This document shows positions 1 through 64,000 of a stretch of DNA of 64,000 nucleotides, one piece after another; position 1 is the stretch's first letter; every line of letters begins with the position of its first letter. A program made the translations under genes and the position numbers. Below the pieces are notes generated by a model. The model ran no database searches and was not told the origin of the DNA. It worked only from the letters and a program-made list of their open reading frames with translations. The stretch comes from Lysobacterales bacterium. Its GTDB lineage: Bacteria; Pseudomonadota; Gammaproteobacteria; Xanthomonadales; Xanthomonadaceae. The stretch lies in the NCBI GenBank assembly GCA_015655355.1, contig JAATFG010000065.1:1-64000 (forward strand). Direction: 5' to 3'.

Positions 1-221
1 CGCGCGCACGCAAGATCGAGCGCTTCTTCAGCCAGCCGTTCCACGTGGCCGAAGTATTCACCGGTTCGCCGGGCAAGTACGTGTCGCTGAAGGAAACCAT
101 CCGCGGCTTCAAGGGCATCGTCGACGGCGACTACGACCACCTGCCGGAGCAGGCGTTCTACATGGTCGGCACCATCGACGAAGCGGTCGAGAAAGCCAAG
201 AAGCTCGCCGAAAAGGCGTAA
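1..221 (+). CDS. atpD: ATP synthase F1 subunit beta, C-terminal end (partial)
   Basis: This is the last 72 residues of the catalytic beta subunit of F1Fo ATP synthase; the gene starts before the window. The reading frame runs from base 3 to the TAA at 219-221. The visible stretch [19 protein letters not shown], followed by GKYVSLKET and a lysine-rich C-terminus, is the family's conserved end. It lies 12 bases upstream of atpC, the normal end of the atp operon. Confidence 0.96.
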
Positions 222-233
222 GGCAAAGCCATC

Positions 234-656
234 ATGTCCACCATCCGTTGCGACATCGTCAGCGCCGAAGCCGAGATCTTCCACGGCGAAGCCACGCTCG
301 TGGTCGCCACCGGCGAACTCGGCGAACTCGGCGTCACGCCCAAGCACGCGCCGCTGATCACGCGCCTGAAGCCGGGCAAGGTCGTGGTCACGCAGGCCAA
401 TGGCGAAACGCTCGACTTCGCCATCAGCGGCGGCATCCTCGAAGTGCAGCCGCAGGTCGTCACCGTGCTCGCCGACGTCGCGATCCGCGCATCGGACATC
501 GACGAAGCCTCGGCCCGTGCGGCCAAGGAAGAAGCCGAGCGCGCACTGGCCGGCAAGGACCCGCAGATGAGCGCCGAACAGGCGCAGCAGCAACTGGCGA
601 TGACGCTGGCCCAGCTCGATGCGCTGGAGCGTTTGCGCAAGAACCTCAAGCACTGA
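234..656 (+). CDS. atpC: ATP synthase F1 subunit epsilon
   Basis: A 140-residue epsilon subunit, the normal length, which forms part of the central stalk and inhibits the F1 motor in its extended state. The N-terminal beta-sandwich is visible ([20 protein letters not shown], then [19 protein letters not shown]). A C-terminal helical hairpin rich in Ala, Glu and Gln follows from about residue 85. It is the last gene of the atp operon and is followed by a strong intrinsic terminator. Confidence 0.97.
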
Positions 657-676
657 GCCTCGCGTCACCGTTCGAC

Positions 677-703
677 AAAAAGCCGGCGAAAGCCGGCTTT
701 TTT
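677..703 (+). terminator. Intrinsic terminator after atpC, shared with the opposing gtrA-like gene
   Basis: An A-run, an AAGCCGGC/GCCGGCTT stem closed by a GAAA tetraloop, and a run of six T. The A-run in front lets it work on both strands, so it can end the atp operon (+) and the GtrA-like gene (-), whose stop codon is at 708. Confidence 0.9.
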
Positions 704-707
704 CATG

Positions 708-1118
708 TCAGCGATACACGAAATGGCGCGAGCCGAGGAAGCCCAGCACCGCGCAGAAGCCTTCGACGATGGGCTTGGCCAGCCATGCGTATTGCAGGTT
801 GAGGTGGTGTTCGACCGCGACCATCAGCGTCGTGCTCAGCGCCGTGAGCAGCAGCCACATGGCGACGAATTTCAGCAGCGCCTTGCCGTGCAGTTGCGGC
901 TGGCCGTCGCGGGCGAAGGTGTAGCGGCCGTTGAGCCAGAAGCCGAGGCAGGCGCCGCAAGTGCGGCTGCACAGGTTGCTCGGCGCGACCAGCAGGCCGA
1001 GATGGGTGAGTGCGACGAACACCGACCAGTCGAGCACGAACTGCGCGCCGCCGGCCAGCAGGTACAAGGGCGCTTGCCGGCGCAGGCTCACGGGTTGTCG
1101 GCGGTGTGGCGCATGCAC
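708..1118 (-). CDS. GtrA-like family integral membrane protein
   Basis: A 136-residue protein with four predicted membrane helices, the size and pattern of the GtrA/DPMS family. These proteins are linked to movement of polyprenyl-phosphate sugars across the inner membrane during surface polysaccharide modification. Visible family traits are a glycine-rich first helix (LYLLAGGAQFVLDW), GFWLNGRYTF in the middle and the C-terminal GFLGSRHFVYR. The start used is GTG; an in-frame GTG nine codons later is also possible. No glycosyltransferase partner is adjacent, so its substrate is unknown. Confidence 0.82.
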   Translation of the reverse strand: MHAPHRRQPVSLRRQAPLYLLAGGAQFVLDWSVFVALTHLGLLVAPSNLCSRTCGACLGFWLNGRYTFARDGQPQLHGKALLKFVAMWLLLTALSTTLMVAVEHHLNLQYAWLAKPIVEGFCAVLGFLGSRHFVYR

Positions 1119-1177
1119 GCGATTCTAGCGGAGCGCTGGCATAGAATCCGCGCAACGCCTCGCATCCGGAAATCGCC

Positions 1178-2545
1178 ATGATCCAGCCCCTGCACGTCGT
1201 CATCCTTGCCGCCGGCGAAGGCAAGCGGATGAAATCCGCAGTGCCGAAGGTGCTGCAGAAGATCGCCGGCGTGCCGATGCTCGGCCACGTCGTCGCCGCG
1301 GCGCGCGAATTGCATCCGGCCGGCATCCACGTCGTCTACGGCCACGGCGGCGAGCAGGTGCGCGCCGCGTTCGCGAATGACGCCGACCTGCAATGGGCCG
1401 AGCAGCGCGAGCGCCTCGGCACCGGCCACGCGGTGCGGCAGGTCGCGCCGCAACTGCCCGACGCCGTGCAGGTGCTGGTGCTGTACGGCGACGTGCCGCT
1501 GATCCGCGCCGGGACGCTGCACCGCCTGCTCGCAAGCGAGGGCAAGCTGAAAGTGCTGGTCGCCGAGCTGGACAACCCGGGCGGCTATGGCCGCGTCGTG
1601 CGCGACGAAGCCGGCAAGGTCGCCGCGATCGTCGAGCACAAGGATGCGACGGAAGAACAGCGCCGCCTCCGCAGCGTCAACACCGGCATCATCGCCGCCG
1701 ATGGCGCATCGTTGAAGCAATGGCTGGCGCATCTGTCCAACGACAACGCGCAGGGCGAGTATTACCTGACCGACGTGTTCGCATCCGCGGCCAGGGAATT
1801 TTCTCCGGCGGAAATCGTCGTCGTCGAGGATGCGCAGGAAGTCGAAGGCGCGAACGACGCATGGCAGCTCGCCCAGCTCGAACGCGCGTACCAGAAACGC
1901 AAGGCGCGCGAATTGTGCCTCGCCGGCGCGCGTCTCGCCGACCCGGCGCGCATCGACGTGCGCGGCACGGTGAAGGCCGGGCGCGATGTCGAGATCGACG
2001 TCGACGTGATCTTCGAGGGCGAGGTCGAACTCGGCGACAACGTGAAGATCGGCCCGTTCGTGCGCATCAAGGACGCCAGGCTCGGCGCGAACACGCAGGT
2101 GTTCGCCCATTGCGACATCGAAGGCGTGGTCGATGCCGGCAACGCGCGCATCGGCCCGTACACGCGCATCCGTCCCGGTACCGAGCTGTTCGGCGACGTG
2201 CATCTCGGCAATTTCGTCGAGACCAAGAAATCGAAGATCGGCCTCGGCAGCAAGGCCAACCATCTTGCGTACCTCGGCGACGGCCTGGTCGGCAGCGGGG
2301 TCAACATCGGCGCCGGCACCATCTTCTGCAACTACGACGGCGTCAACAAATCGACCACGACGATTGGTGATGGCGCCTTCATCGGCAGCAATTCCGCGCT
2401 CGTGGCTCCAGTCATCATCGGCGCGAATGCGACCATTGGCGCCGGCTCGACCATCGGCAAGAGTGCGCCAGCGGACAAGCTGACCCTCGCGCGCGCCAGG
2501 CAGGTCACCATCGACAACTGGCAACGGCCGACGAAAAAGTCCTGA
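1178..2545 (+). CDS. glmU: Bifunctional UDP-GlcNAc pyrophosphorylase / glucosamine-1-phosphate acetyltransferase
   Basis: A 455-residue full-length GlmU. It acetylates glucosamine-1-phosphate and couples it to UTP, giving UDP-GlcNAc for peptidoglycan and LPS. The N-terminal uridylyltransferase domain carries the [11 protein letters not shown] nucleotide-binding loop. The C-terminal half is a left-handed beta-helix of hexapeptide repeats ([26 protein letters not shown]) with the acetyl-CoA site region [16 protein letters not shown] hexamer at 1142-1147 could be its -10 element. It is followed by glmS, the previous enzyme of the pathway. Confidence 0.97.
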
Positions 2546-2566
2546 CCCTGCCAGGATGACGTCTCG

Positions 2567-2590
2567 GGATGACAGGATAGAATGTCATCC
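2567..2590. repeat. Perfect 8-bp inverted repeat upstream of glmS
   Basis: GGATGACA at 2567-2574 and TGTCATCC at 2583-2590 are perfect inverted copies separated by 8 bases. The spacer contains a TAGAAT hexamer (2578-2583) that could be the glmS -10 element. It may be an operator or an mRNA hairpin; neither is proven by sequence alone. Confidence 0.5.
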
Positions 2591-2592
2591 TA

Positions 2593-2611
2593 CTTGTCCT
2601 GTCTTGTCCTG
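2593..2611 (+). repeat. Tandem 9-bp repeat overlapping the glmS leader
   Basis: CTTGTCCTG occurs at 2593-2601 and again at 2603-2611, a 10-base period or about one helical turn. The second copy abuts the GAGG ribosome binding site (2611-2614) of glmS. The motif also resembles the inverse of CAGGAT elements just upstream, so this short gap is unusually repetitive. Confidence 0.5.
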
Positions 2612-2621
2612 AGGTCGCGTC

Positions 2622-4466
2622 ATGTGCGGAATCGTCGGCGCCATTGCCCATCGTGATGTCGTCCCGGTCCTGATCGAAGGGCTGAAACGGCTCGAATACC
2701 GCGGCTACGACAGCGCCGGCCTCGCGGTCGTCAATGACGGCGAAGGCGGCAGGCACGACGTGCGCCGCGTGCGCCGCACCGGCCGCGTCGCGGAAATGGC
2801 GGCGGCGGCGGAGCAGGAAAACTTCCACGCCACGCTCGGCATCGGCCACACCCGTTGGGCCACGCACGGCGGCGTCACCGAAGCCAACGCGCACCCGCAC
2901 GTCAGCCACGGCGTCGCGCTGGTCCACAACGGCATCATCGAGAACCACGAGGAACAGCGCGAAAAACTGCGCGCGCTCGGCTACGTGTTCGAGTCGCAGA
3001 CCGACACCGAAGTCATCGCCCACCTGATGCATTACCACCTGCTGAAACACGACGACGACCTGCTGCGCGCGCTGCAGCTCGTGGTCAAGGAACTGACCGG
3101 CGCGTATGCGCTGGCGGTGGTCAGCCGCGAAGAGCCGGAGCGCCTGGTCGCCGCGCGCATGGGCTGCCCGTTGCTGGTCGGTTTGGGCGAAGGCGAGAAC
3201 TTCGTCGCTTCCGACGTCTCCGCGATCGTGCAGGCCACGCGCAAGGTGCTGTTCCTCGAAGAAGGCGACGTCGCCGAAGTCTCGCGCGGCGGCGTGCGCG
3301 TGTTCGACCGCAGCGATGCGCAGGTGCAGCGTGAAATCCACGAATCCAGCGTGTCGCTGTCCTCGCTCGAACTCGGCCCGTACCGCCACTTCATGCAGAA
3401 GGAAATCCACGAGCAGCCGCGCGCGCTCGGCGACACCATCGAGGCGACGATCGACGGCGGTTTCGTGCCCGAATTGTTCGGTGCGAAAGCGGCGGATGTC
3501 CTCAGGCACGTCGAGGGCGTGCAGATTCTCGCCTGCGGCACCAGCTACTACGCCGGCCTCACCGCGCGCTACTGGATCGAGCAGATCGCGAACCTGCCGT
3601 GCAGCGTCGAGATCGCCAGCGAATACCGCTACCGCGCCGCCTACGCGAACCCGAAACATTTGATCGTGACGATTTCCCAATCCGGCGAAACCCTGGACAC
3701 GATGGAAGCGCTGAAATACGCCAAGTCGCTCGGCCATGCGCACACGCTGTCGATCTGCAACGTGCCGGAGAGCGCGATTCCGCGCGCATCCGAACTGGTC
3801 TGCTACACGCGCGCCGGTGCAGAGATCGGCGTCGCTTCGACCAAGGCGTTCACCACCCAGCTTGCGGCGTTGTTCCAGTTGGCGGTGGTGCTCGGCAAAT
3901 TGCGCGGGCGCGTTGATCTGGAAGAAGAAGCCGGTTACCTCGAACAACTGCGCCAGTTGCCCGGCAGCGTGCAGCACGCGCTGAACCTCGAACCGCAGAT
4001 CGTCGCGTGGGCGGAACAGTTCGCGGGCAAGCAGAATGCGCTGTTCCTCGGCCGCGGCCTGCACTACCCGATCGCGCTGGAAGGCGCGTTGAAGCGGAAG
4101 GAGAGTTCCTACATCCACGCCGAAGCGTATCCGGCCGGCGAGTTGAAGCACGGCCCGCTCGCGCTGGTCGATGCGGCGATGCCGGTGGTGGTGATCGCGC
4201 CGAACGACGCGCTGCTGGAGAAAGTCAAATCCAACATGCAGGAAGTGCGCGCGCGCGGCGGCGAGCTGTTCGTGTTCGCCGACGAAGGCAGCGGCTTCGG
4301 CGAGAGCGAAGGCGTGCACGTGATCCGCACCCCGCGCAACGTCGGCATCCTCTCGCCAGTGGTGCACACGATTCCGGTGCAGTTGCTCGCGTACCACACC
4401 GCGCTGGCGCGCGGCACCGACGTGGACAAGCCGCGCAACCTGGCCAAGAGCGTGACCGTCGAATGA
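2622..4466 (+). CDS. glmS: Glutamine--fructose-6-phosphate aminotransferase (isomerizing)
   Basis: A 614-residue GlmS, which makes glucosamine-6-phosphate from fructose-6-phosphate and glutamine, the first step of the hexosamine pathway. Met is followed by the nucleophilic Cys2 (MCGIVGAI), typical of N-terminal-nucleophile glutaminases. GHTRWATHG and [10 protein letters not shown] belong to the glutaminase domain. Two SIS sugar-isomerase domains follow, with ACGTSYYAG and [13 protein letters not shown], and the C-terminus ends [13 protein letters not shown] as in the family. It has its own 76-base gap from glmU, with repeats that suggest separate control. Confidence 0.97.
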
Positions 4467-4503
4467 GTGACGGCCACTAAGAGCCCGACAGCAAGCAGGA
4501 TTG

Positions 4504-4521
4504 GCTCAATGTACAATGAGC
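4504..4521. promoter_or_regulatory. 18-bp near-perfect palindrome upstream of the FecI-type sigma gene
   Basis: GCTCAATGTACAATGAGC is palindromic except at one symmetric base pair. It lies about 75 bases before the sigma-factor start, in the only intergenic gap ahead of the heme locus, and it includes a TACAAT hexamer. This is a candidate operator for a dimeric repressor. It is not a clear match to the 19-bp Fur consensus. Confidence 0.45.
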
Positions 4522-4595
4522 GAACCAGCGAGCCTTCCGCCAGCCGATGACACTCGCCTGCGCGTGGAGCAAGGCCGCTACCGAGGTCGATTTCC

Positions 4596-5096
4596 GTGAC
4601 CCGCCCATCCTCTCGTTTGATCGACAGTTTCCTGAGCCTCTACGAGGAGCTGTCCCGCCACTTGCGCCGCCGAACTGGCAGCGTTGCGCGTGCCGAAGAT
4701 GCGCTTCAGGACACCTACTTGCGTCTGCTGGAAACCGAATCCCGCGGGGAAGAAATCCGCGACGAACGCGCTTTCATCTACCGGGTGGCCGGCAACTTGG
4801 CCATCGATGCGGTGCGCAAGGAGCAGCGAGCCACGGGGAATGGCGAAGCGGACGAATCCATGCCCGATCCCGCGCCCGGGCCGGAACAGCACACGCTGGC
4901 CCAGGCACGCCTGCGCCAGCTTGACCAGGCGTTGCGGGAGTTGCCGCCGAATGCCCGCCTGGCGCTGTTGCTGTTCCGGGTCGATGGCCTGTCGCATGCC
5001 CAGATCGCGGCTCGGCTTTCCGTCTCGGAAAGCATGGTGGCCAAATACCTGGCTCGCGCGTTGCGCCATTGCCGCGATCGCCTTGCGGCACCCTGA
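4596..5096 (+). CDS. FecI-family ECF RNA polymerase sigma factor
   Basis: A 166-residue extracytoplasmic-function sigma factor, starting at GTG with GAGG about nine bases upstream. Sigma region 2 spans about residues 8-75 (AEDALQDTYLRLLE, VAGNLAIDAVRKEQ). Region 4 spans about 110-160, with the helix-turn-helix LSHAQIAARLSVSESMVAKY. In the Fec paradigm it is released when a loaded TonB receptor signals through FecR, and then transcribes the receptor operon. Here FecR and an STN-domain receptor follow directly, so it most likely controls the heme uptake genes downstream. Confidence 0.93.
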   Translation: MTRPSSRLIDSFLSLYEELSRHLRRRTGSVARAEDALQDTYLRLLETESRGEEIRDERAFIYRVAGNLAIDAVRKEQRATGNGEADESMPDPAPGPEQHTLAQARLRQLDQALRELPPNARLALLLFRVDGLSHAQIAARLSVSESMVAKYLARALRHCRDRLAAP

Positions 5097-5224
5097 CCTC
5101 GGGCCGCCTCCCGAAAGCAGGGCACTGCAATTCTTCCCTTCGCCAATCGTCTTACCTGTAGAAGAGGCTATCTTTTCGCCACCGATCCTTTCATCTCCCT
5201 CACGCAGCCCACAGCCACGTCGCA

Positions 5225-6193
5225 ATGTTCGATCGGTTTCGAGCCCGCAACAACGTATTGAGCGACGAGGCCATCGAATGGATCGTCCGCATGGATGGCA
5301 ACCCCGATGCCAAGGTGCGCACGGCTTACGAGGCGTGGTGTCGCCGTTCGCCCGCGCATGCCGAGGCCGTTCGCCATGCGCGTGCCCTGCTGGAGGACGT
5401 CGGTGATACGCAAGTGGCCGCGGAGCACCGGCAGTGGGTGAGGGCGCTGACACCGTCGCGGCGGCGGCGCATTAGTCGACGTGCGTTGTTGATTGGCGGC
5501 GCATCCGCTGCCGGCGTCGCCGGGCTGGCGACGTTGACCGGCAGTGGCGTGTTGTTCGGGCCGCCAGCAGGCTTGCTGGCCGATCATTCCACTCGCATCG
5601 GCCAGCGCCGGCAGGTGGTTCTGCCGGATGGCTCCCGTGCCTGGCTCAACACGGCCAGCGCCTTGTCCGTGACGTTCTCGGAAGCGGTGCGGCAAGTGTC
5701 GGTGCTGGCGGGCGAGGTGTTGTTCGAGATTGTTCCCGATCCGCTGCGCCCGTTCGTGGCCCAGTCCAGTGATGGCGCAACGCATTCGGTTTCAGGTCGC
5801 TATGTCTTGCGCAAGGAGGATCGCCACAGCACCGTCACGGTGCTTGCCGGTGTCGTCGGAGTGCGCAACGAGGAGGGCACCGCCCGCGTTGTCGACAACC
5901 AGCGCATTGCCTTCAGCCGCGACGTGCTGGGCGCCGTGGAGGCGGTTGATGCCGCAATGCAGGCTGCGTGGACGCGTGACAAGCTGATCTTCAACCGACA
6001 GCCATTGGCAGCGATTGCGACCGAACTGGAGCGCTATATCGCCAGTCGCGTGGTCGTGGTGGGCGATCACCTGCGGAACCTGCAACTGAGTGGTGTATTC
6101 GATCTGGACGATACCGACGCCCTACTGCGCAGCGTCGCGGAGCTGGCGAAGGCCGAAATCGTCCATTTGCCATTGCTGATCCTGATTCGCTGA
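5225..6193 (+). CDS. FecR-family transmembrane sigma regulator
   Basis: A 322-residue FecR-type protein. The cytoplasmic N-terminal domain (about 1-80) has the LSDEAIEWIVRMD and YEAWCRRSPAHAEAV motifs of anti-sigma FecR proteins. One membrane segment follows an Arg-rich stretch at about 86-108. The periplasmic FecR domain begins near residue 122 (GQRRQVVLPDGSRAWLNTAS). The C-terminal domain (about 250-322) normally contacts the receptor's STN domain. It sits 128 bases after the sigma gene and 129 before the receptor, forming a three-part cell-surface signalling set. Confidence 0.92.
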   Translation: MFDRFRARNNVLSDEAIEWIVRMDGNPDAKVRTAYEAWCRRSPAHAEAVRHARALLEDVGDTQVAAEHRQWVRALTPSRRRRISRRALLIGGASAAGVAGLATLTGSGVLFGPPAGLLADHSTRIGQRRQVVLPDGSRAWLNTASALSVTFSEAVRQVSVLAGEVLFEIVPDPLRPFVAQSSDGATHSVSGRYVLRKEDRHSTVTVLAGVVGVRNEEGTARVVDNQRIAFSRDVLGAVEAVDAAMQAAWTRDKLIFNRQPLAAIATELERYIASRVVVVGDHLRNLQLSGVFDLDDTDALLRSVAELAKAEIVHLPLLILIR

Positions 6194-6245
6194 CCACGCC
6201 GGCGCAATGCCGGTGCAATTTTGCCTTGGTCGGTACGTCTATAGG

Positions 6246-6264
6246 AATGAGAGCTATTCGCATT
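6246..6264. promoter_or_regulatory. Putative Fur box ahead of the heme receptor
   Basis: AATGAGAGCTATTCGCATT has AATGAGA facing AATGCGA, six of seven bases matching in inverted arms, and resembles gammaproteobacterial Fur sites (AATGATAAT..ATTCTCATT type). It ends 58 bases before the receptor start, a normal promoter position. A short CCCGC/GCGGG hairpin lies just downstream at 6277-6290. Confidence 0.5.
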
Positions 6265-6322
6265 TATGGCTCGGGTCCCGCCCATGCGGGTATCCATTCC
6301 ACCCGCCGAACTTTCGGAATTC

Positions 6323-9300
6323 ATGAAAACCACCCCCGCCCTCCGATCCTGCCTGCGCTCGCTGTTGGCAATCGGCATCACCATGGCCCTGTGTTCGACG
6401 CCGGCGCTGGCCCGGCAAGCGCCGGAGCAGACCGCCCAGGCCACCACCCGCGATTTCGACATCCCCGCACAACCGCTGGACAGCGCACTGACCCGGCTGG
6501 CCGATCAAGCCGGCGTGCGCATCCTGTTCGCATCGGATGAAGTCGCCAGTTTGCAGCCACAGGGCGTTACCGGGCGCTACACCACCGAACAGGCATTGAC
6601 GCAGTTGTTGTCAGGCACGGGCATGGCCTGGCATTGGCGAGAACCTGGAATCGTCGCCATCGAAAGGGCGGCAGCGGACCGGCAAGCGGCGAATGGTGTC
6701 GTCACCACCGGCACGCTCAACGTGAGTGGCGAGCGCGTGGCCGGGGCCGCGGGTGAGCAACGCGACATCCAGGGTCATGACGATGTGTACGACCTGGATC
6801 TGTCCACGTCCTACATCGGTCGCAAGGAAATCGAACGCTACAAAGGCACCACGCCTTCGGATCTGGTCAAAGGCGTGCCCGGCGTGTTCAGTGGCGACGC
6901 CCGCAACAGCGGCGCACTGGACATCAGCATCCGCGGCATACAAGGCCCGGGTCGCGTGCCGGTCGTCATTGACGGCACCGAGCAGGCCTTGACCGTCTGG
7001 CGCGGTTACAACGGCGCGACCAATCGCAACTATATCGATCCGTTCCTGATCGGCGGGATCCAGGTCATCAAGGGCCCGGCGCAGGTGCGCAACGTCAACA
7101 CCGGCATCGGTGGCGCGATGGTGGTCAACACGCTGGATGTGGACGACTTCCTCAAGCCCGGCGAGAAATTCGGTGGCGAGATCAAGGTCGAAGGCAGCAG
7201 CAATTCAGTTGATCCGCGCGTGCCGACCCTGCTCACCGGCGAGGATTACCGCGACGTTCCCGGGTTCGGGAGTAGCCCGAACATTCCCTATCTGGATCCG
7301 AGCCTGCGGATCACGCCGAAGACCGGCGGCGGTGGCTACAACGTGTTCAAGGGCGAGGACTACGCCTATCGCGCAGCGCTGGGCTATCGCCCGACCGACA
7401 ATCTCGATTTCCTGTTTGCTTATGCCTATCGCGAACGCGGCAATTATTACTCGGGCAAGCACGACGCCAGTTATTACCAACACGACCGAACGAATTATTC
7501 GGACGACTACATAAATTCGCTGGCCAACTACTTCTCGCCTGGCAGCGAGGTGCCGAATACCTCCAGCCAGATGGAGTCGTATCTGTTCAAGGCCAGTTGG
7601 CGCCCTGCCGATGATCAAGCCCTGCAGTTCGGCTACCGCAAAAGCCTGTCGCACTATGGCGAAATCATGCCTTCGCGAATTCTGGTCAGCAATATCACCG
7701 ACCAGGGCGATATCCAGTGGCCCTTGAGTCGCGTCGACACCCAAGCGTACAACCTGGAATACAAATGGCGGCCCGAGGACAGTCGCTGGATGGATTTCTA
7801 CGCCAACCTGTGGCGTACCGATACGGTCAGCGATACCTACACGGCTGGCGGTTTCCCGAATTACGCCGATCCGGCCTGGGAACTTGATTATCCGAATCAA
7901 TATCCTGATGCCAGCACACTCTTGCACAACACCGCGTTGGCCAATGCCACCGACATCCGCAATGGCGTCACCCTCAGCAACAAGTTCCATCTGGCCGACA
8001 GCCTGGACTTCACTGTGGGCGGCAACTTCCAGCACGAAAAGCTGAGCTCGGCCGACCCTTACTTCGGTACCAGCGACGGTTGGCGCATGTATCCCCGCGC
8101 AGGGCGTCGCGAGGAATGGAATGCCGATTTCAGTTTCGAATGGCGGCCACTTGACTTCCTGACCTTGAATGCCGGCGCCCGCTACTCGTCCTACTGGGCG
8201 TTCGACGACTTCCTGGCCGTCCATCAGGACGATTTCGGGGATCTCTCGGTCGTTACCTCATACCAGGTCACGTATGCCGAATCGGTCATGCCTACCCAGC
8301 AGGAGATCGATGCTGGCACGCAGGCGCTGCGCGATGCATATCAACCCTTCATCGATGATGCTCTTGCATCCGGACAGATCGACACCGCGAAGGCTGCCGA
8401 GGATGAATTTGCACAGCTGGTTGCACAATTGTCGCAACCCTATACCAAGGCAACCACGGTGCCGTGGGAGCCGGACAGCAACGGCCATTACAGCAAGGCG
8501 ACCAATGTCTGCCTCAATGGCGCGCTGAGCGATCACGATCTGGTGGGCTGCTCGACGAGCTCCGTTCGTACCGACATGGCCAACCCGGCCAGGAAACGCA
8601 AGGACCATGGCTGGGTGCCGTTCTTCACGGCCACGGTCAATTTCAGCGACTACAGCCGTGCCTATGTCCGTTATGGCGAAATGTTGCGTTACCCCAGCAT
8701 GTTCGAGAGCACCATCGGGTTTTCGTCGTCGCTCAATCCCTGGGACCTGAAGCCGGAGCATAGCTACAACTGGGAAGTCGCCTATGTCCACGACCTCAGC
8801 CATTTGCTGAGTCCGGGCAGCATCGCCGACGTCAAATTGGCGTGGTACCGGAACAAGACAGCCGACGTGATCGAGCGCGACAGCCACTTCTATTTCTACA
8901 ACATCGACAAACAGGTCATCAGCGGCCTGGACCTGCAAGGGCGCTACGACAATGGCCGCTTCTTCACCGATCTGGCATTCAATTACCAGATCAAGGATCA
9001 GGTCTGCGACCAAAGCACGGCGGCGATCAACACGGCGCTTTACTACAGAATGGATGGCAGTTCCTATGACTTTCCGAACTGCGTGAAGTACGGCTACGTC
9101 GGCGGTTATCTGCTGACCCAGGCCACGCCGGAATTGTCCACCACCTGGTCGCTGGGCGGGCGCTTCTTCGACAAGCGCCTGGAAGTCGGCGGACGTGTCG
9201 TCCACTACAAGCAATATTCCAATCCCGATCTGGAAGCCGTCCGCGATCATTCCATCACGAGCGGCGGAACCTTTCCATGGGGATTCAATATCCCGCTTTC

Positions 9301-9475
9301 GTGGGGGCAGACCACGGTCATCGATGCCTACGCCAGCTACAAGCTGCATGAAAACCTGAGTGCAGAACTGACGGTCACCAACCTGACCGATCAGTTCTAC
9401 GTGGACCCTGCGACGCGTTCCGCGATGGCCGCGCCTGGGCGCACGCTGAAGCTCAGTTTGACGGGGAGGTTCTGA
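6323..9475 (+). CDS. TonB-dependent heme/hemophore receptor with STN signalling domain
   Basis: A 1050-residue outer-membrane receptor counted from the ATG at 6323, chosen because a clear signal peptide follows (cleavage near ALA-RQ, residue 30); an upstream in-frame ATG at 6266 gives no sensible leader. Residues about 43-95 form the STN/secretin domain (FDIPAQPLDSALTRLADQAG) that talks to FecR. The plug is at about 150-290 (PGVFSGDARN, SIRGIQGPGRVPVVIDG) and a 22-strand barrel ends in an aromatic residue (TLKLSLTGRF). Its place before the hemophilin-like and Slam genes matches HphR-type receptors. The gene looks less GC-rich than its surroundings. Confidence 0.9.
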   Translation: MKTTPALRSCLRSLLAIGITMALCSTPALARQAPEQTAQATTRDFDIPAQPLDSALTRLADQAGVRILFASDEVASLQPQGVTGRYTTEQALTQLLSGTGMAWHWREPGIVAIERAAADRQAANGVVTTGTLNVSGERVAGAAGEQRDIQGHDDVYDLDLSTSYIGRKEIERYKGTTPSDLVKGVPGVFSGDARNSGALDISIRGIQGPGRVPVVIDGTEQALTVWRGYNGATNRNYIDPFLIGGIQVIKGPAQVRNVNTGIGGAMVVNTLDVDDFLKPGEKFGGEIKVEGSSNSVDPRVPTLLTGEDYRDVPGFGSSPNIPYLDPSLRITPKTGGGGYNVFKGEDYAYRAALGYRPTDNLDFLFAYAYRERGNYYSGKHDASYYQHDRTNYSDDYINSLANYFSPGSEVPNTSSQMESYLFKASWRPADDQALQFGYRKSLSHYGEIMPSRILVSNITDQGDIQWPLSRVDTQAYNLEYKWRPEDSRWMDFYANLWRTDTVSDTYTAGGFPNYADPAWELDYPNQYPDASTLLHNTALANATDIRNGVTLSNKFHLADSLDFTVGGNFQHEKLSSADPYFGTSDGWRMYPRAGRREEWNADFSFEWRPLDFLTLNAGARYSSYWAFDDFLAVHQDDFGDLSVVTSYQVTYAESVMPTQQEIDAGTQALRDAYQPFIDDALASGQIDTAKAAEDEFAQLVAQLSQPYTKATTVPWEPDSNGHYSKATNVCLNGALSDHDLVGCSTSSVRTDMANPARKRKDHGWVPFFTATVNFSDYSRAYVRYGEMLRYPSMFESTIGFSSSLNPWDLKPEHSYNWEVAYVHDLSHLLSPGSIADVKLAWYRNKTADVIERDSHFYFYNIDKQVISGLDLQGRYDNGRFFTDLAFNYQIKDQVCDQSTAAINTALYYRMDGSSYDFPNCVKYGYVGGYLLTQATPELSTTWSLGGRFFDKRLEVGGRVVHYKQYSNPDLEAVRDHSITSGGTFPWGFNIPLSWGQTTVIDAYASYKLHENLSAELTVTNLTDQFYVDPATRSAMAAPGRTLKLSLTGRF

Positions 9476-9561
9476 TCCCGTCGACAACGGACAAGGACGC
9501 AGCAAAGGTGCGGACAGGAGGTCTGCTGGTTTTGCATTTCAATCAACCAAGAGGTTACATC

Positions 9562-10362
9562 ATGAGCAGCAACAGAAAACTCTCCAGTCTTGCGCTGGCC
9601 TTGCTGGCCGTCGTTTCGGCTGGCTCGGCTTCGGCTCAGACCAAGACTTTCAATGGCGCCACCAGCGACGACCCGACGAACACCTACGTCAAGGTCGGCG
9701 AATCGGATGTCAATGGCGGCCCGCATCACAGCGGCTATGCCGGGATCGGCGTCCAAAGCACGGGGGTGGACACCCAGGTCGACTTCCAAGGCTTGGCCAC
9801 CTACGGCGGCAGCAACGCGGTGAAGGTACTTTCCTATCCGTACGACCCGACCTCGCCGCACCCGGACCTGGGCGTGTTCGCGTTCTCCAAGGTGGGCACC
9901 GCTGACGTCTGGTTCGGTGAGTGGTCCGCTGACGGTTCGCCGAATTACAGCAATCGTCAGGTTTACTACATAGGCGATAATACAAATGTGACTCTGCCCG
10001 GTAGTGGTACTGCGACCTATACGGTTGCCGGCATCAACCAGTACAACGGCACCAGCACTGCGGCTGGCACCAATCTGCTGACAGGTACCTTCACCGCCGA
10101 CTTTTCGACCAATCATTTGTCGGGCAGCCTGACCCGTACCGGTTCCAGCACGGTCAATACCTTGGCCTTGGGCAGCGTGGTCACGCCCTACGTAACCATC
10201 AATCCATCCACTGCCACCTTCAGTGGCCTGGCTCGGGCCAATTCGGTTGTGGGTACCACCAGTGGCAGTTTCTTCGGGGCGAATGCAACTGCCCTGGCCG
10301 GCATCGCGACGTTCACTGGCAATAGCCAGTACAACACCGCATTCGGCGGTACCAAGAACTGA
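9562..10362 (+). CDS. Secreted hemophilin-like (HphA-type) heme-binding protein, Slam substrate
   Basis: A 266-residue exported protein. The start at 9562 is preceded by AGAGG, and a signal peptide ends at ASA-Q (residue 25-26). There is no lipobox cysteine, so it should be soluble rather than a surface lipoprotein. The N-terminal half is a variable, aromatic- and His-containing handle (PHHSGYAG, DVWFGEWSADG). The C-terminal half has the small TbpB-like eight-strand barrel signature (GTFTADFSTNHLSGSLTRTG, SGSFFGANATALAG, ending AFGGTK). That barrel is what Slam translocators recognise. With a TonB receptor upstream and a Slam gene downstream it best fits a hemophore. Ligand identity is inferred from heme oxygenase in the same locus. 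Confidence 0.82.
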   Translation: MSSNRKLSSLALALLAVVSAGSASAQTKTFNGATSDDPTNTYVKVGESDVNGGPHHSGYAGIGVQSTGVDTQVDFQGLATYGGSNAVKVLSYPYDPTSPHPDLGVFAFSKVGTADVWFGEWSADGSPNYSNRQVYYIGDNTNVTLPGSGTATYTVAGINQYNGTSTAAGTNLLTGTFTADFSTNHLSGSLTRTGSSTVNTLALGSVVTPYVTINPSTATFSGLARANSVVGTTSGSFFGANATALAGIATFTGNSQYNTAFGGTKN

Positions 10363-10466
10363 CCAATCGTCGGTTTGGATTCGTCCATAACCTGATGTTT
10401 GTTTGACGATACGGCAAGGACCAGCTGCGGCAGCCCGTCCTTGCCACTGTTGAAGCGATCTTGCTC

Positions 10467-11972
10467 ATGCACCCGATTTTCTTCGCGTGGCGCCAGCTTC
10501 GGCATCGCGCATTGCCGCAGATTCCTTTCCTGCTTGTTGGCTTGATGGGCTGGCCCTTGCATGCCCAGGAACAGGACGACACCCGTCGCATCCTCGACCA
10601 GCGCAACGGGCAGCAATCCGTCGAGCGCGAACGCGAACTGCTGAAAGGCGAACTGGACGGCGCCCGCCCGACGATCACCGTGGATGGCCAAACCCATGTC
10701 GTCGAACATACGGTCAGTGATGTGGGCCGCGCCTTGTACCTTTCATTGCAGAACAAGCAGTGGGCGGCAGCCGCGCATTTTTTGCACGAGTATCTGACTT
10801 TGCCGGATCGCGATCCGATGCTGGTGCATTACGCGCAGGGCATGCTCGCGCGCCTGCAAGGCCATTACGCCGAGGCCGAGCGTGAATTCCGCGTGCTGCT
10901 GGAATCGCAGCCGGATTTTCTGCTTGGGCGGCTGGAGTTGGCGCGGACGCTGTTCGAGGACCAACAGGATCGCGAGGCCGCGGAACTGTTCGAGGCCATT
11001 GATGGTTCCATCGATGCCACCGATCCCAGGACTGAAGGTGTGCGCAAGACCATCACGGTGTTCCGTCAGGCGTTGCGCAATCGTTCTGCATGGAGCGGGT
11101 CGTTCTCGTTCGGACCGATCTGGAGCGACAACGTCAATCGCACTTCGGCCAGCCATACCTGCCTGTTCTATTACGAAGGCATGTGCTTCTACGACCGCAA
11201 GACGCCCGACGCCATCTCCGCTGCCGGAATCGACTACGACGCCAGCCTTGACAAGTATTTTCCATTGGGTGGCCATCATGGCTTGTACTTGCGTTCGTTG
11301 CTGTTCGGCGAGAGCTACCGCGACAATAGCGCATACGACGAACTGACCTCGACCACGCAAGCCGGTTACAGCTTTCGCAGCGGCCGAAACAATTTTGCAC
11401 TGGCCCCTTCGTTCGATTACTACGCGTTGGGCGACTCCGCGCTGTATGGCGCATGGGGCCTGCATGGCGAATGGAGCCATACCTTGTCGCAAGCCTCGCT
11501 GCTGAAGGTGGAAGGCGACTGGAAGGACATGCGCTATCGAAATGTCGCTTATGCGAGCAACTACGACGGCGTCTCGCGTTCGATTTTCGCCACTTACTTC
11601 CACGGTCTCGGCGCACGCTGGACGTTATTTGGCGGCGCGGATTATCTGGACAGCAATGCGCCGATCGAAGCCAACGCCTATCGACAAACGGGGGTGCGCC
11701 TGGGGGCGTCGCTGCAATGGCCCGACGGATTCAACAGCACGCTGTTTGCATCCTATCGACATCGCGATTACGGCGCCTACAGCGCACTCCTGGACGCGCT
11801 CCGGAAGGACAACGAGCAGAACTACATCCTCGTGATCAAGGCGGCGCGCCTGGCCTTTGCCGGTTTTACCCCACTGCTGACCCTGCGCAGGAACTCGGTC
11901 AAGAGCAGCGTGGACTGGTTGTATTCCTATGACAAGGACGTCGCCAGCCTGAAATTGGAGCATGCGTTCTGA
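10467..11972 (+). CDS. Slam-type (DUF560) outer-membrane translocator, HsmA-like
   Basis: A 501-residue protein from the ATG at 10467 (a TTG two codons earlier is possible). It has a signal sequence, then TPR-like helices at about 70-200 (AQGMLARLQGHYAEAEREFR, LGRLELARTLFEDQ). A C-terminal beta-barrel domain with alternating aromatic strands follows, ending in Phe (KLEHAF) as outer-membrane barrels do. Slam proteins move substrates with TbpB-like barrels across the outer membrane; the preceding gene is a fitting substrate. Length and domain order match Slam/HsmA. Confidence 0.85.
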   Translation: MHPIFFAWRQLRHRALPQIPFLLVGLMGWPLHAQEQDDTRRILDQRNGQQSVERERELLKGELDGARPTITVDGQTHVVEHTVSDVGRALYLSLQNKQWAAAAHFLHEYLTLPDRDPMLVHYAQGMLARLQGHYAEAEREFRVLLESQPDFLLGRLELARTLFEDQQDREAAELFEAIDGSIDATDPRTEGVRKTITVFRQALRNRSAWSGSFSFGPIWSDNVNRTSASHTCLFYYEGMCFYDRKTPDAISAAGIDYDASLDKYFPLGGHHGLYLRSLLFGESYRDNSAYDELTSTTQAGYSFRSGRNNFALAPSFDYYALGDSALYGAWGLHGEWSHTLSQASLLKVEGDWKDMRYRNVAYASNYDGVSRSIFATYFHGLGARWTLFGGADYLDSNAPIEANAYRQTGVRLGASLQWPDGFNSTLFASYRHRDYGAYSALLDALRKDNEQNYILVIKAARLAFAGFTPLLTLRRNSVKSSVDWLYSYDKDVASLKLEHAF

Positions 11973-12052
11973 ATCCAATGGCGATTGATCCTGCCGCCAA
12001 TCCCGTGTCCGCCAACATCCTGCCATTTCCCGCTTTCCCGAGAGCCGCCACC

Positions 12053-12679
12053 ATGCACGAAGCGATTGTCGATTCCACGTCTACCCGCAGCCAGCGGCTG
12101 AAGGCTGCCACCCACGCCGTCCACGATGTGCTGGACAAGCGCATCATGGCTGCGGGCATCTTCACCGGCCGCGAGCAGTTCGCGAAGTTCCTGCGTGCGC
12201 AATATCGTTTCCATCGCGATATCGATGCGCTGTACGCCAGGCCACGATTGCATGCGTTGCTGCCGGAACTCGACGAGCGCCGCCGCTTGCTGAAAATCGC
12301 CAGCGATTTAGGGGATTTGGGCAAGCCGTTGCCGACGGACGCCCGCGGGCGATTGGACGAAACCACGTCGCTCCCGGTCGCACTGGGCTGGTTGTACGTG
12401 GCCGAAGGTTCCAACCTCGGTGGCATGATCCTGCTCAAGTTCGCGCACGAGAAACTCGGGTTGGGTTCGGACTTTGGCGCCCGTCACCTGGCAGCGCATC
12501 CGGAGGGGGCCGCCCGGCATTGGCGTCAATTCACGACGGCACTGGATGCCGTGCGGTTGTCGCCGACGCAGGAGGAGGACGTGGTACGGGGCGCGCAGGA
12601 TGCTTTCCGTACGGTGCATCACTATGTGGAAGAGGAGTTGCCGTTGGCCGGCTCTTCCCCTGTGGCAGGGCATGCATGA
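12053..12679 (+). CDS. hemO: Heme oxygenase, bacterial HemO/PigA type
   Basis: A 208-residue all-helical heme oxygenase that opens imported heme to biliverdin, CO and free iron in the cytoplasm. RSQRL then the proximal heme ligand (His24 here, by alignment with His26 of PigA) and the distal helix ALGWLYVAEGSNLGG are visible, as is DFGARHLAAHPEGAARHW near the C-terminus. The start at 12053 gives a PigA-like N-terminus; an upstream ATG at 11978 would add 25 residues and sit 5 bases after the Slam gene. Its stop overlaps the next start by four bases. Confidence 0.93.
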   Translation: MHEAIVDSTSTRSQRLKAATHAVHDVLDKRIMAAGIFTGREQFAKFLRAQYRFHRDIDALYARPRLHALLPELDERRRLLKIASDLGDLGKPLPTDARGRLDETTSLPVALGWLYVAEGSNLGGMILLKFAHEKLGLGSDFGARHLAAHPEGAARHWRQFTTALDAVRLSPTQEEDVVRGAQDAFRTVHHYVEEELPLAGSSPVAGHA

Positions 12680-13068
12680 ATCCAGTGGCGCCCGATCCGG
12701 CACCGATCGGCGGGCTGCGGCGCGCCTTGTTGCGGGTGCTGGCCGTGGTCAGCCTGGGATTGGCTTTTGTCGGCGTGGTGACGCCGGGCTTGCCGACGAC
12801 CGAGTTCGTGTTGCTCGCCGCCTGGGCCGCGGCGCGCAGTTCGCCGCGCTTGCACGCATGGATATTGCGTCATCGTTTGTTCGGGCCATTGCTGGCGCAC
12901 TGGCAGGCGGGCAAGTTGCCGCGCAAGGCCAAATGGGCCGCAACTTTCACGATGACGCTGGCCGGCACGTTTTCGGCATTGACGATTCCGCACAAGCCGA
13001 GCGTGGCGATCATCATCGGTTGCATGGCTTGCGTGCTGGCATGGCTGTGGCGAAGGCCGGAACCATGA
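12676..13068 (+). CDS. DUF454 (YbaN-like) inner-membrane protein
   Basis: A 130-residue protein with the DUF454 pattern: a first membrane helix leading into GVVTPGLPTTEFVLLAAWAAARSSPRL, then HRLFGPLLAHW and two closely spaced C-terminal membrane segments. The function of the family is unknown, but members often sit beside heme oxygenase or heme uptake genes. It is coupled to hemO by an ATGA overlap and to the following gene by another ATGA overlap, so it is firmly part of this operon. Confidence 0.87.
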   Translation: MNPVAPDPAPIGGLRRALLRVLAVVSLGLAFVGVVTPGLPTTEFVLLAAWAAARSSPRLHAWILRHRLFGPLLAHWQAGKLPRKAKWAATFTMTLAGTFSALTIPHKPSVAIIIGCMACVLAWLWRRPEP

Positions 13069-13382
13069 GTGGGAAGCGTCCACTCCGGCAGCGTGCGGGC
13101 TGGACCGCCATCGGTGACATCGGTTCGTCGCCGCATGCGTGCGTATTGCGTGCCGCAGGATTGAAAGTCACCTCGGCCCGTCTGGCGGCGTTGCGCCTTG
13201 CGCCGGAGGTACTGCGCAATCACGGCCATCTGACTGCGCGAAACGTTTACGAGGCAGCCTGCCGGCACGGCTACACGCTGTCACCGACGGCCTTTCATGG
13301 CGTGCTGCCCAAGCTGGCAAATGCCGGGTTGCTGCCGCAACCGACGACCTCCCTTCCTTCTCGTCCCGATGAATTGGATTGA
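13065..13382 (+). CDS. Short Fur-family-like protein with DNA-binding domain only
   Basis: A 105-residue protein. Residues about 28-92 resemble the Fur winged helix: VLRAAGLKVTSARLAALRLA aligns with the AGLKVT-x-RL start of Fur, followed by HLTARNVYEAACRHG and VLPKLANAGLL. The C-terminal metal-binding and dimerization domain of Fur (HHHDH, CxxC) is absent, and the only Cys residues lie outside that pattern. ATG overlaps the previous stop; exbB starts 4 bases after its stop. It may be a local regulator of the heme operon, or a decayed Fur copy kept by its position. Confidence 0.66.
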   Translation: MSGKRPLRQRAGWTAIGDIGSSPHACVLRAAGLKVTSARLAALRLAPEVLRNHGHLTARNVYEAACRHGYTLSPTAFHGVLPKLANAGLLPQPTTSLPSRPDELD

Positions 13383-13385
13383 CCG

Positions 13386-14108
13386 ATGCAAATCATGACC
13401 GCGAACCTTCCGCCCGATCTGGGCCCGTGGCAAATGTTCCTGCATGCCGGGGGTGTAGTGCAGGCCGTGATGGTCGGTTTGGCGCTGGCGTCGATCGTCA
13501 CCTGGACCGTGCTGGTTGCCAAGACGTGGGAACTGCGCCGGATTGGCCGTTCGTTGCGCACTGCCCGCGCGGTGCTGGCGCGCGCTGTGCAGTTGCCCGA
13601 CACCGAAGGCAATCCGCATCTGGGCGATGGCATTGTCCATGACCTGATCGTCGAGGCCCGCGCGGAGCTGCAGCAGTCCGCGGGTTTGCCGGACAAGGCT
13701 GGAATCAAGGAGCGGATCGCTTCGCGTCTGGAGCGGGTCGAACTGAATCATGTGCGTCACCTGCGCATCGGCACCGGGCTTCTCGCCACTATTGGCGCGA
13801 CTGCGCCGTTCGTGGGCCTGTTGGGCACGGTGTGGGGGATCATGAACAGCTTCATCGGCATCGCCAAATCCAACACGACCAGCCTGGCGGTGGTTGCACC
13901 CGGCATTGCCGAGGCCTTGCAAGCCATGGCGTTGGGGCTGGTGGCCGCGATTCCGGCGGTGGTGATCTACAACCATTTCAGCCGGCGACTGGCTGCCCTG
14001 CGAGGCGACTTGGGCGATGTGTCGGCGGAATTGCAGCGGATCATCTCGCGTGATCTGGATCGTCGAGAAGCGTCGAAGGCGGACGCTGCCGCCGTATCCA
14101 TGCACTGA
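13386..14108 (+). CDS. exbB: Biopolymer transport protein ExbB (MotA/TolQ/ExbB family)
   Basis: A 240-residue inner-membrane proton-channel subunit with three membrane helices. The first is at about 20-42; the conserved pair follows GLLATIGATAPFVGLLGTVWGIMNSF and IAEALQAMALGLVAAIPAVVIYN, the core MotA/ExbB signature. It joins ExbD and TonB to power outer-membrane receptors with the proton gradient. An in-frame ATG three codons in is an alternative start. The dedicated copy next to the receptor suggests a private energizer for heme uptake. Confidence 0.95.
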   Translation: MQIMTANLPPDLGPWQMFLHAGGVVQAVMVGLALASIVTWTVLVAKTWELRRIGRSLRTARAVLARAVQLPDTEGNPHLGDGIVHDLIVEARAELQQSAGLPDKAGIKERIASRLERVELNHVRHLRIGTGLLATIGATAPFVGLLGTVWGIMNSFIGIAKSNTTSLAVVAPGIAEALQAMALGLVAAIPAVVIYNHFSRRLAALRGDLGDVSAELQRIISRDLDRREASKADAAAVSMH

Positions 14109-14121
14109 GCGGAGCCGGACG

Positions 14122-14544
14122 ATGGCAATCAGGACGAGTCGCGAAGATGACGATCTGGACGAGAACCACGAGATCAATGTCACGCCTTTCATCGACGTGA
14201 TGCTGGTGTTGCTGATCATCTTCATGGTGGCTGCTCCGTTGGCGACGGTCGATGTGCCGGTGGAGCTGCCATCCAGCACGGCGCAGCCACGGCCGAAGGA
14301 TCACGCGCCAATCTATTTGACCGTGCAAGCCGACCTCTCGTTGAGCCTGAACCAGGACAAGGTCACACGGGCCGAGCTGAAAGCGAAACTGGATGCGTTG
14401 ACCCGGGGCGACCGCGACGAGCGCATCTTTCTTCGCGCCGACAAGGAAGTGCCTTATGGCGAACTGATGGGCGCGATGAATGCGTTGCGCGATGCCGGCT
14501 ATCTGAAAGTGGCATTGGTCGGATTGGAGCAATCCGGAAAATGA
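14122..14544 (+). CDS. exbD: Biopolymer transport protein ExbD
   Basis: A 140-residue ExbD/TolR protein. It has a short cytoplasmic N-terminus, one membrane helix with the essential Asp (INVTPFIDVMLVLLIIFMV), and a periplasmic domain with the FLRADKEVPYGELMGAMNAL motif. The start at 14122 has GGAG eight bases upstream. The stop overlaps the tonB start by four bases. Confidence 0.96.
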   Translation: MAIRTSREDDDLDENHEINVTPFIDVMLVLLIIFMVAAPLATVDVPVELPSSTAQPRPKDHAPIYLTVQADLSLSLNQDKVTRAELKAKLDALTRGDRDERIFLRADKEVPYGELMGAMNALRDAGYLKVALVGLEQSGK

Positions 14545-15290
14545 GCGTGCTGGAGCATGACCGGGCGCTCCTGCGCTGGAGCGGCAGCTTCGGCATGGCG
14601 TTGCTTGTGCATGTTGCCGTCATCGGCGTGGTGCTGTGGTGGCATGCGTCTCGTCCGGCGCAGCCGCTGCCGCCACAGGCGCAAGCCGTGATGGTGGAAC
14701 TGGCGCCATCGCCGACTGCACCGCCGACGTCGCCCACCGATCTGCCGCCGGGAGCACTGCAGCAGGAGCAGCGCAAAGCCCAACCCGAGGCAGCGCCGAA
14801 GCCGGCCCCCAAACCGGAGCCACAGCAAAAGCCGCAAGAGCATGCGGAAGTCGCGTTGCCGCAGCAGGCGCGGCAACGGCAGAACGACGAGAACGCCAAC
14901 AATGACGTCGCGCAGACCAGTGCCCCGCCGAGTGTGCAGGCATCTGTCGATAGCCGCTATGCGGCCAATCAATCATCGGCGGGCGTGATGCCTCAGGCGA
15001 TGGCGACGTGGCAGTCGCAGATATTGGGCCGTCTGGAGCACTTCAAGCAGTATTCCCGTGACGCGCAACGACGACGTCTCTTCGGGACGGTGCAAGTGCA
15101 GTTCCAAGTCAATCGGCAAGGTCAGGTGCTGGCCGTGGCGGTTGTCCAGGGCAGCGGCCATGACCTGCTGGATGACGAAGCGGTGGCCACGGTGCGACGG
15201 GCCAGTCCATTGCCGCCGCCCCCGCCGGAGTTTCTTGGTGATCCGGTCACGGTGACGACGCCGGTGGAGTTCACGTTGCAGAGGCGTTGA
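14541..15290 (+). CDS. tonB: TonB energy-transducing protein
   Basis: A 249-residue TonB. One N-terminal membrane anchor is at about 16-35 (SFGMALLVHVAVIGVVLWW), and a Pro/Gln/Lys/Glu-rich periplasmic spacer runs at about 40-130 (EAAPKPAPKPEPQQKPQE). The C-terminal domain from about 155 has GTVQVQFQVNRQGQVLAVAV, DEAVATVRRASPLPPPP and VTVTTPVEFTL. It contacts the TonB box of receptors. As the last gene of the + strand heme locus it is likely dedicated to the receptor at 6323-9475. Confidence 0.95.
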   Translation: MSVLEHDRALLRWSGSFGMALLVHVAVIGVVLWWHASRPAQPLPPQAQAVMVELAPSPTAPPTSPTDLPPGALQQEQRKAQPEAAPKPAPKPEPQQKPQEHAEVALPQQARQRQNDENANNDVAQTSAPPSVQASVDSRYAANQSSAGVMPQAMATWQSQILGRLEHFKQYSRDAQRRRLFGTVQVQFQVNRQGQVLAVAVVQGSGHDLLDDEAVATVRRASPLPPPPPEFLGDPVTVTTPVEFTLQRR

Positions 15291-15352
15291 AAGGCCACGC
15301 TGCGCTGTATTCGAGCATTGCCGGCGGCGGCATTGCACAATTGCGATTGCGG

Positions 15353-15907
15353 TCAGCGTGCAGGGTTCGGACGGGCAATTTCCGATCCGAAGATTTCGCC
15401 GTAGTACGCATGGCCTGCTTGCAGATGCGCACGGAAGTCGAAACCGCGCTTCAGCATTTCATCCATGTCGGCGCGGGCGATGCGCATGACGTAGCTGTGT
15501 TCGGTCGTGACCAGTCGGCATGGCGTGGTCGCTTCCGTCGTGCTGAACCACTTGCCCGGATCGGCATGGCCGGATGCATGTGTGTGGCCGTTGTGCTCGA
15601 TTTCCCAATGGCCATCGAGCAGTATCCAGTAGGCGTCGTCGCGCGTGGTCGCGTCGTTGTCGCATTCGGCGACGATGCTGCCGTTCTGCGCTTCCCATTC
15701 CCGTGAATGGTCGATGGCCCAGCGCAATTGCGCGGTATCCAGCGCGGTGAAAAACGGCGTGTGCCTCAGCAAGCGAAGATAGGTGATGGAAGGTTTCATC
15801 GTGGTGTTTCTCGATGCGATGTTGCCGAAGCGCATGCAAGTCGCAAGCAACAGGAAAACGGCGCAGGCGACGAGCATCGAGATGAATGCATGGCGAGGGA
15901 AATTCAT
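15353..15907 (-). CDS. Hypothetical membrane-anchored protein with a cNMP-binding-like fold
   Basis: A 184-residue protein from the ATG at 15907. A membrane segment spans about residues 7-25, then a soluble part resembles the cyclic-nucleotide-binding beta-roll of Crp-type proteins (LRHTPFFTALDTAQLRWAID, then DAYWILLDGHWEIEHNGH). No helix-turn-helix follows, and the phosphate-binding cassette consensus is not clear. A start at the ATG at 15799 would remove the membrane segment and give 148 residues. It faces tonB convergently; no functional partner is evident. Confidence 0.55.
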   Translation of the reverse strand: MNFPRHAFISMLVACAVFLLLATCMRFGNIASRNTTMKPSITYLRLLRHTPFFTALDTAQLRWAIDHSREWEAQNGSIVAECDNDATTRDDAYWILLDGHWEIEHNGHTHASGHADPGKWFSTTEATTPCRLVTTEHSYVMRIARADMDEMLKRGFDFRAHLQAGHAYYGEIFGSEIARPNPAR

Positions 15908-15978
15908 GGGTTGGTCCGGATGCGGTCGGCATGACGGATGCATTCGACATCCGCCATGCCGTTTTGCCGCATCGTGGT

Positions 15979-16878
15979 TCAGGCCAGCTTGGCCGGCGTC
16001 AGCAAGTCCGACAGTCCCACCCGATGCAGCATTTCCGCGCGCAGGCGGTCGAGCACGCTGAAGCCGACGTTCGCGCCGTCCTGCGCCGGATCGACGTGGA
16101 CGCGGAACGGGCGCGTGCCGAACGGTGCGGCGACGACATCGACGATGGCATCGGCGACTTCGCCGACGTCGGCGTCATCCGGCACGATTTCGGCAAAGGC
16201 CTTCTGCACCTGTTCGCCGAAGCCCGCATACGGGCCGGCTTCGTATTCGGCCAGGCGCGCGGTGTCGGCGGGTGCGCCCGCATTGGCGAAGTGGTTGGTG
16301 CCCTTGGTGAACGCGCCGGGCACGATGATCGAGGTTTCGATGCCCCAGCGCGCAAGCTCGCGCGAGTACAGCACCGCCAGCGAATCCATCGCCGCCTTGG
16401 CCGCGAAATAGGGCGCCAGATACGGCGGCGTGCCGCCGGCCGAGCTGCTGCTCGACACCCACACCAGCAAACCCTGCTTTTGCCCACGCATTTGCGGCAG
16501 CGCGGCGCGGTTGACGCGCTGGGTGCCGAGCACGTTGACGTCGTATTGCTGCGCAAGCTGCTCGGCGGTGAAGGCTTCGGCCGGGCCGAACATCATGTGC
16601 CCGGCGTTGTGCACGACGACATCGAGGCGACCGGCGTCGGCGATGATTTTCGCAACGGCGGCATCGGCGGAGTCTTGCGATTGCACGTCCAGTTCCACCG
16701 TGCGCAGGTCGGCGCTGTTGGCTTTCGAGAACGCTGCGATGTCTTCAACCACCTTTGCGTTCTTGCCGGTGGTGCCGCGCATCGAGGCGTAAACAGTGTT
16801 GCCGGCCTTGGCCAGCGCTTCGGCGGTAAGCCGGCCGAAACCGCTGGACGCGCCGGTGACGAGGATGATCTTGCTCAT
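15979..16878 (-). CDS. SDR family NAD(P)-dependent oxidoreductase
   Basis: A 299-residue classical short-chain dehydrogenase. It has the TGASSGFG cofactor loop near residue 8, DVVVHNAGHMMFG in place of NNAG, a catalytic serine in VSSSSSAGG and the YFAAK active-site Tyr/Lys. The extended C-terminus (about 50 residues after the core) resembles the subgroup that acts on larger alcohol or ketone substrates. Reaction partner unknown. It is 61 bases downstream of another SDR on the same strand, likely one transcript. Confidence 0.88.
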   Translation of the reverse strand: MSKIILVTGASSGFGRLTAEALAKAGNTVYASMRGTTGKNAKVVEDIAAFSKANSADLRTVELDVQSQDSADAAVAKIIADAGRLDVVVHNAGHMMFGPAEAFTAEQLAQQYDVNVLGTQRVNRAALPQMRGQKQGLLVWVSSSSSAGGTPPYLAPYFAAKAAMDSLAVLYSRELARWGIETSIIVPGAFTKGTNHFANAGAPADTARLAEYEAGPYAGFGEQVQKAFAEIVPDDADVGEVADAIVDVVAAPFGTRPFRVHVDPAQDGANVGFSVLDRLRAEMLHRVGLSDLLTPAKLA

Positions 16879-16939
16879 GGGTTGCTCCTTGAAGATGGAA
16901 AGACGCGTCCGTGCGGCGGGCGCGCGAAATGGGCGAAGC

Positions 16940-17686
16940 TCAGACCATGCCGCCGTTGGCGCGCAGCACCTGGCCGTTGATCCAGCTGCCGTCGGGGCCG
17001 GCGAGGAAGGCGACGGCGGAAGCGATGTCGTCCGGCGTGCCGAGGCGTTCGAGCGGGTTCATCTTCGACATGCGCTCGATCAATTCCGGCGACTTGCCGT
17101 TGAGGAACAGCGCGGTGGCGGTCGGGCCGGGCGCGACGGCATTGACGGTGATCGAACGGCCGCGCACTTCCTTGGACAGGATCGCGGTCAGGGTTTCCAC
17201 CGCGGCTTTCGTTGCGGCGTAAACGGCGTAGTTCTCCAGCTTCAGCCCGACCACGCTGGTGGACAGGTTGATGATGCGGCCGCCGTTGCGCAGCCGGCGC
17301 GCGGCCTGGCGCAAGGTGTTGAAGGTGCCTTTGAGGTTGATCGCGATCTGGCTGTCGAACAGCGCATCGTCGCTGTCGGCCAGCGGCGCCAGCTTCATGA
17401 TGCCGGCGTTGTTGACCAGCACATCGACGCCGCCGAATGCCGCTTCGGCCGCATCGAACATGCGCTCGACCGCCGCCGCGTCGCTGACGTCGGCTTGCGC
17501 GGCGATGGCATGGCCGCCGGCTTGTTCGATCTTGCCGACCAGTGCTTCGGCTTCGGCGCTGCTGCCGGCGTAATTGACCACCACGTTGAAGCCGTCGCTG
17601 GCGAGGCGCTCGGCGATGGCGGCGCCGATGCCGCGCGAGGCGCCGGTGACGATCGCCACCGGACGGGAAGAGGTTTGTGCGTTCAT
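16940..17686 (-). CDS. SDR family oxidoreductase, FabG-like
   Basis: A 248-residue classical SDR with TGASRGIG (residues about 15-22), LVNNAGIMKL, the STSVVG serine, the YAATK catalytic pair and the typical C-terminal INGQVLRANGG. The sequence is closest in style to 3-oxoacyl-ACP reductase-like or glucose-dehydrogenase-like SDRs, but a lone copy outside a fab operon is more likely a general carbonyl reductase. It is divergent from a LysR gene, which may regulate it. Confidence 0.88.
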   Translation of the reverse strand: MNAQTSSRPVAIVTGASRGIGAAIAERLASDGFNVVVNYAGSSAEAEALVGKIEQAGGHAIAAQADVSDAAAVERMFDAAEAAFGGVDVLVNNAGIMKLAPLADSDDALFDSQIAINLKGTFNTLRQAARRLRNGGRIINLSTSVVGLKLENYAVYAATKAAVETLTAILSKEVRGRSITVNAVAPGPTATALFLNGKSPELIERMSKMNPLERLGTPDDIASAVAFLAGPDGSWINGQVLRANGGMV

Positions 17687-17744
17687 GGGGACATCTCGGT
17701 CATCCGCCGGAGTGGCGTGGACACAAGGTAGTCATTTCCCCTTT

Positions 17745-17789
17745 CCGGATAATCGGGCATATTCCGCCAACACCATTCGGATTAGCCGG
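17745..17789. promoter_or_regulatory. Interrupted inverted repeat between the SDR and LysR genes
   Basis: CCGGATAATC (17745-17754) and GATTAGCCGG (17780-17789) are inverted copies matching at 9 of 10 bases, 25 bases apart, ending just before the LysR start codon. This position fits autoregulation by the LysR protein, which usually binds dyads in the divergent gap. No experiment or alignment supports it yet. Confidence 0.35.
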
Positions 17790-17792
17790 ACA

Positions 17793-18692
17793 ATGGATCG
17801 CTTCGACGCCATGCGCGTCTTCGTGCGGATCGTGGAGCGGCGCAGCTTCACCCGCGCCGCGGACGACCTGAACCTGCCGCGCGCGACCGTCACCGATGCG
17901 GTCAAGGCGCTGGAAACGCGCCTGGGCGTGCGCCTGCTGCAGCGAACCACGCGCCAGGTGACGCCGACGCTGGAAGGCGAGGCGTTCTATGCGCGCTGCC
18001 TGCACCTGATCGCCGACGTGGAGGATGCAGAAAGCGCTTTCAGCGATGCGAATCCGCGCGGCCCGCTGCGCATCGAAATGCACGGCGCGCTGGCGCGGCG
18101 CCTGTTGTTCCCGCGCTTGCCGGAGTTCCTGTCGAAATACCCGGACATCGAGCTGGACGTGAGCGAAGGTGACCGCTACATCGACATCGTGCGCGAAGGC
18201 GTGGACTGCGCGGTGCGCGTCGGCGAATTGCGCGACAGCGATTTGATCGCGCGCCGCCTGACCTTGCTGGCCGAAGCCACCGCCGCATCGCCGGACTACT
18301 GCGCGCGCCACGGCATGCCGGCCGACCTCGACGCCTTGCAGGACGGACACCTGATGGTCGGTTTCAAGTCGAGCGCGATCGGCGCGCTGCTGCCGCTGGA
18401 ATTCCGGCACGAAGGACGCGTGCGCCACGTCAGCCTGCCGACGCGGGTGCGGGTGGGCGGCGCGGATTCCTACCTCGGCGCCGCGCTTGCCGGCTTCGGC
18501 ATCATCCAGTCACCGTGCTATCGACTGGAGAGCCACTTCGCCGCGGGACGCCTGCTGCCGCTGCTCGAGGCGTTTCCGCCGTTGCCCAGCCCGGTCAACA
18601 TCGTGTACCCGCGCACGCGCCTGCCTTCGCCGCGCCTGCGCGCATTCATCGATTGGGCCGCCGATGCATTCGGCGAATCGACACGGGATTGA
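17793..18692 (+). CDS. LysR-family transcriptional regulator
   Basis: A 299-residue LTTR. The winged HTH is at about 1-60 (FVRIVERRSFTRAADDLNLPRATVTDAVKALETRLGVRL, recognised in part) and a substrate-binding domain from about 90. The start at 17793 is the Met directly before the canonical DRFDAMRVFV; longer in-frame starts run into the neighbouring SDR. The divergent arrangement with the SDR pair (106-base gap) suggests it controls them. This subgroup often regulates adjacent SDR or quinone reductase genes. Confidence 0.92.
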   Translation: MDRFDAMRVFVRIVERRSFTRAADDLNLPRATVTDAVKALETRLGVRLLQRTTRQVTPTLEGEAFYARCLHLIADVEDAESAFSDANPRGPLRIEMHGALARRLLFPRLPEFLSKYPDIELDVSEGDRYIDIVREGVDCAVRVGELRDSDLIARRLTLLAEATAASPDYCARHGMPADLDALQDGHLMVGFKSSAIGALLPLEFRHEGRVRHVSLPTRVRVGGADSYLGAALAGFGIIQSPCYRLESHFAAGRLLPLLEAFPPLPSPVNIVYPRTRLPSPRLRAFIDWAADAFGESTRD

Positions 18693-18718
18693 GGTTCGTT
18701 CGACATGAACGATGCCGG

Positions 18719-19738
18719 TCAGCCGGCCACGTCGATGACCACCTTCCCGAAATGCCGTGACGCCGCCAGATGCTCATAGGCCGCGCGCGCCTCGCCGAAC
18801 GCAAAGACGCGATCCACCACCGGCGCGATCCGGTGCGCGTCGACGAAGCGGCACAAATCTTCCAGTATTGCGCGGCTGCCGGTGGTGATGCCTTGCAACT
18901 GCTTCGCACCGCCGATCAGCGCGCCCGGCGGGATCGAAGCCGCGCCGCCGCCGGCCACGCGGCCGATGACCACGACCTTGCCGCCCATGCGGCACGCCTG
19001 GAGCGAGCGTGCCAGCGTGCCTTCACCGCCGACCTCGACGACCAGATCGACGCCTTGCCCCTCGGTCAGGCGCATGACTTCGTCCTGCCATTCCGGATGG
19101 CGGCGGTAATTGAGCGTTTCCTTGGCGCCGAGAAGCCGGGTCTTCTCCAGCTTTTCGTCCTGGGACGAAAGAACGATCGGGCGCAGGCCGGCCGCGTGCG
19201 CCAGTTGCAGTGCCCAGATGGAGACGCCGCCGGTTCCCAGCAACAGTACGCTGGCGCCCGGCTTCAGGCCGCCGGCGCAGAAGAGCGCATTCCATGCGGT
19301 GAGCCCGGCGCATGACAAGGTGGCGGCGCCGTGAACGTCGAGCATTGCCGGGGCTCGCACGAACCACGCCTCGGAAGCGACCCTCTCCTCGCACAAGGTT
19401 CCATCCACTTGCACGCCGAGGGAGATATCCACCTTGGCTGGCGCAATCTCGCCTTCTTCCCAATGCGGGTAGTAGGTCGTGATGACGTTGTCTCCGGGCG
19501 CGAAACGGCTGACTTCGCTGCCCACCTCGATCACTTGGCCATGGCCATCGACGAGCGGCACCAGAGAATGGTCCGGCGTGTTGGGGAAAGTCCCGTTGGC
19601 GAAGGCGAGATCCCGTGCATTCAACGATACGGCGCGCATTTGCACGCGAATGTCCCTGGGGCCAAGCGCGCTGGAAGGACGATCGTGGAGTTCCAGTCCG
19701 GCAACGCCGGCGCCGGCTTTGATTCGATAGGTTTTCAT
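18719..19738 (-). CDS. MDR-family NAD(P)-dependent alcohol dehydrogenase/quinone reductase
   Basis: A 339-residue medium-chain dehydrogenase. The GroES-like N-terminal domain has VSLNARDLAFANG and LVPLVDGHGQVIEVGSEV. The Rossmann domain begins at about 160 (LLLGTGGVSIWALQLAHAAG). No structural zinc four-cysteine loop is evident, so it belongs with the zinc-independent or quinone-oxidoreductase side of the family. The substrate is unknown. It lies convergent to the LysR gene and 36 bases downstream of a serine hydrolase on the same strand. Confidence 0.86.
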   Translation of the reverse strand: MKTYRIKAGAGVAGLELHDRPSSALGPRDIRVQMRAVSLNARDLAFANGTFPNTPDHSLVPLVDGHGQVIEVGSEVSRFAPGDNVITTYYPHWEEGEIAPAKVDISLGVQVDGTLCEERVASEAWFVRAPAMLDVHGAATLSCAGLTAWNALFCAGGLKPGASVLLLGTGGVSIWALQLAHAAGLRPIVLSSQDEKLEKTRLLGAKETLNYRRHPEWQDEVMRLTEGQGVDLVVEVGGEGTLARSLQACRMGGKVVVIGRVAGGGAASIPPGALIGGAKQLQGITTGSRAILEDLCRFVDAHRIAPVVDRVFAFGEARAAYEHLAASRHFGKVVIDVAG

Positions 19739-19774
19739 GGCAATTCAAGCATCCTTTGGGGAAAGAGCCGCTGC

Positions 19775-20947
19775 TCACGCCGAAGCGGCGCGGCGCATCG
19801 CGAGTGGAAACGCGCCCGTCATTCCGGCGACCGCGGTATTGGTGAGAACGACGACGGAGAGCCTTGCCACCGGGTCTACCCAGAACTGCGTGCCGTAAAC
19901 GCCGGACCAGTGCCAAGCGCCCGGATTCAACGGCAATTCCGCGGTAACGGGGTCGTTCAATACCGCCACGCCCAAGCCCCAGCCAAAGCCCGGGCCGGCG
20001 GCGCTGATCGGCAGATCGCCGACGGCATGGGTGGTCATCGCCTTCGCCATGTCGGGGCTGATGATGCCGGCGCCGCCCGTGCGCATGGCTTCCGCGAACC
20101 GGAGGTAATCGTCGGCGGTGCCGACCATCCCGACGCCACCGGAAGGAAACGCGGCGGCGTCATGCGCACGCGCCGGCGAATAGACGATCGCGCTCTGCGC
20201 AAACGGCAACGCGAAGGGTTCCGTCATCCTGACCGGCCGCGGCGAGGCATCGCCATAAGGCGTCGCAAGCACTTCGTCCGCGGCGGCGATGAACTTGGTG
20301 CGGGACATGCCCAAGGGCGCGGTCACGATGTCGCGCACGGCGTCGTTCAAGGTCTTTCCGGTGACGCGTTCGACAACCGCGCCCAATACATCGATGGCGA
20401 CGGAGTAGTGCCAGCCGGTTCCGGGCTCGAACAGCAGCGGTGCGGCCGCGATGCGCCGGAGGTTCTCGCTCAAGCCGAGGCCGGAGGCATCCAGGCCATC
20501 GGACACGCCGAGTGCGTGATAAGGCCCCTCGGGTACCTCGAGGAAACCGTAGCCCAAACCGGCGGTGTGGGTCAGCAAATGGCGCACGCGAATGACCGGC
20601 GCACGGCCATCCGCCAACCTGGGCCTGAACTCCGGCAGCCATTCCGTCACCGCGTCGTCCAGTCGCAGTTTTCCCAGTTCGACCAAGGCCAGCGCGGTGA
20701 CGCAGACAATCGGCTTGGTCATCGAGGCGAGACGGAAAAGCTCGTCTTCCCGCATCGCGCGTTGCGTCTCGCGGTCGGCGAAACCCGCGGCACGCCGGTA
20801 GACGATTTCACCGTCCTGCGCCACCCGCACGCTGGCGCCGACGATGCGGCCGCTGCCCACGGCATCGTCCAGCACCGCATCCACGGCATCCGCACGATGC
20901 CATGGCGCGCGGTCAAGGTTCGGAATGGAGTTCGACGAGTGCATCAA
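19775..20947 (-). CDS. Serine hydrolase of the beta-lactamase class C / esterase family
   Basis: A 390-residue protein of the beta-lactamase-like (PF00144) superfamily. Ser75 and Lys78 form the S-x-x-K motif (FRLASMTKP). The second motif is Y181-S-V, the Y-x-x form seen in esterases rather than the Y-x-N of true AmpC. No convincing signal peptide is seen, so it is probably cytoplasmic. Family members include EstB-type esterases and D-aminopeptidases. It is divergent from a LysR gene, a layout often seen for esterases rather than ampC/ampR here, given the motif. Confidence 0.82.
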   Translation of the reverse strand: MMHSSNSIPNLDRAPWHRADAVDAVLDDAVGSGRIVGASVRVAQDGEIVYRRAAGFADRETQRAMREDELFRLASMTKPIVCVTALALVELGKLRLDDAVTEWLPEFRPRLADGRAPVIRVRHLLTHTAGLGYGFLEVPEGPYHALGVSDGLDASGLGLSENLRRIAAAPLLFEPGTGWHYSVAIDVLGAVVERVTGKTLNDAVRDIVTAPLGMSRTKFIAAADEVLATPYGDASPRPVRMTEPFALPFAQSAIVYSPARAHDAAAFPSGGVGMVGTADDYLRFAEAMRTGGAGIISPDMAKAMTTHAVGDLPISAAGPGFGWGLGVAVLNDPVTAELPLNPGAWHWSGVYGTQFWVDPVARLSVVVLTNTAVAGMTGAFPLAMRRAASA

Positions 20948-21003
20948 GGGTTCCTGCCTGATGGCGGCGGTTCGGGGCGCGTCAAAGGTAGGCCTTCTTC
21001 CGG

Positions 21004-21029
21004 TGATTGATAATGACGCTATGATTGAT
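21004..21029. promoter_or_regulatory. AT-rich direct repeat in the hydrolase/LysR divergent gap
   Basis: TGATTGAT occurs at 21004-21011 and 21022-21029, 18 bases apart, in an unusually AT-rich patch of the 112-base divergent promoter region. This is probably part of overlapping promoters or a LysR operator; the direction of control cannot be told. Confidence 0.3.
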
Positions 21030-21059
21030 TTCAGTTCGCACCTTGGGTGTTAGATAAAG

Positions 21060-21974
21060 ATGCTCGATCGGATCACCGGCATGCAGGTGTTTGCCCGCGC
21101 CGCCACGGCGGGCAGCCTGTCGGCGGCGGCGCGTCAGGTGGGGCTGTCGCCGGCGATGGCGACCAAGCACGTCGATGCGCTGGAAGAACGCCTGGGTGTG
21201 CGCCTGTTCCACCGCAGCACGCGCAAGCTGACCTTGACCGAAGCCGGCCAGCAATACCTCGAAGCCTGCAGCAAGCTGCTGCCGGAATTCGACGAGGCGG
21301 AAGCGATGGTCGCCTCGCAACGCGTGCAGGCGATGGGATTGCTGCGGCTCAACGTGCCGCTGTCGTTCGGCGTGCGCTACATCGCGCCGTTGTTGCCCGG
21401 TTTCAGCCGGCGGCATCCGGGCGTCGTGGTGGACCTGGGGCTGAACGATCGCGTCGTCGATCTGATGGAAGAAGGCTGGGATCTGACCCTGCGCGTGGGC
21501 ACGCTGAAAGACAGCCGCCTGATCTCGCGCAAACTGGCCGACGCGGCGATGATCGTGTGCGCGGCGCCGGATTACTGGGCGCGCCACGGACGTCCGGCGC
21601 GCTGGAGCGATCTGTCCGCGCACAACTGCATGAGCTTCTCGCTGTCGCACATCTCGCGGCCGGAGGAATGGCGTTTCGGCAAGGCCGGCGAGCAGCGCGT
21701 GCCGGTGAAGGGCAACCTGCGCGCGAACAACGGCGATGCCCTGGTCGCCGCGGCGATTGCCGGTCTTGGTGTTCTCTACGAACCGGAATTCATCGTCGCC
21801 GATGCCGTCCGGCGCGGCGAACTGGAAGCGCTGGAACTGGATGCCGCGTCCGCCGATCTGGGCGGCATCCACCTGCTGCGCTCCGCGGACAGGACGCCGC
21901 CGGCCAAGGTGCGGGTCATGACCGATTTTCTGGTGGAAGCGTTCAAGTCGCCGCCTCCGTGGGCCATGGGTTGA
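21060..21974 (+). CDS. LysR-family transcriptional regulator
   Basis: A 304-residue LTTR with N-terminal HTH (FARAATAGSLSAAARQVGLS, then HVDALEERLGVRLF) and a type-2 periplasmic-binding-like effector domain from about 90 (GLLRLNVPLSFGVRYIAPLL). It is divergent from the serine hydrolase gene and is the best candidate for its regulator. The protein resembles the broad DsdC/AaeR-like subgroup only loosely; the effector is unknown. Confidence 0.92.
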   Translation: MLDRITGMQVFARAATAGSLSAAARQVGLSPAMATKHVDALEERLGVRLFHRSTRKLTLTEAGQQYLEACSKLLPEFDEAEAMVASQRVQAMGLLRLNVPLSFGVRYIAPLLPGFSRRHPGVVVDLGLNDRVVDLMEEGWDLTLRVGTLKDSRLISRKLADAAMIVCAAPDYWARHGRPARWSDLSAHNCMSFSLSHISRPEEWRFGKAGEQRVPVKGNLRANNGDALVAAAIAGLGVLYEPEFIVADAVRRGELEALELDAASADLGGIHLLRSADRTPPAKVRVMTDFLVEAFKSPPPWAMG

Positions 21975-22035
21975 CCACGGAGGAGGCAAGTGCGGGATGT
22001 CGTGACTTGGCCGCACCGGAACGCTTGTCAATCCG

Positions 22036-22056
22036 GGGAACGGATAAACAGTTCCC
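22036..22056. repeat. Short perfect inverted repeat upstream of the NAD(P)-binding protein gene
   Basis: GGGAAC (22036-22041) and GTTCCC (22051-22056) with a 9-base spacer lie in the 159-base gap before the next gene. This could be an operator or a chance match; the arms are only 6 bases. Confidence 0.25.
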
Positions 22057-22133
22057 ATCGCCGATGCGTAGTTCATCGCCTGCCCCGAGTGGGAAAATGA
22101 TCGGAACGGGGTAGATGTTTTCAGGAAGCTTGA

Positions 22134-22778
22134 ATGAACCTGCTGATTTTGGGAGCCACGGGTCTGGTGGGACGCCATGCGCTGGCAGCCGCGCTCGACG
22201 ATCCTCGCGTCGAATGCGTCGTGGCGCCCACGCGCCGGCCACTCGCCGCGCATGCAAAGCTGGTCAATCCCGTTGCCAATGATCTCGAGACCTTGCTGGC
22301 CGAGATTGCGTGGACATCCGTCGATTCGCTGATCTGCGCAATGGGCACGACGATGTCGAAAGCCGGTTCGCGGCCCGCTTTCAAGCGCGTCGACTACGAC
22401 TTGCCGATGGCGTTCGCACGCCAAGCGCGCGAGGGCGGCGCAGGGGCGGTCGCACTTGTTTCATCACCCGGCGCATCGGCATCGATCCCTGTCTATTACT
22501 GCAACATCAAGGCCGAACTGGAAAAAGACATCGTCGCCCTCGGGTTTGCTTCCGTGACGATCATCCGTCCGGGCATGATCGGCGGGGACAGGGACGAATT
22601 CCGCCTGGCGGAGCGGATCGTTCTGCCCTTGGCGCAGTTGTTCAAATCGGTTCTTCCCAAGGGTTTGCGAATCAATCCGGCTCCTGCAATCGCACGCCTG
22701 CTGCTGGAAGCCGCCGTCACCCAGCCGAAAGCACACAGGCTGCTGACCTCGAAAGACGTGATTGATTCGATCGCGTGA
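22134..22778 (+). CDS. NAD(P)H-binding Rossmann protein (HTATIP2/NmrA-like)
   Basis: A 214-residue atypical SDR with the N-terminal nucleotide loop ILGATGLVGRHAL, DSLICAMGTTMSKAGS in place of the usual acidic strand end, SSPGAS, and Y-x3-K as YYCNIK. This matches small oxidoreductases related to HTATIP2 and YwnB. A good AGGAAG ribosome site lies before the ATG. Reaction unknown; the gene stands alone between two transcripts. Confidence 0.83.
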   Translation: MNLLILGATGLVGRHALAAALDDPRVECVVAPTRRPLAAHAKLVNPVANDLETLLAEIAWTSVDSLICAMGTTMSKAGSRPAFKRVDYDLPMAFARQAREGGAGAVALVSSPGASASIPVYYCNIKAELEKDIVALGFASVTIIRPGMIGGDRDEFRLAERIVLPLAQLFKSVLPKGLRINPAPAIARLLLEAAVTQPKAHRLLTSKDVIDSIA

Positions 22779-22839
22779 TCGCCATCGTCATGCTGCCGGT
22801 CCGCGTGCCGGCGTTGAACGTCGCGCGCCAACGCCGCCG

Positions 22840-23787
22840 TCACAGGTCCAGCACCAGCTTGCCGCCCCGGCAGCCGGAGCAGCAGATCATCATCTTCTTG
22901 CCGCTGCGTTGTTCGGACGCCGTGAGGTAGGAGTCGCGGTGGTCGATATCGCCTTCGAGCACGCGGGTTTCGCAGGCGCCGCAGGTGCCTTCCTCGCAGG
23001 AGTAGTCCACGTCGACCTTCGCGTCGCGCAGCACCGAAAGAATCGTCTTGCCCGCGGGGATGGTGAAGCGCCTGCCGCTCCTCGATAGTTCGACGACGTA
23101 GCCGCCGTCGGTCGCCGCTTCATGCGCGGCGCTGAAGAACTCGACGTGCGCATTGCCTTCGGGCAAGTGTTTCGTCGCGGCCAGGAAGGCGTCGAGCATC
23201 GGCGTCGGCCCGCAGCAATACAGGTGCGCGCCTTGCGTCGCCGCCGCGACGATGGCGGCGAGGTCCGGCACGCGGCCGTTGCGCTCGTCGTTGAAATGCA
23301 GTTGCACGCGGCCGGGCCGGTTCGCTTCCAGCGCTTTGATTTCGGCGAGGTACGCGGCGTTGCCGCGGCTGCGCGCGGCGTAGAGCAGCTTCCACGGTTT
23401 GCCGATCGCTTCGAGGCGCTGGATCATGCAATACAGCGGGGTGATGCCGATGCCGCCGGCGACCAGCACGCTGTCCGGCGCGGTTTCGACCAGCGCGAAG
23501 TTGTTGCGCGGGCCATCGACGCGCACGCATTGGCCATCGCGCAGATGTTCGTGCACCCAAGCCGAACCGCCGCGTCCGTTCGCATCCTTCTGTACCGCGA
23601 CCACGTAGCGATGGCGTTCGGCCGGGTCGTTGGCCAGCGAATAGCTGCGCGCCAGTTCGGGCGCCAGCTGCAGTTCGATGTGCGCGCCGGCGGCGAACGC
23701 GGGCAGCGCCGCGCCGTCGGGCGCAACCAGTTCCAGCGCGAGGATGCCGTCGGCGAGGCGGGTGCGGGAATGGACGATCAGTTGCAT
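22840..23787 (-). CDS. PDR/VanB-type flavin and 2Fe-2S oxidoreductase
   Basis: A 315-residue phthalate dioxygenase reductase-like protein. An FMN-binding domain (RSYSLAND region, about 45-60) and an NAD domain (LVAGGIGITPLYCMIQRLE, about 110-130) are followed by a C-terminal plant-type ferredoxin domain with CEEGTCGACETRVLEG and a final cysteine near the C-terminus. It moves electrons from NADH to a Rieske oxygenase in the VanAB/PDR systems. No oxygenase gene is in the window, so its partner is elsewhere or unknown. Confidence 0.92.
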   Translation of the reverse strand: MQLIVHSRTRLADGILALELVAPDGAALPAFAAGAHIELQLAPELARSYSLANDPAERHRYVVAVQKDANGRGGSAWVHEHLRDGQCVRVDGPRNNFALVETAPDSVLVAGGIGITPLYCMIQRLEAIGKPWKLLYAARSRGNAAYLAEIKALEANRPGRVQLHFNDERNGRVPDLAAIVAAATQGAHLYCCGPTPMLDAFLAATKHLPEGNAHVEFFSAAHEAATDGGYVVELSRSGRRFTIPAGKTILSVLRDAKVDVDYSCEEGTCGACETRVLEGDIDHRDSYLTASEQRSGKKMMICCSGCRGGKLVLDL

Positions 23788-23837
23788 GCGGGTGCGTTCG
23801 CGGAAAATCCGTTGCCGCGCATTTTAGGGGAATGCGT

Positions 23838-24395
23838 TCATTTCACCCGCTGTTTTTCCAGCTTGCGCGCCAGCGTGCGGCGATGCAGGCCGAGCCGGCG
23901 CGCGGCTTCGGAGATGTTGAAATCGGCTTCGGCCAGGGTCTGGTGGATGTGTTCCCATTCCAGGGTCTTGATCGAGGTCTTGCGCTCGGTGAGCTGCACG
24001 TCGGTATTGCCTTCGGGGCTCTCGAACGCGGCGATGATGTCGTCGGTGTTCGCCGGCTTGGCGAGGTAGTGGCAGGCGCCGAGCTTGATCGCCTCGACCG
24101 CGGTGGCGATGCTGGCGAAGCCGGTGAGCACCACGATCAGCGTGTCCCCGTCGTGTGCGTACAGCCGCTTGACGCAGGCCAGTCCCGACGCGTTGCCGGC
24201 GAGCTTGAGGTCGACGACCGCGTGCGTCGGCGCGAAGCCGTCGGCGAGCAGCGCTTCGACGTCGTCGAGGCTGGATGCATTGCGCACCGCGTAGCCGCGG
24301 CGCTCGAACGAGCGCGCCAGGGTGCGCGCGAACGTGGCGTCGTCGTCGACGATGAGCAGTTCGCGCGGCGTCGCGGATGCGGCATCAACGTCCAT
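23838..24395 (-). CDS. regA: RegA/ActR/PrrA-type redox response regulator
   Basis: A 185-residue two-domain response regulator. The receiver has acidic DDD near residue 19, the phospho-Asp in AVVDLKLAG and the Lys in YLAKPANTDDI. The C-terminal Fis-type helix-turn-helix is NISEAARRLGLHRRTLARKL, the near-invariant RegA/ActR signature. It is coupled to the kinase by an 11-base overlap and ends the cyo operon. Known homologs control respiration and redox metabolism, so control of the oxidase genes upstream is a reasonable inference. Confidence 0.94.
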   Translation of the reverse strand: MDVDAASATPRELLIVDDDATFARTLARSFERRGYAVRNASSLDDVEALLADGFAPTHAVVDLKLAGNASGLACVKRLYAHDGDTLIVVLTGFASIATAVEAIKLGACHYLAKPANTDDIIAAFESPEGNTDVQLTERKTSIKTLEWEHIHQTLAEADFNISEAARRLGLHRRTLARKLEKQRVK

Positions 24396-25704
24396 CTTCG
24401 TCCTCCAGCCTCAACACGGACAGCGGCAAGGTGATCGCGACCATGGTACCGCGCGGGTCGTTCTGCGCATGGATGCCGCCGCCGAGCGTGCGGATCACGT
24501 TGTGCGCCAGGAACAGGCCGAGGCCGCCGCCGGGCTTGCCCTTGGTCGAGTTGTACGGCTGGCCGAGTTTTTCCAGCACTTCGCCGGCGAAACCGGGGCC
24601 GCGGTCGCGGACCCGCAGGACCACGGCATCGGCGTCCCGCGCCACTTCCAGCGCAACCCAGTCCGGCGAGGCTTCCAGCGCGTTGTCCAGCACGTTGCGC
24701 AGCATCTGCTTGAGGCCGGTGTCGGACACGATGGCGACGTCGTCGCCGAAGCGCCAGTGGTATTCGCAATCGCGCGGCTTGCGCGAGCGTTTCCATTCGG
24801 CGAACACCTGTTCGGTGAATTCGCGCAGGGTCGTGGTCTGCGGTGCCTCGCCGCGGGTTTCGCCGGCGCGCAACAGCACGTTGGTGACGATGGCCTTGCA
24901 GCGCAGCACCTGCGCCTGCATCTCGGTCACGTCCTGCAGCAGTTCCGGGTCGGAAGCGAAATGCGGCGAATGCCGCCAGTCGCCGAGGATCACCGCCAGC
25001 GTCGACAGCGGCGTGCCCAGTTCGTGCGCCGCGCCGGAGGCGAGCAGGCCGATGCGCACGATGTGTTCTTCCTCCACCGCGCGCTGGCGCAGCGTGGCCA
25101 GGCGCGCATCGCGTTCGCGCAAGGTGCGGTTTATCCGGGTGATGAAGCCGACCAGCAGCACCGTCACCAGCACGAAGCACAGCAGCACGCCCTGCACGTA
25201 GTGGTCGTACAGTCCGTCGGCGAAATTCGGATGGATGCGCACCGGCCCCGGATACAAGGCCAGCGACACCACGCCGACGCAGGCCAGCGCCGCGATCAGC
25301 CACGCGCCGCGCGCGCCGAGCAATGCGGTGCCGAGGCCGACCTGCAGCAGGTACAGGATCAGGAACGGATTGGTGATGCCGCCGGTGTAATGCAGCAGCG
25401 CGGTGAGGCAGGCCACGTCGAACAGCAGCGACAGCAGCGGCGCCAGCGCGCCGGCCTCTTCGCGCCTGCGCCAGTGCAGCCAGCTCAGCACGTTGAACGC
25501 GGCCTGCGCCGCGATCACCAGCAACATCGGCGCCAGCGGCAGCGGGATGCGCATCACGGCGCGCACGAACAGGATCGTCGCCAACTGGCCGGCGATGGCG
25601 ATCCAGCGCAGCTGCACCAGTTGCTGCATGTTGCGCGCGCCGGCCAGTTCGCCGGAACCGGCCGGCGCGGTCGGCTCAGTCGTGTCCCGCGTCTGCGCTG
25701 CCAT
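24385..25704 (-). CDS. regB: RegB/ActS/PrrB-type redox-sensing histidine kinase
   Basis: A 439-residue kinase with about six N-terminal membrane helices. The quinone-binding heptapeptide is present as GGITNPF. The H-box is GAAHELGTPLSTLAV, and the redox-active cysteine is kept in QVLRCKAIVTNVL just after it. The ATPase domain has DNALEASPD, VRDRGPGF and GGGLGLFLA. RegB senses the ubiquinone pool and cysteine oxidation. It overlaps surf1 by 29 bases and regA by 11, so it is co-transcribed with the quinol oxidase it is well placed to watch. Confidence 0.94.
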   Translation of the reverse strand: MAAQTRDTTEPTAPAGSGELAGARNMQQLVQLRWIAIAGQLATILFVRAVMRIPLPLAPMLLVIAAQAAFNVLSWLHWRRREEAGALAPLLSLLFDVACLTALLHYTGGITNPFLILYLLQVGLGTALLGARGAWLIAALACVGVVSLALYPGPVRIHPNFADGLYDHYVQGVLLCFVLVTVLLVGFITRINRTLRERDARLATLRQRAVEEEHIVRIGLLASGAAHELGTPLSTLAVILGDWRHSPHFASDPELLQDVTEMQAQVLRCKAIVTNVLLRAGETRGEAPQTTTLREFTEQVFAEWKRSRKPRDCEYHWRFGDDVAIVSDTGLKQMLRNVLDNALEASPDWVALEVARDADAVVLRVRDRGPGFAGEVLEKLGQPYNSTKGKPGGGLGLFLAHNVIRTLGGGIHAQNDPRGTMVAITLPLSVLRLEDEDGR

Positions 25705-26467
25705 CGGCCGGGTTCGTGTTGCGTCGGAGCCGCCATTCTTCCACGAACACGCGCCACGCGCCGAACGCGACCAGCAGCGCCAGTGCGTACCAGGTCAGCA
25801 GGTACTGCAGGTGCGCGTTGCGGAACGTGGTGACGGTGAGGCCGCCGCGCGGCCAGTGGTCCTGGCCGTCCTGCGGCGCGGTGTCGCCGGCATCGATGAA
25901 GTACGGCGCGGCGTTCGCCAGGTGTCGCGCTTGCGCGATCGCGGCCACGTCGCGCGAATACCAGCGGTTCTGCGCCGGCACGTTGTCGCGCAGGAAGGCC
26001 CTGGGTTCGCTCAGGCGCAACAGGCCGTCGATGTCCGCAGCGCCGGCTTCGGTCGCGCCTGGCCAGTCCTTCGGCACGAAGCCGCGGTTGACCAGCACGG
26101 TGAATCCGGCGTCGCCTTGCAGCGGCGCCAGCAGCCACCAGCCGGTGCCGAAGTTGGTCACCGCCTGCACGCGCACGTCGTGGCCGGCGAGCCAGTGGCC
26201 ATGCACGTGCACGTGCCGGTATTCGTCGTCGCGCGGATTGAATGCGTCCGGCATCGGCGCATCGCCGGCCGGCGCGTGCACGCGTGCATCGACGCGCGCG
26301 ATCAGGTCCAGCTTCCACGCGCGGCGCTGCACTTGCCACGTTCCCAGCGCCACGAACAGCGCGAAGAAAAACAGGAAGAACGCGCCGACGCCGATCAGCA
26401 CCGGCAAAGAACGAGGGCCGCGCGTGGCGGCCCTCGGGTCTTGTTGCGATGAAGCGTCCACGGTCAC
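25676..26467 (-). CDS. SURF1-family oxidase biogenesis protein
   Basis: A 263-residue protein starting at GTG 26467, chosen because it forms a GTGA overlap with the cyoD stop; longer starts would run into cyoD. There is an N-terminal membrane helix at about 25-45 (GVGAFFLFFFALFVALGTWQ), a periplasmic domain with LVNRGFVPKDW, and a second helix near residue 225 (LTWYALALLVAFGAW). SURF1 helps assemble the heme-copper oxidase active site. SURF1 beside a cyo bo-type quinol oxidase, rather than only aa3 cytochrome oxidase, is found in several Proteobacteria. Confidence 0.9.
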   Translation of the reverse strand: MTVDASSQQDPRAATRGPRSLPVLIGVGAFFLFFFALFVALGTWQVQRRAWKLDLIARVDARVHAPAGDAPMPDAFNPRDDEYRHVHVHGHWLAGHDVRVQAVTNFGTGWWLLAPLQGDAGFTVLVNRGFVPKDWPGATEAGAADIDGLLRLSEPRAFLRDNVPAQNRWYSRDVAAIAQARHLANAAPYFIDAGDTAPQDGQDHWPRGGLTVTTFRNAHLQYLLTWYALALLVAFGAWRVFVEEWRLRRNTNPADGSADAGHD

Positions 26468-26856
26468 GGCGCTTCGCGCATTTCGGCCGGGCTCATCGGC
26501 ATCATGTTGTGGTTGAGGTGGTTCATCACCCACAACGAGCCGGACAGCGCGATCACCACGAGGATGCCGGTGAAGATCAGCGCCAGCATGTTCCAGCCGC
26601 CTTCCGATTTCGCGTTCATGTGCAGGAAGTAGACCATGTGCACGACGATCTGCACCGCGGCGAAGGCGAGGATCACCAGCGCGGTGGTCGAAGGCGCGGC
26701 GATCACCTTGCCCATCACCAGCCAGAACGGAATCGCGGTGAGGATCACCGACAGGACGAAGCCGGTCAGGTAGCCGCCGAGCGAAACGTGGAAACCGCCG
26801 GCATGGCCGTGGTCGTCGTGGCCGTGCGCGTCGTGTTGGTTGTGTTCGGTGCTCAC
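26464..26856 (-). CDS. cyoD: Cytochrome o ubiquinol oxidase subunit IV
   Basis: A 130-residue small subunit with three membrane helices (YLTGFVLSVILTAIPFWLVM, then LVILAFAAVQIVVHMVYFLH, then the C-terminal LALIFTGILVVIALSGSLWV). A His/Asp-rich N-terminus (residues 3-22) is typical. The MNHLNHNMM end matches CyoD. It overlaps cyoC by four bases and surf1 by four bases. Confidence 0.96.
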   Translation of the reverse strand: MSTEHNQHDAHGHDDHGHAGGFHVSLGGYLTGFVLSVILTAIPFWLVMGKVIAAPSTTALVILAFAAVQIVVHMVYFLHMNAKSEGGWNMLALIFTGILVVIALSGSLWVMNHLNHNMMPMSPAEMREAP

Positions 26857-27479
26857 GGCAGGACTCCCATCAGGTAGACGAAGGTGAAGACGGCGATCCA
26901 GACCACGTCGAGGAAGTGCCAGAACATCGACAGGCAGAACAGGCGCCGCTGGTTGGCGGCGGTGAGGCCGTGCTTGCCGACCTGGAACATCAGCGTGATC
27001 AGCCAGATCGTGCCGAAGGTGACGTGCAGGCCGTGGGTGCCGACGAGGGTGAAGAACGAACTCAGGAACGCGCTGCGATCCGGGCCGGCGCCTTCGAGGG
27101 TCAGGTGGCGGAACTCGCTGATTTCGAGGAACAGGAACGCCGCGCCGAACAGGCCGGTGATGGCCAGCCAGCCGAGCACGCCGTTCTTCTTGCCGGCCTG
27201 CATCTGGATCATCGCGAAGCCGTAGGTGATCGAGCTCAGCAGCAGGAACGTGGTGTTGAGCGCGACCGTCGGCAGCTCGAACAACTGCGCGCCGGACGGG
27301 CCGGCGGCGTAGTTGCGGCCGAGCACGCCGTAGGCGGCGAACAGCATCGCGAAGATCAGGCAGTCGCTCATCAGGTAGAACCAGAACCCGAGCAGGGTGC
27401 CGTTCTCCGGATGGTGCTTGCCCTTGAGGTCGTAATACTCCGGCGCGGCGCCGGTTTGGGTCAGGGTTGCCTCAGACAT
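26853..27479 (-). CDS. cyoC: Cytochrome o ubiquinol oxidase subunit III
   Basis: A 208-residue subunit III with five membrane helices. [20 protein letters not shown] at the N-terminus, the conserved Glu in [18 protein letters not shown] and [20 protein letters not shown] are all family signatures. It stabilises the catalytic subunit. The start overlaps the end of cyoB by eight bases. Confidence 0.97.
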
Positions 27480-29475
27480 GCTGCACGCTCGCCAGTTGTT
27501 GGGTACGCGCGGCTTCCACCGTGGCGACGTCGGTCGCCTTGATGTAGTACTCGCGGTCGTAGTTGAAGGTGTGGACGATGGCGCCGATCACCACGGCGGC
27601 GAAGCCGAGGATCGCCAGCCACCAGATGTGGAACACCATCGCCAGGCCGAACACGGTGGCGAAACCGGCGAGGACCATGCCGGCGGCGGTGTTCTTCGGC
27701 ATGTGGATGTCGATGAAGCCACTGGTCGGGCGCGCCACCTTCTTGCTCTTGATGTCCCACCACGCGTCGACGTCGTGCGCGACCGGGGTGAAGGCGAAGT
27801 TGTACTGCGGCGGCGGCGAGCTGGTGCTCCACTCCAGCGTGCGCGCATCCCACGGGTCGCCGGAGACGTCGCGCAGCTCGTCACGCTTCCAGATCGAGTA
27901 CCCGATCTGGACGAGGAAGCAGGCGATGCCCAGCGCGATCAGGAACGCGCCGAACGCGGCGACGATGAAGTACGGCTGCAGGGTCAGGTCGTCGAAGTGG
28001 CTCTGGCGGCGGGTAATGCCCATCAGGCCGAGCACGTACAGCGGGGTGAACGCGAACCAGTAACCGGTCAGCCAGAACCAGAAGCTGGCCTTGCCCCAGC
28101 CGGCGTGCAGCTTGAAGCCGAACGCCTTCGGGAACCAGAAGTTGATGCCGGCGAACACGCCGAACACCACGCCGCCGATGATCACGTTGTGGAAGTGCGC
28201 GATCAGGAACAGCGAGTTGTGCAGGGCGAAGTCGGCCGGCGGCACCGCGAGCATCACGCCGGTCATGCCGCCGACGGTGAAGGTGCACATGAAGCCGACG
28301 GTCCACAGCATCGCCGGCTCGAAGCGGACGCGGCCGCGATATATGGTGAACAGCCAGTTGAAGATCTTCGCGCCCGTCGGGATCGAGATGATCATCGTGG
28401 TGATGCCGAAGAACGAGTTGACGCTGGCGCCGCTGCCCATGGTGAAGAAGTGGTGCAGCCACACCAGGTACGACAGGATGGTGATCGCGACGGTGGCGTA
28501 GACCATCGAGGTGTAGCCGAACAGGCGCTTGCCGGCGTAGGCGGCGGTCACTTCGGAGAAGATGCCGAACGCCGGCAGGATCAGGATGTAGACCTCCGGG
28601 TGGCCCCAGATCCAGATCAGGTTCACGTACATCATGGCGCTGCCGCCCATGTCGTTCGTGAAGAAGTGGGTGCCGAGGTAGCGGTCCATGGTCAGCAGCG
28701 CCAGCACCGCGGTCAGCACCGGGAACGACACCACGATCAGCACGTTGGTGCACAGCGCGGTCCAGGTGAACACCGGCATCTTCATCAGGCCCATGCCCGG
28801 CGCGCGCATCTTGATGATGGTGACCAGCAGGTTGATGCCCGAGAGCGTCGTACCGACGCCTGCGATCTGCAGCGACCAGATGTAGTAGTCGACGCCGGTG
28901 TCGGGCGAGAACTGCAGGCCCGACAGCGGCGCGTAGGCCAGCCAGCCGGTGCGGGCGAATTCGCCGACGAACAGCGAGGCCATCACCAGCACCGCGCCGC
29001 CGGCGGTCATCCAGAAGCTGAAGTTGTTGAGGAACGGGAACGATACGTCGCGCGCGCCGATCTGCAGCGGCACCACGTAGTTCATGAAGCCGGTGACGAA
29101 CGGCATCGCGGCGAAGAAGATCATGATCACGCCGTGCGCGGTGAACACCTGGTCGAAGTGGTGCGGCGGCAGGAAGCCCGGGTTGTCGCCGAACGATGCC
29201 GCTTGTTGCGCGCGCATCATGATCGCGTCGGCGAAGCCGCGCAGGAACATGATCAGGCCCAGCACCATGTACATGATGCCGATCTTCTTGTGGTCGATGC
29301 TGGTGAACCACTCTTTCCAGAGGTAGCCCCACAGCTTGAAGTAGGTGATCGCGGCGACGACGGCGAGGCCGCCGAGCATGACGCCGATGAAGGTCATCAT
29401 GACGATGGGTTCGTGCAGGAACAGCATCGAATCCAGGGTCAGGCGACCGAAGACGGGATTGTCGGGAGTAGTCAT
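27472..29475 (-). CDS. cyoB: Cytochrome o ubiquinol oxidase subunit I
   Basis: A 667-residue heme-copper oxidase catalytic subunit that reduces O2 to water with electrons from ubiquinol and pumps protons. [20 protein letters not shown] carries a low-spin heme ligand region, [20 protein letters not shown] holds the CuB His and cross-linked Tyr, and [13 protein letters not shown] holds the C-terminal heme ligands. The length and about 15 helices match CyoB. A heme O synthase (cyoE) gene is not in this operon and must lie elsewhere. Confidence 0.97.
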
Positions 29476-29499
29476 TTCAGTTCCGGAAGGTGGAAACCG

Positions 29500-30582
29500 T
29501 TAGCGCCGCAGCACGGCGTGGTCGGCGCGCGCGGCATCGGTGGCCTTGGGCTTGCAGGTGGCGTTGGCGACGAAGTGGCGGCCGGTCGCGTCGCTGACCA
29601 TGGCTTCCTGCTTCATGCCTTCATGTTCGCCGCCGGCGGCGTCGATCGAATGCACCTGCCACGAGCACATGCGGCTGGAATCGACGCAGTCGTTGACGAT
29701 GGCATCGAACAGGCCGTTCTCGACGCTGGCGAAATGCTGCACCGGCTCCGGCTTGATGGTTTCCTCGTCGTACGGCGCCTGCGGGTTGGCCGGCGGCGGG
29801 TCGAGCCGGGCGATGAAGGTGGCGCGATCCAGCGAGGTGCCGTCGGCCTTGACCCTGGCGACCCACGCATCGAAGCCGGCGGCATCGACGCCGTGCAGGA
29901 CGAACTTCATGCCGTTGAAGTGCGCGCCGCTCAGGTTCGCGGAAAAGCCCTTGTAATCGCCGGTTTCGTTCAACACCGCGTGCAACTGGGTCTGCATGCC
30001 CGGCATCGCGTAGATCTGCCCGGCCAGCGCGGGGACGTAGAACGACTGCATGACGTTGGTCGAGGTGATGCGGAATTCGACCGGGGTGTCCACCGGCACG
30101 GCCAGTTCGTTGACCGAGGCGATGCCCAGCTCCGGGTAGACGAACAGCCATTGCTTGTTCAGCGCGGCCACGTCGACGATCAGCGGCTTGGTGCCGACCG
30201 GAACGGCCTTGCCTTCGGCCAGGCGGTCCAGCGAGCGGTACGGATCGAGCTTGTGGGTGGTGATCCAGGTGATCGTGCCGAGGGCGATGATGATCAGCAG
30301 CGGCGCGGCCCAGATCACCAGTTCCAGCTTGGTGCTGTGGTGCCAGTCCGGGGCGTAGGTGGCCTTGCTGTTGCCTGCGCGGTAGTGCCAGGCGAAGAAC
30401 AAGGACAGCAGGATCACCGGCACGATGATGATCATCATCAGCCAGAACGAGGTGACGATCAGGTCGCCTTCCTGCCTGGCGAGGTCGCCGGACGCATGGA
30501 GCAGGACGGTATTGCAGCCGGCCAGCGGCAGAACGGTGGCGGCGGCGAGCAGCCGGCGGCACCAGGTGGTTACGCGAGACAT
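29500..30582 (-). CDS. cyoA: Cytochrome o ubiquinol oxidase subunit II
   Basis: A 360-residue subunit II starting at 30582 with an AGGA site upstream. It is a lipoprotein: LPLAGC forms the lipobox, cleaved before Cys. Two membrane helices (about 40-65 and 85-107) are followed by a cupredoxin-fold periplasmic domain without the CuA ligands, as in quinol oxidases (QKQ-type YVPALAGQIYAMPGMQTQL), and a C-terminal COX_ARM region. First gene of cyoABCD-surf1-regBA. Confidence 0.96.
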   Translation of the reverse strand: MSRVTTWCRRLLAAATVLPLAGCNTVLLHASGDLARQEGDLIVTSFWLMMIIIVPVILLSLFFAWHYRAGNSKATYAPDWHHSTKLELVIWAAPLLIIIALGTITWITTHKLDPYRSLDRLAEGKAVPVGTKPLIVDVAALNKQWLFVYPELGIASVNELAVPVDTPVEFRITSTNVMQSFYVPALAGQIYAMPGMQTQLHAVLNETGDYKGFSANLSGAHFNGMKFVLHGVDAAGFDAWVARVKADGTSLDRATFIARLDPPPANPQAPYDEETIKPEPVQHFASVENGLFDAIVNDCVDSSRMCSWQVHSIDAAGGEHEGMKQEAMVSDATGRHFVANATCKPKATDAARADHAVLRR

Positions 30583-30604
30583 GGAAGATTCCTGCGTTGC
30601 AAAG

Positions 30605-30636
30605 GGGGGACACCCCGGAAGCGGCGGGGGACACCC
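30605..30636. promoter_or_regulatory. Two 11-bp direct repeats 21 bp apart upstream of cyoA
   Basis: GGGGGACACCC occurs identically at 30605-30615 and 30626-30636. The 21-bp spacing puts both on the same face of the helix. They lie 23-54 bases before the cyoA start, within the 260-base divergent gap shared with the MFS gene. A regulator-binding site or leader RNA structure is possible; RegA sites are usually GCGGC-type, so the regulator is open. The rest of the gap shows TTGCAA repeats but no clear FNR box. Confidence 0.45.
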
Positions 30637-30842
30637 GCCACCGCGTATTTTATTGCACTCGCACATTCGGTTCGAGCCTTGGGACAATTTGCCCACTTCC
30701 GGACCCTTGCAAGGGGCCGCAGGCTGTGATGCCGGCCGCATTTTGCCTACTACCCTGGTCCAGTTGCAAAGCCCCCGCAAAAGGTGCAGCGTGAACGAAC
30801 AGGACGCCGTACCTGATTCGAGATCCTCTGGAGGGCAGTGCG

Positions 30843-32171
30843 ATGCCGGTTTCTTCTGCAGCAGTTGGCACATTGGACGAGCGCCGCAAGGTCGCCTCCG
30901 GCGACATCGCGGTCGGCGTGGTCATCGGCCGCGCCTCCGAATACTTCGATTTCTTCGTCTACGGCATCGCCTCGGTGCTGGTGTTCCCGCAGGTGTTTTT
31001 CCCCTTCGTGGACAAGCTGCACGGCATCCTCTACGCCTTCACGGTGTTCCCGCTGGCCTTCATCGCCCGCCCGATCGGCACCATCGCCAGCATGTGGGTG
31101 CAGCGCCGCTGGGGCCGCGGCACCAAGCTGACCGCGGCGATGTTCCTGATCGGCACCTGCACCGCCGGCATCGCCTTCCTGCCCGGCTACGAGACGCTCG
31201 GCAGCACCGCGATCGTGCTGCTGGCGCTGTTCCGCTTCGGCCAGGGCCTCGCGCTCGGCGGTTCGTGGGACGGCCTGCCGTCGCTGCTGGCGATGAACGC
31301 GCCGAAGGGCAGGCGCAGCTGGTATTCGATGCTCGGCCAGCTCGGCGCGCCGATCGGTTTCATCGTTGCCGCCTCGCTGTTCGCCTACATCCATTCGCAG
31401 GTGAATGCGGACGATTTCACCGATTGGGGCTGGCGCTTCCCGTTCTATTGCGCGTTCGCGATCAACGTGGTCGCGCTGTTCGCGCGCTTGAGCCTGGTGC
31501 TCAACGAAGAATACGAAGAGGAACTGGGCCGCAACGACTTGCAGCCGGTGTCGGTGGCCAACCTCGTGCGAGCCAAGGGTCGCTATCTGCTGATCGGCGC
31601 GTTCACCGCGCTGGCCAGCTATGCGCTGTTCCACATCGTCACCATCTTCCCGATCTCGTGGATACTTCTGTATACCGATCAGGAAATCGGCGAATTCCTG
31701 TGGCTGCAGGTGTTCGGCGCGTTCCTGGCGATGGGTGCGGTGGTGGTATCCGGCCTGATCGCCGACCAACTCGGCCGCACCAAGACCCTCGCCGGGCTGG
31801 CGCTGGCGATCGCCGCGTACAGCGGCTTCGCGCCGCAGCTGCTCGCCGCCGGCCAGCGCGGGCAGGACGTGTTCGTGCTGCTCGGCTTCATCCTGCTCGG
31901 CCTGAGCTACGGCCAGGCGGCCGGCGCGACCAACGCCAACTTCGGCAGCACCTATCGCTACACCGGTGCGGCGCTCACGTCCGACTTGGCGTGGCTGATC
32001 GGCGCGGCCTTCGCACCCTTGGTCGCGCTGAGCCTGGTTTCGCATCTGGGCCTGACCTATGTCGGCCTGTACCTGTTGTCCGGCGCGGCCGGCACGTTGA
32101 TCGCGCTTGGCGTCAACCGCTACCTGCGCGAGAAGAAGAAGACCACGAACGGCAACGGCACCGCTGTCTGA
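30843..32171 (+). CDS. Major facilitator superfamily transporter, MHS-like
   Basis: A 442-residue, 12-helix MFS permease. The start context SGDIAVGVVIGRASEYFDFFVYG and the loop motif ARPIGTIASMWVQRRWGRG, repeated at the half point as DQLGRTK, resemble the metabolite:H+ symporter branch. Substrate unknown; MHS members carry organic acids, betaine or proline. It is divergent from cyoA and followed by a strong terminator. Confidence 0.85.
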   Translation: MPVSSAAVGTLDERRKVASGDIAVGVVIGRASEYFDFFVYGIASVLVFPQVFFPFVDKLHGILYAFTVFPLAFIARPIGTIASMWVQRRWGRGTKLTAAMFLIGTCTAGIAFLPGYETLGSTAIVLLALFRFGQGLALGGSWDGLPSLLAMNAPKGRRSWYSMLGQLGAPIGFIVAASLFAYIHSQVNADDFTDWGWRFPFYCAFAINVVALFARLSLVLNEEYEEELGRNDLQPVSVANLVRAKGRYLLIGAFTALASYALFHIVTIFPISWILLYTDQEIGEFLWLQVFGAFLAMGAVVVSGLIADQLGRTKTLAGLALAIAAYSGFAPQLLAAGQRGQDVFVLLGFILLGLSYGQAAGATNANFGSTYRYTGAALTSDLAWLIGAAFAPLVALSLVSHLGLTYVGLYLLSGAAGTLIALGVNRYLREKKKTTNGNGTAV

Positions 32172-32191
32172 TGCCGCTTTGTCAAAATGAG

Positions 32192-32228
32192 CCGGAGTAG
32201 AATTCTTCGGAATTCGCTCCGGTTTTTT
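32192..32228 (+). terminator. Strong intrinsic terminator or attenuator between the MFS gene and gph
   Basis: CCGGAG and CTCCGG arms flank perfect GAATTC/GAATTC arms closed by a TTCG tetraloop, followed by six T. The T-run ends 7 bases before the gph ATG (32236), leaving no room for a normal ribosome binding site after it. Confidence 0.9.
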
Positions 32229-32235
32229 GTTGCCC

Positions 32236-32895
32236 ATGAATTTCCCCTACAAAGCGGTCCTGTTCGATCTCGACGGCACCTTGATCGACAGCGCGCCCGA
32301 CATCGCCGAGGCGGCCAACCGCGCATTGGAAGACCGGAAATTGCCGCGGTTTCCCGAAGCCACGGTGCGCGGCTGGATCGGCGAGGGCGCGCGCAAACTG
32401 ATCGAATCCGCCTTCGCCGCCGCCGGCAGTGACGCCGACATCGACGCAGTGATGCCCGGCTTCATGCGCCACTACGCCGACACCTTGCTGCTGCACGCAC
32501 GCGTCTATGCCGGCGTACCCGAGGCGCTGGCCGCCTTGCACGCGCAGGGCATCAAGCTTGCCGTGTGCACCAACAAGCCGGCGCGTTTCGTCGAACCGCT
32601 GCTGCAGGCACGCGGGCTGGATGCGTGGATTTCCGCTTTCCTTGGTGGCGATTCGCTGCCCGAACGAAAACCTGATGCGACGCCTTTGTTGCATTTGGCG
32701 AAAGTGCTGGGCGTTCCTGTTTCCGAGTGCCTCATGGTCGGCGATTCGCAGACCGACGCACTGGCCGCGCACAACGCCGGCATGGACCTGGTGCTGGTCG
32801 ACTACGGCTACGCGCGCGGCTTCGACCTGCATTCGGCGCATGCGCGCGCCGTCGTCGGCGATCTGCGCCGGCTTCTGGACGCGCCCTTCTGCTAG
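32236..32895 (+). CDS. gph: Phosphoglycolate phosphatase (HAD hydrolase)
   Basis: A 219-residue HAD-superfamily phosphatase. The nucleophile motif is FDLDGTLIDSAPD at residues about 9-21, motif II is in VCTNKP, Lys is in PERKPDATPLL and motif IV is MVGDSQTDALAA. Gph removes 2-phosphoglycolate made during repair of 3-phosphoglycolate DNA ends. A TTG three codons earlier is possible. The start lies almost on top of a terminator-like hairpin and its T-run, so its promoter and ribosome entry are unclear. It is immediately followed by a cobalamin riboswitch for the next operon. Confidence 0.9.
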   Translation: MNFPYKAVLFDLDGTLIDSAPDIAEAANRALEDRKLPRFPEATVRGWIGEGARKLIESAFAAAGSDADIDAVMPGFMRHYADTLLLHARVYAGVPEALAALHAQGIKLAVCTNKPARFVEPLLQARGLDAWISAFLGGDSLPERKPDATPLLHLAKVLGVPVSECLMVGDSQTDALAAHNAGMDLVLVDYGYARGFDLHSAHARAVVGDLRRLLDAPFC

Positions 32896-32924
32896 ACTTG
32901 ACCCACTTCAAGGTGAGCTGCGGA

Positions 32925-33115
32925 CCTTCGTCCAAGGCTTGAAACGGGAAGCCGGTGCGTCCGCTTGCATGCGCAAGCCGATCATTCCGGCGCTGCCCCC
33001 GCAACGGTAAGCGCGCGATGCCTCCGCAACCGCCACTGTGCATTCGCATGGGAAGGCGCGAAGGCCGAAGCCGACAGGCTTTCAGCACGCAAGCCCGGAG
33101 ACCGGCCTCGGAGCT
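32925..33115 (+). ncRNA. Cobalamin riboswitch controlling btuB-btuFCD
   Basis: The conserved AdoCbl core is readable: GGGAAGCCGGTG (32946-32957), GCCCCCGCAACGGTAAGC (32995-33012), CACTGTG (33034-33040), GGGAAGGCG (33050-33058) and a B12-box-like CCCGGAGACCGGCC (33094-33107). It fills most of the 348-base gap between gph and btuB. B12 binding would fold the leader and switch off the transport operon. About 130 bases of expression platform follow, and a GGAGAG site precedes btuB. Confidence 0.93.
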
Positions 33116-33243
33116 CGTGGTTGCGATGCGGCGGGCATGGCGGCGGGCGACGAACCGCGCTCCGCTTCGTTCTCCTGCACATTTTCTCCGCGCGTGGCCT
33201 TCATCGACCGCAACGCGCACGGGGTCGTGCGCACGGAGAGAAC

Positions 33244-35130
33244 ATGTTTCATCGCAATCGCCACCCCGCGCCGCGCGCGCGCCGTTTTCACCCACGCGCG
33301 CATGCACTTGCCTGCGCCATCGCCGCGTTGCTGCCGTTGGCGGCGCATGCCGCCGATGACAGCGACACGGCGGACACGCTCGACGGCATCGTCGTCACCG
33401 CCTCGCGCCAGCCGACGCGCATCGACCAGGTGCTGAGCGACATCACCGTGATTTCGCGCGACGAAATCGAAGCCAACATCGGCGCCACCGTTTCCGATCT
33501 GCTGTCACGCCAACCCGGCATCCAGATGGCGCGCAACGGCGGGCCCGGCACCGCGACCAGCTTCTTCGTGCGCGGCACCAATTCGCCGCAGACCAAGGTG
33601 CTGGTCGACGGCGTGGCGATCAACTCGCTGGACGCGTCCGGCTCGGCGCTGCCGAACATCGCGCTGGCCGACGTCGACCACATCGAGATCGTGCGCGGCC
33701 CGGCGTCCACGCTGTACGGTGCCGACGCGATCGGCGGCGTGATCCAGATCTTCACCAGGCAGGGCGAACAGGGCGTGCACGCCGACGGCTTCGCCGGCAT
33801 CGGCACGCGCGGCACCTCGCAGGCGAACGCGGGCGTGTCCGCCGGCGGCGAGCACTGGCGCCTGCGCGTCGGCGCCAACCATCAGTACAGCGACGGCATT
33901 TCCTCGCTGGAAAAATCGCAGGTGACCGGCCACGACCGCGACGACGACGCGTACCGCAACAACGGCGGCGACGTGGCGTTCTCGGTGTTGCCGGCGCAAG
34001 GCCACGAGATCGGCGTGAACTGGCGCGAAAACAAGGGCTACGCCGCCTACGACGACGGCTACGATCCGACCGACAACAACCACGAACTGTTCCTGCAATC
34101 GCAATGGCAGGCGTTCGCGCGCGACCAGTTCACCTCGAACTGGCACAGCACCGTGCAATACGGCGAAGCGCGCGAGGACCAGCATGATTTCGACAATTAC
34201 GGCGGCGGCCGCATCAGCACCACCAACAAGCAGGCGAGCTGGCAGAACGACATCGACCTGCCGCTAGGCCGCCTGCTGCTGGCAGCGGAATACCTCGACC
34301 AGGAAGGCGAGGATTACGGCCCGCTGGATTCGATGCACATCGATTCGCTGCTCGCCGGCTGGAATGCGCACCTGGGCGCGTCGAGCTGGCAGCTCAACGT
34401 GCGCAACGACGACCACTCCACCTTCGGCGACAAGAACACCTTCGGCCTTGCCTACGGCTATCAATTCACGTCGCACTGGCGCGTGCAGGCCAGCTACGGC
34501 AGCGCGTTCAAGGCGCCGTCGCTGTACCAGTTGTACGCGCCGCTGTACGGCAACACCGCGTTGCGCCCGGAATTCGCCCACAACGGCGAACTCGCGCTGC
34601 ACTGGAACGATGGCGTGCAGGACGCGTCGATCACCGCGTACCGCAATCGCGTCAACGACATGATCGACTGGGTGGTCACCGATCCGGTCACCTACGCCGG
34701 CCAATACGTCAACGTCAATCGCGCGCAGTTGCAGGGCGTGACCCTGGCCTACGGCCTGCGTTTCGATGCGTGGACGCTGGATGCTTCCTACGATTACCTC
34801 GACGCGAAGGACGAGGACAGCGGCCTGCGCCTCGGCCGCCGCGCGCGCAACAGCGTCAAGGTATCCGGCGCGTATCACTGGAGCCGGTTCGAGCTGGGCG
34901 CGGAAGTGGTCAGCGCCGGTTCGCGCTTCGACACCAACACCGAGAACGACGCGGCCAACGCGCTCGGCGGCTACGCCCTCGTCAACCTGCACGCGGCGTG
35001 GAGGTTCAGCGATGCGCTGAGCCTGGAAGCGCGCGTGGACAACCTGTTCGACAAGGACTACGAACTGGCCAAGGGTTATTCGACGCCGGGCATCGGCGGC
35101 TTCCTCGGGTTGAGGTATGCGCCGCGTTGA
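33244..35130 (+). CDS. btuB: TonB-dependent vitamin B12 receptor BtuB
   Basis: A 628-residue outer-membrane receptor. The start at 33244 has GGAGAG in front and a signal peptide ending LAAHA-AD. A TonB box (DGIVVTASR) comes next, then the plug (SDLLSRQPGIQMARNGGPGTA, IEIVRGPASTLYGADAIGG) and the barrel, ending GGFLGLRYAPR. The riboswitch upstream and btuFCD downstream make cobalamin the clear ligand. There is no N-terminal STN domain. Its stop overlaps btuF by 14 bases. Confidence 0.94.
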   Translation: MFHRNRHPAPRARRFHPRAHALACAIAALLPLAAHAADDSDTADTLDGIVVTASRQPTRIDQVLSDITVISRDEIEANIGATVSDLLSRQPGIQMARNGGPGTATSFFVRGTNSPQTKVLVDGVAINSLDASGSALPNIALADVDHIEIVRGPASTLYGADAIGGVIQIFTRQGEQGVHADGFAGIGTRGTSQANAGVSAGGEHWRLRVGANHQYSDGISSLEKSQVTGHDRDDDAYRNNGGDVAFSVLPAQGHEIGVNWRENKGYAAYDDGYDPTDNNHELFLQSQWQAFARDQFTSNWHSTVQYGEAREDQHDFDNYGGGRISTTNKQASWQNDIDLPLGRLLLAAEYLDQEGEDYGPLDSMHIDSLLAGWNAHLGASSWQLNVRNDDHSTFGDKNTFGLAYGYQFTSHWRVQASYGSAFKAPSLYQLYAPLYGNTALRPEFAHNGELALHWNDGVQDASITAYRNRVNDMIDWVVTDPVTYAGQYVNVNRAQLQGVTLAYGLRFDAWTLDASYDYLDAKDEDSGLRLGRRARNSVKVSGAYHWSRFELGAEVVSAGSRFDTNTENDAANALGGYALVNLHAAWRFSDALSLEARVDNLFDKDYELAKGYSTPGIGGFLGLRYAPR

Positions 35131-35926
35131 TGCGCTCGCGCTGATGTTGTTCGCCGCTTGCGCCGCGCTGGCACAGGCGGCGTTCGCGTTGCCGGTTGAA
35201 GTTCCGAAGCGCGCGGCTCCACGACGCATCGTCTCGCTGGATTTGTGCACCGACTGGTTGTTGCTCGATTACGCGCCGCGCACGCAAGTCGCGGCGCTGT
35301 CGCCGATGCGCGAGCGCTGGCACACCGACGACCTGGGGCCCCACGACTGGCCGACCCACGACGGCAGCCTCGAACGCATCCTGATGTTGAAGCCCGACCT
35401 GGTCATCACCGGCCAATACAACGCGATCGTGCTGCGCGAACGGATGAAGGAACTCGGCGTGCGCGTCGAAGTGCTGCCGCTGCCGACGCGGCTGGATGAA
35501 GTCGACGCTTACGAAAAACGTTTTCTCGAATTGATCGGCCAGCCGGCCTCGCGCGCCAGCGCCGCGCTTCCTGCGAGCGATGCGCACCACGGCCAGCGCC
35601 TGCTGATGCTCGGCGACAACGGCATCGGCATGGGTGCCGGCACGCTGGAGGACGACGTGCTGCGCCGCGCCGGCTGGACGAACTATCTGCAAAGTGAGGG
35701 CCGGGTGTCGCTGGACATGGAAAAACTCGTCACCGACAAACCCGATGCGGTGCTGTGGTCGTCGCCTTCCAGCCCGGCGCTGGCCAATCGCTTCGCCGAG
35801 CAGCCGGTGCTCAAGCGCGCGATACCGGCGTCGCGCTGGCTGAAGACCGATACCTGGCGCTGGCAATGCCCGGGACCCTGGACGTGGGACTTGGTCAGGC
35901 AATTGCGCGATGGAGTCTCGCAATGA
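35117..35926 (+). CDS. btuF: Periplasmic cobalamin-binding protein, BtuF-like
   Basis: A 269-residue class III periplasmic binding protein with a signal peptide of about 24 residues. The two lobes joined by a long helix carry PRRIVSLDLCTDWLLLDYAP at the N-terminus, LMLKPDLVITGQYN and LEDDVLRRAGWTNYL. It delivers B12 to the BtuCD permease. Overlaps btuB by 14 bases and btuC by 4, so the operon is translationally coupled. Confidence 0.9.
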   Translation: MRRVDALALMLFAACAALAQAAFALPVEVPKRAAPRRIVSLDLCTDWLLLDYAPRTQVAALSPMRERWHTDDLGPHDWPTHDGSLERILMLKPDLVITGQYNAIVLRERMKELGVRVEVLPLPTRLDEVDAYEKRFLELIGQPASRASAALPASDAHHGQRLLMLGDNGIGMGAGTLEDDVLRRAGWTNYLQSEGRVSLDMEKLVTDKPDAVLWSSPSSPALANRFAEQPVLKRAIPASRWLKTDTWRWQCPGPWTWDLVRQLRDGVSQ

Positions 35927-36915
35927 ACGTGCAACGCTGGCTGGTTCCCGTGTTGATCGTCGCGCTGCTGTCGAGCGTGTTCGCATCGCTGGCACTGGGC
36001 TCCGCACCGGTGCCTGTATTCGCCGGCTTGAGCGACTGGATGCACGCACGCGAAACCGCCGCGGCGATGATCGTCGGCGACATCCGCCTGCCGCGCACCG
36101 TGCTCGCCTTGCTGGTCGGCGCCTGCCTCGGTTTGAGCGGCGCGGCGATGCAGGGTTTGCTGCGCAACCCGCTGGCCGATCCGGGCTTGACCGGTGCCTC
36201 GCAAGGCGCGGCGCTCGGCGCGGCGGCGGTGTTCTATTTCGGCGTGTTCGCTTCATGGGGTTCGCTGGCGCCGGCGCTGGCCGGTTTGATCGGTGCCGGC
36301 GCATGCCTGTTGCTGATGCTGCTGCTGGCCGGCAAGGCGCGGCCGGCGCAACTGATCCTCGCGGGGTTGGCGATTTCCAGCCTCGCCGGCGCGTTGCTGG
36401 CGGTGGTGCTGAATTTCGCGCCGAACCCTTACGCGATGCAGGAGCTGATTTTCTGGATGCTCGGCTCGGTGGAAGACCGCGGCCTGTCGCAGCAATGGCT
36501 GTTGTGGCCGGCGCTGGCGCTGGGCGCGGCGCTGGTGTTCTCGCAACGCCGCTTGCTCGCCGCGCTGGGCATGGGCGAAGCGGTCGCGCAGAGCCTCGGT
36601 TTTTCGGTGCAGCGCGGCGGGCGCGTGATCGTGCTCGGCGTGGCGCTGATGATCGGCGCATCGGTGTCGATCGCCGGCAATGTCGGCTTCGTCGGCCTGG
36701 TCGTGCCGCATCTGCTGCGCCCGCTGGTGAAGCACAAGCCGGAAAGACTGCTGCTGCCGTCGATGCTGTTCGGTGCGCTGCTGGTTGAAGTGGCCGACAT
36801 CTGCGTGCGCCTGTTGCCGCCGGGTCGCGACGTCAAGCTCGGTGTGCTCACCTCGCTGATCGGCGCGCCGCTTTTCATCCATCTGGTGTGGAAGGAGCGC
36901 CGACAGTGGACGTGA
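35923..36915 (+). CDS. btuC: FecCD-family ABC permease BtuC
   Basis: A 330-residue permease with about ten membrane helices, starting at ATG 35923 (ATGA overlap with btuF). IRLPRTVLALLVGACLGLSG and MQGLLRNPLADPGLTGASQGA are the family's signature. ISIAGNVGFVGLVVPHLLR-type sequence near the C-terminus (VSIAGNVGFVGLVVPHLLRP) contains the ATPase-coupling region. Transports cobalamin across the inner membrane. Confidence 0.94.
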   Translation: MNVQRWLVPVLIVALLSSVFASLALGSAPVPVFAGLSDWMHARETAAAMIVGDIRLPRTVLALLVGACLGLSGAAMQGLLRNPLADPGLTGASQGAALGAAAVFYFGVFASWGSLAPALAGLIGAGACLLLMLLLAGKARPAQLILAGLAISSLAGALLAVVLNFAPNPYAMQELIFWMLGSVEDRGLSQQWLLWPALALGAALVFSQRRLLAALGMGEAVAQSLGFSVQRGGRVIVLGVALMIGASVSIAGNVGFVGLVVPHLLRPLVKHKPERLLLPSMLFGALLVEVADICVRLLPPGRDVKLGVLTSLIGAPLFIHLVWKERRQWT

Positions 36916-37673
36916 CCGTTTCCGACAAAGGCGCGCTGCTGCATGTCGAAGGCCTGGGCGTCGGCGAACGCCTGCGCGATGCGGGCTTCGATTTGCGCAG
37001 CGGCGAAGTGCTCGGTGTGCTCGGCCGCAATGGCGCGGGCAAGTCGAGCTTGCTGCAAGCCGTCGCCGGCATCGTTCCGCATCGCGGCAACGTGCGTCTC
37101 GAAGGACACAATCTGGACGCGCTGCCGTTGTCGCAGCGCGCGCGCCTGGTCGGCTGGCTGCCGCAGAATTCTGGCAGCGCATGGTCGCTGGACGTGCGCG
37201 ACGTGGTTGCGCTGGGCCGCCTGCCGTGGGGCGACGAGGATGCACAGGCGATTGCCGGCGCCGCGCGCCGCACCGGCATCGAAGCGCTGATGGCGCGGCG
37301 CATCGACCAGCTTTCCGGCGGCGAGCAGTCGCGCGTGTGGCTGGCGCGCGTGCTGGCCGGGCAGCCGCGCGTGTTGCTGGCCGACGAGCCGATCGCCAGC
37401 CTCGACCTCGCTTACCAGCGCCAGATCCTGCACCTGCTGCGCGCCTATGTTGATGGGCATGCGGCCGATGCCGGCCATGGCGTGCTGCTGGCGATGCACG
37501 ATCTTGGCCTGGCCGCGCGTTATTGCGACCGCGTGCTGCTGCTCGATGGCGGCCGCATCGTCGCGCTCGGCACGCCCGCCGAGGTGTTGACCGAAGAGCG
37601 TCTGTCGCAAGTGTTCGACGTGCCGGTGCGCGTGCGCCTCGGCGACGATCCGCCAATGGTTGCGTTGAAGTGA
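36906..37673 (+). CDS. btuD: ABC transporter ATPase BtuD
   Basis: A 255-residue ATPase. The start at GTG 36906 is preferred because AAGGAG lies nine bases before it; a GTG at 36888 would add six residues. Walker A is GRNGAGKSS, the Q-loop WLPQNSG, the signature LSGGEQSRVWLARVLA, Walker B VLLADEPIASLD and the switch His in AMHDLGLAARY. It completes the BtuCDF importer. Confidence 0.93.
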   Translation: MDVTVSDKGALLHVEGLGVGERLRDAGFDLRSGEVLGVLGRNGAGKSSLLQAVAGIVPHRGNVRLEGHNLDALPLSQRARLVGWLPQNSGSAWSLDVRDVVALGRLPWGDEDAQAIAGAARRTGIEALMARRIDQLSGGEQSRVWLARVLAGQPRVLLADEPIASLDLAYQRQILHLLRAYVDGHAADAGHGVLLAMHDLGLAARYCDRVLLLDGGRIVALGTPAEVLTEERLSQVFDVPVRVRLGDDPPMVALK

Positions 37674-37680
37674 GGTGTGC

Positions 37681-38214
37681 ATGAAACCCGGCCCGATCCG
37701 CGACGAATGCTGCTATCCCTTCATCTACGAAACTTCGCACCTGTGCGATTACGAAGTCGTCACCGACGAGCTGTGCGGGCATGTCGGCGCGGCGCTGTCG
37801 CTGCTGGCGGAGGCGCGGACGACGATGCGCGACATCGCCGAAGACCTGGACAAGTTGCAACCGCTGGCTTTCCACGCCAACGGCTCGATTCGCGGCCGCC
37901 TGGCGATCGGGGAAAGCGACATCGCGTGGCTGCAATCGCGGCTGGCGCATTACCGCGACGAAGTGGCCGCCGGCATCCACGGCTTCGTATTGCCGCGCGG
38001 CGCGCAACCGGTGCCGCAATTGCACCTGGCGCGTTCGGCGGCGAAGAAGGCGATCCGCGCACTGGTGCGGGTCGAACAGGAAGGCCGCGAGATTCCCGCG
38101 GTCGTGCCGCGCCTGCTCAATCTGATCTGCAATTTCTGCTTCGTGCTGACGCTGGCCATCAATCGCCGGCGCGGCGTCGACGAAATCCCGTTCGTCAGCA
38201 AGAGCTACGGCTGA
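37681..38214 (+). CDS. Divergent PduO-like cobalamin adenosyltransferase-family protein
   Basis: A 177-residue helical protein placed right after btuD (8-base gap). The C-terminal half aligns by eye with PduO-type ATP:cob(I)alamin adenosyltransferases: GFVLPRGAQPVPQLHLARSA for the GFILPGG-x-LH-AR motif, and LLNLICNFCFVLTLAINRR for LNRLSDLLFVLAR. The N-terminal ATP-binding TRTGDxG motif is missing and the Arg/Glu of the active-site helix are replaced (AKKAIRALV). The N-terminus carries Cys10, Cys11, His20, Cys22 and Cys32. It may be a non-catalytic B12 chaperone or a variant enzyme. Confidence 0.66.
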   Translation: MKPGPIRDECCYPFIYETSHLCDYEVVTDELCGHVGAALSLLAEARTTMRDIAEDLDKLQPLAFHANGSIRGRLAIGESDIAWLQSRLAHYRDEVAAGIHGFVLPRGAQPVPQLHLARSAAKKAIRALVRVEQEGREIPAVVPRLLNLICNFCFVLTLAINRRRGVDEIPFVSKSYG

Positions 38215-38217
38215 GCG

Positions 38218-38700
38218 TCACAGCGCGGCGAGGAAAATCCGCGCGATTTCTTCCAGGCCGCGCTGGTCGTCGGCGTCGAAGCGCGCCAGTTTCGGCGAAT
38301 CGATGTCGAGCACGCCGACCAGCTCGCCGTTCGCGGTGACCAGCGGCACCACGATTTCCGAGTTGCTCGCCGAATCGCAGGCGATGTGGCCGGGGAACGC
38401 ATGCACGTCGGCGACGAGCTGGGTCTGCCGCGAACTGGCCGCCGCGCCGCACACGCCCTTGTCCAGCGCGATGCGCACGCAGGCCGGCAGGCCCTGGAAC
38501 GGGCCGACGACCAGCTCGGTGCCGTCGAAGAAATAGAAACCGGCCCAGTTCAGGTCGTGCAGGGAATTGAACAGCAGCGCGGAAAGATTGGCCGCGTTGG
38601 CGATGCGGTCGCGCTCGCCATGGAGCAGGCCGCGCGCCTGTTCGGCCAGTTGCGCGTACTGCTCGGGCTTGCCGCCGTCGAGGGTCTGGGAAGTGAACAT
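38218..38700 (-). CDS. Free methionine-(R)-sulfoxide reductase, GAF domain
   Basis: A 160-residue GAF-domain protein of the fRMsr (YebR/MsrC) family, which repairs free Met-R-sulfoxide with thioredoxin. The three conserved cysteines are present as Cys74 (LPACVRI), Cys84 (KGVCG) and Cys108 (GHIACDSASNSEIVVPL), exactly spaced as Cys84/94/118 of E. coli. Convergent with the adenosyltransferase-like gene, with only three bases between the stops. Confidence 0.94.
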   Translation of the reverse strand: MFTSQTLDGGKPEQYAQLAEQARGLLHGERDRIANAANLSALLFNSLHDLNWAGFYFFDGTELVVGPFQGLPACVRIALDKGVCGAAASSRQTQLVADVHAFPGHIACDSASNSEIVVPLVTANGELVGVLDIDSPKLARFDADDQRGLEEIARIFLAAL

Positions 38701-38811
38701 GCGCAGATTGTAGTGGCTCGGAGCGTCGCGCGTGCTGCTCGAACGCGGACGCAGCGTTCGGAATATCTGGTGTTGACGCCTCCGGCTTTCCCCACTATGT
38801 TGTGGTCGTCG

Positions 38812-38990
38812 GTTCCGGCGGCCTGCAAGCCAATGGATCAAAAGGGAAGCCGGTTGGAAGCCGGCACTGCCCCGCAGCGGTAATTGGGAACGACTCCGCC
38901 ACGAGCACTGAGGCCAGGCCTCGGGAAGCGGCGGACTAGGAGGAAGCGCAGGCTTCCGCGCCCATCAGTCCGAAGACCTGCCGACAGCCG
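38812..38990 (+). ncRNA. Cobalamin riboswitch controlling nrdAB
   Basis: The core is readable: GGGAAGCCGGTTGGAAGCCG (38844-38863), CACTGCCCCGCAGCGGTAA (38865-38883), GAGCACTG (38903-38910), GGGAAGCGGCGGACTAGG (38923-38940) and the B12 box CAGTCCGAAGACCTGCC (38966-38982). It occupies the centre of the 475-base gap before nrdA; the remaining 185 bases after it are leader with no ORF seen. B12 would repress the B12-independent ribonucleotide reductase. Confidence 0.93.
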
Positions 38991-39175
38991 CGCGCAGCAC
39001 GCCGCGCGGTGCCGGCCGAGGAATCTCCGCAGGGGGGATGGCTGGTGGAGCGGGCAACACGCGCCGGATTGGTGCGTCTCAAGCCCTGCGACGCCTCTGT
39101 CCCATGCTGCCGATGCCACGGCCCTCCACGATCCGCGCGGGAGGATCGCCTCGTGCATCACGCATGGAGAACAAC

Positions 39176-41587
39176 ATGAGCAACACCGATATCCTCGCCG
39201 AGCGCGATACCGTTTCCGCATCGCCCGTTTCCGCGCAAGCCGCGTTCGCGCTGACCCCGCCGCCGTCGAACCTGGCGATGCACGTGACCAAGCGCAACGG
39301 CCAGCGCGAACTGGTCGACCTGAACAAGATCGTGCGCGCGGTGCTGCGCTGCTGCGACGGCCTGCACGCGGTCGATCCGATGCGCGTGGCCACGCGCACC
39401 ATTTCCGGCCTGTACGACGGCGCGACCACGCGCGAACTGGACGAACTGTCGATCCGCACCGCCGCGCTGCTGATCGGCGAGGAGCCCGAATACGGCCGGC
39501 TCGCCGCGCGCCTGCTTGCCGGCGCGATCGCGAAGGAAGTGTCCGGGCAGGAAATCCACGCGTTCTCGCAATCCGTCGCGCGCGGCCACGAGGTCGGCCT
39601 GATCAACGACCGCCTGCTCGGTTTCGTGCAGGCCAACGCGCGCAAATTGAACGACGCGCTCGACGCGTCGCTCGACCTGAACTTCGATTACTTCGGCCTG
39701 CGCACGCTGTACGACCGTTACCTGCTGCGCCATCCGCACGAGCGCAAGGTGATCGAGACGCCGCAGCAGTTCTTCCTGCGCATCGCCTGCGCGCTGAGCG
39801 AAGACGTGACCGAAGCGCTGGCGCTGTACCGGCGCATGGGCGAGCTGGACTACATTCCCTCGTCGCCGACGCTGTTCAACGCCGGCACGCGGCATGAGCA
39901 GTTGTCTTCATGCTTCCTGCTCGATTCGCCGCAGGATTCGCTGGAATCGATCTACCAGAAATACGGCGAAATCGCCCAGTTGTCGAAGTTCAGCGGCGGC
40001 ATCGGCGTGGCCTATTCGCGGGTGCGTTCGCGCGGCTCGCTGATCCGCTCGACCAACGGCCACAGCAACGGCATCGTGCCGTGGCTGAAGACGCTGGATT
40101 CGTCGGTCGCCGCGGTCAACCAGGGCGGGAAACGGAAGGGCGCGGCCTGCGTGTATCTGGAAACCTGGCACGCCGACATCGAGGACTTCCTCGAACTGCG
40201 CGACAACGCCGGCGACGATGCGCGGCGCACGCACAACCTCAACCTTGCGAACTGGGTGCCGGATCTTTTCATGCAGCGCGTCGCGGCCGACGCCGAGTGG
40301 TCGCTGTTCGATCCGCACGCGGTGCCGGAACTGGTGGATCTGTACGACGAGGACTTCAAGCGCGCCTACGAGCAGGCCGAAGCGCAGGGCAAGGCGAGCA
40401 AGACGATTCCGGCGCGCAAGCTGTACGCGCGGATGATGCGTTCGCTGGCCGAAACCGGCAACGGCTGGATGACCTTCAAGGACAAGTGCAACCGCGCCAG
40501 CAACCAGACCGCGAAGCCTGGCAACGTCATCCACCTGTCCAACTTGTGCACCGAAATCCTCGAAGTGACCAGCGCCGAGGAGACCGCGGTGTGCAACCTC
40601 GGTTCGATCAACCTCGCCCGGCATTTCGACGAGCACGGCCAGTTCGATTTCGACAAGCTCGGCGAAACCGTGCGCCTGGCGGTGCGCCAGCTCGATCGCG
40701 TGATCGACCTGAATTTCTATCCGATCGAACCGGCGCGCCGCGGCAACCTGCGCTGGCGCCCGGTCGGCCTCGGCTGCATGGGCTTGCAGGACGTGTTCTT
40801 CAAGCTGCGCCTGCCGTTCGACAGCGAACCGGCGCGCGCGCTGTCATCGAGGATCGCCGAGGAAATCTATTTCAACGCGCTGGAAACTTCGTGCGAATTG
40901 GCGCAGGAAAAGGGCGCGCACCCGAACTTCGCCGACACCCGCGCCGCCAACGGCGAATTGCAGTTCGATGCGTGGAATGTCGTTCCCGGCAACATCGAAC
41001 GCTGGGACGCGTTGCGCGGACGGATCAGGCAGCACGGCCTGCGCAATTCGCTGCTGGTCGCGATCGCGCCGACCGCGACGATCGCCTCGATCGCCGGTTG
41101 CTACGAGTGCATCGAGCCGCAGATCAGCAACCTGTTCAAGCGCGAAACGCTTTCGGGCGATTTCCTGCAGGTGAATCGTTATCTGGTCGAGGAGCTGAAG
41201 AAGCTCGGCCTGTGGACGGCGGAAATGCGCGACGAGATCAAGCTGGCCGAAGGTTCGATCCAGGGCATCGCGCAGATTCCGGACATGCTGCAGCAGGTGT
41301 ATCGCACCGCGTGGGAATTGCCGATGCGTTCGCTGATCGACATGGCCGCCGAGCGCGGCGCCTTCATCGACCAGTCCGCCTCGCTCAACCTGTTCATGGA
41401 AAGCCCGAACATCGGCGCGCTGTCGTCGATGTACATGCATGCATGGAAGCAGGGCCTGAAGACCACGTATTACCTGCGTTCGCGTCCGGCGACGAAGATC
41501 GCGAAAACCACGGTCAGTACCTACACGCCGGTGCAGGCGGTGGCCTGTTCGCTGGAAAACCCGGAAAGCTGCGAGGCCTGCCAATGA
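39176..41587 (+). CDS. nrdA: Ribonucleoside-diphosphate reductase alpha subunit, class Ia
   Basis: An 803-residue large subunit that reduces NDPs to dNDPs. The start at 39176 has GGAGA close upstream; an ATG four codons earlier is possible. The N-terminal ATP-cone is at about 35-125 (HVTKRNGQRELVDLNKIVRA). LSSCFLLDSPQDSLESIY and VCNLGSINLARH contain active-site cysteines. The C-terminal redox pair is in CEACQ. It follows a cobalamin riboswitch and overlaps nrdB by four bases. Confidence 0.96.
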   Translation: MSNTDILAERDTVSASPVSAQAAFALTPPPSNLAMHVTKRNGQRELVDLNKIVRAVLRCCDGLHAVDPMRVATRTISGLYDGATTRELDELSIRTAALLIGEEPEYGRLAARLLAGAIAKEVSGQEIHAFSQSVARGHEVGLINDRLLGFVQANARKLNDALDASLDLNFDYFGLRTLYDRYLLRHPHERKVIETPQQFFLRIACALSEDVTEALALYRRMGELDYIPSSPTLFNAGTRHEQLSSCFLLDSPQDSLESIYQKYGEIAQLSKFSGGIGVAYSRVRSRGSLIRSTNGHSNGIVPWLKTLDSSVAAVNQGGKRKGAACVYLETWHADIEDFLELRDNAGDDARRTHNLNLANWVPDLFMQRVAADAEWSLFDPHAVPELVDLYDEDFKRAYEQAEAQGKASKTIPARKLYARMMRSLAETGNGWMTFKDKCNRASNQTAKPGNVIHLSNLCTEILEVTSAEETAVCNLGSINLARHFDEHGQFDFDKLGETVRLAVRQLDRVIDLNFYPIEPARRGNLRWRPVGLGCMGLQDVFFKLRLPFDSEPARALSSRIAEEIYFNALETSCELAQEKGAHPNFADTRAANGELQFDAWNVVPGNIERWDALRGRIRQHGLRNSLLVAIAPTATIASIAGCYECIEPQISNLFKRETLSGDFLQVNRYLVEELKKLGLWTAEMRDEIKLAEGSIQGIAQIPDMLQQVYRTAWELPMRSLIDMAAERGAFIDQSASLNLFMESPNIGALSSMYMHAWKQGLKTTYYLRSRPATKIAKTTVSTYTPVQAVACSLENPESCEACQ

Positions 41588-42603
41588 GCGCGCAACGCAA
41601 GCAAATGCTGCTCGATCCGGGCTTCGAGCTCACCCTGCGGCCGATGCGCTACCCGCAGTTCTACGACATGTACCGCGACGCTATCCGCAACACGTGGACG
41701 GTGGACGAGATCAATTTCCAGATCGACATCTCCGACCTGCACCACAAGCTCACGCCGGCGGACCGGCACCTGATCCATCGCCTCGTCGCGTTCTTCGCCA
41801 CCGGCGATTCGATCGTGTCGAACAACCTGGTGCTCAATCTCTACCAGCACCTCAACGCGCCGGAAGCGCGCATGTACCTGTCGCGGCAGTTGTACGAGGA
41901 AGCGCTGCACGTCCAGTTCTACCTGACCTTGCTCGACAACTACCTGCCCGATCCGGCCGAGCGGGTGAAAGCGTTTGCCGCGGTCGAGAACATCCCGTCG
42001 ATCAAGAAGAAGGCGGATTTCTGCTTCAAGTGGATCGATTCGATCCAGGGCCTCGCGCGCATCGAGACGCGCGAGCAGCGCCGCCAGTTCCTGCTCAACC
42101 AGATCTGCTTCGCCGCGTGCATCGAAGGCCTGTTCTTCTTCGCCGCCTTTGCCTACGTGTTCTATTTCCGCTCGCGCGGCTTGCTGCCGGGACTGGCGTC
42201 GGGCACGAACTGGGTGTTCCGCGACGAAAGCGCGCACATGGCGTTTGCCTTCGAGTGCGTGCGCGTGGTGCGCGAGGAGGAGCCGGATTTGTTCGACGAG
42301 CGAATGCAGCAGCAGGTCTACGCGATGCTCGACGAGGCGATCGAATGCGAGGCGCAGTTCGCCGAGGACGTGCTGTCCGGCGGCGTCGCCGGCATTTCCG
42401 CGCGCGACATGCGCCAGTACCTGCAATATTGCGCCGACAACCATTTCGCGCGGCTGGGCATGGACAAGAAGTACCACGTGCGCAACCCGCTGCCGTTCAT
42501 GGAATTGCAGGACGTGCAGGAGCTGACCAACTTCTTCGAGCGCCGCGTCTCCGCGTACCAGGTCGGGGTGACCGGCGACGTGAGTTTCGACGTGGCGTTC
42601 TGA
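41584..42603 (+). CDS. nrdB: Ribonucleoside-diphosphate reductase beta subunit, class Ia
   Basis: A 339-residue radical-generating subunit. Di-iron ligands and the radical Tyr are in register with E. coli: Asp75 (ATGDSIVSNN), Glu106 and His109, and Tyr113 (YEEALHVQFY), followed by later ligands in RDESAHMAFAFE. So this is a tyrosyl-radical class I enzyme needing O2 and iron. A bidirectional terminator follows. No nrdI or ferredoxin maintenance gene is adjacent. Confidence 0.96.
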   Translation: MSAQRKQMLLDPGFELTLRPMRYPQFYDMYRDAIRNTWTVDEINFQIDISDLHHKLTPADRHLIHRLVAFFATGDSIVSNNLVLNLYQHLNAPEARMYLSRQLYEEALHVQFYLTLLDNYLPDPAERVKAFAAVENIPSIKKKADFCFKWIDSIQGLARIETREQRRQFLLNQICFAACIEGLFFFAAFAYVFYFRSRGLLPGLASGTNWVFRDESAHMAFAFECVRVVREEEPDLFDERMQQQVYAMLDEAIECEAQFAEDVLSGGVAGISARDMRQYLQYCADNHFARLGMDKKYHVRNPLPFMELQDVQELTNFFERRVSAYQVGVTGDVSFDVAF

Positions 42604-42627
42604 GCGGAGGCTTCGATCGCGACGATG

Positions 42628-42656
42628 ACGGCCCCGGTTTCCCGGGGCCGTTTCGT
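42628..42656. terminator. Bidirectional terminator between nrdB and metE
   Basis: A perfect 10-bp stem (ACGGCCCCGG/CCGGGGCCGT) with a 4-base loop, then TTTCGTTT. It lies in the 59-base gap between two convergent genes and can serve at least nrdAB. Confidence 0.85.
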
Positions 42657-42662
42657 TTCCGC

Positions 42663-44960
42663 TCACGCGGCGCGCGCGAATTCCGTGCGCAGGAGCTGCG
42701 CGGCTTCGACCAGCGCCTGCAAGGCCGCGCGCGTTTCCGCCCAGCCGCGCGTTTTCAGCCCGCAATCCGGGTTGACCCAGATTTGCCCGGGCTGCAACAC
42801 CGCGCAGGCCTTGCGCAGCAGTCCGGCCATCTCGTCCACGCCAGGTATGCGCGGCGAATGGATGTCGTAGACCCCGGGGCCGATTTCGTTCGGGTAGCGG
42901 AACTTCGCGAACGCATCCAGCAATTCCATGCGCGATCGCGAGGTCTCGATCGAGATCACGTCCGCATCCATCGCCGCGACCGCGTCGATGATGTCGTTGA
43001 ATTCGGCGTAGCACATGTGGGTGTGGATCTGGGTCTCGTCGCGCACGCCGTTGGCGCTGATGCGGAATGCATGCACGGCCCAGTTCAAATAGTCTTGCCA
43101 GTCGCCACGGCGCAGCGGCAGGCCTTCGCGCAATGCCGGCTCGTCGATCTGGATCACGCCGATGCCGGCGGCTTCGAGGTCGAGCACTTCGTCGCGCAAC
43201 GCCAGCGCGATCTGCCTGCACGTCTGCGCGCGCGGCTGGTCGTCGCGCACGAACGACCATTGCAGTACCGTCACCGGCCCGGTCAGCATGCCTTTCATCG
43301 GTTTGTCGGTCAGCGATTGCGCGAATCGCGACCAGCGCAGCGTCATCGGCGCCGGCCGCGACACGTCGCCGTATATGATCGGCGGCTTCACGCAGCGCGA
43401 ACCGTAGCTCTGCACCCAGCCGTTCCTGGTGAAGGCGAAGCCGTCGAGCTGCTCGCCGAAGTATTCGACCATGTCGTTGCGCTCGAATTCGCCGTGGACC
43501 AGCACGTCGAGGCCGATGGCTTCCTGCGCGCGCACGCACTTCGCGGTTTCCGCTTCGAGGAAGGCCGCGTAATCGGCTTCGCCCAGCTTGCCGGACTTGA
43601 ACTTCGCGCGCGCCTCGCGCACTGCATGCGTCTGCGGGAACGAGCCGATCGTCGTGGTCGGGAACAGCGGCAACCTGAAGCGTGCGTGCTGCACCGCGCG
43701 GCGCTGCGGCCACGCCGATGCACGCTGCGCCGACGCTGCGTCCAGCGCGTCGAGGCGCGCGGCCACGGCGGGCTTGTGCACGCGGGTCGAGACGCGCCGC
43801 GATTCGATGCGGTCGCGCGCGACCAGCAGGCCGAGTCCGGCCTTCTTCTTGCCTTGCACCGCGTCGGCCAATACGCGCAGTTCGCCGATCTTCTGCGTGG
43901 CGAAGGCGAGCCAGGATTTCAGCTCGGCCGGCAACGATGTCTCGTGATCGACATCGACCGGCACGTGCAGCAGCGAGCACGACGGCGCCAGCCACAGCGC
44001 ATCCGTGCCGCGTTCGGCCTGCGCGCGTTGCGCAAGCACCAGCGCCTTGTCGAGATTGGTGCGCCACACGTTGCGGCCATCGACCAGGCCGAGCGACAGC
44101 ACGCGTCCGCGCGGCAGCGCCGCGAGCACGGCGTCGAGTTGCGCCTTGCCGCGGACCAGGTCGACGTGCAGGCCCTCGACCGGCAGCGCCGCGGCCAGCG
44201 CGAGGTTGTCGTCGAGCGAACCGAAATACGTGGCCAGCAACAGTTGCGGGCGCGGCGCGTGCGCCAGCGCGGCATAAGCGCGTGCGTAGGCGGCGCGGGT
44301 GGCGGCATCGAGATCGAGCACCAGGCACGGTTCGTCGATCTGCACCCACTCGGCGCCGGCGTCGTGCAGCTTGCCGAGCAGTTCGGCGTAGACCGGCAGC
44401 AGGGCATCGAGCAACGCCAGCGCGTCGCTGCCATCGGTGGTCTTGGCCAGCTTGAGGAAACTCACCGGGCCGAGCAGCACCGGGCGCGCGTCGTAGCCGG
44501 CGCTGCGCGCTTCGAGGAACTCGGCCAGCGGCTTGTCGCCGCGCAGGGCGAAGCGCTGGCCGGCATGCAGTTCCGGCACGAGGTAGTGGTAGTTGGTGTC
44601 GAACCACTTGGTCATTTCCAGCGCGTGCAGGTCGATGCCGTCGCGCTGGTGGCCGCGCGCGAGCGCGAAGTAGCCGGCCAATGCATCCGCATCGGCGAGT
44701 GCGCGGTAACGCGCGGGAATCGCGTCGAACAGGAACGCGGTGTCGAGCACGTGGTCGTAAAGGGTGAAGTCGTTGCACGGAACCACGTCGGCGCCGTGCT
44801 CGCATTGCAGGCGCCAGTGGCGGTGGCGCAGTTCGCGCGCGCCGGCTTGCAACGCCGCGGCGTCGGTGTCGCCGCGCCAGAAGGATTCCAGCGCCAGTTT
44901 CAGTTCGCGCTTCACGCCGATGCGCGGGAAGCCCAGGTTGGTCACGGTAGTCACGGTCAT
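42663..44960 (-). CDS. metE: Cobalamin-independent methionine synthase
   Basis: A 765-residue MetE that moves a methyl group from 5-methyl-tetrahydropteroyltri-glutamate to homocysteine without B12. The start at 44960 is backed by GAGG just upstream and by the family N-terminus [15 protein letters not shown]. The C-terminal barrel has [12 protein letters not shown], the zinc ligands in [11 protein letters not shown] and the last Cys in [11 protein letters not shown]. Expressed behind a cobalamin riboswitch, so it would be used when B12 is scarce. Confidence 0.97.
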
Positions 44961-45099
44961 GTCCTCGATGCAGTGGGTCACCGGAACCGACGTGGCGGGA
45001 AATGGACGCGCGCGGACACGCGACGTTTCGCGTCGCGCATCGGCCAGCCGCTTCTCTCCACGGAAGCTCCGGTACGGCGGCGCGCGGGATCGGCGCGCC

Positions 45100-45245
45100 G
45101 GCCAAGGGCAGGTCTTCGGGCTCGTGGACGTGTTGCGCGTGCCTACGCCGCCGCTTCCCGGAGGGGTGCTCCAGTGCGTGTGACGGCTTCGTTTCCACCT
45201 ACCGCTGCGGGACAGCGCCGGCATTGGACCGGCTTCCCTTTTAAT
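45100..45245 (-). ncRNA. Cobalamin riboswitch controlling metE
   Basis: Read on the minus strand: GGGAAGCCGGTCC, then GCTGTCCCGCAGCGGTAGG (the conserved core, + strand 45197-45238), CACTGGAG, GGGAAGCGGCGG and the B12 box GAAGACCTGCC (+ strand 45107-45117). About 140 bases of expression platform lie between it and metE. Together with a terminator for queD it accounts for the 427-base gap 44961-45387. Confidence 0.93.
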
Positions 45246-45334
45246 TTCATCGCTTCATCCGAATGAAGCGATGAAAACCTTTGGCGGGGCGAATTCTGCG
45301 TGCGTGGGGCGATGGCGTCAAGCGTGCGCGCACG

Positions 45335-45363
45335 AAAAAGCCCGGCCGCGAAAGCGACCGGGC
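45335..45363 (-). terminator. Intrinsic terminator after queD
   Basis: On the minus strand a 10-bp GC stem with one G-T pair (GCCCGGTCGC/GCGGCCGGGC), a TTTC loop and a run of five T, 24 bases after the queD stop. Confidence 0.85.
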
Positions 45364-45387
45364 CAGATCGACCGAACAGGTTTGGCG

Positions 45388-45744
45388 TTATCGGCCGCCG
45401 TAGCGGCTGCCGGCGGTGCAGGTTTCGTGCACGACCACGGCCGAGAGCAGCGGCAGCGAAGGCTTGAGCTTTTCCCAGATCCAGCGGGAAATGTTTTCGC
45501 TGGTCGGGTTCTCGAGGCCTTCGATGTCGTTGAGGTAGTGGTGATCCAGTTGCGCGAACAACGGCTGGAACGCCGCCTTGAGGTCGGCGAAATCCATCAC
45601 CCAGCCGGTGTGCGCATCCACTTCGCCGCTGACGTGGATTTCGACCCGGAACGAATGCCCGTGCAGGCGCGCGCACTTGTGCCCTTCCGGCACGTTGGGC
45701 AGGCGATGCGCGGCTTCGAGGGTGAAGACCTTGAAGATGTCCAT
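45388..45744 (-). CDS. queD: 6-carboxy-5,6,7,8-tetrahydropterin synthase
   Basis: A 118-residue QueD, which makes 6-carboxytetrahydropterin from 7,8-dihydroneopterin triphosphate for queuosine synthesis. Zinc ligands are in EAAHRL and [12 protein letters not shown], the catalytic Cys in HKCARLHGH, and Glu in VVHETC. It starts nine bases after the rhlE stop, so it is probably co-transcribed with rhlE. Confidence 0.94.
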
Positions 45745-45753
45745 GCGCGAAGT

Positions 45754-47163
45754 TTAGCGGCTGCGCGGCTGGCCGCTGTGGGTGCCTTCGCGGCGCGGCG
45801 CGCGTTGCGCCTGGCCTTGCGGCTTGCGATCGCCGCCGGTGCCATTGCGCGAACCGGACTTCGGCCCGGCATGCGCGTGGCGCGGCGCATCGCCATGCGG
45901 ACGCCGCGCGTGCGCCGGCTTGCCGTTGCCGCCGTGCGGACGCGGGCCGTTGCCGTTGCCACGACGCGGCGCGTCGTTGCCGCCGTCGATGTCGAACTTG
46001 CCCGGCGCGCTGTTGCCCCAGCGGATCGGCGTCTGCGGCACGAAGCCCTCGACGTCGCGGATGTCCATGTCCTGCTTGAGCATGCGCACGATCGCGCGCA
46101 GCAGCTTGGCCTGTTCCTGGTCGACCAGCGACACCGCTTCGCCGCTGGAGCCGTTGCGGCCGGTGCGGCCGATGCGGTGCACGTAGTCCTCGGCGACCAT
46201 CGGCAGGTCGTAGTTGATGACCTTCGGCAGTTCGTTGATGTCGATGCCGCGCGCGGCGATGTCGGTGGCGACCAGCACGTTGACCTTGCCGGCCTTGAAG
46301 TCGCCGAGCGCGCGCTGGCGCTGGCCTTGCGACTTGTTGCCGTGGATCGCCGCGGACTTGATCCCGGATTTCTCGAGGAAATCGGAAAGCTTGTCGGCGC
46401 CGTGCTTGGTCTTGGCGAACACCAGGGTTTGCATGCGGTTGTCCGCGGCCAGCAGGTGCAGCAGCAGTTCGCGCTTGCGGTGCGCATCGACCGGATGCAC
46501 GCGGTGGGCGATGGTCTCGGCGACGGTGTTCTGCGGCGTCACCATCACTTCCTGCGGGTTGTGCATGAATTCCATCGCGAGTTGCTTGATCGGCTCGGCG
46601 AAGGTGGCGCTGAACAGCAGCGTTTGACGATTCTGCTTCGGCAGCTTGGCGAGCACGCGCTTGATCGACGGCAGGAAGCCCATGTCGAGCATGCGGTCGG
46701 CTTCGTCGAGGATCAGCACTTCGATGCCGCTCAAATCGACGCTGCGGCGCTCGATGTGGTCGATCAAACGGCCCGGGCAGGCGATCACCAGATCGACGCC
46801 GCGTTGCAGCGCGGTCAACTGGTTGCCCATGCCGACGCCGCCGTAGATGGTGGTCGAAGGCACGCGCAGGTACTTGCCGTAGGCGCGCAGGTTGTCGTGG
46901 ATCTGCACCGCCAGCTCGCGGGTCGGGGTCAGGATCAAGGCGCGCGGCTTGCGCGTCTTGTTCGGTTCGGCCGACAGTTTTTGCAGCAGCGGCAGGCCGA
47001 ACGCGGCGGTCTTGCCGGTGCCGGTTTGCGCGCCGGCGAGCAGGTCGTGGCCGGCCAGCACCAGCGGGATGGCCTGTTGCTGGATCGGCGTGGGCGTAGC
47101 GTAACCGGATTCGCCGAGCGCACGCAACAACGGGGCCGACAGGCCGAGGGTTTCAAAACTCAT
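45754..47163 (-). CDS. rhlE: DEAD-box ATP-dependent RNA helicase, RhlE-like
   Basis: A 469-residue helicase from the ATG at 47163, with GGAG upstream. Motifs in order: Q-motif (PTPIQQQAIP), I (AQTGTGKT), Ia (PTRELAVQI), II (LDEADRMLDMGF), III (SATF), V (VATDIAARGID) and VI (YVHRIGRTGR). A basic, Gly/Asn/Arg-rich tail of about 90 residues follows and probably binds RNA. RhlE acts in ribosome assembly and mRNA turnover. Confidence 0.92.
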   Translation of the reverse strand: MSFETLGLSAPLLRALGESGYATPTPIQQQAIPLVLAGHDLLAGAQTGTGKTAAFGLPLLQKLSAEPNKTRKPRALILTPTRELAVQIHDNLRAYGKYLRVPSTTIYGGVGMGNQLTALQRGVDLVIACPGRLIDHIERRSVDLSGIEVLILDEADRMLDMGFLPSIKRVLAKLPKQNRQTLLFSATFAEPIKQLAMEFMHNPQEVMVTPQNTVAETIAHRVHPVDAHRKRELLLHLLAADNRMQTLVFAKTKHGADKLSDFLEKSGIKSAAIHGNKSQGQRQRALGDFKAGKVNVLVATDIAARGIDINELPKVINYDLPMVAEDYVHRIGRTGRNGSSGEAVSLVDQEQAKLLRAIVRMLKQDMDIRDVEGFVPQTPIRWGNSAPGKFDIDGGNDAPRRGNGNGPRPHGGNGKPAHARRPHGDAPRHAHAGPKSGSRNGTGGDRKPQGQAQRAPRREGTHSGQPRSR

Positions 47164-47458
47164 GATGGAAGCTCCAATAGCCCGGCAAAATGCCGGAAAG
47201 CCCGAAGCGTTCCCTGAAACCGCGCTGCGAGAAGTTGAACGGCTTGCGCCGTGGGGAACACGCTGAAGCATCGGAGTGGTCTGACCGTCGCGCGGAGTGC
47301 GCGAGGACAGACGGATGGGAACGGGCTTGTGTCGCCGGAGCGATTGCGTGTGGATGGCATTGTAGCCGATTTGCGCTGGCGGGACATTTTGTCCATGTTC
47401 TTGCGTCCGCCGCTGGCGCAGAATATGTGACCAGAGAAGCGGAACGGGGGTCGCCAGC

Positions 47459-48154
47459 ATGCAATTGCAGCATCTTTGCGAGGAATGCCGGGTGCGCGGC
47501 CAGGCCGCCTGCTCGGTGCTGCCGGCGGACGTGGCCGAGGCGTCGCTGCAACCGGCGCACCTGCAATTGCGCGGTGGCCAGGCGCTGGTCCGCGAAGGCG
47601 ACGTGCGCCGCCACAGCTACACGGTCAAGCACGGCGCGCTGCGCCAGTTGCGCCTGCTCGCCGATGGCCGCCGCCTCGTCGCCGGGTTCCTGATGCCGGG
47701 CGATTACGTCGGGTTCTCCGGCAGCGGCAAGTACCGGCACGCGATCGAGGCGATCGTCGACAGCGAACTGTGCGTGCTGCCGCTGCAGCACGTGCGCGAA
47801 ACCGCGAGGGAGCATCCGGAGTTCGGGCACGAGCTGCTCGACCGCGCCGTGGTCGAACTCGACGCCACCCGCGACAAGCTGATGACGCTGGCGCGGATGA
47901 CGCCGCTGGAGCGCGTCGCCGGCTTCCTGCTGGACATGGCGTGGCGGCGCAAGCGCGAAGGCGGCGACGGGCACCAAGTGGTCTTGCCGATGAGCCGCAC
48001 CGACATCGCCGATTACCTCGGCCTCACCATCGAAACCGTGAGCCGCTGCTTCACCAAGCTGCGCACGCAGGGCCTGATCGCCACCGACGACCCGCAGCAC
48101 GTGCACCTGCTCAAGCCGGCCGCACTGGCGGCGCTGGCCGAACAGCCCGGCTAG
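47459..48154 (+). CDS. FNR/ANR-type oxygen-sensing transcriptional regulator
   Basis: A 231-residue Crp/Fnr protein. N-terminal Cys7, Cys10 and Cys18 plus Cys105 have the arrangement of the [4Fe-4S] ligands of FNR. The effector domain is at about 25-145, and the HTH is SRTDIADYLGLTIETVSRCF with the E-x2-SR recognition pattern of FNR, reading TTGAT half sites. It is next to cydDC/cydAB, and an FNR-like box lies before cydA. The 295-base gap before it holds a weak GGACA/TGTCC dyad and nothing else clear. Confidence 0.9.
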   Translation: MQLQHLCEECRVRGQAACSVLPADVAEASLQPAHLQLRGGQALVREGDVRRHSYTVKHGALRQLRLLADGRRLVAGFLMPGDYVGFSGSGKYRHAIEAIVDSELCVLPLQHVRETAREHPEFGHELLDRAVVELDATRDKLMTLARMTPLERVAGFLLDMAWRRKREGGDGHQVVLPMSRTDIADYLGLTIETVSRCFTKLRTQGLIATDDPQHVHLLKPAALAALAEQPG

Positions 48155-48157
48155 GCT

Positions 48158-49864
48158 TCATTGCGTTTTCCGCAGGGTCCCCTCCAGCAGGCGGTATTCC
48201 GCATCGACCACGCCCGGCGGCAATTCGCCGTGGGTGATGAGCAGCAGCGCCTGCCCGCGGCGCAGGCAGTTTTCCGCGAGCGTGGCGAAGAACGCATGCG
48301 CGGTGTCGGCATCCAGGCCTTCGCCCGGTTCGTCGAGCAGCAGCAGTGGCGCCTCGCGCAGCAGCGCGCGCGCCAGCGCGAGGCGGCGCGACTGGCCGGC
48401 TGAAAGGGTTGCGCCGCTCGGCCCGACCCACGCGTCGAGGCCGCCGGTTTTTTCGATGGCGTCATCGAGCTGCACGTCGCGCAGCGCCGCCCACAGTTGC
48501 GCATCCTCGGCGTCCGGCGCGCCGAGCAACAGGTTGTCGCGCACGCTGCCGGAAAACACCGGCGCGTCCTGCGGTAGCCAGGCGATGCGCGCGTGCCACT
48601 GCGCGGGGTCGAAATCGCGCAGGTCGATGCCGGCGAACGCGATGCTGCCCGCATCCGGTTCGCGCAAGCCGAGCAGCAGCGCGAACAGCGACGATTTGCC
48701 CGTGCCGCTGTCGCCGCGTAGCGCAATGCGCTGGCCGGGTGCGAGTTTCAGGTTGGCATGATGCAGGACGTCGCGCGAGGTCGCGTCCCAGCGGAACGTG
48801 ACGTCGCGCAACTCCAGCGCGCCGGATGCGGGAATTTGCCTTTGCCCGTCATGCCGGCGCAAGCCGGCATCCAGCGACTTTCGTTCCAGCGCTGAAGAAG
48901 CAGCAGTAAATTCGCCGGATGCCGGCGCAATTTCGTCCAGCCGCCCCTGCGACGCGCGCGCCTCGCGCAGCGCCTGCCACGCCGGCGCGATGCCGACGCA
49001 GGCTTCGAGCACGGCCAGCGCCATGAACCACAAACCCGCGGCGGCCGGCGCGGACAGTTGCGCGGCGTGCGTCGCGCGGAACAGCAGCCACGCCAGCAGC
49101 GGCAAGCCCCACGCCAGCAACTTCGCGTGCGCGGCGGTGGCCAGTGCCAAACGGCGGCGCAAATCGAAATCGCATCGTTCGAGCCCATGGCTCGCGGTGG
49201 CGATGTCGTCGAGCGCGCACGCTTCGGCGTGCAGTGCACCCAGGTCGGTCGCGCCTTCGAGCGCATCAAGCAACTGCGAACGCAGCTGTTCGCGGGCCTG
49301 CGTGGCGTGCAATTCCAGCGGCGAGGAGAACGCGTCCAGCGCGATCGGCAGGACGAACGCGAACACGAGCAAGGCCAGCAACAACGCGCCGACCGCAAGG
49401 TCGAGCGAAAACGCGACGCCGCACGCGATCAGGCCGAGCGCGGCCAGCGCGGCCAGCGGGCCGAGCGCGCGCACCAGCAGGCCATCGACCCGTTCGACGT
49501 CGGCGAGCAGGCGCGCGAGTACGTCGCCGCTGCGTCTGCGGCCCAGTTCCAGTGGCGCCAGCGGGAGCAGTTTCGCGAACGTGGCCACGCGCAGGTCGCT
49601 GGCGATGCGCAATGTGGCATCGTGGCCGGCGATCTTCTCGAAATAGCGCGACAGGATGCGCACGAAGGTCAGCGCACGGATGCCGGCCGAAGGCGCGAAG
49701 AAGTTGAAGCCGATGGCCGCGCCGCTCAAGGCGGTGGCGACGAGGAAGCGCCCGGCCACGCCGAGCAGGGCCGCACCGGCGAGCAAGGTCAGCAGCATCA
49801 GCGCGATCGCCCACGCGATGCGCCTGGGCTGCGTGCGCAAAATCGTCTGCGTCGAGGCGTTCAT
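48158..49864 (-). CDS. cydC: Heterodimeric glutathione/cysteine ABC exporter subunit CydC
   Basis: A 568-residue half-transporter with six N-terminal membrane helices and a C-terminal ATPase. Walker A is RGDSGTGKSS, the signature region LSAGQSRRLALARALL, Walker B LLLLDEPGEGLD. CydDC exports cysteine and glutathione and is needed for cytochrome bd assembly. Start 49864 gives an ATGA overlap with cydD. The linker before the ATPase (about residues 330-350) is encoded by a REP-like palindrome (SLDAGLRRHDG). Confidence 0.92.
   Translation of the reverse strand: MNASTQTILRTQPRRIAWAIALMLLTLLAGAALLGVAGRFLVATALSGAAIGFNFFAPSAGIRALTFVRILSRYFEKIAGHDATLRIASDLRVATFAKLLPLAPLELGRRRSGDVLARLLADVERVDGLLVRALGPLAALAALGLIACGVAFSLDLAVGALLLALLVFAFVLPIALDAFSSPLELHATQAREQLRSQLLDALEGATDLGALHAEACALDDIATASHGLERCDFDLRRRLALATAAHAKLLAWGLPLLAWLLFRATHAAQLSAPAAAGLWFMALAVLEACVGIAPAWQALREARASQGRLDEIAPASGEFTAASSALERKSLDAGLRRHDGQRQIPASGALELRDVTFRWDATSRDVLHHANLKLAPGQRIALRGDSGTGKSSLFALLLGLREPDAGSIAFAGIDLRDFDPAQWHARIAWLPQDAPVFSGSVRDNLLLGAPDAEDAQLWAALRDVQLDDAIEKTGGLDAWVGPSGATLSAGQSRRLALARALLREAPLLLLDEPGEGLDADTAHAFFATLAENCLRRGQALLLITHGELPPGVVDAEYRLLEGTLRKTQ
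48847..48874. repeat. REP-like palindrome inside cydC
   Basis: A 28-bp copy of the CATGCCGGCG-x-AAGCCGGCATCCAG palindrome type common in gammaproteobacterial intergenic DNA. Here it lies inside the cydC coding sequence and is read as SLDAGLRRHDG. The flank CGACTTT is shared with the copy in cydD. Confidence 0.8.
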
Positions 49865-51579
49865 CGCGATACCTCGGCGTGCAGGTTTTCGAGCAGGCCT
49901 TCGGGCAAATGCAGCACGCACCCGCACCAGCGCATCACCGCGGGCGAATGGGTGGCGACGATCACGATGCGTTCCCGCGCGATCGGTTCGAGCGCGGCGA
50001 GCAGGTCGGTTTCGGTTTGCGCATCGAGGAACGCGGTCGGTTCGTCGAGCAGGAGCACGTCGGCATCGAGCAGCAGCGTGCGCGCCAGCGCCACGCGCCG
50101 CGCTTCGCCGCCGGACAGGCCGAAGCCGTTTTCGCCGACCGGCGTGTCCAGACCGGCGGGAAGTCTTTCCGCGAAGCGCAGCACTTGCGCGATGCGCGCG
50201 GCTGCGTGCAGTTGCGGGTCCCTCGCATCGGGTTTGGCGAGGCGCAGGTTGTCGGCGATGGTGCCGTGGAAGAGCCGCGGGCGCTGCGGCGCGTAGGCGA
50301 TGCGCAGATGCGCGTCGAACCCAATCGGCAACCCATCGTGCGGCAGCCAGCCGAGCAGCGATTCCAGCAACGTGGTCTTGCCGACGCCGCTGGCGCCGAC
50401 AATTGCAATTCGATCACCGCGCCGCAGTTGCATTGCAGGAGCGGCCTTGGCTGCGACAACAGATGATCCTGCCTCGTCATGCCGGCGAAAGCCGGCATCC
50501 AGCGACTTTGCTGTTGATTTCGCTACACCGGAATGAAGGGCACTGGATACCGGCTTTTGCCGGCATGACGACTCGATTTCATCCAGCGCCGCCAATGCCG
50601 CGGCGCGGTCGTGGTATTGCGCGGCGAGCCGGCGCAGCGGCGCGTAGAACTCCGGCGCCAGCAGCAGGCAGAACACGCCGGCGCCGAGCGTCAGTTCGCT
50701 GCCGCGCAGGTGCAGCAGGCCGAGGTAGGTGAGGCCGAGATACACCGCGACCATCGCCACGCTGAGCGAGGCGAAGAATTCGAGCGTGGCGGAAGAAAGG
50801 AAGGCGATGCGCAGCACTTTCATCGTGCGTTCGCGCAAGCCTTCGGCGGCGGCCCGCACGCCGGCAATTTCCGCATCGCCGCGGCCGTACAGGCGGATCA
50901 GGCCGAGGCCGCGCAGGCGATCGGCGAAATGCCCGCCCATGCGCGTGATCGCCTGCAACTGGTGCCGGCTCGCCGCTTCCGCGCCCCAGCCGGCCAGCGC
51001 CATGAACAGCGGAATCAGCGGCAGCGTGCACAGCAGGATCGCGGCGACGACGCGGTCGACATACAGCGCCGCGGCGAACAGCAGCAAGGGCGCGATCACC
51101 ACTTCGCCGCGGGTGATCGCGAAGCCGGAGAAATACTTGCCGATGGCCTCGACATGGGTGCCGGCCAGTTCGGCCAGTTCGCCGCTGCGCTGCGCGCGCA
51201 GCCAGCGCGGGCCGTGCGCGAACAGCGTTTGCAGCAGGCGCATGCGCAGATCGTGGCGGATCGTGCGCACCGCGCGGTCGGCGCTGCGCTGGCCGAACCA
51301 GCCGAGTGCCGCGCGCGCCAAGGCGACGCCGACCCAGGCGGCGAGCAGGTGCAACACGGAACCCGGCGCAACGCGTTCGACGAACGCGCGCTGCATCGAC
51401 CACGCGATCAAAGCCGCCTGCGCGATCAGCAAGACGTCGGCGGCCAGCGCGCAGCACGCGGCGATGCGCAGTTGCGGCCGGGCGACGGCGCCGAGCGCAT
51501 GCAGGCGGCGCTGGCGTTCGCGGCGCGCGTTTGCACTGGCATCAAGGTCGGCGAAGGCGGCGTCGGAAGCGGCGGGCAT
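49861..51579 (-). CDS. cydD: Heterodimeric glutathione/cysteine ABC exporter subunit CydD
   Basis: A 572-residue half-transporter, start at ATG 51579; longer upstream reading is GC-rich shadow. Six membrane helices are followed by an ATPase with VGASGVGKTT (Walker A), YAPQRPRLFHGTIADNLRLA, LSGGEARRVALARTLLL and LLLDEPTAFLD. It pairs with CydC. The linker between membrane and ATPase domains contains about 33 residues encoded by a paired REP-like element (from SSCRQKPVSSALHSG to SLDAGFRRHDE), which is not part of the family. Confidence 0.92.
   Translation of the reverse strand: MPAASDAAFADLDASANARRERQRRLHALGAVARPQLRIAACCALAADVLLIAQAALIAWSMQRAFVERVAPGSVLHLLAAWVGVALARAALGWFGQRSADRAVRTIRHDLRMRLLQTLFAHGPRWLRAQRSGELAELAGTHVEAIGKYFSGFAITRGEVVIAPLLLFAAALYVDRVVAAILLCTLPLIPLFMALAGWGAEAASRHQLQAITRMGGHFADRLRGLGLIRLYGRGDAEIAGVRAAAEGLRERTMKVLRIAFLSSATLEFFASLSVAMVAVYLGLTYLGLLHLRGSELTLGAGVFCLLLAPEFYAPLRRLAAQYHDRAAALAALDEIESSCRQKPVSSALHSGVAKSTAKSLDAGFRRHDEAGSSVVAAKAAPAMQLRRGDRIAIVGASGVGKTTLLESLLGWLPHDGLPIGFDAHLRIAYAPQRPRLFHGTIADNLRLAKPDARDPQLHAAARIAQVLRFAERLPAGLDTPVGENGFGLSGGEARRVALARTLLLDADVLLLDEPTAFLDAQTETDLLAALEPIARERIVIVATHSPAVMRWCGCVLHLPEGLLENLHAEVSR
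50474..50571. repeat. 98-bp inverted REP pair (BIME/MITE-like) inside cydD
   Basis: Two 29-bp arms at 50474-50502 and 50543-50571 are inverted copies with two mismatches, each itself a palindrome around GCCGGC. They enclose 40 bases. The whole unit is open in the cydD frame. This is the layout of REP doublets moved by RAYT-type transposases. No transposase is encoded nearby. Confidence 0.85.
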
Positions 51580-51717
51580 GAGGGCAGAGGATACGGACAA
51601 AGGTCGGGCGCGGGGCGGCCGACGGCATTCGAGGACCCCGGATTGGCGGGGCCGGAGAAGCCCCGCGCCCGGCCTTTGCCTGCATGCAAATTGTCGCCGG
51701 GCGGCCCGCCGCCGGCA

Positions 51718-51731
51718 TTGACCAGGATCAA
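51718..51731. promoter_or_regulatory. FNR/ANR box upstream of cydA
   Basis: TTGACCAGGATCAA matches the FNR consensus TTGAT-N4-ATCAA at 9 of 10 positions. Its centre is about 66 bases before the cydA start. A TGTAAT hexamer (51752-51757) would place transcription start near 51765, that is with the box centred at about -41, the class II activation position. Confidence 0.7.
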
Positions 51732-51790
51732 TGCGGCGATGCGGGAAGGGGTGTAATTTGCGACGAATCCCACGGAAAGAGACTGTCGTC

Positions 51791-53368
51791 ATGCCGGATT
51801 CAATCGTCGTCGAGTTGTCGCGGTTGCAGTTCGCGATGACCGCGCTCTACCACTTCCTGTTCGTGCCGCTGACCCTGGGCCTGTCGTTCCTGCTGGCGAT
51901 CATGGAAAGCGTGTACGTGATGACCGGCCGCGACATCTGGCGGCGCATGGTGCTGTTCTGGGGCACGCTGTTCGGCATCAACTTCGCGATGGGCGTGGCC
52001 ACCGGCATCGTGATGGAGTTCCAGTTCGGCACCAACTGGAGCTACTACAGCCATTACGTCGGCGACATCTTCGGTGCGCCGCTGGCGATCGAAGGCTTGA
52101 TGGCGTTCTTCCTCGAAGCCACCTTCATCGGCCTGTTCTTCTTCGGCTGGAACAAGCTGTCGAAGGTGCAGCACCTGGTGGTGACGTGGCTGGTGGCGAT
52201 CGGTTCCAACCTCTCGGCGCTGTGGATCCTCGTCGCCAACGGCTGGATGCAGCATCCGGTCGGCGCCCGGTTCAACCCGGACACGATGCGCATGGAAGTG
52301 ACCGACTTCGCCGCGGTGATCTTCAACCCGGTCGCGCAGGCCAAGTTCGTGCACACGGTGAGCGCCGGCTACGTGATGGGCGCGGTGTTCGTGTTCGCCA
52401 TTTCCGCGTTCTACCTGCTGCGCGGCAAGCACGAGGCGCTGGCCAAGCGTTCGATGGCGGTGGCCGCCAGCTTCGGCCTCGCCGCGGCCTTGAGCGTGGT
52501 CGTGCTCGGCGACGAAAGCGGCTACAGCGTCGGCGAGAACCAGAAGATGAAGCTGGCCAGCATCGAGGCGATGTGGGATACCGAGAAGGCGCCGGCCGGC
52601 TTCAACCTGATCGCGTTCCCGAACCAGCAGACCCACGAGAACCACGCGGCGATCCACATCCCGTGGGTGATGGGCCTGATCGGCACGCGTTCGCTCGATA
52701 CCGAAATGCCCGGCATCAACGAGCAGGTCGCGGCCAACGAAGACCGCATCCGCAACGGCCTGCAGGCGTACACCGACCTGCAGCAGATCCGCGGCGGCGA
52801 CAAGGACGCGACGCTGCGCGCCGACTTCGATGCCAAGTCCACCGACCTCGGCTACGCGCTGCTGCTGAAGAAGTACCGCGCCGACGTGCAGAACGCCAGC
52901 GCCGACGAGATCAAGAAGGCCGCGTGGGACACGGTGCCGAACGTGGCGCCGCTGTTCTGGATTTTCCGGGTGATGGCCGGCCTCGGCTTCTACTTCATCG
53001 CCTTCTTCGCCTTCGCGTTCTACCTGGCCAGCGTGCAGAAGCTGGACAGGCACCGCTGGTTCCTCAAGCTCGCCTTCGCCAGCTTGCTGCTGCCGTGGGT
53101 GGGCGCGGAGTGCGGCTGGATCGTCGCCGAATATGGTCGCCAGCCGTGGATCATCGACGGCGTGCTGCCGACCTTCTACGCCGCATCGGGATTGACCTTG
53201 ACCAGCGTGCTGATCTCGCTGATCGGTTTCGTCCTGCTGTATTCGGTGCTGGCGGTGATCGAGATCTACCTGCTGCGCAAGCTGGTGCTGAAGGGCCCGG
53301 ACGAAATCGCCGGTGCGTTGAACGAAGGTTTCGGCATCACCGAAGCCGCGACGATGACCAAGGCCTGA
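51791..53368 (+). CDS. cydA: Cytochrome bd ubiquinol oxidase subunit I
   Basis: A 525-residue subunit carrying hemes b558, b595 and d; it oxidises ubiquinol at high O2 affinity without proton pumping. The start at 51791 is set by the canonical [20 protein letters not shown] (heme ligand His). [19 protein letters not shown], the long periplasmic Q-loop (about 250-390) and [11 protein letters not shown] are visible. Divergent from cydDC, with an FNR box in the gap. Confidence 0.97.
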
Positions 53369-53378
53369 GGAGAACGAC

Positions 53379-54533
53379 ATGGACGCAAGCATGATCCCCT
53401 TCGATTATTCGACCCTGCGCTTCATCTGGTGGCTGCTGCTCGGCATCCTGCTGATCGGTTTCGCGATCATGGACGGCTTCGACCTCGGCGTCGCCGCGCA
53501 ATTGCCGTTCGTGGCGAAAACCGACGGCGAGCGCCGCGTGGTGCTGAACGTGATTGGACCTGTGTGGGAAGGCAACCAGGTGTGGCTGATCCTCGGCGGC
53601 GGCGCGGTGTTCGCCGCGTTCCCGCTGCTGTACGCGTTGAGCTTCAGCGGCTTTTACCTGGCGATGTGCCTGATCCTGCTGGCGCTGATCCTGCGTCCGG
53701 TCGGCTTCAAGTTCCGCAGCAAGGTGCCCGACCCGCGCTGGCGCACGACCTGGGACTGGGCCTTGTTCGTCGCGGGCTTTGTGCCGGCGCTGGTGTTCGG
53801 CGTGGCGATGGGCAACGTGCTGGTCGGCGTGCCGTTCCGTTACGACGCGGATCTGCGCCCGATCTACGAAGGCGGCCTGTTCGGCCTGCTCAATCCGTTC
53901 GCGGTGCTGTGCGGGCTGGTCAGCGTGGCGATGCTGGTGACGCACGGTTCGTCGATGCTGGCGCTGAAGACCGACGGCGCGATCGCGCAGCGCGCGCGCA
54001 GGATCGGCAGCATCGGCGCGCTTGCGACCATCGTGCTGTTCGTGCTCGCCGGCCTGTGGCTGGCGTTCGGCCTCGACGGCTATTCCATCGTCGGCACGCA
54101 GGACCCGAACGGCCCGTCGAATCCGCTGGTCAAGCAGGTGGCGAAAACCGCCGGCGCGTGGATGCACAACTACCACGCGCTGCCGTGGACCTGGGTTTTC
54201 CCGCTGCTGGCGATCGTCGCGCTGCTGGTCGCCGCGTTGCAATTGCGCAAGGGCAAGGCCGGGCTGGCCTTCATCGCCTCGGCACTCGGCATCGCCGGGA
54301 TCTTGCTGACCGAAGGCGTGTCGGCGTTCCCGTTCCTGCTGCCGAGCAAGCTCGACCCGAACGCGAGCCTGACCCTGTGGGACGCGTCGAGCAGCCACAT
54401 GACGCTTTTCATCATGCTGATCGCGACGTGCATCTTCCTGCCGATCATCCTGCTCTACACGATCTGGGTATACCGCGTGCTGCGCGGCAAGGTCGGCGAG
54501 GCCAGCGTGTCGCAGACACCCAACGCGTACTAA
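53379..54533 (+). CDS. cydB: Cytochrome bd ubiquinol oxidase subunit II
   Basis: A 384-residue, about nine-helix subunit. [20 protein letters not shown] and [20 protein letters not shown] near the N-terminus and [20 protein letters not shown] near the end are family signatures. It starts 10 bases after cydA and is followed 15 bases later by cydX. Confidence 0.97.
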
Positions 54534-54548
54534 CTAAGGAGAAATGCG

Positions 54549-54665
54549 ATGTGGTACTTCTCGTGGATTCTGGGCGTGGGCCTGGCGGCGAGCTTCGCCA
54601 TCCTCAACGGCATCTGGTACGGCCTGCGCGAAGCGGACAAGGGCCTTGCCGAGCCGCGGCGCTGA
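54549..54665 (+). CDS. cydX: Cytochrome bd small subunit CydX
   Basis: A 38-residue, single-helix protein: MWYFSWILGVGLAASFAILN then an amphipathic tail. E. coli CydX also begins MWYFAWILG. It stabilises the hemes of CydAB. AAGGAG lies eight bases before the ATG. An overlapping frame starting at 54544 is a shadow. It sits directly behind cydB and before a terminator, so the operon is cydABX. Confidence 0.93.
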   Translation: MWYFSWILGVGLAASFAILNGIWYGLREADKGLAEPRR

Positions 54666-54687
54666 CGCAATCCGAAACATGTGCGCG

Positions 54688-54714
54688 AAAACGCCGGAGA
54701 AATCCGGCGTTTTT
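54688..54714. terminator. Terminator after cydABX
   Basis: AAACGCCGG and CCGGCGTTT arms with a 6-base loop, A-rich on the left and T-rich on the right, so it can work both ways. It also lies at the very end of the opposing kinase gene, whose stop is at 54714-54716. Confidence 0.85.
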
Positions 54715-55991
54715 CATCGCGGCGTGGCCAGGTGCAGGGTGGTACGGGTGCCGCCATCGGGGTTTTCGGAGAACGTCAGTTCCCAGCCGAGGTGTTCGCA
54801 CAGGCGCGAGATCAGGTCGAGGCCGATGCCGCCGCCGTCGCGGCCGTTGCGCGCGACCTGCGCGTAGAGCTCGCTGATTTCCTCCGGCGACATGCCGTGG
54901 CCGGGATCGTCGATGACCATCGTCGCGTCGTCGAGCAACTGGATGCGCACCGTGCCCTTGTCGCTGTTCTCGATCGCGTTGCGCAGCAGGTTGCCGATGG
55001 CCACGTGCACCACCGGCAACGGCGCGACGATCTCGCAATGCGGCAGGGGCGCCAATGCAAGCTGCAGGTCCTTGCCGCGGGTGAGTGGCCGGTGCGCGTC
55101 GACGATTTCCGGCAGCAGGTGTTCGAGGGCGAGGCGGTCGCTGTTGTCGAGCAGGCGCTTGGGGTCCTTCGCCAGCACCAGCAGCAGCGAGATCAGCTGT
55201 TCGACTTCGCGCGCGGCCTGGTGCACGCGCAGCATCTGGTTGTGCGCGGCCGGCGGCACGCCGGGCTGCTCCAGCGCCAGTTCGCTGGCCCCGGCGATCA
55301 CCCCGATCGGCGTGCGCAGTTCGTGGCTGGCGCTGTCGATGAAGTTGCGTTCGCGCTGCACGAATTCCTCGGTGCGTTGCAGGTAGTCGTTGAACGCGTC
55401 GGCGATCACGGTGATTTCCGCGCTCGCGTTCGCCGCCACCGGCACGTGTTCGCCGCGTTGCTGCGGCTGCAGCGCGCCGACGTGCTGGGCGAGCTGGCGC
55501 AGCGGTTGCAGCAGGTGGCGCAGGATGAAGGCCAGGGCCACGCTGAGCACGATCAGCAGGTTGATCGCGGCGCCGACGATCATCACGTCGTAGCGGGTCT
55601 CGTCCTTGTCGAATTGCTCGATGTCCATCGCCATCGTGTAGTGCACGTCGCCGTAATCCTTGACCAGCGCCACGTGGGTATCGACGCCGATGCTGATGTC
55701 GTCGTGCAGGCCGGGCGACAGCCCGCGCAGTTCCTTCGGCAGGTCGGGATCGTCGGCGCCGACGTAGACGACGAAGCCGGCGGTGTCGTCCCACTTGTAG
55801 GCCGGGTCGTCGTGGATGCGCTGGACGAAGTGGTCGAGTTCGACGGTGAGCAGCGATTTCCACACGATGCGCTCGACGTATTCGTTGACCACCAGGCCCT
55901 GCGAGATCACCGCGACGGTGACGAACGCGGCGAAGGCGAGCATCCACAGCAGGATGCGCCGGCGCAGGCTGAAGCGCTGCGGCGCGCTCAC
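54714..55991 (-). CDS. Sensor histidine kinase, PmrB-like
   Basis: A 425-residue kinase starting at GTG 55991 (GTGA overlap with the regulator gene). Two membrane helices (about 13-33 and 138-160) enclose a periplasmic sensor domain. A HAMP-like linker is followed by the H-box SHELRTPIGVIAG, N-box LLRNAIENSDKG, G1 DPGHGM and G2 RDGGGIGLDLI. Together with the PAP2 and EptA genes across the divergent gap it resembles PmrAB-type systems controlling lipid A modification. The signal sensed is not readable. Confidence 0.88.
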   Translation of the reverse strand: MSAPQRFSLRRRILLWMLAFAAFVTVAVISQGLVVNEYVERIVWKSLLTVELDHFVQRIHDDPAYKWDDTAGFVVYVGADDPDLPKELRGLSPGLHDDISIGVDTHVALVKDYGDVHYTMAMDIEQFDKDETRYDVMIVGAAINLLIVLSVALAFILRHLLQPLRQLAQHVGALQPQQRGEHVPVAANASAEITVIADAFNDYLQRTEEFVQRERNFIDSASHELRTPIGVIAGASELALEQPGVPPAAHNQMLRVHQAAREVEQLISLLLVLAKDPKRLLDNSDRLALEHLLPEIVDAHRPLTRGKDLQLALAPLPHCEIVAPLPVVHVAIGNLLRNAIENSDKGTVRIQLLDDATMVIDDPGHGMSPEEISELYAQVARNGRDGGGIGLDLISRLCEHLGWELTFSENPDGGTRTTLHLATPR

Positions 55992-56698
55992 TCCGGCACG
56001 TCCTGCGCATCGCTGGCGGCGGCGGTGGACACGGCGAGGCGATAGCCGATGCGCGGCAGGGTGTGGATCAGCTTGCTCGCGAACGGGCCGTCGACGCTGC
56101 GGCGCAGTTCGTAGATGTGCGAGCGGAGCATGTCGCCGTCGGGCGGATCGTCGCCCCACAGCGCGTATTCGAGGCGTTCGCGGGTCACTGCCGCCGGACT
56201 GGCCTGCATCAGCACTTCCAGCAGCTTGCGGCAGGCCGGGTAGATGTGCAGCGATTGTCCGCCGCGGGTCACTTCCAGCGTGGCCAGGTCGAGCTTGAGG
56301 TCGCCGACTTCCAGCGCGCGGGTGCGCTGGCGGCCATGCGCGCGTGCCTGCAGGGCCTGCAGGCGCACTTCCAGTTCGGGCAGGGCGAAGGGCTTGGTCA
56401 GGTAGTCGTCGGCGCCGGCGTGGAAACCGATCAACTTGTCCGGCAATTCGTCCCTGGCGGTGAGCATGATCACCGGCACGTCCAGTTCGTATTCGATGCG
56501 CAGGCGGCGCAGCACTTCCGGGCCGTCCAGGCGCGGCAGCATCCAGTCGAGGATCAGCGCGTCGTAATGCTGGGTGCTGGCCAGGTGCAGGCCGGTGATG
56601 CCGTCCGGCGCGGCGTCGAGCGTGTGCCCGCGCGCCTCGAAATACTCGAACAGGTTGGCGACGAGGTTCTTGTTGTCTTCGATGACCAGCAGGCGCAT
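55988..56698 (-). CDS. OmpR/PhoB-family response regulator, PmrA-like
   Basis: A 236-residue regulator. The receiver has MRLLVIEDNKNL, the phospho-Asp in DALILDWMLP, and Lys in DDYLTKPFALPELE. The C-terminal winged helix runs from about 130, with TRERLEYALWGDDPP and IYELRRSVDGPF. It is the partner of the downstream kinase. It is divergent from the PAP2-eptA pair across a 239-base gap, in which no clear direct-repeat PmrA box was seen. Confidence 0.9.
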   Translation of the reverse strand: MRLLVIEDNKNLVANLFEYFEARGHTLDAAPDGITGLHLASTQHYDALILDWMLPRLDGPEVLRRLRIEYELDVPVIMLTARDELPDKLIGFHAGADDYLTKPFALPELEVRLQALQARAHGRQRTRALEVGDLKLDLATLEVTRGGQSLHIYPACRKLLEVLMQASPAAVTRERLEYALWGDDPPDGDMLRSHIYELRRSVDGPFASKLIHTLPRIGYRLAVSTAAASDAQDVPE

Positions 56699-56937
56699 GG
56701 CGACGTCACGGATGCTTGCGGTGGCGGAATCCTACAGCCTCCGTGCGCGGGTGTCGGAGCGAGGTCGGAAATCCGTTGGTTTCGCGTTGCGGTTCATCTG
56801 CCGCACGGGCTTTGCAACGGAACGTGAAGCGCGATGCGCGAAAGCGCCGGTTTCAACGTTTTTCCGATGCCATTGCGACCGTGCGCCGACACGGCGCTGC
56901 CGAACATGCGCGCACTTCAATTCGCGCCGTGTTGTTC

Positions 56938-57696
56938 ATGTCCCTGCAGATTTCAGGCTGGCCCTCGCGCGCCGGCATCTCGCGTTCCGGCACCGGAGGC
57001 AATGGATGGCTGTGGCATCTGTGGCTGCCGTTGCCGGCATTCCTGCTGCTGTCGGCGTGGCTGTTCGGTGGCGCAGGCGACCTGTGGATCGCCGACCATC
57101 TGTATGCGTGGGAAGGCGGGCGCTGGACCTGGCAGGACGCGTGGATCGCGCGCCACCTGCTGCACGACGGCGGCAAGAATGCCAGCGCACTGATGTGGCT
57201 GGCCGCCTTGCTCGGCTGGATCGGCAGTTTCTTCGCCGCAGGGTTGCGCGCGTGGCGGCGTCCGCTGGGCTATGCGTTGCTGGCGGTGCCGTTGTCGGTG
57301 CTGCTGATCGCGGCGCTGAAGGCGCGCACCGACATGGATTGCCCGTACGACCTGATCCGATACGGCGGCAAGCGCCTCTATCACGGCCTGTTCGAGGCCA
57401 ACCCGAATGCCGCGCGCGGGCGCTGCTTCCCCGCCGGCAACGCCAGCGCCGGCTATGCGTGGCTGTGCCTGTATTTCATGTTCGCGGCGATCAGGCCGAA
57501 GCTGCGCTGGATCGGCCTGGGCATCGGCGTCGCGTTCGGCCTGGGGCTCGGCCTCAACCAGCAACTGCGCGGCGAACATTTCCTTGCCCATGACGTGTGG
57601 ACCGCGATGATTTGCTGGCTGATCGCGCTGGGCCTGTACGCGTCGATGTTGCGCGACAGGTTCGTTCAAGCCGGCGCGCAAGGCGGTGCGCAATGA
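56938..57696 (+). CDS. PAP2-superfamily membrane phosphatase with an altered active-site motif
   Basis: A 252-residue, about six-helix lipid phosphatase-like protein. The start at 56938 begins the first sensible hydrophobic protein; longer frames are shadow. Motif 1 is KARTDMDCPYDL, motif 3 is RGEHFLAHDVW (Arg-x-x-His-x4-Asp core present). Motif 2, normally PSGH, reads CFPAGNASAGY, so the catalytic His is replaced by Asn. LpxE/LpxT/PgpB relatives act on lipid A or undecaprenyl phosphates. ATGA overlap with eptA links it to lipid A modification. Confidence 0.86.
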   Translation: MSLQISGWPSRAGISRSGTGGNGWLWHLWLPLPAFLLLSAWLFGGAGDLWIADHLYAWEGGRWTWQDAWIARHLLHDGGKNASALMWLAALLGWIGSFFAAGLRAWRRPLGYALLAVPLSVLLIAALKARTDMDCPYDLIRYGGKRLYHGLFEANPNAARGRCFPAGNASAGYAWLCLYFMFAAIRPKLRWIGLGIGVAFGLGLGLNQQLRGEHFLAHDVWTAMICWLIALGLYASMLRDRFVQAGAQGGAQ

Positions 57697-59363
57697 ACAG
57701 CGTCGTTTCGCGCCTGCCGCTGTCGCTGCGCGGCACTTGGGAAGCCCTGCGCAACTGGCGTCCCGCGTTCACCATCGAAGCGCTCGCGTTGTGCACCAGC
57801 GTGTTCTTCGCCCTGTGCTGCAACCTGAAGTTCTGGCATGTGGTGCTGCCGCACGGCTTCGCGCAATGGCGGCTGGCGATCTCGCTGTTCCTGCTGCTGG
57901 TCGGCGCGCAGGGCTTCCTGCTCGGCCTCGTGCTCGGCCGGCGCTGGGCCAAGCCGCTGCTGTCGGTGCTGTTCGTCGCCACCGCCTGCGCCGTGCATTA
58001 CATGGACGCCTACGGCGTCTATCTCGACCCGGACATGCTGCGCAACGTGCTGCACACCGACTGGGGCGAGGCGCACGAACTGTTCACCACCGCCTTGCTG
58101 CGCACGCTGCTGCTGTGCGCGGCGCTGCCGATGCTGTTGCTGTGGCGGATCAAGCTGGTGCGGCGCTCGAAGCCGCAGGCCTTCCTGGTCCGCGGCGGGT
58201 TCCTGCTGCTGATGTGGCTGCTGATCGCGTCCGGCGCGGCGCTGTCGATGAAGAGCCTGTTCGCGCTGGCGCGCAACCAGCGCGAGGTGCGTTACCTGGT
58301 CACGCCGGGCAATTACCTGTTCTCGCTGGCCAGGGTCCTGCACGTGCAGGCGCCGGGGAAGCAGGCGCCGAAGTTGCCGATCGCCGAGGATGCCGCGCAG
58401 TCGCCGCGCGCGGCGGGCGGCAAGCCGCGCCTGCTGGTGCTGGTGGTCGGCGAAACCGTGCGCGCGCAGAACTGGGGCTTGAACGGCTATGCGCGGCAGA
58501 CCACGCCGGAATTGGCGCGCATCGACGACGTGGTCAATTTCCCCGACATGCAATCCTGCGGCACTTCGACCGAGGTGTCGGTGCCGTGCATGTTCTCGCC
58601 GTGGGGCCGCCACGATTACGACGAGAAGAGAATCCGCGCGCACCAATCTTTTCTGCACGTGTTGCAGCGGGTCGGCGTGCAGGTGGACTGGCGCGACAAC
58701 CAGAGTGGCTGCAAGGGCGTGTGCGATGGTTTGCAGTTCACGTCGCTGACCAACGAGAACGACCCGCGCTTCTGCAGCGGCGAGCGCTGCCTCGACGAAA
58801 TCCTGCTGCAAGGCCTGACCGACAAGCCGGCGGACGACGGCAAGGACCGCATCGTCGTCCTGCACATGCTCGGCAACCACGGGCCGAGTTATTTCGACCG
58901 CTACCCGCCGCAGTTCAAGCGCTTCGTGCCGGCCTGCGAGAACCCGGAGCTGGGCCAGTGCAGCAATGCGCAGATCGCCAACGCCTACGACAACGCGATC
59001 CTCTATACCGACCACGTGCTGGCCGAAGCCATCGCCGAACTGCGCAAGGTGGATGCTTACGACACCGCACTGATCTATCTCTCCGACCACGGCGAATCGC
59101 TCGGCGAAAACGGCCTGTACCTGCATGGCATGCCGTATGCGATCGCACCGCCGCAGCAATTCCACGTGCCGATGCTGATGTGGTTCTCGCCGCAATTCGC
59201 GAGCGACGAGCGCCTCGACGTATCCTGCCTGCGCAAGCAAAGCGCGCAGCCGGCCAGCCAGGACAACCTGTTCCCGTCGGTGCTCGGCCTGTTCGACGTC
59301 AAGACGAACGCCTACGACAAGTCGCGCGACCTGCTCGCCGCTTGCCGGCGGGCAACGACGTGA
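57693..59363 (+). CDS. eptA: Phosphoethanolamine--lipid A transferase, EptA/MCR family
   Basis: A 556-residue enzyme with five N-terminal membrane helices (to about 190) and a periplasmic alkaline-phosphatase-like domain. The nucleophile Thr lies in QSCGTSTEVSVPCMFS, zinc ligands are in VVGETVRAQNWGLNGY and YLSDHGESLGENGLYLHG, and paired cysteines are present (GCKGVCDG, FCSGERC). EptA adds phosphoethanolamine to lipid A and lowers binding of cationic peptides and polymyxins. It is coupled to the PAP2 gene and divergent from a PmrAB-like system. Confidence 0.94.
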   Translation: MNSVVSRLPLSLRGTWEALRNWRPAFTIEALALCTSVFFALCCNLKFWHVVLPHGFAQWRLAISLFLLLVGAQGFLLGLVLGRRWAKPLLSVLFVATACAVHYMDAYGVYLDPDMLRNVLHTDWGEAHELFTTALLRTLLLCAALPMLLLWRIKLVRRSKPQAFLVRGGFLLLMWLLIASGAALSMKSLFALARNQREVRYLVTPGNYLFSLARVLHVQAPGKQAPKLPIAEDAAQSPRAAGGKPRLLVLVVGETVRAQNWGLNGYARQTTPELARIDDVVNFPDMQSCGTSTEVSVPCMFSPWGRHDYDEKRIRAHQSFLHVLQRVGVQVDWRDNQSGCKGVCDGLQFTSLTNENDPRFCSGERCLDEILLQGLTDKPADDGKDRIVVLHMLGNHGPSYFDRYPPQFKRFVPACENPELGQCSNAQIANAYDNAILYTDHVLAEAIAELRKVDAYDTALIYLSDHGESLGENGLYLHGMPYAIAPPQQFHVPMLMWFSPQFASDERLDVSCLRKQSAQPASQDNLFPSVLGLFDVKTNAYDKSRDLLAACRRATT

Positions 59364-59427
59364 TTCGCCGCCTGCGGGTGCGTCGGTCGAAGTGCGATCG
59401 CAAGCGGAGAATGCAATCATCGCCGGC

Positions 59428-60201
59428 ATGAGTGAAAAGAGAATTTCCGCAGTCGCGATGGCCAACAAGGTGGTGCAGGTCGGGGTCGCCTTCTGGGTGA
59501 TGAAGATCTGCGCGACCACGCTGGGCGAAACCGCGGGCGACGAATTGTCGATGACGCTTGGCGTCGGCTACGCGGCCAGTTCGCTGCTCCTGATTTCGAT
59601 TTTTGCCGCGCTGTTGTTGTGGCAGTTGTTGTCCACGCGCTTGCATCCGTGGCTGTTCTGGGCGGTGATGCTGGCGTCGAGTACCGCCGGCACCACGATG
59701 TCGGACTTCATGGATCGCACGCTCGGGCTCGGTTACGCCCGGGGCGCGACGCTGCTGGTGTCGTGCCTGTGCGCGATGCTGCTGTTGTGGTGGCTGATCG
59801 AGCGCAACCTGTCGGTGGAGCGCATCGCGCGGCGGCGCACCGAAATCCTGTATTGGCTGACGATCCTGTTTTCCAATACGCTCGGCACTGCGCTCGGCGA
59901 TTTCCTTTCCGACGATTCCGGTCTCGGTTTTCTCGGCGGCGCGGCGTTGATCGCCGGCGCCTTGCTCGTCGTGTTGATGTTGTATCGCTTCACTCGCATC
60001 AGCCATGTCGCGTTGTTCTGGTTCGCGTTCGTGCTGACCCGCCCGTTCGGCGCGACCTTCGGCGACGTGCTGACCAAGCCGGTCGCAAAAGGCGGCCTCG
60101 ATCTCGGCACCGGCGGCGCTTCGCTGGTGTTGCTGGCGATTCTGGTCGCGACGCTGTTCTTCAGCCTGCGCCGGGAAAAATCAGCCGGCGCTCCGGCTTG
60201 A
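59428..60201 (+). CDS. Membrane protein with four internal repeats (COG4705-like)
   Basis: A 257-residue protein of about eight membrane helices. The same motif recurs four times: TTLGETAGDELSMTLGVGY, STAGTTMSDFMDRTLGLGY, NTLGTALGDFLSDDSGLGF and RPFGATFGDVLTKPVAKGG. Each has small residues, an acidic Asp and a Gly pair before a helix, so it looks like a fourfold duplicated two-helix unit. The family is uncharacterised; a transporter or channel is possible. The stop overlaps the opposing symporter gene by 21 bases. Confidence 0.8.
   Translation: MSEKRISAVAMANKVVQVGVAFWVMKICATTLGETAGDELSMTLGVGYAASSLLLISIFAALLLWQLLSTRLHPWLFWAVMLASSTAGTTMSDFMDRTLGLGYARGATLLVSCLCAMLLLWWLIERNLSVERIARRRTEILYWLTILFSNTLGTALGDFLSDDSGLGFLGGAALIAGALLVVLMLYRFTRISHVALFWFAFVLTRPFGATFGDVLTKPVAKGGLDLGTGGASLVLLAILVATLFFSLRREKSAGAPA
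60176..60198 (-). terminator. Terminator overlapping two convergent stop codons
   Basis: On the minus strand AGCCGG/CCGGCT arms with a 4-base loop and then GATTTTT. The hairpin covers the ends of both convergent genes, and its T-run follows the symporter's TGA. Confidence 0.75.
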
Positions 60202-61428
60202 CGCGGCGTTGTGCTTGGCGACGATGCCGGTCGCGGTCAAGTCGCCGGTGACGTTGCCGACGGTGCACAGCACGTCGGGAATCGTGTCGACCGAGAGCAG
60301 GATGCCGAGCGGTTCCAGCGGCAGGCCGAGCGAATGGGTGACCGGCAGGTTGGTGGCCATGAAGCTCACTTGTCCGGGCAGGCCGACGGACCCCATGCTC
60401 ATCACCACCGCCAGCACCACCGCGACCGCGGTGTGCGAGGCCGGCACGTCGATGCCGTACAGCCACGCGATGAAACTGGCCACGCCGATGTACTGGATCG
60501 GGCTGGTGATGCGGAACAGCGACACCGCCATCGGCAGCACCAGGGATGCGACTTCGAGCGGATAGCCGAGGCGTTCGCGCGCCGCGTCGAGCATCGCCGG
60601 CATCGAGGCCAATGACGACGAGGTGCTGGCGGCGACGACCTGAGCCGGCAGGATTGCGGAGGCGAAGCGGCGGAACGGTTCGCCGCCGAAGAAGCGCGCG
60701 ACCAGGTACAACATCACGGTGACGCTGGCGTACATGATGCATTGCACCGCGATGTAGCCGGCCAGCGCGCCGAGCACGCCGGCGCCGACCTGCGCGCACA
60801 CCGCCAGCACCAGCGCGAACACGCCCAGCGGCGCGACCGCCAGCACCCAGCGCACGATCACGATCATCGTGTCGGCGATGGTCTGGATGAATTCCAGCAT
60901 CTTCGCGCGGCGCCCGGTTTCGATCCTGGTCAGTGCGAAGCCGAAGAACAGCGCGAACGCCACCAGCGGCAGCATCGCGCTGTTCGCCGCCGCGGCGATC
61001 GCGTTGGCGGGAATGATCGCGACCAGCGCCTGCGACAGGCCGGTGCCGCCAGTCGGTGCCGTCACCGGCGGCAACGTGGCGCGGAAGGCGGCGAGCGTGG
61101 CTTCGTCGCGCGGCAACAGCGCAAGCAGATGCGGCGCGACGATGGCGGCGAAACTGGTCGCCGCGAGCAGCAGCAGCACGAACACGAGCAGCGCGCCGCG
61201 CGCGATGCGACCGCTTGCCGCCGCATCGCTGGCGTTGTTGACGCCGAGCACGACCAGCGCGGCGACCAGCGGTACCACGGTCATCTGCAAGGCGTTGAGC
61301 CACAGCTTGCCGATCGGCTGGATCAGGCCGGCGACGTCCGCGGCATGTTGCGGATTCCAGTACGCCAGCGCGAGGCCGACGAGCGCGCCGAGGACGAGGC
61401 CGATGATGACGCGGGTGGTCGAGGACAT
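60181..61428 (-). CDS. Dicarboxylate/amino acid:cation symporter (DAACS family)
   Basis: A 415-residue GltP/GltPh-type symporter. Conserved parts are the N-terminal LVLGALVGLALAYW, the serine-rich re-entrant loop AASTSSSLASMPAM, and the C-terminal MSMGSVGLPGQVSFMATNLP and DTIPDVLCTVGNVTGDL with the substrate-binding Asp/Asn. Likely substrates are glutamate, aspartate or C4-dicarboxylates. It lies downstream of the murein-recycling genes, so a role in taking up released amino acids is possible but unproven. Confidence 0.9.
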   Translation of the reverse strand: MSSTTRVIIGLVLGALVGLALAYWNPQHAADVAGLIQPIGKLWLNALQMTVVPLVAALVVLGVNNASDAAASGRIARGALLVFVLLLLAATSFAAIVAPHLLALLPRDEATLAAFRATLPPVTAPTGGTGLSQALVAIIPANAIAAAANSAMLPLVAFALFFGFALTRIETGRRAKMLEFIQTIADTMIVIVRWVLAVAPLGVFALVLAVCAQVGAGVLGALAGYIAVQCIMYASVTVMLYLVARFFGGEPFRRFASAILPAQVVAASTSSSLASMPAMLDAARERLGYPLEVASLVLPMAVSLFRITSPIQYIGVASFIAWLYGIDVPASHTAVAVVLAVVMSMGSVGLPGQVSFMATNLPVTHSLGLPLEPLGILLSVDTIPDVLCTVGNVTGDLTATGIVAKHNAASSRSAG

Positions 61429-61476
61429 GCGTTGGCTCGGGTGAAGGGAATGCGCGATGTTGCCGTGCGCCCGCGC

Positions 61477-62238
61477 TTACGGCAAATGCCAATCGGTTTT
61501 GAGCCTCGCGTATTCGGCGCGCGGCAGCAGCACGAACACCGGATGCTTCTTCGGGTCGAGCCACGCGAGCATGGCGTCCATCGTCGCCGGCGCCATCGCG
61601 GTGCAGCCGGCGGTCGGTTCGCCCGGCGCCTTCCACAGGTGCGCGAAGATGCAACTGCCCTTGCTGGGAGTGTTGCGCGGATTGTTCTCGATCACCAGGC
61701 CTTCGCGATAACGCTGGTCGCCATCGGCGTGCAGGTCGCGGCGCATCGGCTCGCTGGAACCTTTCACCGCGTTGGCGCCGACTTTCCTTGCGTTGACCAA
61801 GTTGTTGTAGAGCGGCGAAGCCTCGACGTCGATGCACCAGTCGTCCGCGTCGGTGGCGAGGTACGGCATCCCGGTGTCCGCATGCGGCGCGTAGCCGAAC
61901 GCGGTGCCGAGGTCGAACACGCCGGCCGGCGCGCGGTTGTCGCCTTCGCGCTTTTGCGGTGCATCGTCCTGAAGCGGATCTTGCCGCGGATTCAATCCGT
62001 AGCCCCACGCCGCTCCGTTCTTGCCGACCGCGACCGGCGCGGGATCCGCAACGGCTTTCCATTTGCCGTGCGCGCGGTCGAAACGCTGCAGCGTGCCTTG
62101 GGTGCCGTCCCAGCCGTCGGTGACGACCAGCACCAGTTGCGTCGATCCGTCCCACGGCAGCGCGTCCGCCGCGTTCGCGGCGAAGCCGGGCAACGACAGC
62201 AGTGCGAGCGCGAAAAGACCTTGCAGGGCGGTTTTCAT
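61477..62238 (-). CDS. L,D-transpeptidase-family (YkuD-like) exported protein
   Basis: A 253-residue protein with a signal peptide (start 62238, cleavage near ANAAD). It belongs to the COG3786 branch of YkuD proteins: GNRAPAG-like DNRAPAGVFDLGTAFGY, VIENNPRNTPSKGSCIFAHLW with the catalytic His, and PTAGCTAMA with the catalytic Cys. These act on peptidoglycan or its fragments in the periplasm. Placed 14 bases after the MurR-like gene and near the epimerase, probably one operon. Confidence 0.86.
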   Translation of the reverse strand: MKTALQGLFALALLSLPGFAANAADALPWDGSTQLVLVVTDGWDGTQGTLQRFDRAHGKWKAVADPAPVAVGKNGAAWGYGLNPRQDPLQDDAPQKREGDNRAPAGVFDLGTAFGYAPHADTGMPYLATDADDWCIDVEASPLYNNLVNARKVGANAVKGSSEPMRRDLHADGDQRYREGLVIENNPRNTPSKGSCIFAHLWKAPGEPTAGCTAMAPATMDAMLAWLDPKKHPVFVLLPRAEYARLKTDWHLP

Positions 62239-62252
62239 GGCGCGTGACCTCG

Positions 62253-63128
62253 TCAGGTTTCGAGCAGGTTGCGGATGCGTTCGAGATTGGTGGCCAGCAG
62301 GCGCTGGCGCTCGTCGCGCTGCGCGAGCAGCACGAACAGGAAGTCCAGCAGGTAATCCAGCCCGGCGCGATACAGCAGCGGCTCGATCAGCGGCGAAGGA
62401 TGCCGCGCCGACACGCCCAGCGCCGCATCGGCATGCGCGCGCAGCGGATTGGAACCGTGGCGGGTGAAGGCGACGACCTTGCCGCCGGCGTCCTGGAACT
62501 GGCGGCTGACCTGCGACAGCACCGGCAGCTTGCCGAACTCGGAGAACATCAGCAGCACGTCGCCTTTTTGCGCCGGCGAAATCGCGGTGAGCATCAGGAT
62601 CGGGTCGGCCTGCGAGGTCACCGGAAGGCCGAGCAGTGACAGCCGCATCGCGCATTCGCGGGCGAAGATGCCGTCGTCGCCGGTGCCGCAGACGTACACG
62701 CGGTTCGCGCTGTCGACCAGTTCGACGATGGCCTCGATGCGTTCGCGTGGATTGAGGTGGCGGGTTTCCTCTTCGGTGGACAGCCGCGCCTGGCGCAATT
62801 CCTCGTGCAGGCGCGCGTAGTCGTCGGCGTGCGCACCGACGTCCATGCTCGCCGCCGGTTGCGCCGCGGTGCCGCGGGCCAGCGCTTCGCCGATCGAGAA
62901 CTTGAGGTCGGGATAACCCTTGAAGCCGAGCTTCTGGCTGAACTTCACCACCGAGGATTGCGACACTTCCAGCGCCGCGGCCAGTTGCTGCGAGGAGTAG
63001 TCGCGCAGCAGCGCGGCGTTTTCGAGGATGAAGTCACCGATGCGGCGCTCGATCGCCGACATCTGCTCGCGCTCGGCGCGGATGCGCACCAGCGGCGAAA
63101 GGGTGCGGTCGGCTTCGCCCCAGGGCAT
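62253..63128 (-). CDS. MurR/RpiR-family transcriptional regulator
   Basis: A 291-residue regulator. The N-terminal RpiR HTH (about 23-80) has SSQQLAAALEVSQSSVVKFSQKLGFKGYPDLK, only partly quoted here. The SIS sugar-isomerase-like effector domain at about 125-255 has VYVCGTGDDGIFAREC. MurR relatives sense phosphosugars such as MurNAc-6-P. It is the gene next to the dipeptide epimerase (one base between them), which supports control of murein recycling. Confidence 0.9.
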   Translation of the reverse strand: MPWGEADRTLSPLVRIRAEREQMSAIERRIGDFILENAALLRDYSSQQLAAALEVSQSSVVKFSQKLGFKGYPDLKFSIGEALARGTAAQPAASMDVGAHADDYARLHEELRQARLSTEEETRHLNPRERIEAIVELVDSANRVYVCGTGDDGIFARECAMRLSLLGLPVTSQADPILMLTAISPAQKGDVLLMFSEFGKLPVLSQVSRQFQDAGGKVVAFTRHGSNPLRAHADAALGVSARHPSPLIEPLLYRAGLDYLLDFLFVLLAQRDERQRLLATNLERIRNLLET

Positions 63129-63129
63129 G

Positions 63130-64000
63130 TCAGCCGACCTCGATCATTTCGAGGCCGCGGATCGCGCGGATGCCCAGCCCCGGTGCGTCGCCGATGCTGA
63201 TTTCGGCTTCGTTGAAGGTGACGTTGCCATCGACCGGATCGTAGGCGCTCAAGGACGGCCCATCGAGGTCGGCCTTGGTGATCGTGCTGCGCTTCGCCAC
63301 GCCGAGGTGCGCGCCGGCGGCGACGGAAATGCTGGATTCGAGCATGCAGCCGATCATGCACTCGATGCCGTAGGACGCGCTGATGTCGGCGATCCTGATC
63401 GCGTTGGAGATGCCGCCGCACTTCATCAGCTTGATGTTGATGATGTCGGCCGCGCGCATCTGCAGCAGTTCGATCACGTCGATCACCCCGAACGCGCTTT
63501 CGTCGGCCATCACCGGCGTCAGCACGCGGTCGCTGACGTATTTCAGCCCGGCCACGTCGCTGCCCTTGACCGGCTGTTCCAGCAGTTCCAGCGCAACGCC
63601 AGCGTCCTCCAGCTTGTTCATCGCGTACACCGCTTCCTTCGGCGTCCAGCCCTGGTTCGCGTCGAGGCGCAGCAAGGCGCGGCCGTCGACCGCGGCGTGG
63701 ATCGCCTTGACCCGCTCGATGTCCAGGCCCATGTCCTTGCCGACCTTGATCTTGAGCGTCTCGAAGCCGCGTTCCACCGCGCTGATCGAATCGCCGACCA
63801 TCTTGTCGATGTAATCGACGCTGATGGTGATGTTGGTGTCGATCACCGGGTCGCCGCCGCCGAGCATCTTGTACAGCGGCGCGTTGTAGAGCTGCGCCCA
63901 CAGGTCGTAGACCGCGATTTCCACGCCGGCCTTCGGGCTGGTGTTGTGTTCCATGCTGGCCTGGATGCTGCGCACGATGCCGTTGAGGTCGGCGACGTCC
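63130..64000 (-). CDS. L-Ala-D/L-Glu (dipeptide) epimerase, enolase superfamily, 5'-truncated by the window
   Basis: The C-terminal 289 residues of an enolase-superfamily epimerase; the start lies beyond 64000. The active-site KxK motif (LKIKVGKDMG), DANQGW with a metal-binding Asp, VMADESAFG with metal ligands and INIKLMKCGGI with the second catalytic Lys are all present. It racemises the Glu of L-Ala-D-Glu released from murein so the peptide can be degraded. The neighbours support this assignment over muconate cycloisomerase. Confidence 0.9.
   Translation of the reverse strand, partial: DVADLNGIVRSIQASMEHNTSPKAGVEIAVYDLWAQLYNAPLYKMLGGGDPVIDTNITISVDYIDKMVGDSISAVERGFETLKIKVGKDMGLDIERVKAIHAAVDGRALLRLDANQGWTPKEAVYAMNKLEDAGVALELLEQPVKGSDVAGLKYVSDRVLTPVMADESAFGVIDVIELLQMRAADIINIKLMKCGGISNAIRIADISASYGIECMIGCMLESSISVAAGAHLGVAKRSTITKADLDGPSLSAYDPVDGNVTFNEAEISIGDAPGLGIRAIRGLEMIEVG

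Follow-up and report, generated by a model that had tools for sequence, protein, structure and literature searches.

The hemO cluster of Acinetobacter baumannii is tabulated, in the source consulted, as genes for an ECF sigma factor, an anti-sigma factor, hphR, hphA, hsmA, a TonB-related protein, a heme oxygenase and a hypothetical protein (PMC10483418). In the sections of a second report drawn on here, heme is bound by H43 and H106 of A. baumannii HphA, the H43A/H106A form showing neither heme binding nor use as a heme source, and a single histidine ligates heme in the hemophilin of Haemophilus haemolyticus (PMC8560813). Solved hemophilins are also available from Stenotrophomonas maltophilia, Vibrio harveyi and Haemophilus parainfluenzae; the earlier note on the DNA analyzed here, which presented a hemophilin locus "outside Acinetobacter-type bacteria", was therefore correct as to the fact but not as to its novelty.

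The window, a 64,000-nucleotide stretch of a Lysobacterales contig, carries eleven plus-strand genes between positions 4596 and 15290 (Table 1). They are read here, with a probability of roughly 93%, as a hemophilin (HphA/Slam, type 11 secretion) heme-acquisition operon. The reading is founded on gene identities, gene order, conservation in relatives and both heme-histidine positions, while the secretion route, heme binding, delivery to the receptor and signaling are carried over from characterized relatives. All eleven frames are intact, running from a start codon to one terminal stop, and each gene has Pfam or NCBIfam matches, the weak ones being those of the receptor STN domain and of the Fur-like protein. 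The earlier description of a same-strand hemophilin/Slam heme-uptake locus with signaling and TonB parts is thus borne out by intact frames and family matches. From fecI to slam the intergenic gaps are 128, 72, 86 and 104 bases; downstream of slam, as far as tonB, neighboring genes either overlap or are separated by at most 13 bases (5, -4, -4, 3, 13 and -4 bases). The fecI frame starts at a GTG at 4596, as against 4504 for the start of the region first noted, and ATG 9562, with AAGAGG directly upstream, is the preferred hphA start. In the assembly, which is 94% complete, the only SlipAM gene and the only heme oxygenase both lie inside the locus. Measured in 1 kb steps across positions 1-24000, the GC content is 0.58-0.60 at 7001-12000, over hphR-hphA-slam, and 0.61-0.69 everywhere else; the difference may be due to the composition of the encoded proteins or to an origin outside this genome.

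Table 1. Genes of the hemophilin locus in the window, and intact furN copies in other loci
Sequence	Feature	Position	Strand	Best-supported match
Window	fecI-type ECF sigma factor, 166 aa	4596..5096	+	Sigma70_r4_2 1e-17, Sigma70_r2 1e-10
Window	fecR-type anti-sigma/sensor, 322 aa	5225..6193	+	FecR 1.2e-14
Window	hphR, putative TonB-dependent heme/hemophore receptor with STN-like N-terminal signaling domain, 1069 aa from first start	6266..9475	+	barrel 1.9e-18, plug 7.3e-18
Window	hphA, predicted secreted hemophilin, 266 aa	9562..10362	+	HphA_N 6.6e-30, HphA_C 1.5e-16
Window	slam, hsmA-like type 11 secretion outer-membrane protein, 501 aa	10467..11972	+	SlipAM 1e-53, TPR_Slam 3e-25
Window	hemO, heme oxygenase, 233 aa	11978..12679	+	Heme_oxygenase 1.7e-22
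Window	DUF454 small protein, 130 aa, ATGA overlap with hemO	12676..13068	+	DUF454 6.9e-33
Window	furN, 105 aa, ATGA overlap with DUF454	13065..13382	+	hhalign against Fur profile 97.1, E 5.4e-11
Window	exbB, 240 aa	13386..14108	+	TIGR02797 equivalog 5.1e-83, over cut-off
Window	exbD, 140 aa	14122..14544	+	ExbD 3.4e-30, scored on frame from 14017
Window	tonB, 249 aa	14541..15290	+	TonB_C 7.1e-19; TIGR01352 2.8e-20
L082	furN, intact	6424-6765
L083	furN, intact	6460-6801
L087	furN, intact	13462-13809
L089	furN, intact	9974-10309
L149	furN, intact	2155-2895

By analogy with the characterized systems, HphA would be exported by Sec, and the adjacent Slam would then pass the soluble protein across the outer membrane. 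Heme would be held between H55 and H100 in the N-terminal clamp of HphA and handed to the receptor HphR, import would be powered by ExbB-ExbD-TonB, and HemO would free the iron once heme is in the cytoplasm. After loading, HphR is expected to act on FecR and FecI by way of its N-terminal domain and so to raise expression.

The Pfam model HphA_N matches HphA with 104.2 bits against a cut-off of 22, over 104 of its 110 positions, and the C-terminal barrel is matched over cut-off by both HphA_C and TbpB_B_D (4.3e-08). The search of 9562-10362 that the earlier note had proposed thus gave hemophilin and TbpB-barrel models alike. The N terminus resembles a signal peptide by eye. The NCBIfam Slam-cargo model is also over cut-off; its name refers to lipoproteins, and the protein contains no cysteine, which makes lipidation at a lipobox impossible. 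Six distinct solved sequences are matched (8gmm, 9us7, 7re4, 8gm3, 6om5 and 8glo), the best being 8gmm (1.8e-54), titled "Stenotrophomonas maltophilia Holo HphA". Foldseek with the AlphaFold model also found 8gmm (3.0e-16), among hits whose titles name hemophilins of S. maltophilia, V. harveyi, H. parainfluenzae, H. haemolyticus and A. baumannii. This agrees with the expected eight-stranded Slam-substrate barrel in the C-terminal half, in a model that is poor (mean pLDDT 53, residues 1-107 below 50, from a shallow alignment), so that the structural match is carried mainly by the barrel and the assignment of the handle by sequence.

The histidines of HphA lie at 55, 56, 100 and 185. In the alignments, H55 corresponds to the histidine of the GGPH motif of 8gmm and H100 to that of the PSHSALG segment of A. 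baumannii HphA, the PDB alignment of the latter stopping short of H43. By this alignment, equivalents of both heme-ligating histidines are present in the window protein. Of 38 HphA copies aligned, one is that of the window, one comes from an Osedax symbiont and 36 stem from 34 further loci of the family; a histidine is found at the H55 position in all 38 and at the H100 position in 35. The three exceptions are L087, where the histidine is one place off, and the first tandem copies in two Stenotrophomonas genomes; the one-histidine ligation in H. haemolyticus is a known parallel for a single-histidine state.

The locus might instead encode a Slam-secreted carrier of some other ligand (a different porphyrin, a metal or a protein), with only the barrel in common with hemophilins. 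TbpB-type barrels also occur in Slam cargo of other function, HphA is matched by TbpB_B_D over and by HpuA under cut-off, and its handle is modeled with low confidence, but that same handle matches HphA_N at 6.6e-30 with both histidines kept, a heme oxygenase is part of the operon, and the best NCBIfam match of the receptor, under the model cut-off, is TonB-hemin (1.4e-69). Such a carrier is therefore considered extremely improbable. For the same two reasons, the HphA_N match and the histidines, the suggestion that the handle is not obviously like known ones, and hence that ligand or binding mode might be new, finds no support, and a new handle or ligand was discarded as a candidate.

The hemophilin reading also draws on the genes around hphA. 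The DUF560 Slam assignment of the gene at 10467 was upheld, since SlipAM and, in the N-terminal part, TPR_Slam both score over cut-off; slam adjoins hphA in all 35 loci of the family, giving indirect support to a predicted export of HphA by its neighbor. Upstream, the ECF sigma gene is followed by fecR, with Sigma70 and FecR models over cut-off. The signaling domain of the receptor is less clear-cut: STN scores 26.0 bits (E 8.1e-06) against a Pfam cut-off of 28.4, and residues 34-237 align with FecA far under the model cut-off. A scan with the 19-base E. coli-type Fur box consensus gave nothing convincing in the operon, where the best site (14/19) lies inside hphR; a 15/19 match occurs elsewhere in the window. 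No heme ABC permease was seen in the incomplete assembly, which contains a single FecCD gene. That gene lies in the window at about 33000-37673, together with a TonB receptor, a periplasmic binding protein and an ATPase, a cluster that by eye reads as cobalamin-type uptake.

In the family the locus is patchy. The HphA_N model matched 4 of 100 genomes in a first sample and 35 of 395 family genomes (9 of 54 genera), the two samples overlapping and both including the window genome, and none of 14 control genomes. This pattern bears on a second alternative, a copy in the window that is silent or not used. Within the genus, HphA_N occurs in only 3 of 38 genomes, the own one among them, and the own assembly is fragmented (138 contigs, with 7.49% estimated contamination), but the eleven frames are intact, the key residues are kept and the locus lies on a contig of 90,989 bases; a silent copy is thus regarded as very unlikely.

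Where the hemophilin locus is present, its first five genes hold together. In all 35 loci, that of the window included, hphR, hphA and slam are found, and fecI and fecR are present in 34; the remaining locus lies at the end of a contig of 3.7 kb. Counted on the same strand within 8 kb, hemO is present in at least 15, DUF454 in at least 14, tonB in at least 18, and exbB with exbD in at least 11 of these loci, figures that are lower bounds because two loci (L076, L080) are cut by contig ends. The order fecI-fecR-hphR-hphA-slam is thus the constant core and the rest optional. A look at the 1.5 kb around glmS in seven relatives showed neither glmU nor fecI nor either of two genes from the downstream side of the locus, a result uninformative on a shared insertion site.

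Among the optional genes, DUF454 appears to follow hemO. Heme oxygenase was matched in 58 of 198 family genomes, and 30 hemO loci were inspected, each being the best match of its genome (second matches, such as those of G249 and G038, were left out). Among the 20 loci with the highest scores (L102, L134-L152), 18 have DUF454 after hemO on the same strand, as does one of the ten others, with start distances of at most about 300 bases (a 300-base gap in G134). Such pairs also occur in genomes that have hphA at another place or lack it, among them G151 and G249 as well as G134 and G248, the last two without an HphA_N match, which argues that DUF454 goes with hemO and not with Slam. On the other hand, DUF454 is common by itself (158 of the 198 genomes), so that its pairing with hemO is not exclusive. 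The protein has two hydrophobic stretches and is probably located in a membrane. In the published data consulted, DUF454 is counted 118 times and heme oxygenase 137 times near cluster 1 Slam-type genes (n = 1,111; PMC12282271), and an iron-induced DUF454 gene is described in the part of another report used here (PMC7970244). A literature search found no title or abstract opening on DUF454/YbaN together with heme oxygenase, which is not proof of absence.

The third gene of this block, furN, is matched by the Fur profile in hhalign with a probability of 97.1 (E 5.4e-11), the two profiles being built from no more than five and six sequences. The match spans Fur residues 7-74, the winged helix half that binds DNA; it ends at residue 74 with 13 residues of the protein left, and the C-terminal dimerization and metal-sensing domain of Fur is not present in this comparison, for which reason furN is not counted among the Fur proteins here. 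Against the Pfam FUR model the window protein scores 15.5 for a cut-off of 23.1; all five furN proteins scanned are below cut-off, one of them, that of G134, taken from slightly upstream, giving no match. With a single-sequence model (mean pLDDT 74), the top four Foldseek hits are Fur proteins, with probability 1.00 and E values of 0.035 or more. Kinship to Fur is thus suggested by profile-profile comparison.

A search for furN-type genes in 297 family genomes gave matches in 156, mostly ordinary Fur among those inspected. Intact furN was recognized in six (the window genome, G276, G212, G261, G134 and G248), and in all six it sits behind DUF454; two of these genomes, G134 and G248, have furN after hemO-DUF454 but no hemophilin. 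A further candidate, in G358, proved to be an ordinary Fur gene whose frame is broken in that assembly. Broken traces occupy the same place in L013 (an internal loss) and in L077 and L078 (frame breaks). For one close intact pair, with 27 differences, dN/dS of furN is 0.29, as against 0.10-0.28 for six neighbors. Repeated loss says that furN is dispensable, and intact frames in six genomes suggest that it has been of use somewhere. It is conceivable, though on balance doubtful, that hemO-DUF454-furN forms a separable heme-handling module in which the DUF454 protein would be an inner-membrane partner of HemO, for heme entry or docking, and FurN a sensor-less local regulator that would compete with or assist Fur at heme-uptake promoters. 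The literature search likewise gave no title or abstract opening in which a hemophore occurs with a protein that is truncated or resembles Fur, which again does not prove absence.

The hemophilin system itself is already known and has been solved structurally in a related bacterium, and by sequence the window copy is a well-supported member of it; the only unfamiliar part is the 105-residue Fur-like gene. The locus adds a complete hemophilin operon for the family of Stenotrophomonas, in which five core genes stay joined and the genes for heme breakdown and the TonB system are variably present. It also makes testable two small but real questions, on DUF454 beside heme oxygenase and on a sensor-less Fur-like protein in an iron operon.

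The nearest counterparts are found in Stenotrophomonas, which we infer to belong to the same bacterial family as the window genome (Lysobacteraceae). The hemophilin of one S. maltophilia locus (L010) is near-identical to 8gmm (3.7e-127), in agreement with the title of that entry, and 48% identical to the window HphA over the alignment. The Stenotrophomonas loci have fecI-fecR-hphR-hphA-slam in the same order. In contrast to the window, no hemO, DUF454 or exbB-exbD-tonB lies downstream of slam in 14 loci of the genus, and in the Stenotrophomonas genomes inspected hemO-DUF454 is located elsewhere. Four Stenotrophomonas loci (L006, L007, L008 and L010, in the last at 9096-9824) carry a second, tandem hemophilin before the main one, which keeps the first heme histidine and has none at the second position.

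The A. baumannii hemO cluster shares the five opening genes with the core of the window locus, and also has a heme oxygenase and a TonB-related protein. In its published table, the TonB-related protein precedes the heme oxygenase and no exbBD is listed, whereas the window has exbB-exbD and DUF454-furN, with tonB last (PMC10483418); the earlier claim that both loci follow the same logic thus holds overall, but not for exbB and exbD. Both HphA proteins have the two heme-histidine positions, while a lipobox motif is reported for that of A. baumannii (PMC8560813) and the window protein has no cysteine. The H. haemolyticus hemophilin (6om5) is alike in its clamp and Slam-type barrel (E 2.9e-30), and, according to the same source, uses one heme histidine where the window HphA has both positions (PMC8560813). 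Finally, the Hrp system of Xenorhabdus nematophila (HrpA/HrpB/HrpC, TXISS-1B) pairs a soluble hemophilin homolog with a DUF560 protein dedicated to it, and a heme receptor and TonB are encoded next to them; FecI-FecR, HemO, DUF454 and ExbBD, all of which the window locus contains, are not named in the text consulted for it (PMC8406197).
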